This document shows positions 1-38,624 of a stretch of DNA of 38,624 bases, piece after piece. The DNA is from Pseudomonadota bacterium (GTDB taxonomy: Bacteria > Oederibacteriota > Muellerivitia > Muellerivitales > Muellerivitaceae). How positions within the stretch are numbered: the stretch's first letter is position 1; the number at the start of each line of letters is the position of its first letter. The stretch covers positions 1 through 38,624 of the forward strand of contig JAJPJW010000200.1 in assembly GCA_021324075.1 (NCBI GenBank), in the 5' to 3' direction. The notes under the pieces were generated by a model. That model searched no databases. It was not told where the DNA came from and worked only from the letters and a program-made list of their open reading frames with translations. The position numbers and the translations under genes are program-made.

Positions 1-17
1 AGTCCAAGGAGCCTCCC

Positions 18-836
18 ATGGTCATTGATGTCATGACCAAGAAGGGCCTCTTCTTCACCCTTCGCAAAGACGCCTGGTGGTTAGAACCCCTGTTCTACCA
101 GTGCCTCTTCGGCGGGTTCACGATCTATGCGACTTGGGCGGCTTTCCATCCCTATGGCGTCGATGGGAAGCATCTTTATGAGTTCGGCCCCTATCTTTCC
201 CCCATGTTCTCGCCCTTCTTCAATCCCGACTGGCTCCACAAGCTGCCCCAGTGGCTGGCAACCCCGGCGCTCCTCATCCTTTGGGCGCCCGGCGGCTTCC
301 GGGGAACCTGCTATTACTACCGCAAGGCCTACTATCGTTCCATTTTCCTGGATCCCCCCGGTTGCGCGGTGGGGGAGCCCTGCGTGAAATACGAAGGCGA
401 AACCAAGTTCTTCCTTTTCCAGAACATCCACCGTTACTTCCTTTATGTGGCGTTGATCTTCATCCTGATCCTGACCTGGGACGGGATCCTGGCCATGATC
501 TGGCCTTCCCTGGGCGTGGGCCCGGACAACGCCTCCTTGCCGGGACCCCATCAGTTCGGGATCGGGGTCGGCACCCTGGTGATGTGCCTCAACGCCTACC
601 TTTTGGCGGGTTACACCCTGGGCTGTCACGCTTTCCGGCACTTGGTGGGCGGCGGGCTCGACTTCCTGGGCGTGAAAAAGAACCATCCAACCCGGTTCCT
701 CCTGTGGCGTTTGGTCACCAAGCTCAATGAAAAGCACATGCAGTGGGCCCTTGTTTCCATGCTCTGGGTGGGTTTCACCGACCTCTACATCCGCATGTGC
801 GCGATGGGCGTCTGGCACGACTACAGGTTCTTCTAA
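18..836 (+). CDS. sdhC: Succinate dehydrogenase membrane anchor, Sdh1 type
   Basis: Membrane subunit (272 aa) that anchors the SdhAB catalytic pair and passes electrons to quinone. It has about five hydrophobic segments. The order of conserved patches (AWWLEPL near residue 20, TWAAF near 40, YLSPMFSPF near 60, LILWAPGGFRGTCYYYRKAYYR near 86-107 in pieces, NIHRYF near 138, GCHAFRHL near 202, EKHMQWA near 240) matches the single long anchor of mycobacterial Sdh1 (Rv0249c-like) rather than the short SdhC/SdhD pair of E. coli. Candidate cofactor ligands are C98, H138, C203, H204, H208 and H240. AAGGAG lies 6 nt before the ATG. The flavoprotein gene follows 21 nt downstream. The start of the operon may lie outside the window. 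Confidence 0.88.
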   Translation: MVIDVMTKKGLFFTLRKDAWWLEPLFYQCLFGGFTIYATWAAFHPYGVDGKHLYEFGPYLSPMFSPFFNPDWLHKLPQWLATPALLILWAPGGFRGTCYYYRKAYYRSIFLDPPGCAVGEPCVKYEGETKFFLFQNIHRYFLYVALIFILILTWDGILAMIWPSLGVGPDNASLPGPHQFGIGVGTLVMCLNAYLLAGYTLGCHAFRHLVGGGLDFLGVKKNHPTRFLLWRLVTKLNEKHMQWALVSMLWVGFTDLYIRMCAMGVWHDYRFF

Positions 837-857
837 AAAACGGAACGGAACGGGACC

Positions 858-2732
858 ATGAGCGACAATTACCAATCTTTCGATTACGACGTGCTGGTCA
901 TCGGGGCCGGGGGCGCGGGGCTTCGGGCCGCCATCGAAGCCTCGGCGGCGGGCTGCAAGACCGGGTTGGTTTGCAAATCCCTCCTGGGCAAGGCCCATAC
1001 GGTCATGGCCGAAGGCGGCATCGCGGCGGCCCTGGCCACCGTCGATTCGCGCGATTCCTGGCAACAACATTTCTGCGACGGCATGATCGGCGGCAACCTG
1101 GGCAACCACTGGCGCATGGTCCAGATCCACGCCCAACAGGCGCCCGACCGGGTGAGGGAGCTGGAAAAATGGGGCGCGGTGTTCGACCGCACCAGCGACG
1201 GCAAGGGCAACATCAACGTCCGCCATTTCGGCGGCCACACCTACAAGCGACTGGCCCACGTGGGTGACCGCACGGGGCTGGAACTCATCCGCACCCTGCA
1301 GGATAAGGGCGTTCACTCGGGAATCGACGTGCACATGGAATGCACCATTTATTCCCTGATCAAGGATGGCGAGAAAATCGCCGGAGCCTTCGGCTATTTC
1401 CGCGAATCGGGCCGGCCGGTCCTGTTCCGCGCCAAATCGGTCATTGTGTCCACCGGGGGCATCGGCAAGATTTATTTCGTCAATTCCAACTCCTGGGAAT
1501 GCACGGGCGACGGGTTCGCCCTGGGCTACCTGGCCGGGGCCGAACTGGCCGACATGGAATACATCCAGTTCCACCCCACGGGCATGTGCTGGCCGCCCTC
1601 GGTGCGGGGCATCCTTATTACCGAAGGCGTCAGGGGCGAGGGCGGGGTGCTGAAAAACAACAAGGGCGAGCGCTTTATGTTCAAGTACATCCCCCCCAAG
1701 TACCAGGGCAAATATGCCGATACCGAGGAAGAGGCCAACGCCTGGTTCCAGAAGGTGGTGGTTGAAGGCCAAAAGGAAGAAGGGGTCAAGGAACGCAAGC
1801 CCCCCGAGCTCATGAGCCGCGACGTAGTGGCCCGGGCCCTTTGGACCGAGATCAAGGAAGGCCGGGGCGGCGAGCACGGCGGGGTCTACCTGGATATCGC
1901 CTCGCGCCGCACGCCCGAGGACATCAAGAAAAAGCTCCCTTCCATGTACCACCAGTTCAAGCAACTGGCCGACGTGGACATCACCAAGGTGCCCATGGAA
2001 ATCGCCCCCACCTGCCATTACATGATGGGCGGCCTCAAGGTGGACCCGGAGACCCAGATGTCCAACGTGCCGGGCCTTTTCGCCGCGGGCGAATGCTCCG
2101 CGGGCATGCACGGCTCCAACCGCCTGGGCGGCAATTCGCTCTCCGACCTGGTGGTTTTCGGCAAGCTGGCCGGGGAGAACGCGGCCGCCTATGCCAAGAA
2201 ACAGAAAGACCTGCCCAAGGTGAACGAGGGCCAGCTCTCGGCCTTGAACAAGGAAATGAACAAACCCTTCGAAAACGGCCAAGGCGAAGTTTCCTACAAG
2301 ATCCTGGCCGACCTCCAGCAGGTCATGGAAAAGGGGGCCGGCATGTACCGCGAGGAAGGCCTGCTCGACCAATGCCTCAAGGACCTGGAGGGCCTGAAGG
2401 CCCGGCTGGAGAAGGTCTCCGCCGAGGGGAACCGCATGTTCAACCCGGGCTGGCACGTGGCCCTGGATCTCCGCAATATGCTGGTGGTGGCCGAGGCCGT
2501 CGCCCGCGCCGCCAAGGAACGCAAGGAATCCCGCGGGGGCCATACCCGCACCGACTTCACGGGTTACTCGAAGGAATTCGCCAAGAAACGCATCCTCATC
2601 CGGGACAAGGGCGGCAAGATGGAGGTGGTCCGGGAGGACCTGCCCCAGATCCCCGCCGAATTGGAGAAGGAACTGGTGGACGCCCATTTGTTGAAGCCGG
2701 AAATCCTAAAGCAACTGCGCGGGGAGGCTTAA
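858..2732 (+). CDS. sdhA: Succinate dehydrogenase/fumarate reductase flavoprotein subunit
   Basis: Catalytic subunit (624 aa) of complex II that oxidises succinate to fumarate using FAD. The N-terminus has the dinucleotide-binding motif VIGAGGAGLRAA (residues 14-25). AHTVMAEGG follows, with H47 in the position of the histidine that covalently holds FAD. QFHPTG, TEGVRGEGG, HYMMGG and the C-terminal ECSAGMHGSNRLGGNSLSD region are all present, so the active site looks intact. Length fits the family. It sits between the anchor gene and sdhB, with only one base before the sdhB ATG, so translation is probably coupled. The direction of the reaction in the cell cannot be read from sequence; the aerobic-type anchor favours succinate oxidation. 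Confidence 0.96.
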   Translation: MSDNYQSFDYDVLVIGAGGAGLRAAIEASAAGCKTGLVCKSLLGKAHTVMAEGGIAAALATVDSRDSWQQHFCDGMIGGNLGNHWRMVQIHAQQAPDRVRELEKWGAVFDRTSDGKGNINVRHFGGHTYKRLAHVGDRTGLELIRTLQDKGVHSGIDVHMECTIYSLIKDGEKIAGAFGYFRESGRPVLFRAKSVIVSTGGIGKIYFVNSNSWECTGDGFALGYLAGAELADMEYIQFHPTGMCWPPSVRGILITEGVRGEGGVLKNNKGERFMFKYIPPKYQGKYADTEEEANAWFQKVVVEGQKEEGVKERKPPELMSRDVVARALWTEIKEGRGGEHGGVYLDIASRRTPEDIKKKLPSMYHQFKQLADVDITKVPMEIAPTCHYMMGGLKVDPETQMSNVPGLFAAGECSAGMHGSNRLGGNSLSDLVVFGKLAGENAAAYAKKQKDLPKVNEGQLSALNKEMNKPFENGQGEVSYKILADLQQVMEKGAGMYREEGLLDQCLKDLEGLKARLEKVSAEGNRMFNPGWHVALDLRNMLVVAEAVARAAKERKESRGGHTRTDFTGYSKEFAKKRILIRDKGGKMEVVREDLPQIPAELEKELVDAHLLKPEILKQLRGEA

Positions 2733-2733
2733 C

Positions 2734-3465
2734 ATGGGCAAAGTCCACATGAAGGTCTACCGTGGCAACTCCGAAGGCGGGGAACTGAAGGATTACAACG
2801 TCGATGTCGAGGAAGGCATGGTGGTCCTGGACGTGATCCACAAGATCCAGGCCACCCAATCCTCCGACCTGGCCTGCCGCTGGAACTGCAAAGCCGGCAA
2901 ATGCGGCTCCTGCTCGGCGGAAGTGAACGGCAAGCCGCGGTTGATGTGCATGACCCGCATGAACACCTTCCAGGAAGGGGAGACCGTCACGGTGGCCCCC
3001 ATGAAGACCTTCCCCCTGCTCAAGGACCTGGCCACCGACGTTTCCTACAACTATGAGGTGAACAAGAAGATCCCCCCCTTCACCCCCAAGGAAGGCGCCG
3101 ACTGGCATTGGGAGCAGGAGGACGTGGACCGGGTGCAGGAATTCCGCAAGTGCATCGAATGCTTCCTCTGCCAGGACACCTGCCACGTGCTTCGCGACCA
3201 CGACAAGATGGGCAAGTTCGCGGGCCCGCGGTTCTTCGTGCGCATCGCCTCCCTCGAGATGCATCCCATCGACGGCGAGGACCGGGTGCCGCTCCTCAAG
3301 GGTGAACACGGCCTGGGTTATTGCAACATCACCAAGTGCTGTACCGAGGTCTGTCCCGAGGACATCCATATCACGGACAACGCGATCATTCCCCTGAAGG
3401 AGAGGGTCGTGGACCGCTATTACGATCCTTTGCGCATCCTTTGGAGCAAGATTACGGGCAAGTAA
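2734..3465 (+). CDS. sdhB: Succinate dehydrogenase iron-sulfur subunit
   Basis: Electron-transfer subunit (243 aa) between SdhA and the anchor. The N-terminal ferredoxin-like domain has the [2Fe-2S] cysteines C52, C57, C60 and C72 in the usual C-x4-C-x2-C-x11-C spacing, with an extra C48. The C-terminal domain has CIECFLCQDTC (C-x2-C-x2-C-x3-C) for the [4Fe-4S] cluster and CNITKCCTEVCP for the remaining cluster. GGGGAGG precedes the start inside the end of sdhA. It closes the sdhCAB operon; no further sdh gene follows, consistent with a one-subunit anchor. Confidence 0.95.
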   Translation: MGKVHMKVYRGNSEGGELKDYNVDVEEGMVVLDVIHKIQATQSSDLACRWNCKAGKCGSCSAEVNGKPRLMCMTRMNTFQEGETVTVAPMKTFPLLKDLATDVSYNYEVNKKIPPFTPKEGADWHWEQEDVDRVQEFRKCIECFLCQDTCHVLRDHDKMGKFAGPRFFVRIASLEMHPIDGEDRVPLLKGEHGLGYCNITKCCTEVCPEDIHITDNAIIPLKERVVDRYYDPLRILWSKITGK

Positions 3466-3563
3466 ATCCGCCCCGCCGTCCGGTCTTTCCCGGAAAAGCC
3501 GTTCTTTAAAGGATTCTTCGGCCTATCCGTTCCATTCCAAAAGCCTTAAAATGGGCATCTTCC

Positions 3564-3593
3564 AAAAGGGGGTTTTCTTCGGCCCCCTTGGAG
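3564..3593 (+). promoter_or_regulatory. Hairpin abutting the ribosome site of the PAS kinase gene
   Basis: A run of five G (after CCAAAA) pairs with CCCCCTTGG around a loop of about ten bases. The 3' arm runs into the GGAGAGG ribosome binding site that serves the ATG at 3604. There is no T tract, so it looks more like a translational control element, or an element ending sdh transcripts with help from a factor, than a classic terminator. No function is shown by the sequence alone. Confidence 0.35.
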
Positions 3594-3603
3594 AGGCCCT
3601 TTC

Positions 3604-5898
3604 ATGAAGCTGGATTTTTTCCCCGACAACGTCCTTTCCATTCAAATCGAAGGCCTTTTTCAATTCCTGAAGAAAAAAGGCCCCTTAACCACAGAAACCC
3701 TTTTTTTGAAATCCCTCCTGGAGGAAATGTCGGAGGGCGTTGTGATCGCCGACGAAGAAGGGGAGCACCTGTTCCTGAATGCCGCGGCCCAGAGGATCCT
3801 GGGTTGGAAGGAAACGCTTCATGCGTCCATGGAAGACTGGCCCAAAACCCACGGCGCCTACCGGATGGACGGCGCCACACTTTTTGATTTCAAAGCCCTT
3901 CCCCTGGTGCGGGCCATCCACGGGGAGAAAACCGACGGCGTGGAAATATTCCTGCGCAACGACCGGCTGCCCCAGGGCCGGCTGCTTTCCGTGCGGGGAC
4001 GCCCCTTGAAGGACGGAGGAGGGAAGGTCCTGGGCGGCGTGGTTTTCTTCGAGGATATCACCACCCTCAAACAAGAGACGATCCGCGCCCAGCGCATGAC
4101 CGACCTGGTGGCCCTTTCACCCATCGGCATCATTGAAACGACCCCCGATGCCCGGATCGTCAGCTGGAACGCCTATGCGGAAAAGATCTACGGCTACCGG
4201 GCCGAGGAGATCGTGGGCAGGCATTACACCCTCCTGGTCCCCCTTTACAAGGTCCCGCTCATGCAGGAACAGGTGCAGGCCCTCCTGAAGGGGGAACCGG
4301 TGGAAAGCCATGAAACAATCCGCGTCCGCAAGGACGGCCGTTCCATCGTCACCTGGTGCTCCGCCTCCCCCCTGTTGGCGGAGGATGGGCGGGTCCGGGG
4401 CTTCGCCCTGGTGACCCGGGACGTGACGGATGAACGCATGCCCCCCATCGCCGAGAAGATCCCGGACGGAATCCTGGTCCTTTCGCTGGAGGGGAGGATT
4501 ATGGGGTGGAACCCGGCGGCGGAAAAAATCTTTGGTTACCCCAAGGCCGAGGCCGTGGGCAAGGCTTTCCTGGACCTCTTTGCGGACGGAGCCAAGGGCA
4601 CCCTCGGCGACATTCTAGGGTTCGCCGGCCTGGGGAAGGTGTTTTCCGACTTCAACACCCAGGGCCTGAAAAAGGACAAAACCGTGGTCGAGCTTTCACT
4701 TTCCCTCTGCCCCTCAAGGGACGAACAAGGCAAGATTACGGCCTTGAGCGTCGTCCTGCGGGACATCACCGAACTCAAACTGGCCGAAAGCCGCATTTCC
4801 CAATGGAAATCCATCGTTGATGACTCCACGGAAGGTGTGGCGCGGGACGACCTGGAAGGCAAGATCCTTTATTGGAACAAGGGTTGCGAGCGGATCTACG
4901 GCTATACGGCGGAGGAGGTCCTGGGAAAGGATTTTTCCATGCTGGTGCCCGAAGGCCAGGTGAGCGACTTTCCCAAGGTCGTCGGCCTCATCAAGGAAGG
5001 CCATGCGGCCCAGTACGAGGCGGTGCGCCGGCGCAAGGACGGCCGGCTGATCCATATCTCCGTCACCCTCTCCCCCTTGAGGGACGCGGAGGGCCGTATC
5101 GCCGGAGCTTCGGTCTTCATCAAGGACATCACCGAAAAGGTCAGCCTGAAAGAGGCCTTGAAGCGGCGGGAAGAACAGATCCTGCAGGCCCAGAAAATGG
5201 AGGCGGTGGGCCGCATGGCCGGCGGGTTGGCCCACGATTTCAACAACATGCTGGCCGCAGTGCACATGCACCTCCAACTGTTGAAGGACGAGAACCTGGG
5301 GGAGGAGGGGCGGGAAGCGATGGAAACCATCCGCGACACCCTGGCCCGCGCCGCCGATTTGACCCAGCAATTGCTGATGTTCGGCCGCAAACGCCCCTCC
5401 GCTCCCCAACCCCTGGATTTGAACCAACTAGTCCAAGAGGAAACCCGGCTCCTGCAAAGGATGGTCACCCAGGCGCTCCCCCTGGAGTGCGAATTGGGGG
5501 AAGGGGTGCCGCCGATCGAGGGGGACCGGATGGAGTTGAGGCAGGTTTTCATGAACCTGGTGATCAACGCGCGGGACGCCATGCCGTCGGGAGGGAGCAT
5601 CCACTTCAAGACCCGGGCCTGGAGCTCGACGGGGAAAGGCCCGGACGGGTCGCCCCTGCCGGCCGGCCCCTATGCCTGGCTCTCGGTTCAGGACACGGGG
5701 ACGGGCATGGACCCGGAAACGGTCCGGCATATTTTCGAACCCTTTTTCACCACCAAGGAAGAAGGCAAGGGGACGGGCCTTGGACTGGCCATCGTTTATT
5801 CCATCGTCACGAAAAGCAATGGGAAGGTCTGGGCCGAGAGTGAAAAGAACAAGGGAACGACCTTCCACCTTTGCTTCCCCGCGGCCGGGGCGCATTGA
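3604..5898 (+). CDS. Soluble multi-PAS sensor histidine kinase
   Basis: Cytosolic two-component sensor (764 aa) with no membrane segment. Four PAS-like sensor domains lie at roughly 30-160, 160-275, 280-395 and 400-520; the second and fourth are the clearest, with the W-N-x-x-A/C-E-x-I-Y-G-Y pattern. The dimerisation domain carries GGLAHDFNN with H544 as the phospho-acceptor. The ATPase domain has [10 protein letters not shown] (N box), DTGTGM (G1), [20 protein letters not shown] (F and G2 boxes) and ends the protein. There is no attached receiver domain and no response regulator gene beside it, so its partner is encoded elsewhere. PAS domains could sense redox state, flavin, haem or a small ligand. 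It follows the sdh operon after 138 nt; a link to respiratory state is only inference. GGAGAGG lies 7 nt before the ATG. Confidence 0.93.
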
Positions 5899-5932
5899 CG
5901 CCCCCCTCAAGACTCCGCTGAACAAGGCTATT

Positions 5933-5955
5933 GGAAGGGAATCCCGCCTTCCTTT
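5933..5955 (+). terminator. Weak hairpin terminator candidate
   Basis: GGAAGG and CCTTCC form a 6-bp stem around an 8-nt loop, followed by only three T. It lies 35 nt after the kinase stop and before the beta-barrel gene. The short T run makes it weak. Confidence 0.3.
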
Positions 5956-5975
5956 CATTCAAAACGGCGCCTTGG

Positions 5976-5981
5976 TATTAT
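5976..5981 (+). promoter_or_regulatory. Candidate -10 box, possible leaderless start
   Basis: TATTAT ends 7 nt before the ATG at 5989. No Shine-Dalgarno sequence lies in the AT-rich stretch between them, so a transcript starting near 5988 would be nearly leaderless. No good -35 box is visible at 17 nt, which lowers confidence. Confidence 0.3.
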
Positions 5982-5988
5982 TTAAATT

Positions 5989-6666
5989 ATGAAGCCGTCC
6001 CTGTTTTTGGCCTTGATGATTTATCTTTCCGCTACCTTGGGTTGGGCCCAAGGTGAGGTTCCTCTTCCCAATTCCGTGCAGGCCCAGGTGGGGGACAACT
6101 ATTTCGGCCAATCTTTCGGCCTCACCTATTCCCGGGATTTGCTGGGTCCCCTTTGGGGGCAGTTCGCCCTGGAGATCGGCAGTATTTCCTTCACTTCGGC
6201 CTCGGGCCAGACTTTTTTCATCTTTACCAACAACACGGCCATCGACTACAACGTCGGCCTCGACATCCACGACATGGTCACCACCGCCCTGGCCTTCCAT
6301 TGGACCGACCGGGGAACCCTCCGCTGGCTTGATTCCCTGGCCGTCGGACTGACTTATTTTGATTTGACCGTCCATACATCCTACGACACCGGGAATCCAG
6401 GGGACCCTTACCAGGGGCAAAGGGATATCTCCGCCTTCGCCCTTTATACCGAACTGCATTTGTTGGACTTCCACGTGCCGAACGACCGGTTGTTTTTTTC
6501 CCTGGGGGCCAAGTGCAATACGGCATTCCTGGAAAGCCCCCAAACCGTTTACACGAAAAACAGAAACGGACAGACTTCCTCCGTTTCCGAGATCAATCCG
6601 AATGGCGGGTCCATCCTCTTTCCCGACATCGAGGGCTTTTTGGGACTGGGGTACGAGTTCGAATAA
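5989..6666 (+). CDS. Exported protein, probable outer-membrane beta-barrel
   Basis: A 225-residue protein of unrecognised family. It starts with a signal peptide (MKPSLFLALMIYLSATLGWA, cleavage likely after WAQ or GWA). The mature part is rich in alternating polar and aromatic strands (FGLTYSRDL, FALEIGSISF, ALAFHWTD, SLAVGLTYFDLTV, LFFSLGAKC) and ends in FLGLGYEFE, like the closing strand of small outer-membrane barrels. There is a single cysteine in the mature region. No enzymatic motif is seen. It stands alone on the plus strand and converges with the exported protein at 6741-8663. Confidence 0.75.
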   Translation: MKPSLFLALMIYLSATLGWAQGEVPLPNSVQAQVGDNYFGQSFGLTYSRDLLGPLWGQFALEIGSISFTSASGQTFFIFTNNTAIDYNVGLDIHDMVTTALAFHWTDRGTLRWLDSLAVGLTYFDLTVHTSYDTGNPGDPYQGQRDISAFALYTELHLLDFHVPNDRLFFSLGAKCNTAFLESPQTVYTKNRNGQTSSVSEINPNGGSILFPDIEGFLGLGYEFE

Positions 6667-6740
6667 AAGGGAAGCGGGGCGGATCGGCGCCACGATTCCC
6701 TGGCGGCCCCCCTGGAAAGTGTTTTTTTGGCCAGGAAGAT

Positions 6741-8663
6741 TTAGGGGCTGCCGGAAACCGTCCGCAGGACCGAAAGGCTTCTCAAAGGCCTGCCGTCCTT
6801 GTAAACCACCACGAAATACCGGCCGGGGGGCGTGTCTTTCCCCCTGGCATCCCGCCCGTCCCATTCCAACCATTGGTCGTTTTGCCCGACCACCTTGCCG
6901 TCAAAAATGGATTGCAACAGGTTTCCTGAGGCGTCCACCACTTCCACCCGGTACTGCCCCGGGCCGTCGGCAAACTCCACGTAAACATTGGCGGGCGGGG
7001 CGTTGAATTCGATGGTTTGGCTCAAATCCAAATGGGGAAGCCAAGTGGGGACGGCCGTGGGCCGGGCCTTTGCGGGCGGAAGGGTGGATGTGGGCGGCGG
7101 CACGGAAAGGGGAATGGGCGTCGGGGTCCACCGCGGCCGAGAGGGGGTTGAAGTGGGCCGGATTCCTACCGGAGTGGGCTTGGGCCGGGGAACGGCGCTG
7201 GGGCGGGGCGCGATACGAAAAGGGGTCGGGCTGGGCTTGGGGCGGGGAGGGACCCAAGGCAGGGGGGTGGGGGAGGGTGGAGGAACCCTCCTGAGGGGCG
7301 CCGGGGTATGGGTGGGCGTGGATGGAACGGCTGTCGGGGTGAAGCTCCGGGTGGGCAGGGGCGTTGGCGTGGCCGGCCCGCAGAAAAAGGCCAACTGGTC
7401 GATTTGAAATGAAAAAGCCCCCCGGCTTTCGCATGAAAATTCCAGCAGCGTAATATTGGACCCGTTGAAATGGGGCTCCTGGCCCAAGCGGCTCACCAGC
7501 CAGGATTTCCGGACCATTTTGGCGAAGGGGATCTGGACAAAGGTCCAATCCCCGCCCGGGCGGTAGAGGGGAAATAGATACTGGTTCTTCCCGGTTTCAT
7601 CGGTGCTCGTGAGAGTGAAGGAATAGGCCTGTCCGTCGCCCTTCATCCAAAATTGGATGCCGCCCAGTCCACGGCCCGCCGCGTCATAGGGCGCGCCTCC
7701 GGCGCCCAAGGTCGTCTGGAGGGAAGCGTAACGGCCCTCCCCGGGTTGTCCCCGGCTTCCAGCCATCCGGGCCGAGAATCGGGTCCCATCGGCGCCGGGG
7801 GCGTCATAGGCGGCCGCCACATCGGCGTCAGGAGAAGAACCGGTTTTCCAGGTTCCCCCCATCCGATTGGTCCGGGTGGCGCCGCTGTTGGGGCCCGGAT
7901 CCTCGAAGTCGTCAATAAAGGTTGGGGGGCATCCGTATCCGAGGGGAGTAGCCGTGGGAAGGGGCGGCTGTTTTGCCGCCGGCGCCGGGCCCGACGGGGA
8001 GGGAGGGCATTGGGGGATGTAGTCCCCGTAAAAGCCCACCGTGTCCAGGCTGTAGCCAAAGGCCCCGTTTCTTAAGGGGAAAAATTGGATTCCACTGACG
8101 TCCGTTCCGTCCAGGTTCTCGGGCAAATCCCCCTGGCTCCCGCTATACCGGCGCGTCATCTTTTCAAAGGGCACCTGGAAAAAGGACCATTCCCCGGCAG
8201 GGGCGGTGAATTCATAACCGTACCAATCATGGCCGTCGGTGACGGCCGCATTGGGCACCTCCACGCGGTAGCGGTTGCCGTCCCCCATGATCCAGAACTG
8301 GACCCCTTTGAGGCCGTGGCAGGCGACGTTGACCGGCTGGGTGAAGGATGAAAGAAGGGGGCATTGGAAGATGGCATAGGCGTTCCCCATGCCCATAAAT
8401 CCCGTCACCCCGGCCGAATAGCGGCTGGAAAGGCCTGGCGCATTGAAGGTCACGCCGATGGAACTGTTCAGAACCACCGTGTTCCACGGGCTGCCCCAAA
8501 GGTTCAGGCGGTGGGGAGTAGCGCCGTTCCGGCTTTGGTCCTCAAAATCGTCGATGAGGGTCGAGGGAAGGCTGCCACCCAAGTTGGAATTATCCGCAAG
8601 GGAAGGGCCACAGGAAAAAACCGATAGAAGCAATGAAAGGACGAAGAAAAAGGTTTTATGCAA
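6741..8663 (-). CDS. Exported modular surface protein: two sandwich domains, Pro-rich linker, FlgD-like tail
   Basis: About 640 aa. A signal peptide leads to a possible lipobox, VFSC, though phenylalanine at -2 is unusual. Two similar domains follow (about residues 25-225 and 235-425), each opening with TLIDDFED or TFIDDFED and containing a GIQFWMKGDG/GVQFWIMGDG patch and a W-x-F-x-Q-[VI]-PF patch. This resembles CIA30/CBM-like jelly rolls that bind carbohydrate (family-level inference). A Pro/Thr/Arg-rich linker of about 120 residues then leads to a C-terminal FlgD-like Ig module with LEWDGRDARGKDTPPGRYF. TTG at 8663 is preferred because AGGA lies 7 nt upstream and the signal peptide then starts MHKTFFFVLS; a longer in-frame TTG at 8681 lacks a ribosome site. 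The likely role is cell-surface glycan binding. Confidence 0.8.
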   Translation of the reverse strand: MHKTFFFVLSLLLSVFSCGPSLADNSNLGGSLPSTLIDDFEDQSRNGATPHRLNLWGSPWNTVVLNSSIGVTFNAPGLSSRYSAGVTGFMGMGNAYAIFQCPLLSSFTQPVNVACHGLKGVQFWIMGDGNRYRVEVPNAAVTDGHDWYGYEFTAPAGEWSFFQVPFEKMTRRYSGSQGDLPENLDGTDVSGIQFFPLRNGAFGYSLDTVGFYGDYIPQCPPSPSGPAPAAKQPPLPTATPLGYGCPPTFIDDFEDPGPNSGATRTNRMGGTWKTGSSPDADVAAAYDAPGADGTRFSARMAGSRGQPGEGRYASLQTTLGAGGAPYDAAGRGLGGIQFWMKGDGQAYSFTLTSTDETGKNQYLFPLYRPGGDWTFVQIPFAKMVRKSWLVSRLGQEPHFNGSNITLLEFSCESRGAFSFQIDQLAFFCGPATPTPLPTRSFTPTAVPSTPTHTPAPLRRVPPPSPTPLPWVPPRPKPSPTPFRIAPRPSAVPRPKPTPVGIRPTSTPSRPRWTPTPIPLSVPPPTSTLPPAKARPTAVPTWLPHLDLSQTIEFNAPPANVYVEFADGPGQYRVEVVDASGNLLQSIFDGKVVGQNDQWLEWDGRDARGKDTPPGRYFVVVYKDGRPLRSLSVLRTVSGSP

Positions 8664-8871
8664 GGACGCGTCCTGACCCAAATGAGGACATTCTATCCGA
8701 TGGATGTGGCATCCGGGTTTAGGGTGAAATTGACCCTTAGGATTCCGCCCTTTCCTGCCATAAACCGGGGGTTTTAACCACCTTCCCCCTTTCTTGTAAC
8801 ACCCAGGAAACCTCCCCCCGACATAGTCCTCCCGCTATCGCCGCACCATTCATCCGTCCGGGAGGACTTCC

Positions 8872-10365
8872 GTGGAAATATTCGGGCAGACCTTATCGTT
8901 GGGGCATGTGATCTTCCTCTTGCTGGCCCTGGGGTTGGCGCTTTCCTTCGAGTTCGTGAACGGGTTCCATGACACCGCCAATGCGGTGGCGACGGTCATT
9001 TATACCCATACCATGAAGCCCTGGGTGGCGGTGGTCTGGTCCGGCCTTTGGAACCTCACGGGTGTTTTGACCTCCGCGGGCACGGTGGCTTTCGGCGTCA
9101 TCGCCCTGTTGCCCGTCGAACTGGTCATCCACGTGGGTTCGGCCGCGGGCTTCGCCATGGTCTTCTCCCTCCTGATTTCCGCCATCATCTGGAACGTGGG
9201 CACCTGGTACTTCGGCCTGCCGGCCTCCAGCTCCCACACCCTCATCGGTTCCATCATGGGCGTCGGGCTGGCCAACGCCATGCTCTCCGGCGGCCATTCC
9301 TTCGGCGAGGGGGTCAATTGGGACAAGGCCATCGACACCGGGAAGGCCCTTTTGCTTTCCCCGATCGTCGGCTTCGTTTTTTCGGCCCTGCTTCTCCTCA
9401 CCCTCAAGGCGCTGGTCAAGCGCAAGGACCTTTATGAGGCCCCGGAAAAGGACGCCCCACCGCCCCTTTGGATCCGCATCCTGTTGATCCTGACCTGCAC
9501 GGGCGTCAGCTTCGCCCACGGTTCCAACGACGGCCAGAAGGGCCAAGGGCTTATCATGTTGATCCTCATCGGCATCCTTCCCGCGACCTTCGCCCTGGAC
9601 ATGGGCATCGACTCCAAGTCCATCCAGGACCTTTCCTCCACCACCCAAACCATCTCCTTCCAGATGGACAAACACTCGCCCGGCGCGGCCATGGGCGCGG
9701 GTCCCATCGCCGAACAATACCTCTCGGACTACCTGAAACCCGGCGCCAAGATGACCACGGACACCTTCGCGGCCATCGGTACCGAGTGCCGTGAGGTTTC
9801 CGCCGCCTTGGGCACCCACCAGAACTTGAACGAATTGGCCAATGACCAACGCAGCAAACTGCGAAACGACCTTTTCCTGGTTTCCGGCTCCCTGACCAAG
9901 GCGGTCAAGACCAACGCCATCACCGACCCGGACGAGAAGAAAGCGGCGGGGGACTTGAGCAAGCACATGGATAAATTCACCAAGTTCATCCCTTCCTGGG
10001 TCAAGGTGCTGGTGGCCCTGGCCCTGGGATTGGGGACTATGATCGGCTGGAAGCGCATCGTGGTGACCGTGGGCGAAAAGATCGGAAAGTCCCACCTGAG
10101 CTACGGACAGGGGGCCTCGGCCGAGCTCGTGGCCGCGATGACCATCATGGCCGCCGACCGGTACGGGCTTCCGGTCAGCACCACCCACATCCTGTCCTCG
10201 GGCATTGCCGGCACCATGGCCGCCAACCGTTCCGGGCTCCAGATGGAAACCCTCCGGAACATCGCCATGGCCTGGGTTTTGACGCTGCCGGTCTGCATGT
10301 TCCTGGGCGGCGCCATCTTCGCCTTCACCTTGAACGTGGTCTTCCACGCGATCGGGATCAAATAA
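8872..10365 (+). CDS. pitA: Inorganic phosphate transporter, PiT family
   Basis: Low-affinity phosphate (or metal-phosphate) symporter of the inner membrane, 497 aa, the same size as E. coli PitA. The inverted-repeat signature is visible: FVNGFHDTANAVAT near residue 27 and FAHGSNDGQKGQGL near 218. The paired GLPASSSHTLIGS and GLPVSTTHILSSG loops are also present. A long hydrophilic loop (about 245-375) separates the membrane halves, as in E. coli-type Pit proteins. The GTG start at 8872 is supported by GGAGG 6 nt upstream. It is divergent from the surface protein at 6741-8663. No PhoU-like partner gene is adjacent and no clear Pho box was seen in the 208-nt upstream gap. Confidence 0.95.
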   Translation: MEIFGQTLSLGHVIFLLLALGLALSFEFVNGFHDTANAVATVIYTHTMKPWVAVVWSGLWNLTGVLTSAGTVAFGVIALLPVELVIHVGSAAGFAMVFSLLISAIIWNVGTWYFGLPASSSHTLIGSIMGVGLANAMLSGGHSFGEGVNWDKAIDTGKALLLSPIVGFVFSALLLLTLKALVKRKDLYEAPEKDAPPPLWIRILLILTCTGVSFAHGSNDGQKGQGLIMLILIGILPATFALDMGIDSKSIQDLSSTTQTISFQMDKHSPGAAMGAGPIAEQYLSDYLKPGAKMTTDTFAAIGTECREVSAALGTHQNLNELANDQRSKLRNDLFLVSGSLTKAVKTNAITDPDEKKAAGDLSKHMDKFTKFIPSWVKVLVALALGLGTMIGWKRIVVTVGEKIGKSHLSYGQGASAELVAAMTIMAADRYGLPVSTTHILSSGIAGTMAANRSGLQMETLRNIAMAWVLTLPVCMFLGGAIFAFTLNVVFHAIGIK

Positions 10366-10413
10366 AACGCGCCCATTGCAACCCGGTCCAACCCGGAACA
10401 CAACGCCGGCCCG

Positions 10414-10451
10414 CGGGCCTGGAAGGGGATCCCCCCAACCTTCCAGGCCCG
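10414..10451 (+). terminator. Strong 13-bp hairpin after pitA
   Basis: CGGGCCTGGAAGG at 10414-10426 pairs perfectly with CCTTCCAGGCCCG at 10439-10451 around a 12-nt loop. There is no following T run, so it is not a textbook intrinsic terminator, but it sits 49 nt after the pitA stop and probably stabilises or ends that transcript. It also argues that the next small gene starts downstream of it. Confidence 0.5.
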
Positions 10452-10516
10452 GCTTGGCGCAAAGAACCATCCGGTTCCTATCCTTCATCGAGCAACTACC
10501 CTATGGCGCCAGCCTG

Positions 10517-10744
10517 ATGCAGGAGAAAAGGGTATCCCGGGGTTCCCTGGGTACGGGCATCCTGGTGATGGCCCTTGGGGCCTCCATCTTCGCCCTGGGC
10601 TGGTGGCAAAAATGGGCCTGGCTGGTCGAGACGGCCTTCTTCATCACCTTGGTGGGCTGGATGATGGTCATCCTGGGCTTTGCCTTCGCGGTGGTGGGCT
10701 GGGCGGCCCACCATTTTTCCTCCAAAAGAGGAAAGGGCCGTTGA
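10517..10744 (+). CDS. Small membrane protein, two predicted helices
   Basis: About 75 aa of unknown family. After a short charged start (MQEKRVSRGS) come two hydrophobic segments (LGTGILVMALGASIFALGWW and a second around VETAFFITLVGWMMVILGFA) and a basic tail ending KRGKGR, consistent with an inner-membrane hairpin. The ATG at 10517 has no clear ribosome site. An in-frame TTG at 10454, just after the hairpin, would add 21 residues. The frame stays open further upstream, but that part is Pro/Arg-rich and unlike a protein start. The clear membrane pattern supports a real gene; function unknown. Confidence 0.45.
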   Translation: MQEKRVSRGSLGTGILVMALGASIFALGWWQKWAWLVETAFFITLVGWMMVILGFAFAVVGWAAHHFSSKRGKGR

Positions 10745-10794
10745 ATCCGCCCTCCCCGTCCAGAGGGCCGGCCCGCAACGGGTAGATGGGGAAG

Positions 10795-10803
10795 TGGTAT
10801 AAT
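10795..10803 (+). promoter_or_regulatory. Extended -10 promoter for the lipoprotein gene
   Basis: TGGTATAAT is a consensus extended -10 element, 27 nt before the GTG at 10831. No matching -35 is needed for this class and none is obvious. AAGGA at 10821-10825 provides the ribosome site. Confidence 0.55.
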
Positions 10804-10830
10804 CGGGCCACCTTTTGCAGAAGGATACCC

Positions 10831-11481
10831 GTGAAAAAGAAAGCCCTTCTTACCGTCCTATTCACCTCGACGGCCCTCTTAATGGCCCTCCAATCCTGCA
10901 ACACCAACAATCATAACCCCACGGTGCCGGGTCCTTTGCCCACCGCCACCCCGACCAGCACCTGCTCCGGGACGCCCACCAATACGGCCACGACCACACC
11001 CACCACAACGCCCGTGACCTGCAACACCCATGTGGTTTTCAGCGAGGCCGCCAGCGCGACCGCCACCGTCAATGCGAATTACACCTATGCAGACCAGTTC
11101 ACTCTTTCCCAGGCCTCCAATTTCAACGCAGTGACCGTAGTGATCGCTGGGGCCAGCGCTACGGGCACGGGAGACAACCTGAAAATCGCACTTTATTCGG
11201 ACGCCTCCAACTATCCCGGAAGCGTCCTCTTCACATCCGGTCCCCAAGCCCTCACCTCGACCGGACCCGCCACCTATATCTATAACCCGCCGAATTTCTC
11301 CCTCCCGGCCGGGAATTATTGGCTGGCTGTGCATTGCTCCGTCCAATATGAGCCCTACCAAAATACCGGCGCGACCACGTTGAATTATCTGGCCGGTGGA
11401 AATTTCCCCGATCCCTTTCCCGCAGGCGCCTCTTCCCCGGGGGCCCGCTGGTCCTACGGCCTGGATACCTGCCATCCCTGA
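10831..11481 (+). CDS. Thr-rich lipoprotein with a jelly-roll-like domain
   Basis: About 216 aa. GTG at 10831 is preferred to an in-frame ATG at 10786 because AAGGA precedes it by 5 nt and a clean lipoprotein signal then begins VKKKALLTVLFTST. The probable lipidated cysteine is in LQSC. A low-complexity PTATPTSTCSGTPTNTATTT tether follows, then a beta-rich domain (VVFSEAASATATVNAN to the end) with QFTLSQASNFNAV, LKIALYSDA and LPAGNYWLAV, a pattern found in surface-associated jelly-roll domains. The C-terminus has CHP. No catalytic motif is seen. The Thr-rich tether matches that of the large exported protein at 11528-14437. Confidence 0.7.
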   Translation: MKKKALLTVLFTSTALLMALQSCNTNNHNPTVPGPLPTATPTSTCSGTPTNTATTTPTTTPVTCNTHVVFSEAASATATVNANYTYADQFTLSQASNFNAVTVVIAGASATGTGDNLKIALYSDASNYPGSVLFTSGPQALTSTGPATYIYNPPNFSLPAGNYWLAVHCSVQYEPYQNTGATTLNYLAGGNFPDPFPAGASSPGARWSYGLDTCHP

Positions 11482-11501
11482 CAGGGACGAATATTCCCCA
11501 A

Positions 11502-11520
11502 CCGGCGCCTCATCCGCCGG
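11502..11520. terminator. Hairpin between convergent genes
   Basis: CCGGCG and CGCCGG pair around a 7-nt loop in the 46-nt gap between two convergent stop codons. No T tract on either strand, so a terminator role rests only on position. Confidence 0.3.
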
Positions 11521-11527
11521 ACTTCTC

Positions 11528-14437
11528 CTAGTGCTTAACTAACAGCTTGGCCGTTTTGCGCCCCACCAAGCCATTGGGCCCCTCGACGTCCACAACCGTG
11601 AAGTAAAGCCCGCTGGCCATTCCCTGCGCGTTCCAGGCCGCCTGGTCCGACCCGGCCGGACCCTTGACCGTTCCCACTAATTCGCCAGCCACATCGTAAA
11701 CCCGGACCTTCAGGGTCAGGTCCGGGGAAGAATCCACCGTAAAAACCGCCGTGGTTTGGTTGCCGGCCAGGAGATTGGGCGCCACGCTCAATCGGCCTGT
11801 CATCCCCCTTTGACTGTCCATCAGCCACACCTGGCGCGTGACCGCCTGGTTTCCCTGGGTGCCCAGCCAGGAGGCTTGTACGAAGTACTGGCCGTTGGTC
11901 AGCATGCCGCCCTGGTCGTTGGTGCCGTCCCAGGTGACCGTCACCCCCCCGCCGGGCACGGACAGTGAAATCGTCATGGGGGAAGACGAGGGGGAGCCGG
12001 CGGGAGAACCGGGTTCCACCGAGTTGGAGGATAAAGCCATGGACTGGATGTCGGCGCCGCCGCCCGCCAGGACGGACTGGTAAAGGTGCCTTACGACCTC
12101 GCCCGCCTCGTTATAAACGGCCACCGAGAGCGTTGAAAGGGAGCGGTTGACCCCCACGGTCTGGGAAACGGCGGTAACGACGCCCAAGGGATCGGTGTTT
12201 TGGACCTTGATGAAGTACTGCCCGTTGGTCACGGGAGTACCGTCCTGGGTCGTGCCGTCCCAGGAAACCAAGCCCACCCCTGCAATGGACAGGGTGGTCG
12301 TGGAAACGCCGTCCGTTAGGACGGCCGAGGAAAGCTGGAAGGACCCGACGGGCAGGGAGAAGGCCCTTACTAAAAGGGTTTTGACCAGTTCCCCGGCCGA
12401 ATTGTAGACGGCCACCTGGACCGAGATGGGAAAGACGATGGTCACGGGCGCCGTAACCGATTGGGGCTGGCCGCCGGAAAAAACGGCTTCAGCGTTGTTC
12501 AAGAGCACCGAGGCGGTTGTGAAGGAGGAGGGCACCGTTACGGTATAGGGCAACTGGTAGACCCCGGGGCTTAAGGAGGGGAAGCCCCAAGAGAGGACGC
12601 TTCCCTCCTGCCCCATGGTTTCACCGGCTACGGCAGGGGAAGGCTGGCCCAGCCCGGAAAAGGCCAGTCCCGCCGGAAGCGTATCGGTGACCTGGACGTG
12701 GGAGGCGGCCGAACCGGAAACGGACAACTGGATCCGGTACACCAGGCTGTCCCCGGCATGGGCCACGTTTTCGGAAACGCTTTTTTGAATTTGGAGCGAC
12801 GGCGGAAGGGTGGGAGTAACGGTGGCGGTCCAGGTCGCCGTTGCGGTGGCGGTCAGGGTCGGGGTTGCCGTGACGGTCGCGGTGGGGGTGGCGGTGGCCG
12901 TAGAGGTGGGCGAGGAGGTGACCGTGGCCGTAGAAGTGACCGTGAAAGTTGAGGTGACCGTCGCCGTGGCGGTGGAGGTGGCGGTATCGGTCACGGTGGC
13001 CGTTAAGGTGGCCGTGGCGGTCGCGGTGGCCGTCGGGGATTGGGTGGGCGACTCCGTGACCGTTGCCGTTGCGGTCAGGCTGGGAGTGGAGGTCACCGTC
13101 GACGTTGCCGTCCATGTGGCCGTCGCCGAGGCCGTAAAGGTTTCGCTGGGGGTTCCGGTGGCCGTGGGACTGGAAGTGGAAGTGGCGCTGGGCGTGGCGG
13201 TGGCGGAGGCCGTGGGGGTCCGGGTCGCGGTGACGGTGGGGGTCAAGCTGGGCGTGAAGGTGCTGGTGGGGGTTCCCGTACTGGTCGAGGTGGCGGTGGA
13301 GGTAAAAGTGGGCGTGCAGCCGACGACCGCATTGGTCACGGCATTGGAGGTGCGGCCCGCCGTCTCCAAGTCCGATTCAACGGCCTGGTTGGTCACGGGA
13401 CCGCAATTGGGCCCCGCCACCACCTGGAAGGAAAGGGTGCCCGTATTGCCCGGATAGAGGTAACCCACATTCCAGACCAGGTCGTTCCCGACCATGGCGG
13501 TGACGGGAATGGAAGGGTTGGAGCCCATGGAACCGGGGACGAAGACCGTGCCGGTGGGGACAGTGTCGTCCACCACCACCCCGTCGATGGGCGAGGCGCC
13601 CGTGTTGGCGTAGGTGAGGGTATAAGTGATGGTTTGGCCCGCACTGACCTGTCCGGAGGGGTTATTGGCCTTGGTAAGGGTCAGGCTGGGGCTGGGGCAG
13701 GCGCCCCAGCTGACATCGTCCAGGTAGCCCAGGCCGAAATGCCCTCCCGCCACGCAGTCGTAGTCGGTCACCCTCAGGGTGGCCTGCTGGCCCGCGTATT
13801 TACACAGGTTGACGGTGTACTGGGTCCAAGGCAGGTAGCCGAAATCATTGCCGTTGTTGTCGTCCTGGCAGAAGCCGGTGTTCCCGGCGCCCGTCAGGCC
13901 GTTGACTACGATCTGGTTGAGGTTGTTGGACCAGGTGTAGCGCAGGCTGGCCACCACCGCGCCGTTGATGAGGACTTCCGCCAATAGATAGGTATCCCCG
14001 GTGAGGTCGTTCTGCAGGTAATGGTGGTCCTCGAAAACCCCGGCAAACCAGAAGGAGAGGCAGCAAGTGCCGTCGCTCGGCACCGTGTCGGTCTGCCAGA
14101 TCTGGGCCCAGTCGGCGTGGTTGTCATCCCCCCGGGCGGAAAAAAGCTGGGCCGCGTAACTGCCGGTGTGGACCTGGTTCAGGCCCGCCGGGGCCAGGGG
14201 GCCGGCGGAATCGGGGGCGACCCCATTGGGGACCACCGTGACGCTGGGGGGCGCGCAAACCACGTTGGGGCCCGAACCGGTGGCGGTGGTCCAACCCGCC
14301 AGGGTCCCGGATTCAAAACCCGCGTTCACCCAGGCCCAGGCGCCGGAAGCGCCAAAAAGAATAATGACGTAAAGCCCAAAAACGGCCCGGAGCCGGGCCG
14401 CCCACCTGTACGAGAAAAGCGTCTTTGCCGATGTCAT
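11528..14437 (-). CDS. Large exported surface protein: DUF11 repeats, Thr-rich stalk, three FlgD-like modules
   Basis: About 969 aa. The ATG at 14437 has AAGGAAGG 5 nt upstream and begins a signal peptide (MTSAKTLFSYRW, then LYVIILFGASGAWA); the longer GTG frame from 14509 lacks this support. Order of parts: an N-terminal sandwich domain (about 30-250) with several cysteines; a DUF11-type repeat (LTLTKANNPSGQVSAGQTIT near 250-370); a Thr/Ser/Ala stalk of about 170 residues; a second DUF11-type repeat (LQIQKSVSENVAHAGDSLVY); and three FlgD-like repeats, each with a VYNSAGELV-like strand and a WDGTTQDGTPVTNGQYF-like turn. The last repeat ends in RKTAKLLVKH, like a C-terminal sorting module. It is a probable cell-surface or fibre-like protein; ligand unknown. 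Confidence 0.82.
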   Translation of the reverse strand: MTSAKTLFSYRWAARLRAVFGLYVIILFGASGAWAWVNAGFESGTLAGWTTATGSGPNVVCAPPSVTVVPNGVAPDSAGPLAPAGLNQVHTGSYAAQLFSARGDDNHADWAQIWQTDTVPSDGTCCLSFWFAGVFEDHHYLQNDLTGDTYLLAEVLINGAVVASLRYTWSNNLNQIVVNGLTGAGNTGFCQDDNNGNDFGYLPWTQYTVNLCKYAGQQATLRVTDYDCVAGGHFGLGYLDDVSWGACPSPSLTLTKANNPSGQVSAGQTITYTLTYANTGASPIDGVVVDDTVPTGTVFVPGSMGSNPSIPVTAMVGNDLVWNVGYLYPGNTGTLSFQVVAGPNCGPVTNQAVESDLETAGRTSNAVTNAVVGCTPTFTSTATSTSTGTPTSTFTPSLTPTVTATRTPTASATATPSATSTSSPTATGTPSETFTASATATWTATSTVTSTPSLTATATVTESPTQSPTATATATATLTATVTDTATSTATATVTSTFTVTSTATVTSSPTSTATATPTATVTATPTLTATATATWTATVTPTLPPSLQIQKSVSENVAHAGDSLVYRIQLSVSGSAASHVQVTDTLPAGLAFSGLGQPSPAVAGETMGQEGSVLSWGFPSLSPGVYQLPYTVTVPSSFTTASVLLNNAEAVFSGGQPQSVTAPVTIVFPISVQVAVYNSAGELVKTLLVRAFSLPVGSFQLSSAVLTDGVSTTTLSIAGVGLVSWDGTTQDGTPVTNGQYFIKVQNTDPLGVVTAVSQTVGVNRSLSTLSVAVYNEAGEVVRHLYQSVLAGGGADIQSMALSSNSVEPGSPAGSPSSSPMTISLSVPGGGVTVTWDGTNDQGGMLTNGQYFVQASWLGTQGNQAVTRQVWLMDSQRGMTGRLSVAPNLLAGNQTTAVFTVDSSPDLTLKVRVYDVAGELVGTVKGPAGSDQAAWNAQGMASGLYFTVVDVEGPNGLVGRKTAKLLVKH
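12800..13320 (-). repeat. Low-complexity tract encoding the Thr-rich stalk
   Basis: On the plus strand the sequence is a near-continuous array of GTGGCGGT/GACGGTG-like 6- to 12-base units. On the minus strand it encodes alternating Thr-Ala, Thr-Val and Thr-Ser. Such a tract can expand or contract by slipped-strand mispairing in multiples of six bases without breaking the reading frame. It yields a mucin-like spacer in the protein. Confidence 0.75.
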
Positions 14438-15123
14438 TGAAACCTTCCTTGGGTCCTTCAATGGTTGAAACCGGATAAGGGAAAATGACATAGGGGTTGC
14501 GCCCGCCACGTCATTTGGAGGAAAAGGGGAAGACCTATTCCGGGATTGAAATTTTGGGGCCGGGAAAGGACCGCGTTCCCCGGACTTTCGGCGGGAACGG
14601 CGTGGATCGTCCTTGTGAAGGAGGCATCCTTGAATTTATCCGACGGCCTTTGGAACCGACTTTCGGTCATGAAAAATCCGCTACAAGAAATTCTTGTCAC
14701 TTGGCGGAACGGGAGTCAATCCGGCGGGGCCGGATTTGAAAAAGCAGGTTCGATGCCAATTGGAAAAACAAGGAACGATTCGAGGCCGGGGTTTGGGGCG
14801 GCCCTGAGAGTTAAACGAGGAATTTTTACCGATGCGGAAGGTAAATTTTCCCGAAAAATTTTTTCACATCGTTTTCAGATGGAGTTGTTTTCCTGGCCGG
14901 ATGGAAAATTCACAAACTTTGACGGTTTTTCTGAGGCAGGCTTCAAGGCGTCCGTTTTGGGCCCGGGCAAAGGAAATTTGAAAAAAACCGTCTTCCGCCG
15001 AAAGATGGATGCCAGCTAAGGTCCCGCCTGCCGCAGGAGGACCCTATCTTCGTTGACGCGCACAGTCCCTCCGGGGAAGATGACGGCCAAGGCCCGGGCC
15101 CGATGGCCCGGCGGGAGGGCCCT
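14438..15123. other. Non-coding stretch
   Basis: No convincing gene is seen in these 686 bases. Open frames here have no ribosome site and resemble no family. The sequence becomes AT-rich from about 14800 to 15010. A small hairpin (GGTCC 15020-15024 with GGACC 15039-15043, with an inner CCTG/CAGG stem) lies 80 nt before the DUF3052 start and could be part of its leader. A tRNA-like stretch near 14700-14760 does not fold as a tRNA. Confidence 0.5.
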
Positions 15124-15540
15124 TTGGCGGGATATTCGGTCACGCCCCTGCTTAAAAAGCTCGGGATCAAGGAAGCCTTTAAAGTCCACGTGGTGAACGC
15201 CCCGGGAAACTACTTCGAGTTGTTGGGAAAGTTGCCGCCGGGCGTGCAGGTCGTCCGGCCCGCCAAGGGTCCGATGGACTTTATCCACTTTTTCACCCAA
15301 GACCGGAAGGAATATGAAAAACGGCTTCCAGGACTTAAGAAGGTCTTGGCGCAGGACGGGATGATCTGGGTTTCCTGGCCCAAGGCGGCTTCCAAGGTGC
15401 CCACCGACGTGACGGAGACCGTGGTGCGGAATTACGGCCTTCACACAGGGTTGGTGGACATCAAGGTTTGCGCGGTGGACGACACCTGGTCGGGTCTCAA
15501 ATTTGTGATTCCTGTGAAGGACCGCAAAAGGGAAGGCTGA
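15124..15540 (+). CDS. DUF3052 family protein
   Basis: About 138 aa of a conserved family of unknown function. The typical opening MAGYSVTPLLKKLGIK is produced if translation starts at TTG 15124, which has GGGAGG exactly 5 nt upstream. An ATG at 15103 would add seven residues with no ribosome site. The conserved core includes VVNAPGNYFELLGKLPPGV, DFIHFFTQ, GMIWVSWPKAASK and the ending AVDDTWSGLKFV, which is characteristic of the family. It is a small soluble protein with no catalytic motif recognised. Two tandem terminators follow it, so it is probably transcribed alone. Confidence 0.88.
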   Translation: MAGYSVTPLLKKLGIKEAFKVHVVNAPGNYFELLGKLPPGVQVVRPAKGPMDFIHFFTQDRKEYEKRLPGLKKVLAQDGMIWVSWPKAASKVPTDVTETVVRNYGLHTGLVDIKVCAVDDTWSGLKFVIPVKDRKREG

Positions 15541-15558
15541 ATTTCCGTCCAACGCCGC

Positions 15559-15584
15559 AAAACACCCGTGGGTTTTCTTTTTTT
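15559..15584 (+). terminator. Intrinsic terminator 1 of DUF3052 gene
   Basis: AAAACaCC pairs with GGGTTTT (7 bp with one bulged A, loop CGT) and is followed by C and a run of seven T. It lies 19 nt after the stop codon. Confidence 0.7.
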
Positions 15585-15606
15585 AGGGTAACAACGGAAA
15601 AAACTT

Positions 15607-15643
15607 ATCCCTGATTGCCGTTAGACAATCAGGGATTTTTGTT
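15607..15643 (+). terminator. Intrinsic terminator 2 of DUF3052 gene
   Basis: ATCCCTGATTG at 15607-15617 pairs perfectly (11 bp) with CAATCAGGGAT at 15626-15636 around an 8-nt loop, followed by TTTTTGTTT. A run of A just upstream of the stem makes it usable from the minus strand as well. Confidence 0.8.
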
Positions 15644-15681
15644 TGGTAATGGTGAGTATCGATTATTTTGAAAATAAAAAA

Positions 15682-15789
15682 GGCCGCACCCACCTGTTTA
15701 TCCTTTGGGAGAACAAACTGCTTCAGCTTGAGACTAAAGGCTTCGAAGCCACGGAGAGAGTTGTGGCTTTTCCTCGCGGAAGGTGCGGT
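15682..15789 (-). ncRNA. Structured element A (possible small RNA)
   Basis: CCGCAC at 15684-15689 pairs with GTGCGG at 15783-15788, enclosing a 105-nt unit. Inner hairpins visible on the minus strand are TTCC-GCGA-GGAA (GNRA-like loop), GCCAC/GTGGC, the 12-base palindrome GGCTTCGAAGCC, and GTTT-TCC/GGA-AAAC. The plus-strand flank AATAAAAAAGGCCGCAC reads on the minus strand as the end of a stem followed by six T, as at an intrinsic terminator, so minus-strand transcription is favoured. No known RNA family was recognised. Confidence 0.4.
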
Positions 15790-16082
15790 TGATTTCAATC
15801 TAGTAAGGGCGGAGGGGAATTCAAGGCGGGGGTTTCCCCCGAAACAAAAGCGCCCCGTCTCCCGTTTTCGTGAGGCCCCACCTATTCCGTTTCGGGCCGT
15901 TTCCGGGATGTCCGGATGGTTCAACCACAATTCTCGTGGAGACGAGGCGTTATTAAAATCATAGGGAGAAGCGGGAAAAGGATCAATGGGGCATAAATAT
16001 GTCCAAATGTCTTTCGGCATTTGGGCAGGGTGCATTGTCGATTGAGATTTTTAGATGTTTTTTTCAATACACCAATAAAAAA

Positions 16083-16191
16083 GGCCGCACGCTCCGGAAC
16101 TCCGGAGATCAGGGGCTCACCCAGCTTTTTGTGGTAGTGGCCCGTACTCTGATGGACAGTGCGACCGTCTTCATTTTCCTCCTGTGCGGGC
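16083..16191 (-). ncRNA. Structured element B (possible small RNA)
   Basis: This has the same closing stem as element A (CCGCAC 16085-16090 with GTGCGG 16184-16189), the same 105-nt span and the same 17-base flank, 401 bp further on. Inner structure is rich: CTCCGG 16092-16097 with CCGGAG 16102-16107; ATCAG 16108-16112 with CTGAT 16149-16153; and inside that GGGC-CAC-CCA (16113-16123) with TGG-GTG-GCCC (16132-16143). On the minus strand six T follow the unit. A 21-codon frame with AGGAGG lies inside (16109-16174). Confidence 0.45.
16109..16174 (-). CDS. Possible 21-residue peptide inside element B
   Basis: On the minus strand AGGAGG is followed after 3 nt by ATG and a 21-codon frame, MKTVALSIRVRATTTKSWVS plus P, then TGA. 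The stop falls right before the CTCCGG/CCGGAG hairpin and the T run, an arrangement seen in leader-peptide attenuators; it includes three consecutive Thr codons. No biosynthetic gene follows on that strand, and the spacing of the ribosome site is short, so this may be coincidence. Confidence 0.2.
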   Translation of the reverse strand: MKTVALSIRVRATTTKSWVSP

Positions 16192-16447
16192 TTTGCTCAA
16201 GAAAAATTTTAGAATCTTAAAAAATATTCAACGCATAAAACAAGCCAGAAAAATCGCGGCCTAAAAAATGAAAACCAAAAATTTTTCACAGCTTTGGAAA
16301 AAATGAGACGACCGACGTGATATCCACCCTTTCGTCCATTCAATCGGGAATTCAGGGAAAATCCGTCGCGGCCGACTCCAAAGTTTGGATGGGAGGACTC
16401 TTTCTTTTGAGCTATAACTAAGTTGTGGGTTAATCGAAAGGAAATTT

Positions 16448-18604
16448 TTGGAACGCGTTAAAAGGAAAAACACTTCGGTTTCTTGGCTTTTTCCGGCGGC
16501 CTTGGTCTTCGCGGCTTTGGGCCAATGGTTGATGGCCCAAAACCATGTTCCTGCAACCCTATTTCCCGCCTTGGCTTTTTACGGTTTGGCGCTTTATTTC
16601 GGCTGGACCGCCCTGAGATCCGAAAAAGCCGAATTTTTAAAAGAAAAAGCCATGCCGGCCCGAGTGGAATGGGTTTTCTTCAGCCTTCTCCTTGCTTTGG
16701 CCGCTTTCCTGCGGGTTTACAAACTGGACGAAATTCCCTCCGGCGTTTATTTGGACGCTTCCGGCCCCGCCCTTTACGCGTTGAAAATGCTTCATGAGGG
16801 TTTTCATCCCCCTTTCATGTTGCCGGCCTTCGCCGCCAATCCTTCTTACCTGGTTTATCTTTTGGCCTTTTGGTTCCGGTGGTTTTCCCCCACTCCGGAG
16901 CATCTTTTCCTCTTTTACGTCTTTTTCGCGGTGGCCGCCTTGCCCCTGGTTTATTGGACCTTCCGGCAATTGACGGGTCCCCGAACCGCCTTACTCACCC
17001 TTTACTTCATCGTCGTCATGCGGTGGCACCTGGTCTTCAGCCGGATGGGCTTCCGGGGCATTCAAGTGCCTTTTTACATGTTCGGAACGATGGCGTTTTT
17101 TCTTTACGGGCTAAAGCAAAGAAAAGCCTGGCCCTTCTTTGCGGCCGCCCTGTTTTTTACCGGAGGTTTATATACTTACCAGGCGTTCAAGGCCTTCCCC
17201 TTACTTCTCGTCCTATTGCTGGTTTACGAGTGGCACCGCGATCCGAAGGCGTTCAAAGCCCTTTTGAGGCCCCTTTTGGCTTCGGTTTTCTTGGGTTTCG
17301 CCCTGGCGGCGCCGCTCGTGCAGTACTGGGTTCAACAAGGCAGCCTGGGAACCCGGGAATCCGAACTTTTCATTGGAAAAACGGTGGTCGAGCAAAACAG
17401 CCTGCAGCCCCTGGTGGATAAATTCCTTCAAACAGCCCTCATGTTCAACCGGCAGGGCGAGGAACAGCCCCGGCATAACTTCAAGAATCACAGGATTTTG
17501 GACGATGTCACGGGAATGTTCTTTGTTTTAGGCTTGGGGTTGGCCCTCTGGAAACGGACGGAAAGGTCCTGCTATTACGCCCTTTGCGGATTCGCGGTCA
17601 TGAGCCTACCCGGATTGCTGTCCAACGAGGTCACCCAATCCCACCGGATGCTGGGAGCCCTGCCTTTCGTGGCTTTTTTTGCTTCCATCGCGGTCCTCTC
17701 CTGGCAGAGAGGAATGGAGGAGCGTTTTCCTTCCCTCCGTCCATGGCTTAGGGGACTGGTCGTGGGGCTCCTTCTTTTTGCCGCTGTGGATAACTTTAAA
17801 ACTTATTTCGTGGACCAGGCGGGCGACTACGATTGCTGGAGGGATTTCAGCATTGAAGCCACGACCGTGGGGGAAACGGTGTTAAAGCATCCGGATACGG
17901 TCTATTACCTGTCACCCGCCTTTTACCAGCATTTCACGGTTCAATACCTGGACTACTTCGAATCCAACCGTATCCATCCCCTGGACCTGGGCCAGATGAA
18001 CGGCCAGCCCCTGGATAACCAGCTTCACCGGGTTTGTTTCGTCCTGGATGAGGGAAAGAGCCCCACTTTGGACTTTTTGAAAGGCCTTTACCCCAACGGA
18101 ACGGAAAAGCCTTTCAAGGACCGCTATGGAAAGACCCTGGCTTTTTTTTACGACATTCCGGGGCCGGTCAAACCCCTTTCCTACCCGAAAGGCCTGGAAA
18201 GAGGGGAGAGTACCACGGGGGACCCGGATTCAAGCCGGGCCGCATTCGGGCGGCAAGTGGACCCCCTCATCAATTTCACGAATATCGGGGATCTGGGGGT
18301 GAGCCATCCGCCGGTTTGGGTGGTTTGGCGGGGGAAGATCCGGATTCCCCAAAGCGGTCCCTATGTTTTTTTCATCTTCTCCCGCGATCCCAGTGAACTC
18401 GACTTGGACCGCCGGACGGTCATGGCCGCCACCCAGGGCGGGAAGGGCGAGGCCCGGTTGACGGCGGGATGGCATTCCTTGGTCTTGCGTTGCCACCGGG
18501 AAAGCAACCCGGATGTGGCCCTGGATTTCCACCTTCTCTGGAAAAAGCCGGGGGATCCGCAATATTCAGTCGTCCCCAATTCCGCCTTTGGACCCGTTCC
18601 ATGA
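16448..18604 (+). CDS. GT39-like membrane glycosyltransferase with C-terminal PA14-like domain
   Basis: A 718-residue inner-membrane protein. The TTG start has AAGGA 5 nt upstream. About a dozen hydrophobic segments occupy residues 10-460. The first large periplasmic loop contains LDEIPSGVYLDASGPALYA, with acidic residues where GT-C enzymes of the PMT/ArnT group bind polyprenyl-phosphate sugar donors. The soluble C-terminal part ends in a domain with VWRGKIRIPQSGPYVFFIFS and LTAGWHSLVLRCHRES, the pattern of PA14 carbohydrate-binding domains (W-x-G at its start, G-x-Y-x-F strand). This suggests transfer of a sugar outside the membrane with glycan recognition by the tail; donor and acceptor are unknown. 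The stop overlaps the next gene's ATG (ATGA). Confidence 0.75.
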   Translation: MERVKRKNTSVSWLFPAALVFAALGQWLMAQNHVPATLFPALAFYGLALYFGWTALRSEKAEFLKEKAMPARVEWVFFSLLLALAAFLRVYKLDEIPSGVYLDASGPALYALKMLHEGFHPPFMLPAFAANPSYLVYLLAFWFRWFSPTPEHLFLFYVFFAVAALPLVYWTFRQLTGPRTALLTLYFIVVMRWHLVFSRMGFRGIQVPFYMFGTMAFFLYGLKQRKAWPFFAAALFFTGGLYTYQAFKAFPLLLVLLLVYEWHRDPKAFKALLRPLLASVFLGFALAAPLVQYWVQQGSLGTRESELFIGKTVVEQNSLQPLVDKFLQTALMFNRQGEEQPRHNFKNHRILDDVTGMFFVLGLGLALWKRTERSCYYALCGFAVMSLPGLLSNEVTQSHRMLGALPFVAFFASIAVLSWQRGMEERFPSLRPWLRGLVVGLLLFAAVDNFKTYFVDQAGDYDCWRDFSIEATTVGETVLKHPDTVYYLSPAFYQHFTVQYLDYFESNRIHPLDLGQMNGQPLDNQLHRVCFVLDEGKSPTLDFLKGLYPNGTEKPFKDRYGKTLAFFYDIPGPVKPLSYPKGLERGESTTGDPDSSRAAFGRQVDPLINFTNIGDLGVSHPPVWVVWRGKIRIPQSGPYVFFIFSRDPSELDLDRRTVMAATQGGKGEARLTAGWHSLVLRCHRESNPDVALDFHLLWKKPGDPQYSVVPNSAFGPVP

Positions 18605-19539
18605 AAGCCTCCAAGTCCAGCCATCCTCCCGGCGTCTGGATCGCCCTGGGGCTCGTCTACGTGGTTTGGGGCTCCACCTACCTGGCCATCCACTTCGCCA
18701 TCAAGACCATTCCCCCCTTTCTCATGGCGGGTGTCCGTTTCCTTGTTTCCGGGATCATCCTCTGGGGCCTGGTGGCCCTGGTGGCCAAGGTGAAATCCCA
18801 AAAACTGCCCAGGGTCACCTGGACCCATTGGAAGTCCGCCGCCATCATCGGGTTTTTCCTGCTGCTCATCGGTAATGGCGGGGTTTGCTGGGCCGAACAA
18901 AAGGTGTCCTCGGGCATGACGGCCCTGCTGGTGGGCACGGTTCCCATCTGGATGGTGCTTTTGGAATGGGGCCGGAAAAAGGGCTCCCGGCCGGGGCCAC
19001 GCCTCCTCACCGGCGTGCTGCTGGGGTTTACCGGCATCGCGGTCCTGGTCCTGTTCCGTCCGGGGCAGGGAAGCCTTGGGGCCGACACCCCCTGGGCCCT
19101 TTTATTGGTGGGCACTTCGCTGGCCTGGTCCTGGGGCTCCCTTTACTCCCGCTCGGCCAAGCTGCCTTCTTCCGCCCTCCTGGCCACGTCCATGGAAATG
19201 ATCGCCGGCGGCCTCCAACAACTGGCGGTGGGTTTTTTGATCGGGGAACAAGACCGGTTCCATTGGTCCCAATTCACCGCCTCCTCGGTGGAGGCCTGGG
19301 TCTACCTGACCCTCATCGGTTCGCTGGTGGGGTTCACTTCCTATATCTGGGTCCTGCAAAAGTCCACGCCGGACCTGGCCTCCACCTATGCCTTCGTCAA
19401 CCCGGTCATCGCGGTTTTCCTGGGCTGGCTGCTGGCCGGGGAAAGCCTGACACCCTCCCTTTTCCTGGCCGCGGCCCTGATCGTCACGGCCGTGGTCCTG
19501 ATCACCCTGGGGGCCTCCCGAAAAAGCCAAGGAAATTGA
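18601..19539 (+). CDS. EamA/DMT-family transporter (drug/metabolite exporter)
   Basis: A 312-residue inner-membrane protein with about ten helices in two EamA repeats. The first opens with VYVVWGSTYLAIHFAIKTIP and contains the PPFLMAGVRFLVSG loop, as in YedA-type exporters; the second repeat ends with YAFVNPVIAVFLGWLLAGE. The ATG at 18601 overlaps the previous stop (ATGA), so translation is coupled to the glycosyltransferase gene. The frame is open upstream, but that part is a shadow of the upstream gene. Substrate is unknown; amino acids or metabolites are usual for the family. Confidence 0.9.
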   Translation: MKASKSSHPPGVWIALGLVYVVWGSTYLAIHFAIKTIPPFLMAGVRFLVSGIILWGLVALVAKVKSQKLPRVTWTHWKSAAIIGFFLLLIGNGGVCWAEQKVSSGMTALLVGTVPIWMVLLEWGRKKGSRPGPRLLTGVLLGFTGIAVLVLFRPGQGSLGADTPWALLLVGTSLAWSWGSLYSRSAKLPSSALLATSMEMIAGGLQQLAVGFLIGEQDRFHWSQFTASSVEAWVYLTLIGSLVGFTSYIWVLQKSTPDLASTYAFVNPVIAVFLGWLLAGESLTPSLFLAAALIVTAVVLITLGASRKSQGN

Positions 19540-19554
19540 ACAAATTCCGCCTTT

Positions 19555-19577
19555 CGGCCGGCTGGCCGGCCGTTTTT
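19555..19577 (+). terminator. Intrinsic terminator
   Basis: CGGCCGG, loop CTGG, CCGGCCG (7 bp, all G-C) followed directly by five T, 16 nt after the exporter stop. It closes the two-gene unit 16448-19539. Confidence 0.85.
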
Positions 19578-19624
19578 CGGGTAAATGCTTTTTTAAGCCC
19601 AACCCTTTCCTCCGCTATTCATTA

Positions 19625-19756
19625 ACAGGGCACTTAAAATGCTTCTTGCCCTGTCTACAGCCCCGGGTTGGGAGCGAATCACTTTTATCCCCTTATAATT
19701 TCAAGGGGATGGTTTGCGACATAAATATGAAAAAGTCTTCATTTCGACTTTTTCAT
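19625..19756. promoter_or_regulatory. Hairpin-rich leader before the flavoprotein gene
   Basis: Three inverted repeats lie in a row: ACAGGGCA/TGCCCTGT (19625-19654), ATCCCCTT/AAGGGGAT (19687-19710) and ATGAAAAAGTC/GACTTTTTCAT (19727-19756). The middle one encloses TATAAT at 19694-19699, a perfect -10 box with a poor -35 (TTGGGA at 19668, 20-nt spacer). The third would be in the transcript leader, 52 nt before the ATG. Together they suggest a regulated promoter and leader, though no regulator is identified. Confidence 0.4.
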
Positions 19757-19808
19757 CCTCCTGTAAAATCCTCCTGTCGGTCAACCCGGAAGGCTTGAAG
19801 GCTTTTTC

Positions 19809-21080
19809 ATGGGCGAAGAAATCACCAACATCGCGGTCGTAGGCGGGGGCGCGGCGGGGCTGACGGCCGCCTATCTGCTCCAACAGCACTACGTCGTCAC
19901 CCTTTACGACAAGAACGCCTATGCGGGGGGGCATGCCAATACGGTCGTCATCCCCAACGGGCCGGACAAGGGCAAACCGGTGGACACGGGTTTCGTCCTC
20001 CTCAACGACCAGACCTACCCCACCTTCCGCCGGCTTTTGCAGCGCCTGGAAGTGCCTGTCCGGCCCAGCGAATTTTCCTTCGGCTATTGGGACGAAAAGA
20101 GCGGCCTGCAATACGGGGCCACGGGCCTCAACGGCCTCTTCGCCGAAAGGGAAAACCTCTGGAATTCGGCCTTCTGGACGATCCTGCGCGAATGGACCCG
20201 CTTCAAGCGCCGTTCCTGCCGGGACCTGGCCGCCGGTAAGCTGGGCGCCCTGGCCCTGGGGGAATATGCCGAGCAGGAAAATTACTCCAGGGGTTTCCTG
20301 CGGGACTGCCTGCTCCCCTTGGGCGCAGCCGTCTGGTGCAATTCGGTGAGGGAAGTGGAGCAATTCCCGGCCGATTTTTTCGTGCGGGTCCTGGAAAACC
20401 TGGGCCTTTTGGGCAAACCCCGCCGGCTCCAATGGATGACGGTGGAGGGGGGGAGCCAAAGCTACGTCAAGGCCATCCTGAAAACCTTCAAGACCCGCGT
20501 TCACCTGGGTGAAACCGTTGAGGAAGTGAAGCGAAAGAAAGACCAGGTCCTCCTGCGCACCCGTTCCGGGCAGGAACAGGCCTATGACAAGGTGGTGATG
20601 GCCTGCCACGCGGACGAGGCCCTGGGGCTGCTGGCCGACCCCACGGAGGAGGAGCAGAGGCTCCTTTCGGCCTGGAGCTACCAAAAGAACAACGCCGTCC
20701 TCCATACCGACCGGGACGTCATGCCCCCTTTGAAGAACGCCTGGGCCTGCTGGAACTACGTCCGGGAGATCGACGCCACCCTTTCCCAACCCGTGTCCCT
20801 GACCACCCACGTCAACCGCCAGCAGGGGCTGGACTCCCGGGAGAATTATTTCGTGACCCTCAACCGGGTGCGGCCCATCCCCGAGCGCTACGTGGTGAAG
20901 GAGATGTATTACACCCACCCCACCTTCACGAGGGCGGCGGTGGAAAGCCAGAAGGACCTGCCGGGCTTGAATGGGGCCAACAACACTTACTATTGCGGAA
21001 GCTATTTCGGGGATGGATTCCATGAAGACGCGGTGAAATCGGCCGTAGCCGTCACCCGAAGCTTGGGGATCAATTTTTAA
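19809..21080 (+). CDS. NAD(P)/FAD-dependent oxidoreductase, COG2907-like
   Basis: A 423-residue flavoprotein of the amine-oxidase/protoporphyrinogen-oxidase fold. The Rossmann motif VVGGGAAGLTAAYLL is at residues 9-23, followed by LYDKNAYAGGHANTV, the second FAD-contact segment typical of this group. VDTGFVLLND, CHADEALGLL and the C-terminal CGSYFGDGFHEDAVKSA FAD-binding segment are present. COG2907 genes commonly neighbour cyclopropane-fatty-acid synthase and other lipid genes; here the next gene is a fatty-acid desaturase, which points to acyl-chain modification (inference). GAAGG lies 9 nt before the ATG. The 410-nt gap that follows makes co-transcription with the desaturase uncertain. Confidence 0.88.
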   Translation: MGEEITNIAVVGGGAAGLTAAYLLQQHYVVTLYDKNAYAGGHANTVVIPNGPDKGKPVDTGFVLLNDQTYPTFRRLLQRLEVPVRPSEFSFGYWDEKSGLQYGATGLNGLFAERENLWNSAFWTILREWTRFKRRSCRDLAAGKLGALALGEYAEQENYSRGFLRDCLLPLGAAVWCNSVREVEQFPADFFVRVLENLGLLGKPRRLQWMTVEGGSQSYVKAILKTFKTRVHLGETVEEVKRKKDQVLLRTRSGQEQAYDKVVMACHADEALGLLADPTEEEQRLLSAWSYQKNNAVLHTDRDVMPPLKNAWACWNYVREIDATLSQPVSLTTHVNRQQGLDSRENYFVTLNRVRPIPERYVVKEMYYTHPTFTRAAVESQKDLPGLNGANNTYYCGSYFGDGFHEDAVKSAVAVTRSLGINF

Positions 21081-21501
21081 GTGATTCAAAGGAAAAAAGG
21101 GGCTGGTCAAAACCGGCCGTGATCCTATGATGAATCAGAAGTCAATTGACCCCGACGCCGTTCCCGCGCTGAACCCCCGGTTTTTTCCGCGGTTGTTCCC
21201 GATCCCTTCGAAAAGTGACCCATAAGCGTCTTCCCTTTGGGGGTGAGCGGCGGCCCTTGCCACAATCTATGGGTCTATGTCCGACAAAAGAGCGAGGGGG
21301 GCTTGAAAAAGGGTGTTTTAAGGTGTCAACTCCCAAGCCCAGGGGTATAATTTTTGTGGGATCAGAAGCCTTTGGTTCAAAGCGCGCTTTTCCCGAGATA
21401 GTGGCGCGGCCTTCCATGTGGCAGGAGTTCTGACCAACTTCCTTCCCTCCAGGTCAACCCGCCGGACTATCCAAAACCAACTTTAAGAGGTGTTTTTAGT
21501 T
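21081..21501. other. Intergenic region with desaturase promoter
   Basis: No gene is supported in these 421 bases. The notable features are a promoter at 21323-21351 and an inverted repeat GGGCTTG/CAAGCCC (21299-21305 and 21334-21340) that flanks its -35 box. The predicted transcript would have a leader of about 145 nt before the desaturase ATG. Confidence 0.45.
21323..21351 (+). promoter_or_regulatory. Sigma-70-type promoter for desaturase
   Basis: GTGTCA at 21323-21328 and a perfect TATAAT at 21346-21351 are separated by 17 nt. An inverted repeat (GGGCTTG/CAAGCCC) surrounds the -35 box and could be an operator. Confidence 0.55.
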
Positions 21502-22485
21502 ATGCAACCAGATGTTGAGTCATTGAAGCTCCAACCCCTTACCCAACCCTTAATCACCCAACCCCCAACCCAACCCGAAGCCGAAAACCAAAACCGCCGC
21601 CAATTCCTGCGGACCTTCACCAAGGAAGAGCAGATCGACTGGGGCGGCAGTATCGCCTTTTTCGGCGTCCATATCATTGGCCTTTGCGCCTGGGTCACCG
21701 GCATCAGCTGGGTGGCGGTCGCCATGTGCCTGTTCATGTACTACGCGCGCATGTTCGCCATCACCGGCATCTACCACCGCTATTTCTCCCACCGGTCCTA
21801 CAAGACCAGCCGGTTCTTCCAGTTCATCATGGCCTTCTGGGGAACCTCCTGCGGCCAGCAAGGACCGCTCTGGTGGGCCGCCCATCACCGCCACCACCAC
21901 AAGTATTCGGACACGGAGGAGGACATCCACTCCCCCGGCCTGCGGGGTTTCTGGTGGGCCCATTGGGGATGGGTGATTTGCAAGCGTTACTCCGCCACCA
22001 ACGAAGAAGCGGTGAAGGACCTGGCCAAGTACCCGGAACTCCGGTTCCTCAACAAGTACCACGGCCTGGCGCCCTTCATCCTGGCGACCCTCATCTTTTT
22101 CTTCGGTTCCTTCCTTCAGCACGCCGCGCCGCAGCTCCACACCAACGGCCTGCAGATGCTCTCCTGGGGCTTCTTCACCTCCACCACCCTTCTTTACCAC
22201 GGCACCTTCACCATCAACTCCCTGTCCCATGTTTTCGGGAGCAAGCGGTTCGAGACCGGGGATGACAGCAAAAACAACTTCATCCTGTCGATGATCACCA
22301 TGGGGGAAGGGTGGCACAACAACCACCACAAGTTCCCTTATGCCGAGCCCCAAGGCATCTACTGGTGGGAAATCGACATGTCCCACTATGTCCTGAAGGC
22401 GTTTTCCTGGGTCGGCCTGGTCTGGGACATCCAGACCCACCCCAAGGAACTGGTCGAAGGAAAGGCCCGCCAAAAGGCCGCTTAA
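21502..22485 (+). CDS. Acyl-CoA/acyl-lipid delta-9-type fatty-acid desaturase
   Basis: Membrane-bound di-iron desaturase (327 aa) that introduces a double bond into a saturated acyl chain using O2 and an electron donor. The three histidine boxes are complete: HRYFSH (residues 92-97), HHRHHH (128-133) and HNNHH (near 270), with a further NSLSH before the last box. Four hydrophobic segments occur in pairs between the boxes. The N-terminus has a short Gln/Pro/Thr repeat (LTQPLITQPPTQP) not expected in the core family. The ATG at 21502 has AGAGG 11 nt upstream; a GTG at 21490 overlaps that site and is less likely. A strong terminator follows. Presence of the enzyme implies aerobic life. Confidence 0.94.
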   Translation: MQPDVESLKLQPLTQPLITQPPTQPEAENQNRRQFLRTFTKEEQIDWGGSIAFFGVHIIGLCAWVTGISWVAVAMCLFMYYARMFAITGIYHRYFSHRSYKTSRFFQFIMAFWGTSCGQQGPLWWAAHHRHHHKYSDTEEDIHSPGLRGFWWAHWGWVICKRYSATNEEAVKDLAKYPELRFLNKYHGLAPFILATLIFFFGSFLQHAAPQLHTNGLQMLSWGFFTSTTLLYHGTFTINSLSHVFGSKRFETGDDSKNNFILSMITMGEGWHNNHHKFPYAEPQGIYWWEIDMSHYVLKAFSWVGLVWDIQTHPKELVEGKARQKAA

Positions 22486-22503
22486 GCGTCGACGCTGATT
22501 TCC

Positions 22504-22539
22504 AAAAGGGGAGGGGCTTTCAAGCCCGTCCCCTTTTTT
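22504..22539 (+). terminator. Intrinsic terminator after desaturase
   Basis: AAAAGGGGA pairs with TCCCCTTTT, and an inner GGGC/GCCC stem extends it to about 14 bp with one mismatch. The stem runs into a T tract of six, 19 nt after the stop. Confidence 0.88.
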
Positions 22540-22553
22540 ATTTTGGGGCCCGC

Positions 22554-22582
22554 TTGACAGTCCGTCCCCCGCCGAATAATTT
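22554..22582 (+). promoter_or_regulatory. Consensus promoter for DUF4337 gene
   Basis: A perfect TTGACA at 22554-22559 is followed after exactly 17 nt by TAATTT at 22577-22582, 36 nt before the ATG at 22619. It is among the best housekeeping-type promoters in the window. Confidence 0.8.
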
Positions 22583-22618
22583 AAGCCCGCGTTCAAATCC
22601 CCCCGAAAGGATTTCCCC

Positions 22619-23158
22619 ATGCCTGAAGAAATTGAAGTGCCCACCGAGCACCTGCACGAGCACATGGAACACGGCGCCGAGGAATCGGGCCAAAAATGGG
22701 TCCTGGGCGTGGCCTTGAGTTCGGCCTTCCTGGCGGCCTTCGCGGCCCTGGCCGCCCTCATGGCGGGGTTCCACGCCAACGAGGCCATGATCGACCGCAT
22801 CAAGTCCTCGGACCAATGGAGCTATTACCAGGCCAAGGGCATCAAGTCGGCGGTTTTGGGCGCCAAGATCGATCTGCTGAGGTCCCTGAAGAAGTCCGTG
22901 AAGGAAGACGACGAGAAGAAGATGGAGCAGTACAAGGAAGACCAGGACAAGATCAGCGAAGACGCCAAGAAATTCGAGGAGGACTCGGAGGGCCACCTCA
23001 AGCACCACGAGACCCTTGCCCACAGCGTGACCCTTTTCCAGGTGGCCATCGCCGTGGGGGCGATCGCCGCCCTGACGCGCCGCAAGCCCTTCTGGTTCGT
23101 CAGCCTGGGCTTTGGCGCCGTCGGCGTCGTCTTCTTTACACTGGGCTTCCTGGGCTAG
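22619..23158 (+). CDS. DUF4337 family membrane protein
   Basis: A 179-residue protein with one N-terminal helix (WVLGVALSSAFLAAFAALAALMAG, about residues 27-50), a long charged coiled-coil-like middle rich in Lys/Glu/Asp (about 75-130) and two C-terminal helices. The sequence around ANEAMIDRIKSSDQWSYYQAKGIK and the overall layout match DUF4337, a family of unknown function. The N-terminus is His/Glu-rich (EHLHEHMEHG). GAAAGG lies 9 nt before the ATG. It is a single-gene unit and converges with the ClC gene whose stop is 4 nt away. Confidence 0.85.
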   Translation: MPEEIEVPTEHLHEHMEHGAEESGQKWVLGVALSSAFLAAFAALAALMAGFHANEAMIDRIKSSDQWSYYQAKGIKSAVLGAKIDLLRSLKKSVKEDDEKKMEQYKEDQDKISEDAKKFEEDSEGHLKHHETLAHSVTLFQVAIAVGAIAALTRRKPFWFVSLGFGAVGVVFFTLGFLG

Positions 23159-23162
23159 GGTT

Positions 23163-24950
23163 TCAGGCCCCCCGCTTCGAGGCCGCCGACGAAGGCAGCT
23201 TCACGATCTTGGACGGGTCCATATCGATGAATTTCTCGTGGACCTCCTCCTCCTCGAAGTGCTTCAAGTTGAGCTTCAAAAGGTCGCTGCGGGTCAGGAT
23301 GCCCAGGAGCTTCGTGGGATGTTCCGACGAGACCACCGGCAGGCGGCCGATGCGGTGGCGGGCCATCCGTGCCGCCGCGGCCCGGCAGGGGTCTGAGGGG
23401 TAGGCTACGATCGGGTTCGCGTTCATCAGGTTGCGGACCTTGAGGTCCCGGGCCGCCTTGTTTTTCATGATTTCCCAGCGGGTCACCATCCCCACCAGCT
23501 TCCCCTTGTCATCCACCACCGGATATCCCTGGTGCTTATGGCTTTGGCCCATGGCCTTGAGGGCCCTGGACAGGGGCCAGGATTGCCCCAGGACCATGGG
23601 GTTCTTCGTCATGACTTCCTCCACGTGGTTGCGCTCCAAAAGGTCCACGGAATATTCCCTCAACACATGGAAACCCCGCCGCGCCACTTTTTCGGTCAGG
23701 ATGGACCGCTTCATGGTCAAAACCGTGATGGCGTAGGCCGAAATGGAGGCGATCAAGAGGGGCAGCATGGCATTGGTATCGTGGGTCAGTTCCAGCGCGA
23801 AGGCCACGGCGGTAAAAGGCACCCGCATCACCCCGCCCAGGATGGCCGCCATGCTGACCAGGGGCCAAAGGCTGCTGGCGCCCTCGGCCGGGAAGAAGGC
23901 CGCCTCCGCCACCCCCAAGCCGCCCCCCATGATCAGGAGGGGGGCCAAAACGCCTCCCGAGGTTCCCGAGCCCAGGGCGAAGGACCAGATGAAGGCCTTC
24001 ACCAGGATCAGGAAGAAGGCCCCGGTGGCCGTGGTATCCCCTTTCAGGAAATCGGCGATGATGTCATAGCCCACGCCCAAGGCCCGTGGTTCGAAATACC
24101 CGCCGATGCCCACCACCAGCCCGCCCAGGGCGGGGAACCACATCCAATGGAATGGCAGTTTCTGGAACAAATCCTCAAAGAGATAAACGAGCTTGGTCAA
24201 AAGACCCGAAGCCAGCCCGGCGATGAGCCCGCAGAGGACCGAGAAAAGGAGGCCTGTCAGGGGCAGGACGGGGTGTTCGGGCACGGGAAAGAGGGGCCCG
24301 GGGCCCAAAAGGAAGGGCCGGAGCATGGCGGCCACCACGCAGGCGGCGGCCACGGGAACGATGCTGCGGGGTTTCAATTCGAAAAGCAGGAGCTCCACCG
24401 CCAGGAGCGTTGCGGCCAGGGGCGAAAAAAAGACGGCGGACATGCCCGCGCAGGCGCCCGCCACTAACAGGGTTTTTCGCTCGGCGGCGGTCAGGTGGAA
24501 GGCCTGGGCCATCAGGGAACCGAAGGCCCCGCCGGTCATGATGATGGGTCCTTCGGCGCCGAAGGGGCCGCCCGAGCCGATGGAAATGGCGGAGGAAATG
24601 GGTTTGAGCAAGGCCACTTTGAGGGACATCTTGCTCTTGCCGAAGAGGATGGCTTCCAGGGCTTCGGGGATGCCATGGCCCCGGATGCGGTCCGAGCCGT
24701 AGCGGGCCATCAGGCCGATGAGGAGACCGCCCACGATGGGAGGCGCCACCACCCACCACCCTAAATGGTTTTCGGCGGGGGAGGTGAAGGACCAGGAAAG
24801 GGTTTGGAAGAAAAAGAGGTTGGTGAAAAAGCTGATCAGCCGCAGGAGCACCAGCGCCACCACCGAACAAACGGCCCCGATCACCAGGGCCAGGGAAGTG
24901 ATCCAAAGCATGCGCCGGCCTGCGGTGAAGTCGCCTTTTTCGATGTGCAC
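23163..24950 (-). CDS. ClC-family chloride channel/antiporter with two CBS domains
   Basis: A 595-residue inner-membrane anion transporter. The ClC core shows GHGIPEALEA (where many family members have GSGIPE, so the selectivity-filter serine is histidine here), GSGGPFGAEGP with the gating glutamate, and GTSGGVLAPLL. After the membrane part comes a cytosolic CBS pair (about 445-575: HVEEVMTKNPMVL, GYPVVDDKGKLVGMVTRWEI, VRNLMNANPIV, RIGRLPVVSSEHPTKLLGIL), which in related proteins binds adenine nucleotides and gates the channel. GTG at 24950 is the start, with GGGAGG 8 nt upstream. A second, CBS-less ClC lies at 27908-29230. Confidence 0.93.
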   Translation of the reverse strand: MHIEKGDFTAGRRMLWITSLALVIGAVCSVVALVLLRLISFFTNLFFFQTLSWSFTSPAENHLGWWVVAPPIVGGLLIGLMARYGSDRIRGHGIPEALEAILFGKSKMSLKVALLKPISSAISIGSGGPFGAEGPIIMTGGAFGSLMAQAFHLTAAERKTLLVAGACAGMSAVFFSPLAATLLAVELLLFELKPRSIVPVAAACVVAAMLRPFLLGPGPLFPVPEHPVLPLTGLLFSVLCGLIAGLASGLLTKLVYLFEDLFQKLPFHWMWFPALGGLVVGIGGYFEPRALGVGYDIIADFLKGDTTATGAFFLILVKAFIWSFALGSGTSGGVLAPLLIMGGGLGVAEAAFFPAEGASSLWPLVSMAAILGGVMRVPFTAVAFALELTHDTNAMLPLLIASISAYAITVLTMKRSILTEKVARRGFHVLREYSVDLLERNHVEEVMTKNPMVLGQSWPLSRALKAMGQSHKHQGYPVVDDKGKLVGMVTRWEIMKNKAARDLKVRNLMNANPIVAYPSDPCRAAAARMARHRIGRLPVVSSEHPTKLLGILTRSDLLKLNLKHFEEEEVHEKFIDMDPSKIVKLPSSAASKRGA

Positions 24951-25072
24951 GGAAAAAACCTCCCGGAAATGAATAGCAAACCAGAACCGTAGTTTAGTCT
25001 GGTTGAAATAAGAATTAAAAGGGTTGGGTAGAATTTTCCGAAAAAAACCGAAAAAAATTCAGAACAGAAAAG

Positions 25073-25147
25073 TTAACAACAACCGTATCCGGGCACTTCA
25101 TCGCCCTTGTGGATGGCCGAACAAACGAACCAACGACGGTGGAAAAT
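25073..25147 (-). pseudogene. 3'-end remnant of a second cstA-like gene
   Basis: On the minus strand the codons read IFHRRWFVCSAIHKGDEVPG then YGCC and a stop. The end of the intact CstA encoded at 25978 reads AKHKGHEMPEYGCC, preceded further up by SFHRWYQ. The last 15 codons agree at about 35 of 45 bases (counted by eye). A stop codon precedes the fragment in frame and no start or body is present, so only a tail survives. It is either a decayed tandem paralogue or an old duplication of the gene end flanking the lipoprotein gene between them. Confidence 0.6.
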
Positions 25148-25175
25148 TTATTTCCTAAAAGGCGGGTAGCCTTGA

Positions 25176-25931
25176 TTATTCCTGTTTTGTAAAAAACTTG
25201 TCCTTGTCCTCGGGAAAATCGCTTTCCCCGCTAATATCAACAACGATTCCTTTTTCGTTAAAGTCGATGGCGACACCTTTTGCATAATACCGATTAGTTC
25301 GCACGACTCCCGCGGAGGTGGGAACCGCGACCTTCTCGTCAGTGGATTTTCTCTCGTAACTGTAAGTCCACCTTTCCTTCACATCCGGTTTATTTATGGT
25401 CAACACCCGGTGGATGGGACCTAAAAGGCTCAGGACCTGGGTTTGGTCAGTTTTGTGGGGAATGATGTTATTCTTGGCGGCGAAAATGTCGAAGTCCTTT
25501 CTTTGTTTTTTGTCGGGTTCCTGGGTCTTGTCCTCGTTATAGTCACTGCTGAAATCATAATCGCTCACGATTCCATTCCCGTCGAAATCGACCTCCAAGT
25601 ACTTCATGTGGACCTCCACAACCGAACCGCTGGAATAAACATACCGCCAAATGGTGGCCGTGTTTTCGTCACCGAAGTGCACCCGCTTGAAACCCCAAGT
25701 CGCCACGTCGATCTCGGCCATCGGATCACCGAACATCGATCGGACTTCGCTCATGGTGGAAGTTTCAATGCCGATTTGGTTCACCCCGGTCAATTCGAAT
25801 TTCCGTCCGATGGTGGCGCATGAATTCAGGAGGAGGAGGCCTAAAAGGCAAAAACAGAGGCGGGACAGGGATGGCTGTCTTTTGCGCGTCCTGCTTTTGA
25901 CATCGGATTTTTTTCCAATCAATTTTGACAT
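25176..25931 (-). CDS. Lipoprotein with two BamE/SmpA-like repeats
   Basis: A 251-residue lipoprotein. A basic N-terminal stretch of about 22 residues precedes the hydrophobic signal and lipobox LNSC (C38). Two BamE-like units follow: the first opens IGIETSTMSEVRSMFGDP, the second HKTDQTQVLSLLGP, each leading to a W-x-Y strand (TIWRYVYSS, RWTYSYERK). The first unit contains DFDGNGIVSDYDFSSDYNED, which looks like a Ca-binding-type acidic loop. GGAG lies 7 nt before the ATG. GC content is visibly lower than in neighbouring genes, hinting at different ancestry. It lies between intact cstA and a fragment of a second cstA tail. Role unknown; an outer-membrane assembly accessory is possible. Confidence 0.72.
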   Translation of the reverse strand: MSKLIGKKSDVKSRTRKRQPSLSRLCFCLLGLLLLNSCATIGRKFELTGVNQIGIETSTMSEVRSMFGDPMAEIDVATWGFKRVHFGDENTATIWRYVYSSGSVVEVHMKYLEVDFDGNGIVSDYDFSSDYNEDKTQEPDKKQRKDFDIFAAKNNIIPHKTDQTQVLSLLGPIHRVLTINKPDVKERWTYSYERKSTDEKVAVPTSAGVVRTNRYYAKGVAIDFNEKGIVVDISGESDFPEDKDKFFTKQE

Positions 25932-25977
25932 AGCCGAACTCCAATAATGTTATTGATACAAGTTGCCCGTAATTGAA

Positions 25978-27828
25978 TTAGCAGCACCCGTACTCGGGCA
26001 TTTCGTGGCCCTTGTGTTTGGCGTCGTGCACGGCCTTGGGATGCTTCTTCATCACCAAGATCTGGTACCAACGGTGGAAGGATTCCCATAACACCACCCC
26101 CGCGCAGGCCATGATGACCAGGGTCAAGCCGACCATCCAATAGGCGGAGACGGCCTTTTCGGGATGGACTTGGGCCAGGGGCAGGAAATTATCCGTGATG
26201 TTCAGGAAGGCCGCCGAAAGGGTGGTGGTGGCCACGAAAAGCATGGGGATGAAAGTGACCCAGGCGTATTTAGCCCGGCCCGAATTGATGATGGCGCTGG
26301 TGGCCACCGCCAGGGCGATGGAAGCCAGGAGCTGGTTGGCGGTCCCGAACATGGGCCAGATGGTACTGACATTGCCGGTCCCTAAAAGGTAGGTCCAGGC
26401 CCCCACCACGAGGGCGGTGCAAAAAACCGAGCCGGGAATCCATTGGGGGTCATCCATCCTTTTCCAAAAGCGGCCCAGGAATTCCTGGAGGAGGAACCGC
26501 CCGATGCGGGTGCCCGCGTCGATGGTGGTCAGGATGAAGAGGGCTTCGAACATGATCATGAAATGGTAGAAGTAGCTCATCAGGCTCTCCAGGCCCGGCA
26601 ATCCGGCGAAGATCTGGGCGAAACCCACGGCCAGGGAAACGGCCCCGCCCGGGCGCCCCGTCACGTTTTCCCCCACGGCCTGGCAGAGGTCGTTCAACCG
26701 CACCGGGCTCAACCCCAGGGCCGCGAATTTCTCCGGCGGGAGGTTGATGGCGAAGTAATCGGCGGGGAAGAGGGAACAGGTGGCCAGTAGGGCCACCACG
26801 CCCACCAGGCCCTCCACCAGCATGGCGCCGTAGCCGATGGTGCGGGCGTCGGTCTCCTTGTCCAGCATCTTGGAGGTGGTGCCCGAGGAAACCAGCGCAT
26901 GGAAGCCGGAAATGGCCCCGCAGGCGATGGTGATGAAAACGAAGGGAAAGAGCTTGCCGGGGATGATGGGTCCGCCCCCGCCCACATACTGGCTGAAAGC
27001 CGGCATTTGCAGGTTGGGATGGACCAGGATGATGCCCACCACCAGGGCCACGATGGTCCCCACCTTCATGTAAGAGCTCAGGTAACCCATGGGGGTCATC
27101 AGCATCCAAACGGGCAGGACCGAGGCGATGAAGCCGTAGAGCGCCAGGGCGGCCATAACCCCGGTGGGCGATAAGGTAAAAAGGGGGGCGATGGCGGAAT
27201 GGGCCACGGCACCGCCGAAAATCACGGCTGAAGCCACCACGGCGACCCCAAAGATGCTGACTTCCGCAATCTTGCCGACCCGGAACTTGAACAGCCAGAA
27301 ACCCACGACGACCGCGGTACCGATCGTGGTGCCGATGGAAAAGACGCCCCAGGGGCTGCCTTTCAAGGCATTCACCACCGCCAGTCCCAGGCCCGCCAGG
27401 GCCATGATGACGATGATAAAGATGGCCACGGCGCCCATGACGGCCGAGAGGGGGCTGATCTCATGCCTCAGGATTTCCACCAACGACTTCCCCTTCCGGC
27501 GGATGGAGGCCACCAGGATCATGAAATCGTGCACCGCCCCCGCCAGGCAGACCCCCGCCACCAGCCAGATGAAGCCGGGGGCAAAGCCGAACTGGGCGGC
27601 CAGGACCGGCCCGATGAGGGGGCCGGAGCCCGCGATATTGGCGAAATGCTGTCCGAAGAGGACGAACTTGGGCATGGGCTTGTAGTTGTGCCCGTCGTTG
27701 AGGGCATGGGCGGGGGTCACGCGATTGTCGCTCAAGGCCACCACCTTGGCGGCCAGGAAGGCGCTGTAGTAGCGGTAGGCAATGGCCATGACGCAAAGGG
27801 CGCCGAGGATGAGGGGCAGGACGTTCAT
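25978..27828 (-). CDS. cstA: Carbon starvation protein CstA family transporter
   Basis: A 616-residue inner-membrane transporter with about 16 helices, of the CstA/BtsT family that takes up peptides or pyruvate when carbon is short. It begins MNVLPLILGALCVMAIAYRY and contains the family segments NDGHNYKPMPKFVLFGQHFANIAGSGP (in pieces near residue 47-74), GAVHDFMILVASIRRKGKSL, GFHALVSSGTTSKML and QLLASIALAV. It is shorter than E. coli CstA (about 700 aa), like homologues in many other bacteria. The C-terminus ends in a conserved-looking GCC. The ATG is preceded by AAAGGA 8 nt upstream. It follows the second ClC gene after 79 nt and may share its transcript. Confidence 0.95.
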   Translation of the reverse strand: MNVLPLILGALCVMAIAYRYYSAFLAAKVVALSDNRVTPAHALNDGHNYKPMPKFVLFGQHFANIAGSGPLIGPVLAAQFGFAPGFIWLVAGVCLAGAVHDFMILVASIRRKGKSLVEILRHEISPLSAVMGAVAIFIIVIMALAGLGLAVVNALKGSPWGVFSIGTTIGTAVVVGFWLFKFRVGKIAEVSIFGVAVVASAVIFGGAVAHSAIAPLFTLSPTGVMAALALYGFIASVLPVWMLMTPMGYLSSYMKVGTIVALVVGIILVHPNLQMPAFSQYVGGGGPIIPGKLFPFVFITIACGAISGFHALVSSGTTSKMLDKETDARTIGYGAMLVEGLVGVVALLATCSLFPADYFAINLPPEKFAALGLSPVRLNDLCQAVGENVTGRPGGAVSLAVGFAQIFAGLPGLESLMSYFYHFMIMFEALFILTTIDAGTRIGRFLLQEFLGRFWKRMDDPQWIPGSVFCTALVVGAWTYLLGTGNVSTIWPMFGTANQLLASIALAVATSAIINSGRAKYAWVTFIPMLFVATTTLSAAFLNITDNFLPLAQVHPEKAVSAYWMVGLTLVIMACAGVVLWESFHRWYQILVMKKHPKAVHDAKHKGHEMPEYGCC

Positions 27829-27907
27829 CGGGAGAATCCTTTCTTCAATAAAAGTTCGAGGGATAGACCAAGATAGCCCAAGGCTCGGGAGATTTCAAAT
27901 GACCCCG

Positions 27908-29230
27908 TCAAACCTTGGGTTTGGCCATGAACCGCTTACGGGCCCATTCGTAAAAAGATTCCCGGCTTACAGGCCGGGCCACCAGTTCGGCGGCCAGGGC
28001 AGCCAGCATAATGGGGAAGATGGCCACGTGGTGGTCGGTCATTTCCACCACCAGCACGAAGGCCGTGAAAGGAGTGCGGGTGACGCCGGTCAGGAAGCCC
28101 GCCATGCCGAGCAAAATAAGAAGGTGAGGGGAGCCGGTGTTTAATAGGGAGTCCAGGAGGGAGCCGGTGCAAGCCCCGGCCGCCAGGGAAGGGGCGAAAA
28201 TACCGCCGGCGCCACCGGAGGCGTAAAAGGCCAGGGAGCCGGCCACGCGCAGGAAGGGAAGATCCCATCCGGCCTTCTCGTCCTTGAAGAGCAGGTTATT
28301 CATCATCTCCAAGCCGGAGCCGGAAGCCCGCGAGTCCAGGAAGGCAAAACCCGCCAACAGCAAGCCGCAGCCGAAGGCCAGGAAAGCCAGTTGGGTTTTC
28401 GTCTTGAGCCGGCCACGCCAGAGGACGATGCCTTTGAGGCATTGGCCGTAAAAAGCGCCGAACAAACCGGCCACCGCCCCCACCAGCAGTGCGGGCCAAA
28501 AGATGGAAAAAGGAACCTCGTTGATCTGGGGGTGGCCCAGGTAAAGGTAGCTGCCGAGGATCCATTGGGATACCAGACCGGCGATGATGATGGAGCTGAT
28601 CAGCGCGGTCCGGAAACGTTTGAAATGGACGGACATTTCCTCAATGGCGAAGACGATGCCGCCCAAGGGGGTATTGAAGGCGGCGGCCAATCCGGCGGCG
28701 GCCCCGGCCACGATCCAGGCCGATTCATCGGTCGGAATGCGGGACTTACGGAAGAGGCGGCTCACCGCCCGGAAGATGGACGCGGAGATATGGATGGTGG
28801 GGCCCTCCCGGCCCAGGACCGCCCCGCCTAACCCGGCCAAAAGCGAACCTGCGATTTTCACGGCCACGCCTTTGAGGGAAAGAAGCCGGTCCACCCAGGG
28901 ACGGTTTTTCTCATCCTTCAGGTCATTGGCGGCCAGCACTTGGGGGATTCCACTTCCGGAGGCCTCTGGGGCCAGGAAGGCCACCAGGGCCCAGGAACCC
29001 AAGAGGCAAAAGGGTGTCCAGATCCAAATCAAAGGGTGGTGAGCGGCGTCCCATTGCCGGTAGAGGGTTTCGGCGCCCTTGAAAAGCCCGGCGTAGGTGA
29101 CGCAGACCAAGCCGGCCAGGAAAGCCGTTATCCAGAAGGCGAAGGCCTGGAGGTGGGACGGATCGGACAGGAAGGTCCGGGTCCTATCCTTCAGCAGGTC
29201 CAGGGAGGATCGTGCTTTTTTCTTTTTCAT
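27908..29230 (-). CDS. ClC-family chloride channel/H+ antiporter, no CBS domain
   Basis: A 440-residue inner-membrane protein of ClcA-like size. It has the full filter signature: GSGIPQVLAAN (near residue 90), GREGPTIHI with the external gating glutamate (near 142), and GGAGGIFAPSLAAGA. There is no cytosolic regulatory domain, unlike the ClC at 23163-24950. In enteric bacteria such antiporters help in acid resistance; the role here is inferred only from family. The start lies 30 nt after the MFS stop, so it is probably part of the ybjQ-kinase-MFS-ClC operon. Confidence 0.94.
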   Translation of the reverse strand: MKKKKARSSLDLLKDRTRTFLSDPSHLQAFAFWITAFLAGLVCVTYAGLFKGAETLYRQWDAAHHPLIWIWTPFCLLGSWALVAFLAPEASGSGIPQVLAANDLKDEKNRPWVDRLLSLKGVAVKIAGSLLAGLGGAVLGREGPTIHISASIFRAVSRLFRKSRIPTDESAWIVAGAAAGLAAAFNTPLGGIVFAIEEMSVHFKRFRTALISSIIIAGLVSQWILGSYLYLGHPQINEVPFSIFWPALLVGAVAGLFGAFYGQCLKGIVLWRGRLKTKTQLAFLAFGCGLLLAGFAFLDSRASGSGLEMMNNLLFKDEKAGWDLPFLRVAGSLAFYASGGAGGIFAPSLAAGACTGSLLDSLLNTGSPHLLILLGMAGFLTGVTRTPFTAFVLVVEMTDHHVAIFPIMLAALAAELVARPVSRESFYEWARKRFMAKPKV

Positions 29231-29260
29231 TCCGGAACCCTTTTACCATACTTGCCGGCT

Positions 29261-30490
29261 TTAAACGGACTCCAGGAAATCCAAATCCTTCCCATAGGTT
29301 TCCTCCAGGCTCCCGAGGGAGATAAAGGCCAATAGCATCACGGCCAGGCCCACCAGCCCGGTGCTTCCAACGGGGCCGAAATGGGGGCTCAAGGCCCTGA
29401 AAGCCAGGGTCAAGAGCACCGCCGAACCCCGCACGAAGTTGGGGCCGGTGGTGGAAGCGGTGGCGCGCAGGTTGGTGCCGAACATCTCGGTGCAAGTGAC
29501 CATCAGGACCGCCCAATACCCGCAGGCGAAACCCAGCGCCAGGCAGACGCCGTAAAAGAAAGGCAGGGAAACCCCGCCCCCGAGGCAATAAACCGCGATG
29601 AAAACCAGGAGCAGGAAGAGGAACCCGACCACGACCTTTTTACGGTTCTTCAAAAGCTGGCTCAAGGCGCCGCTGGCCGCGTCCCCCAGGGTCAAACCGA
29701 TATAGGCGAAGAAAATGGCCCGGCCGGCCTCCGGCGACTCGGAGAGGCCCAGGCTTTTGCCGATCTCGGGGGAAAAGGTCATGAGGACCCCCACGACGTA
29801 CCAAACGGGCAGGGCCACGAGGATGATGGAAAAATATTTCCAGGCCCGGCGGGGGGTGGAAAAAAGGGAGAGGAAATCGCCGCGCATGACCTTCTTCTTT
29901 TTTTGGACGGATTTAAAAAGGCCCGATTCCAGGACGCCCATCCGCAGGATGAGCAGGATGAGGCCCATGCCCCCGCCCACGAAATAGGAAATCCGCCAGG
30001 AAAAGGCCTGGCCCAGGAGGGAGCCCACCACCACGCCCATCACACCCACGGTGGCGATGACCATGGTGCCCCAGCCGCGGGACCTGCGGTCCATGAGCTC
30101 GGAGACCAGGGTCATCCCCGCCCCCAATTCCCCGGCCAGGCCCAGCCCGGCCAGGAAGCGGAAGGCCCGGTAGGCCCCCACCGAATCCACGAAGCCGTTG
30201 GCGATGTTGGCGATGGAATAAATCAGGATGGAGCCGAAGAGCACCGAAAGCCGTCCCCGCTTGTCGCCCAGGATGCCCCAGAAGATGCCGCCCAGGAGCA
30301 GGCCCACCAACTGCCAGTTGAGCAGCTCCACGCCCAGGTTGAAGACGTCCGATTCGGGCACGCCGATCCCCAGGAGGCTCTTGGTGCGGATGATGGAAAA
30401 CAACATGATGTCATAGGCGTCCACGAAATAACCCAGGGCGGCCACGAAGACGGCCAGGAGGATTTTGGAGGAAAGGCCGGAAGGGCGCAA
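29261..30490 (-). CDS. MFS transporter, sugar/organic-acid porter type
   Basis: A 409-residue major facilitator with 12 helices. Motifs: YFVDAYDIMLFS in helix 1 (D-x-Y-D pattern of the aromatic-acid/carboxylate H+ symporters), motif A GILGDKRGRLSVLF (near residue 72), RFLAGLGLAGELGAGM (motif B region), and TEMFGTNLRATA in the second half. The substrate is probably a carboxylate, but this is not certain. The predicted start is TTG 30490, three bases after the histidine kinase stop; it has no clear ribosome site, so coupling by re-initiation is likely or the true start is slightly downstream. Confidence 0.88.
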   Translation of the reverse strand: MRPSGLSSKILLAVFVAALGYFVDAYDIMLFSIIRTKSLLGIGVPESDVFNLGVELLNWQLVGLLLGGIFWGILGDKRGRLSVLFGSILIYSIANIANGFVDSVGAYRAFRFLAGLGLAGELGAGMTLVSELMDRRSRGWGTMVIATVGVMGVVVGSLLGQAFSWRISYFVGGGMGLILLILRMGVLESGLFKSVQKKKKVMRGDFLSLFSTPRRAWKYFSIILVALPVWYVVGVLMTFSPEIGKSLGLSESPEAGRAIFFAYIGLTLGDAASGALSQLLKNRKKVVVGFLFLLLVFIAVYCLGGGVSLPFFYGVCLALGFACGYWAVLMVTCTEMFGTNLRATASTTGPNFVRGSAVLLTLAFRALSPHFGPVGSTGLVGLAVMLLAFISLGSLEETYGKDLDFLESV

Positions 30491-30493
30491 AGG

Positions 30494-32212
30494 TCAGAGG
30501 GCCCGGGGAACAGTGAGGGTAAAGCAGGACCCCTTGCCGGGGGTGGTGGTGACGGTGATGTCCCCGCCCATGGCCTTCATGAAGTGCTTGGCCACGTAGA
30601 GCCCCAGGCCGGCCCCGGCCCGGCCCGCTTCCTCACCCAGGACCCGTTTCTGGGTGAACATCTGGGCCATGGCGGTGTCGCTGATGCCCCGGCCCGTGTC
30701 CCTGACGTGCAGCAGGAGCACCCGGTCCTTCACCTCGACGGACAGGGTGATGCCGCCCTGATCGGTGAACTTGATGGCGTTGTTCAAAAGGTTCCTGAGG
30801 GTTTCCACCAGCTTGTCGCGGTCGGCCATCACGTCGGGGCATTCGTCCAGGCCCTCCAGTTTGAAGGTCAGGCCCTTGCGGGCCATGATGGCCTCGTAAT
30901 CGCGCATGGAAAGCTGGATGATCTCCATGAGGGAAAAGCGCTCCAGGTTGGCGGCGGTCAGGCCGCGCTCGATCTTGGAGAGGTTCAGGATGTCCGAGAT
31001 CAGCCGGTAGTTGTTCATGCCGATTTCCCGCATGTCCATCAGGTACTCGGTCTGCTTGGGGGAAAGCTCCCCGGCCAGGCCTTCCAGCAGGTTTTCCACG
31101 TAGCCGTTGATCTCCCCCACGGGGGTCTTGAGCTGGTGGGACACCACCGAAATCAGGCTCTTTTTCATCTCCTCCACGTGGCGCCGCTCGGTAATGTCGC
31201 TGAAGATGGCCAGGGCGTACTGCACCTGGCCCTTCATGTCGACGACCGGAGTGCCCCAGATTTGCAGCGGGACGATGCGGCCGTCTTCCTGGTGGATCTC
31301 CATGTCCTCAATGGAGGACTTCTCGCCCTTCAAGGCCCTGCCGATGGGCATTTGCTCGGGCGGATAGGGATTGTCGGTGCCGGCCAGGAAGGCCTGTTGC
31401 ACGAAACCCAGCTTGTCCAATTCGGTCGATTGGACGATGCCCCGGCCCAGGAGCTCCCGGGCCTTCTGGTTGGCGTAAAAGGGCTTGCCGTCCTTGTCCA
31501 AAACGAAGATCCCCAGGGGCACGGCCTCCAGGAACTGGAAGAGGCGGTATTCGTTGAGCTGGAGCATCTCCTGGGCTTTTTCCCTTTTCTCCACCTCCCG
31601 CCGGATGGTCAGCAGCGCCGCGAAGGCGAAGAAGGTGGCGGAAACGGCGCCCACGACCAAGATGGTCAGGGTGCTGTGGGCGTAGGCGGTCTCCTCTTCC
31701 CGGCGTTTTGCGCGCAGGTTCTGTTCCTCGACCTGCATCTTGGAAATCAACCGGTCGATTTCAACGTTGATCGCCTGGTTGGCGGGATCCTTAAGACCGG
31801 CCAGGGCTTTGGCAAAGCGCTGCGGGTCGTTGGAGGCCATCAAATCCTGTCCCTTGACGCGGGTTTCCAGCAGGGGAATGAGCTTGTTGAAATTTTCCCG
31901 TTCCGCCTGGTTGTCCTGGGTCATTTGCTGCGCTTCCAGGGCTTCGGGCATCACCAGGTTCATGCTGGCCTGGCCGGATTTCAAGAAAGAAGGGTCTTTC
32001 GAAAGGATATAGGCCCGGTAGGAAGCCTGGGCTTTTTTGAAATTATTTTCGGAAGCATTGATATGGGCGAGGACCATCTCCGTATGGTCCACCCAGGCGT
32101 TGCCTTCCAGCATCCGGTCGATGCTGGTGTAGAAGAGCGCCCCGATCCCCAGCAGGAAGAGGGTGAGGACGCCGAAGCCGAAGTAAATTTTACGTTTGAG
32201 GGGGATGGCCAT
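30494..32212 (-). CDS. Membrane sensor histidine kinase with CHASE3-like and PAS domains
   Basis: A 572-residue two-component sensor. Helix 1 (about 9-29) and helix 2 (about 181-203) bracket a helical periplasmic domain of about 150 residues resembling CHASE3. A cytosolic PAS domain follows (about 220-340, FLEAVPLGIFVLDKDGKPFY), then the HisKA domain with VVSHQLKTP (H359), and an ATPase domain with NLLNNAIKFT, DTGRGIS and GAGLGLYVAKHFM. No receiver domain or response regulator is adjacent. The ATG has no purine-rich ribosome site (upstream is C-rich), and it lies 19 nt after the ybjQ stop; the MFS gene follows 3 nt after its own stop. A role in sensing the MFS substrate is possible but inferred from position only. 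Confidence 0.9.
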   Translation of the reverse strand: MAIPLKRKIYFGFGVLTLFLLGIGALFYTSIDRMLEGNAWVDHTEMVLAHINASENNFKKAQASYRAYILSKDPSFLKSGQASMNLVMPEALEAQQMTQDNQAERENFNKLIPLLETRVKGQDLMASNDPQRFAKALAGLKDPANQAINVEIDRLISKMQVEEQNLRAKRREEETAYAHSTLTILVVGAVSATFFAFAALLTIRREVEKREKAQEMLQLNEYRLFQFLEAVPLGIFVLDKDGKPFYANQKARELLGRGIVQSTELDKLGFVQQAFLAGTDNPYPPEQMPIGRALKGEKSSIEDMEIHQEDGRIVPLQIWGTPVVDMKGQVQYALAIFSDITERRHVEEMKKSLISVVSHQLKTPVGEINGYVENLLEGLAGELSPKQTEYLMDMREIGMNNYRLISDILNLSKIERGLTAANLERFSLMEIIQLSMRDYEAIMARKGLTFKLEGLDECPDVMADRDKLVETLRNLLNNAIKFTDQGGITLSVEVKDRVLLLHVRDTGRGISDTAMAQMFTQKRVLGEEAGRAGAGLGLYVAKHFMKAMGGDITVTTTPGKGSCFTLTVPRAL

Positions 32213-32231
32213 GGGGTCGGGGGGAGGGTCC

Positions 32232-32561
32232 TTATTTTTCCTTCACGACCGCGGCGGTGCCGTAACAAAGCACCTCGGTAATGCCCTGCATGATCTCGGT
32301 GGCGTCGTAGCGCACGCCCAGGACCGCGTTGGCGCCCAACTGTTCGGCATGCTCCACCATCATCTCGAAGGCCTCTTCCCGGGCCTTTTCGCAGAGGCTG
32401 GTGAAGATGGTGATGTTGCCCCCGAAGATGGCCTGGATGCCCGCGCCGAAGTTGCCGATGACCGAGCGGGAGCGGACGGTGATGCCCCGGACGACGCCGA
32501 GGTTCTTGGTGACCTGGTGGCCTTCCAGCTCGAAGGCGGTGGTGGTCATATCGTGCTTCAT
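32232..32561 (-). CDS. YbjQ/UPF0145 family protein
   Basis: A 109-residue member of the UPF0145 (putative heavy-metal-binding, YbjQ) family, which forms pentamers in known structures; its function is not established. The conserved [16 protein letters not shown] and [15 protein letters not shown] segments are both present. GGAGG lies 5 nt before the ATG. It is the first gene of the tight run leading to the histidine kinase, MFS and ClC genes. Confidence 0.92.
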
Positions 32562-32642
32562 GGAAACCTCCGGATAGGGGATGGCCCATGATAATACGGG
32601 GGGCCCCCACCCGGAGGGGGAATTAAGGCGGGCTTTGGCGGC

Positions 32643-33539
32643 CTAGGCTTGGAATTCCTTGAAGGCCTGGGCGGCGGAGGCGGCGAAGGAACCATGGGAG
32701 CATTTCCATCCCAGTTCGGCGGGCCGTTTTGCCGCGACCATTTGGTCCAAGGTGAGGGCTTCGGCGAAGAGGCCCATGGCTTTCCTGGCCTCTTCCAGGG
32801 GCCAGGCCTTGACCGACCCGCCCTTGCCCGCGGCCTGACTGACGGTTTGGGCCACCTCGGCGTATTTGACCGCCACCCCGTCCACCCCGTGGAAAACACC
32901 GGTTGCCCTTTTTTCGGCCACTAAGCGGTAAAGCTGGGCCAGGTCGTCCCGGTGCACCATGGGCCAGTGGTTTTGCCCATCGCCCACGGTGGTGGCGGCG
33001 CCGTCCTTGAGAACCCCGCCCCACATCATGGCCAGGATGCCGGACTTGCCGCCGTAAACCAGGCCGGGGCGGATGATGGCGGTCGCCAGTTGGCGGGAGG
33101 AGCTTTTAAGGACGATCTGTTCGACCACCGGGCGCCAGGCCACCATGGCGAAGGCCTTGTCGGTGGAGGAGGATTCATCCGCGGATTTGCCCTGGGTATT
33201 GCCCAGCACCCAGACGCCGGAGGTATAAACGAAGCTTTGGGTGACGCCTCCGCCTTGCAGGGCGGGCAGGAGGGTTTCGACGACTTTCTTATCGATGTCG
33301 GCGGGGTTGCCTTCCTTGGCGAAGCCCAGGTGCAGGACGGCCTCGTGTTGGGCGGCCTTGTCCTTCCATGGGTTCACGGCCTCCAAACCGCCCAAAAGGG
33401 GTGTGGCGCCGAGGGATTTTAAAAGGGCCTCTTTTTCCGAATTGTGAACCAGGCCGGTGACCTGGTGGCCGGCCTTGACCAAGGCCGCCACGACCGCCGT
33501 GCCGATATAGCCCGTGCTGCCGGTGACGAAGAATTTCAT
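32643..33539 (-). CDS. NAD(P)-dependent epimerase-like atypical SDR
   Basis: A 298-residue Rossmann-fold protein. The N-terminus has the nucleotide-binding motif TGSTGYIG (residues 6-13). VYTSGVWVLG and AIIRPGLVYGG follow as in extended SDRs, but the catalytic Tyr-x3-Lys is replaced: the expected position reads AWRPVVEQ. It therefore belongs with atypical SDRs and may bind NAD(P) without classical epimerase chemistry. HRDDLAQLY and GVFHGVDGVAV are typical of the C-terminal part. GGAAGG lies 5 nt before the ATG. Confidence 0.88.
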   Translation of the reverse strand: MKFFVTGSTGYIGTAVVAALVKAGHQVTGLVHNSEKEALLKSLGATPLLGGLEAVNPWKDKAAQHEAVLHLGFAKEGNPADIDKKVVETLLPALQGGGVTQSFVYTSGVWVLGNTQGKSADESSSTDKAFAMVAWRPVVEQIVLKSSSRQLATAIIRPGLVYGGKSGILAMMWGGVLKDGAATTVGDGQNHWPMVHRDDLAQLYRLVAEKRATGVFHGVDGVAVKYAEVAQTVSQAAGKGGSVKAWPLEEARKAMGLFAEALTLDQMVAAKRPAELGWKCSHGSFAASAAQAFKEFQA

Positions 33540-33668
33540 AGGAGCCTTCCTGAAGATGGGATGTCAGCGGGGATAGGATGGGGGGACTGCGGGGGAAAAG
33601 CAATCAGTTGCCGGGAAGTAACCGACTTCAAAAACGCAGGACTTGTTATTCGTGAACCCTGGGTTGTC

Positions 33669-33762
33669 CCCCCCTTTGAAAAAGGGGGGAGGGGGGTATT
33701 AGTCTTTGGCAGGGTATTACGAAAAGACTAACTCCCCCTTAATCCCCCTCTTTCAGAGGGGG
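33669..33762. repeat. REP/MITE-like palindromic element
   Basis: Three perfect hairpins in tandem: CCCCCCTTT/AAAGGGGGG (33669-33689), TTAGTCTTT/AAAGACTAA (33699-33731) and CCCCCTCT/AGAGGGGG (33744-33762). The G-rich run at 33684-33696 can also pair with the C-rich runs at 33732-33750, so the whole unit can fold as one cruciform. Similar C5T3/A3G5 elements are dispersed in many bacterial genomes. There is no coding capacity. Confidence 0.6.
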
Positions 33763-33813
33763 AAATTATTCCTTCACGACAGAGTCGTCTCAAGCGCACT
33801 AGCGGTTCAAGTC

Positions 33814-33846
33814 AAAAAAGAAGCCGGGGGCCCATAGGTCCCCGGC
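33814..33846 (-). terminator. Intrinsic terminator of the peroxiredoxin gene
   Basis: On the minus strand GCCGGGGACC, loop TATG, GGCCCCCGGC (10 bp with one G-T pair) is followed by TTCTTTTTT, 20 nt after the stop codon. Confidence 0.87.
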
Positions 33847-33865
33847 CTCGGTCAGCCCAAACCCC

Positions 33866-34507
33866 TTATTTCCGGGCGGGGTCGGGCGTCATCCTCAAGT
33901 AAGGCTTCACCGTCTTGTACCCCCTCGGGAAGGAGCGGCGGATTTCCGCCTCGTCCTGCAGGTTCGGCAGGATCACCACATCCTCGCCGGGCTTCCAATT
34001 GACCGGCGTGGCCACCCGGTAGCGGTCGGTCAATTGGAGGGAATCCACCACCCGAAGGATCTCGTCGAAATTGCGGCCCGTGCTGGCCGGGTAGGTGATG
34101 GTGGCGCGGACCTTCTTTTCAGGGTCGATGATGAAGACCGACCGCACCGTGGCATTGGCCAGGACCTGGGGGTGGATCATGTCGTAAAGTTCGGCCACCT
34201 TGCGTTCCTTGTCCGCCAGGATGGGGAAGTCCACCTCGGTGCCCTGGGTTTCGTTGATGTCCTCGATCCATTCCCTATGCCGGCTCAAGGGGTCCACCGA
34301 AACGGCCAGCACCTTCACGTCCCGCTTCTTGAATTCCCCCATGAGCTTGGACGTCATGCCCAACTCGGTGGTGCAGACGGGGGTGAAATCCGCCGGGTGG
34401 GAGAAAAAGACCACCCAGGACGAGCCCGCCCAGTCGTAAAAGTGGATCGGCCCTTTGGTGGATTCCTGTTTGAAATCCGGGGCCGCGTCGCCTAATCGAA
34501 GTGCCAT
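33866..34507 (-). CDS. 1-Cys peroxiredoxin, Prx6 type
   Basis: A 213-residue thiol peroxidase that reduces peroxides. The peroxidatic cysteine C45 lies in HPADFTPVCTTELG, with the conserved Pro and Thr. The Prx6-type C-terminal domain is present (TGRNFDEILRVVDSLQL, then YRVATPVNWKPGEDVVI and a tail near RGYKTVKPYLR). No resolving cysteine is seen, consistent with the 1-Cys mechanism. AAAGGAGG lies 5 nt before the ATG. It is a single-gene unit with its own terminator; a palindrome in its upstream region may be an operator. Confidence 0.95.
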   Translation of the reverse strand: MALRLGDAAPDFKQESTKGPIHFYDWAGSSWVVFFSHPADFTPVCTTELGMTSKLMGEFKKRDVKVLAVSVDPLSRHREWIEDINETQGTEVDFPILADKERKVAELYDMIHPQVLANATVRSVFIIDPEKKVRATITYPASTGRNFDEILRVVDSLQLTDRYRVATPVNWKPGEDVVILPNLQDEAEIRRSFPRGYKTVKPYLRMTPDPARK

Positions 34508-34533
34508 GGTGCCCTCCTTTGAACTTATGTCGT

Positions 34534-34546
34534 GCTTAACTTAAGC
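34534..34546. promoter_or_regulatory. Palindrome upstream of peroxiredoxin gene
   Basis: GCTTAACTTAAGC is a perfect 13-base inverted repeat with a central C, 27 nt before the peroxiredoxin ATG, in the only AT-rich part of the gap. It could be an operator for a peroxide- or redox-responsive repressor. No clear -35/-10 pair was identified. Confidence 0.35.
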
Positions 34547-34613
34547 CTAGGAAGGGAAAGGAGTAAAAGCCAAGTGGGGAGAGGCGGAAAGAAGGGTAAT
34601 GGTTTGCGGGCTC

Positions 34614-36362
34614 TCAGATCTGGATGATTTTATTTTTACGGTCCAGGTAGTCTTTCAACACGTACTGCGTCAGCTTGTCCGGGGCGGGGTAGATCAGCCT
34701 CCCCTTGTTGATGCGGTGCATCTTCTCCAAAAACTCCCCCTCGCCGAAATAACCCGTGTCGTATTCGTTGCCCATCATGAAGGTGTTGATGGTGATGTTG
34801 TCGTCGGTGACGGCCCGCACCTCCCTCAAAGTACGCTGGTAGGTGCGCTCGTTGGGCGGGTAGGTGAGGTAGAGGTGGGAACCTTCGTAAAAAGCGGTCG
34901 GCGCCCCGTCGGTGATCAAGAGGATGCTGCGGTTCTTGGTATCCGAATTGGCCAGGAGCACCCGGGCCAGTTCCAGCCCCTTCTGGAGGTTCGTGAAGTG
35001 CTCGGGGATCATGGCCCGGTCCCTTTCGCTGACTTCCTTCGAGAAATCCACCCGCATATTGACCGCCCCACCCATGATGCTGATGGGCTTGGGGGCTAGT
35101 TCGGGGATGGCGCCCACGGACACCTGTTTGGCGAAGGTGGAAAAACAGACGAAGTACAGTTTGTCCTCGGGGTATTCTGCGCGGATGAGGGCGTCCAGGG
35201 CCAGGGCCAGCTTTTTGGTGTTGTAGAAACGGCCGTAGCGGGCCATGGAGCCCGACTGGTCGATCATCATGACGATGGCCGAGGCGGCCGCCCCCTTGGT
35301 CTGGTGCACCATGAAGTCCCGGCTGTCGATCTGGATGCGGCCGCCCTGGAGCCCTTCGGGCGTGCCCAATTGCCGGATGGCGGAATTCAGCAGGCTGGAG
35401 GGCAGGTCCAGGTTGGTCAGGGAATCGCCGAACTCATAGGGCTTGGTGACGGTCATTTCCACGTTGCCGTCGCCCGTATAAGTGGCGTGGTGGCGGCCCA
35501 TGCCGTCGGTGAAGAGCCGGGAGAACACCTCCTTTAGGGCCTTCTCGCCGATCTTGCGGGCGGCGCCGGGCGTGATCTTGTAGATGTCGGTCTCCTCGTC
35601 GTAGTCCACGTCGCCGGTGGCCTTCATGGCCTCGGTGAACTGCTGGCGCAGCTCGTCGCGCTTGGCCTGCAGGGCCTGGGCGGCTTCCTTGCCCAGGATC
35701 TGCTCCAGCGTCTCCACTTCCATGTTGAAGAGGTCGCCGTATTCGAGCGCGTCCTTAAGTTGCTGTTCCAGGGAATCCAGGGCGTCCAACTTCTCCTTGA
35801 GGCGCTCGGCCTCGGCGGGCGTGGGGGTCTTGGGGCCGGTGAAGTCGTGCTTGTCGTATAGGTCGGAGAGGGACTGCAGGCGCTGGATGAGGTAGTTCAG
35901 CTGCTGCAAAAGCTGGCGGGCCTCGTCGGCGGTTTCGTTGCGCAGGCGGGAGAGCTGCCAGTCCAGGTTGTAGAGGTTGGAGGGGTTGCGGGATTCCAGG
36001 CCCTCCTTCATCTTGCGGGAGACGTCTTTGTCCTTGAGCTTGGAGGCCAGCTTTTCCAGTTCCATGCCCTTGCGGCGGATTTCCTGCTCCAGGTCGTTAA
36101 GGAGCTTGTCCAGGCGGTGGCCCTCCAGTATCTCCTTCTTGCGCTTTTCCAGTTCGTCCAGATAGTGCTGGAGGAGGTCTTCCAGGCCGCTGGTCTTGAG
36201 GAACTGGTTGTAGGGGATGCCCTTCTCCTGCAGGTGCCGCAGGGCCTCGTCGAAGGTGACGTGGTACTGCATCATCAGCTCCTTCACCGCGTTGACCAGG
36301 TCCTCGATGGTGAAGGGGGGCTTCTCGGGCTCGTGCCATTCGGAGTAGTCATGAGTAATCAT
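34614..36362 (-). CDS. VWA-domain protein, partner of a MoxR/ChlI-like ATPase
   Basis: A 582-residue cytosolic protein. The N-terminal half is mostly charged helix and coiled coil (about 60-260, e.g. HYLDELEKRKKEILEGHRLD). The C-terminal half is a von Willebrand A domain with the metal-binding MIDAS motif D-Q-S-G-S (D368) and LLITDGAPTA. Such proteins pair with AAA+ ATPases of the MoxR/magnesium-chelatase group to remodel or load metal into target proteins; that ATPase gene is immediately upstream (36462-37889). AAGG precedes the ATG by 6 nt. A palindromic repeat fills the 99-nt gap between the two genes. The target protein is unknown. Confidence 0.9.
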   Translation of the reverse strand: MITHDYSEWHEPEKPPFTIEDLVNAVKELMMQYHVTFDEALRHLQEKGIPYNQFLKTSGLEDLLQHYLDELEKRKKEILEGHRLDKLLNDLEQEIRRKGMELEKLASKLKDKDVSRKMKEGLESRNPSNLYNLDWQLSRLRNETADEARQLLQQLNYLIQRLQSLSDLYDKHDFTGPKTPTPAEAERLKEKLDALDSLEQQLKDALEYGDLFNMEVETLEQILGKEAAQALQAKRDELRQQFTEAMKATGDVDYDEETDIYKITPGAARKIGEKALKEVFSRLFTDGMGRHHATYTGDGNVEMTVTKPYEFGDSLTNLDLPSSLLNSAIRQLGTPEGLQGGRIQIDSRDFMVHQTKGAAASAIVMMIDQSGSMARYGRFYNTKKLALALDALIRAEYPEDKLYFVCFSTFAKQVSVGAIPELAPKPISIMGGAVNMRVDFSKEVSERDRAMIPEHFTNLQKGLELARVLLANSDTKNRSILLITDGAPTAFYEGSHLYLTYPPNERTYQRTLREVRAVTDDNITINTFMMGNEYDTGYFGEGEFLEKMHRINKGRLIYPAPDKLTQYVLKDYLDRKNKIIQI

Positions 36363-36376
36363 CGGACACCTTTTTC

Positions 36377-36461
36377 ACCACAGAGGCCACAGAGTAAGAA
36401 TTTTAAATTCGTAAAATTCATAATCTTTGCCTCACTCTGTGTACTTTGTGAACTCTGTGGT
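36377..36461. repeat. Intergenic palindromic repeat (CCACAGAG type)
   Basis: ACCACAGAG (36377-36385) pairs with CTCTGTGGT (36453-36461); CACAGAGT (36388-36395) pairs with ACTCTGTG (36434-36441); and GAATTTTA pairs with TAAAATTC in the centre (36398-36419). Nearly the whole 85-base gap is one nested palindrome. CCACAGAGNCACAGAG-type repeats occur dispersed in many genomes. It lies between two genes that are probably co-transcribed. Confidence 0.65.
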
Positions 36462-37889
36462 TCATCCGCCTTTTTTCTTCGGCGCGCCGGAGGTCTGGTA
36501 GTCCATCATTTCCCCCACCTTGGTGCGGGAAAGCCTTCCCGAGAGGTGCAAGCCCTCCAAGACGAACTCCACGCAGGAGGCCTGGTAGGCCTCGCCGTTC
36601 TTGCCCGCCAAGTGGTGAACGGGTTCCCAAATTTCCGGTAATTGGGAAATGACGTTCTTATAGTCGCCCGAAGGCGTCAACTCCGAGATGCGGATGTGTT
36701 TCTCACCGCTCATGTCGGGGGCTCCCAGCTCCACATGGTCCTTTTCCATGGTCTCCTTGAAGACCTGTCCCACGGCCTTGTCCATGATCTTGCTGAAGAC
36801 CTGGTATTCGGTCACGGTCTCCTCACGGAAGGGGTCCAGGTCGATCTTGCCCGCCGAGGAAGTGTAAAGGTAGTTCAGGTCCGACATGCGGGGCACGGCC
36901 TCGGCCTCGCCCAGGATGACGGCGCGCCGCCGGGCGTTGGCCACCATGGTCTCGTAATTGGCGATGGAAAGCCGGGCCGAGACGCCGGATTTCTGGTTCA
37001 CGTAGGGGCTCTTGCGGGCCTCCATGGTGATCTGCTCGATGATGTCGGTCATGAAGTCGGGCACGCAGAGCTTGAGTTCGCCGTCCTTGGGGACGCTGGC
37101 CTCCTGGTGGATGATCTTGATCCCCAGGTCCCGCGTGAGGGGGTAATGGGTCCTGATTTCCGCCCCGATGCGGTCCTTGAGCTGGGTGATGATCTTGCCG
37201 GCCCGGGTGTATTCCTCCGGGTTGGCGGTAAAAAGCAGGACCAGGTCCAGGTCGAAACGGATGGGATAGCCGCGCACCTGGATGTCGCGTTCTTCCAGGA
37301 TGTTAAAGAGCGCCACCTGCACCAGGTATTCCAGGTCGGGCAGTTCGTTGACCGCGAAGATGCCCCGGTTCATGCGGGGGATGAGGCCGAAATGGATGGC
37401 CTCTTCGGAAGCCAGGGGGTTTCCGGCCGCCACCTTGGCCGGGTCCAGGTCGCCGATCAGGTCCGCGATCTTGGTGCCGGGGGAAAGGCGCTCGCCATAG
37501 CGGGCTTCCCGGCCGATCCACTCGATCTCGGTGTTGTCCCCGTGCTGGGCCACCCGGCGGCGGCAGGCCGCGCAGATGGGGTGGTAGGGATGGTCGTGGA
37601 TCTCACAGCCCTTCACGATGGGAATTTCCTCGTCCAGGAACCGCACCAACGACCGCATGAGGCGGCTCTTGGCCTGTCCCTTTTCGCCCAAGAGCACGAT
37701 GTCGTGGTGGGACAAGACCGCATTGGTCAATTGGGGGATGACGGTCTCCTCGAAGCCGTGGATCTGGGGGAAAAGGGGCTGGCCCGAGCGCAGCTGCTTG
37801 AGGATGTTGCGCTCCAGTTCCTCCTTCACGGTGAAGTCGGGGTATTGGGCGGCTTTGAGCGCGCCTAACGTGGTCGGCTTGGAGGACAT
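36462..37889 (-). CDS. MoxR/magnesium-chelatase-I-like AAA+ ATPase
   Basis: A 475-residue AAA+ ATPase. Walker A is GEKGQAKS (residues 68-75). The Walker B region reads RGIFAVNELPDLEY, with N-E where D-E is usual. The ChlI-type insert VQVALFNILEERDIQVRGYP and the sensor-1 region LLFTANPEEYTRAGKI are present. A Cys/His cluster (GCEIHDHPYHPICAACRRR, about residues 94-112) looks like a small zinc site. With the VWA protein downstream it forms a chelatase-like or MoxR/VWA chaperone pair. AAGGA lies 5 nt before the ATG. No cobaltochelatase, magnesium-chelatase or dehydrogenase structural genes lie nearby, so the client is unknown. Confidence 0.9.
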   Translation of the reverse strand: MSSKPTTLGALKAAQYPDFTVKEELERNILKQLRSGQPLFPQIHGFEETVIPQLTNAVLSHHDIVLLGEKGQAKSRLMRSLVRFLDEEIPIVKGCEIHDHPYHPICAACRRRVAQHGDNTEIEWIGREARYGERLSPGTKIADLIGDLDPAKVAAGNPLASEEAIHFGLIPRMNRGIFAVNELPDLEYLVQVALFNILEERDIQVRGYPIRFDLDLVLLFTANPEEYTRAGKIITQLKDRIGAEIRTHYPLTRDLGIKIIHQEASVPKDGELKLCVPDFMTDIIEQITMEARKSPYVNQKSGVSARLSIANYETMVANARRRAVILGEAEAVPRMSDLNYLYTSSAGKIDLDPFREETVTEYQVFSKIMDKAVGQVFKETMEKDHVELGAPDMSGEKHIRISELTPSGDYKNVISQLPEIWEPVHHLAGKNGEAYQASCVEFVLEGLHLSGRLSRTKVGEMMDYQTSGAPKKKGG

Positions 37890-37961
37890 GGGTTTTCCTT
37901 AAAGGAGGATGGGATAGGTTTCAATCTTAGGACTTGGCCTGCGTCCGATGCAAGGGGCGGA

Positions 37962-38624
37962 TCAGGGCTTTGCGCCCAGCAGGCCGTAGACTTGGAGGAT
38001 TCCCCGGAGGGAATCATGGGAGTTGGTGGGGGAGTCCTCAAGGTGCCTCAGGCGCAGTTGGCCCGTGCCCAGCCAGGGCCCCTTCGAGGCCGGCGGCGCC
38101 GCGAACTCCAGGAGGACGCCGGAGCGGCGGAATTCCAGGGAAGGATTTTGGGCGAGGACATACCGGTGGAAAGCCCCGTCGATGTAGGTAAAGGCCAGGG
38201 GGGAACGGGTGAGGTTTTTCTGGACGATTTCCGACGCGGCCGCCTGCAGCCGCTCGACGGGGCCGGGGAAATTTCCCGCGGGGATGTCCAGGCCCAGGGA
38301 AGGGTGCAGCCGCTCCACCTGCTCCACGCCCCAGTCCTCAAAAAGCGTAAAGGAGGGAAGGAGGACCACGTCCGGCCTTTTCCCCTCGACCTCCTGGAAG
38401 AAATAAAGCGGGAAGTAATCCTCGTCGCCTTCCGCGAAAAGCACGGCGCCCCTGGGCGCGGACTTCAGGAGGTTGGCGGCGTAGTCGTACCGGAGCACCT
38501 GAAGGGACTGGTCGTTGCGGCGGAAATTGGAAAAGAACTGCTGGGCCGGCAGGGCGACGAGCAGGAAGATGAAGAAGGCACAGCCCGATTTCACCCGCAG
38601 CACCCCGCCCCGGGCGCCCAGGCC
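37962..38624 (-). CDS. DUF2723 (GT117-like) membrane glycosyltransferase, C-terminal part
   Basis: The frame is open to the right edge, so only about 220 C-terminal residues are in the window; the start and membrane core lie beyond 38624. After one hydrophobic segment (FFIFLLVALPAQQFF) comes a soluble domain with GAVLFAEGDEDYFPLYFFQE, then GKRPDVVLLPSFTLF and DWGVEQV, the pattern that follows the membrane part of DUF2723 proteins (protein O-mannosyltransferase-like GT-C enzymes). Together with the GT39-like protein at 16448 it points to extracytoplasmic glycosylation. The stop lies 72 nt from the AAA+ gene start. Confidence 0.75.
   Translation of the reverse strand, partial: GLGARGGVLRVKSGCAFFIFLLVALPAQQFFSNFRRNDQSLQVLRYDYAANLLKSAPRGAVLFAEGDEDYFPLYFFQEVEGKRPDVVLLPSFTLFEDWGVEQVERLHPSLGLDIPAGNFPGPVERLQAAASEIVQKNLTRSPLAFTYIDGAFHRYVLAQNPSLEFRRSGVLLEFAAPPASKGPWLGTGQLRLRHLEDSPTNSHDSLRGILQVYGLLGAKP

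Follow-up and report, generated by a model that had tools for sequence, protein, structure and literature searches.

A predicted cluster of three minus-strand small RNA genes, one with a sigma-54-type promoter, in a family of candidate phylum FCPU426

Several bacterial small RNAs, among them CrcZ, GlmY/GlmZ and Qrr, depend for their transcription on sigma-54, a sigma factor that responds to stress and nutrients, and the spacing GG-N10-GC is the geometry of a sigma-54 promoter. A second group, represented in Firmicutes by RsaE/RoxS and LhrC, consists of Hfq-independent structured small RNAs whose C- or CU-rich loops pair with Shine-Dalgarno sequences. The locus described here contains elements that resemble members of both groups. 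It lies in a 38,624-nucleotide stretch of DNA, referred to below as the window, which belongs to a 3.57-Mb genome assembly (G000) of an uncultured bacterium. The minus strand of the intergenic region analysed quite probably carries three clustered non-coding small RNA genes, each transcribed independently, in the order B, C, A. Their features, in the direction of the predicted transcription, are as follows.

16233 to 16247, minus strand: sigma-54 type (-24/-12) promoter of B, TGGCTTGTTTTATGC, with GG-N10-GC spacing
16176 to 16206, minus strand: predicted 5' leader hairpin of RNA B, with a purine-rich 3' arm, AGGAGGAAAAU
16083 to 16166, minus strand: core of RNA B, with closing stem P1 (GGUCGCAC/GUGCGGCC), arm P2-P3 and hairpin P4
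within 16083 to 16166, minus strand: arm P2-P3 of B, AUCAG/CUGAU and GGGCCACU/GGUGAGCCC, with a bulged A
within 16083 to 16166, minus strand: hairpin P4 of B, CUCCGG/CCGGAG
16077 to 16082, minus strand: U tract after P1, read from the sequence as the intrinsic terminator end of B
15958 to 15986, minus strand: sigma-70 type promoter of C from a promoter scan, TTGATC-17-TATGAT
15852 to 15948, minus strand: RNA C, with an 11-bp closing stem (GCCUCGUCUCC/GGAGACGGGGC) and inner hairpins
15842 to 15849, minus strand: T-rich tail after the C stem, TTTTGTTT in the sequence (TTTTTGTTT in G004)
15797 to 15824, minus strand: sigma-70 type promoter of A read from the sequence, TTGAAT-16-TAGATT
15682 to 15790, minus strand: RNA A, with closing stem CCGCACCU/GGGUGCGG and hairpins with CU-rich terminal loops (AACUCUCUCC; UCCCA)
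15676 to 15681, minus strand: U tract after the A stem, read from the sequence as its intrinsic terminator end (T-rich but variable in relatives)

B shares with CrcZ, GlmY/GlmZ and Qrr the -24/-12 promoter pattern, the intergenic position and the terminator at its end, but differs from them in lacking Rfam similarity, in its near-invariant multi-branch core and in showing no CA-rich Crc motif conserved across genomes. A resembles RsaE/RoxS and LhrC in being stable, terminated and intergenic, with unpaired CU-rich loops kept across genera; its fold is different, it too lacks Rfam similarity, and its pairing function is a prediction. A Pfam search for Hfq in the family genomes found none, which brings A closer to the Firmicutes RNAs and sets B apart from the sigma-54-dependent ones. 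6S RNA (RF00013) is also a single-copy structured RNA of a similar size order. Each of the eight family genomes has a separate 6S candidate elsewhere, which passes the Rfam cut-off in three of them and lies on another contig in G000, and this identity is disfavoured. The initial annotation had recognised no RNA family, which agrees with the searches: neither strand of the window has an Rfam match at the curated thresholds (gathering cut-off), none was found for B, C or A, and a relaxed search of the region gave chance-level matches only. A tRNA/tmRNA search found none.

Phylogenetic spread differs among the three elements, with B present in seven of the eight family genomes, A in four and C in two; all homologues (seven or fewer) fall within one family of candidate phylum FCPU426. 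For B, a DNA search and a covariance model match the same seven genomes, the model with one copy in each (E 1e-17 to 1e-23) and with no match in the other 38 genomes of the phylum. When about 85,000 genomes were scanned for a pattern, 40 stretches came out; the B model matches five of these, and all five belong to this family. The conserved closing stem pairs 16166-16159 with 16090-16083 over a span of 84 nt and is contained in the minimum-energy fold. With manual placement of the bulge, 187 of 189 pair cells are standard and one pair shows a two-sided compensatory change, G-C to A-U, in G003 and G007; RNAalifold on the automatic alignment reports zero such changes. A T-rich tail follows B in six of the seven genomes, and in the seventh (G005) a separate strong terminator lies just downstream. 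A 5' leader hairpin is predicted in every genome, and in most of them its 3' arm is the conserved purine tract while its 5' arm is changed, but the RNAalifold consensus does not report it as a helix.

The interiors of A and B had been described as full of hairpins, and the properly bounded elements do fold more stably than dinucleotide shuffles. B reaches z=-3.2 in the window and -2.9 to -4.2 across its seven genomes, and A reaches z=-3.5 in the window and -3.2 to -3.5 across its four. The opposite strand folds more weakly in nearly all copies; for B in G005 and C in G004 the two strands are about equal. Moreover, G-U pairs in the conserved stems are A-C mismatches on the opposite strand, so that those of B favour the minus strand.

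Upstream of B, the GG-N10-GC element (TGGCCCGTTTTATGC type) is invariant in all seven genomes, and its GC lies 66-68 nt from the core in each, placing the putative transcription start at about 16221. A gene for the sigma-54 factor (RpoN, PF04552) is present in all eight family genomes, and B is probably under sigma-54 control. The -12 box reads ATGC, one base off the TTGC consensus. Upstream of the -24 box the genomes share only A/T- and G-rich words, with no conserved activator site seen. Genome-wide, the -24/-12 pattern occurs 23 times against 11 in a reversed control, a modest enrichment (about twofold) in which most matches lie inside open reading frames. A consensus sigma-54 site, TGGCACG-N4-TTGC, was observed in G000 at C164:17168-17182 (L154), 38 nt upstream of a permease-like open reading frame with an AGGAGG ribosome-binding site. 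In the mechanism proposed for B, an enhancer-binding protein would activate the sigma-54 polymerase, and the RNA would be made under nitrogen- or nutrient-type signals.

The resulting transcript would be about 145-150 nt long, comprising the 5' hairpin and a three-way-junction core, and would act in trans through this nearly invariant fold. Conserved positions of B are mostly paired and its terminal loops are variable, which makes action through the fold likelier and antisense pairing a poor model. A bolder and rather unlikely proposal is that B represents a new class of sigma-54-controlled structured RNA, whose three-way-junction core binds a protein or metabolite and does not act as an antisense RNA, and whose purine-rich 5' hairpin is able to compete with P4.

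C, the element between the other two, would be a sigma-70-type small RNA of about 100 nt, with a predicted start near 15951. It is intact in G004, a member of another genus, where the counterpart of its promoter (TTGATT-17-TATGAA) occupies the same place and where two compensatory pairs are found. These pairs are supportive but not decisive, with only two sequences compared and 113 of 500 shuffles reaching the same compensatory count. Folding against dinucleotide shuffles gives z -3.85 (window) and -3.6. A search of the family with the C model gives no further strong copy, and its weak matches are taken as chance. Between A and B of G001 (L004) just the 3' half of C is left, and none was detected in G002, which suggests a recent decay of C within the genus.

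A has four homologues with a mean column identity of 94%, found by a DNA search and by a covariance model with strong matches in four genomes; a weak model match in G014 (E=0.016) is taken as chance. Its promoter reads TTGAAA-16-TAAATT in G001 and G002 and is present in a weaker version in G004. The promoters of C and A end about 7-10 nt before their respective elements, and the start of A would lie at about 15790. CCGCACCU/GGGUGCGG is confirmed as an invariant closing stem, and all pairs of A are kept, with no two-sided compensatory pair among the four homologues. Homologues with compensatory changes, named as a check in the initial annotation, are found for C (two pairs, across two genera) and B (one pair), but not for A; that B has one such pair and A none reflects sequences too conserved for the test. 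The CU-rich loops of A are nearly invariant, and unpaired and accessible in all four genomes. According to the proposal, A (about 115 nt) would be an Hfq-independent antisense regulator, whose exposed hairpin loops (CUCUCUCC, UCUCCCA) would reduce the translation of target mRNAs by pairing with their Shine-Dalgarno sequences. This anti-Shine-Dalgarno action is a tentative reading of the loops, plausible but with the balance slightly against it.

A and B had at first been taken for two matched elements. The strings on which that view was based are exact: AATAAAAAAGGCCGCAC occurs at 15673-15689 and 16074-16090, CCGCAC/GTGCGG pairs at 15684/15788 and 16085/16189 with a span of 105 nt each, and GAGGAAAA and the six-T runs are present on the minus strand. 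As a closing stem, CCGCAC/GTGCGG is real for A, but in B it arises by chance, since relatives have not retained the CCGCAC that precedes AGGAGG; the stem conserved in B is GGUCGCAC/GUGCGGCC. That both spans measure 105 nt is therefore a coincidence, and so is the location of GAGGAAAA immediately within the supposed stem of B. Likewise, the 17-mer is exact in the window, but comparison with relatives reduces it to the common GUGCGGCC followed by T-rich tails of varying sequence. The covariance model of A does not detect B, nor that of B detect A; the two are therefore not copies of one element, and their treatment as paralogues was rejected. Three elements are present and not two, and A and B differ in RNA family, promoter type and phylogenetic spread. 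Of the suggestion that they are paired small RNAs, the part supported is that of terminated minus-strand small RNAs, which fits the cross-genus conservation, folding, promoters and T tracts; the idea of a matched pair does not fit. Base pairing between A and B of the same genome is not clearly better than shuffled.

Terminator-like small hairpins of the type CCCAAATGTCTTTCGGCATTTGGG were also observed in the window (16003-16024 and 15607-15636) and in L007 (about 1068-1093, 1438-1463 and 1508-1536). Such hairpins are found repeatedly in the intergenic DNA of several family members, possibly as an interspersed family of terminators or repeats.

The genomic neighbourhood bears on what kind of elements these are. 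A conserved membrane-protein gene precedes B on the same strand in G003, G004, G005 and G007. This arrangement favours the view that the elements are parts of upstream mRNAs, either terminators or structures of the 3' untranslated region, with B belonging to the membrane-protein gene, possibly processed into 3'UTR-derived small RNAs. However, B and its promoter motif persist in the window's genome, where a close copy of that gene was not found, and in G001, where the gene is farther from B, behind a divergent glycosyltransferase-like gene. The fixed promoter-to-core distance of 66-68 nt points instead to a start site of B's own, and three successive ends would be redundant, which leaves this explanation improbable. 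In the window's genus a large gene for a glycosyltransferase-like membrane protein adjoins B (window 16448-18604; G001:C87:3549-5675), and in G001 it separates B from the membrane-protein gene that other genera have immediately before B. G006 is the family genome without B; it keeps the membrane protein and a DUF3052-type gene with no B between them. This interval contains a very short frame, rich in lysine and equipped with a good Shine-Dalgarno sequence (L169:229-284), and a similar lysine-rich frame occurs near B in G007 (L007, about 1200-1255).

On the other side of the cluster, the gene downstream of B, C and A lies on the opposite strand (convergent) in every genome examined, and encodes a DUF3052-type protein in the window's genus, a GNAT protein in G003, G004 and G007 and a DUF6498 protein in G005. 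This arrangement weighs against the possibility, also raised in the initial annotation, that the elements are cis-acting leaders or riboswitch-like attenuators, in which a sensed ligand would determine whether transcription into the downstream gene is terminated or continued. The almost invariant, multi-branched and aptamer-like core of B, with a terminator at its end, would suit such a role, but no genome examined has a same-strand gene directly after the cluster, and with the next gene on the opposite strand nothing is left to control in cis. As B keeps its position but not its neighbour, it is not a leader, and no Rfam riboswitch match was found; the elements are very unlikely to act in this way. 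Still less probable is that B encodes a small protein: in the window genome its leader reads AGGAGG-AAA-ATG followed by a 20-codon frame, a good Shine-Dalgarno sequence and start codon, but the other genomes lack the ATG (AAUAAA, AGAUA), and the frame is disrupted by indels. The proposal that the elements are the ends of a lost mobile element, or a MITE- or REP-like repeat, rested on the flank and stem common to two elements within a single intergenic region and is scarcely credible, given one strong copy of each per genome, stable position and conserved order, vertical distribution, different interiors, models without cross-matches and the lack of any match to phages or plasmids.

B, C and A are thus best read as three independent trans-acting small RNAs. 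Their location, conservation and structure, together with the lack of a same-strand gene directly downstream, are read directly from the sequence. For each element a promoter-like sequence is placed so that the start falls at the element, and a terminal stem is followed by a T-rich tract. The intergenic units are conserved and hold no conserved reading frame. Each RNA would have its own promoter and its own Rho-independent end, and transcription and function of the three are inferred. They are real features of an ordinary kind, bacterial small RNA genes, and are new as RNA families; of most interest is B, for its sigma-54-type promoter and its near-invariant core. A literature search on small RNAs in candidate phylum FCPU426 found no paper. 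If the reading is correct, three RNA families would be new to this phylum, and the predicted sigma-54 control of B offers a direct condition to test. Together, the three RNAs suggest that trans-acting RNA regulation may operate in a lineage without a recognisable Hfq.
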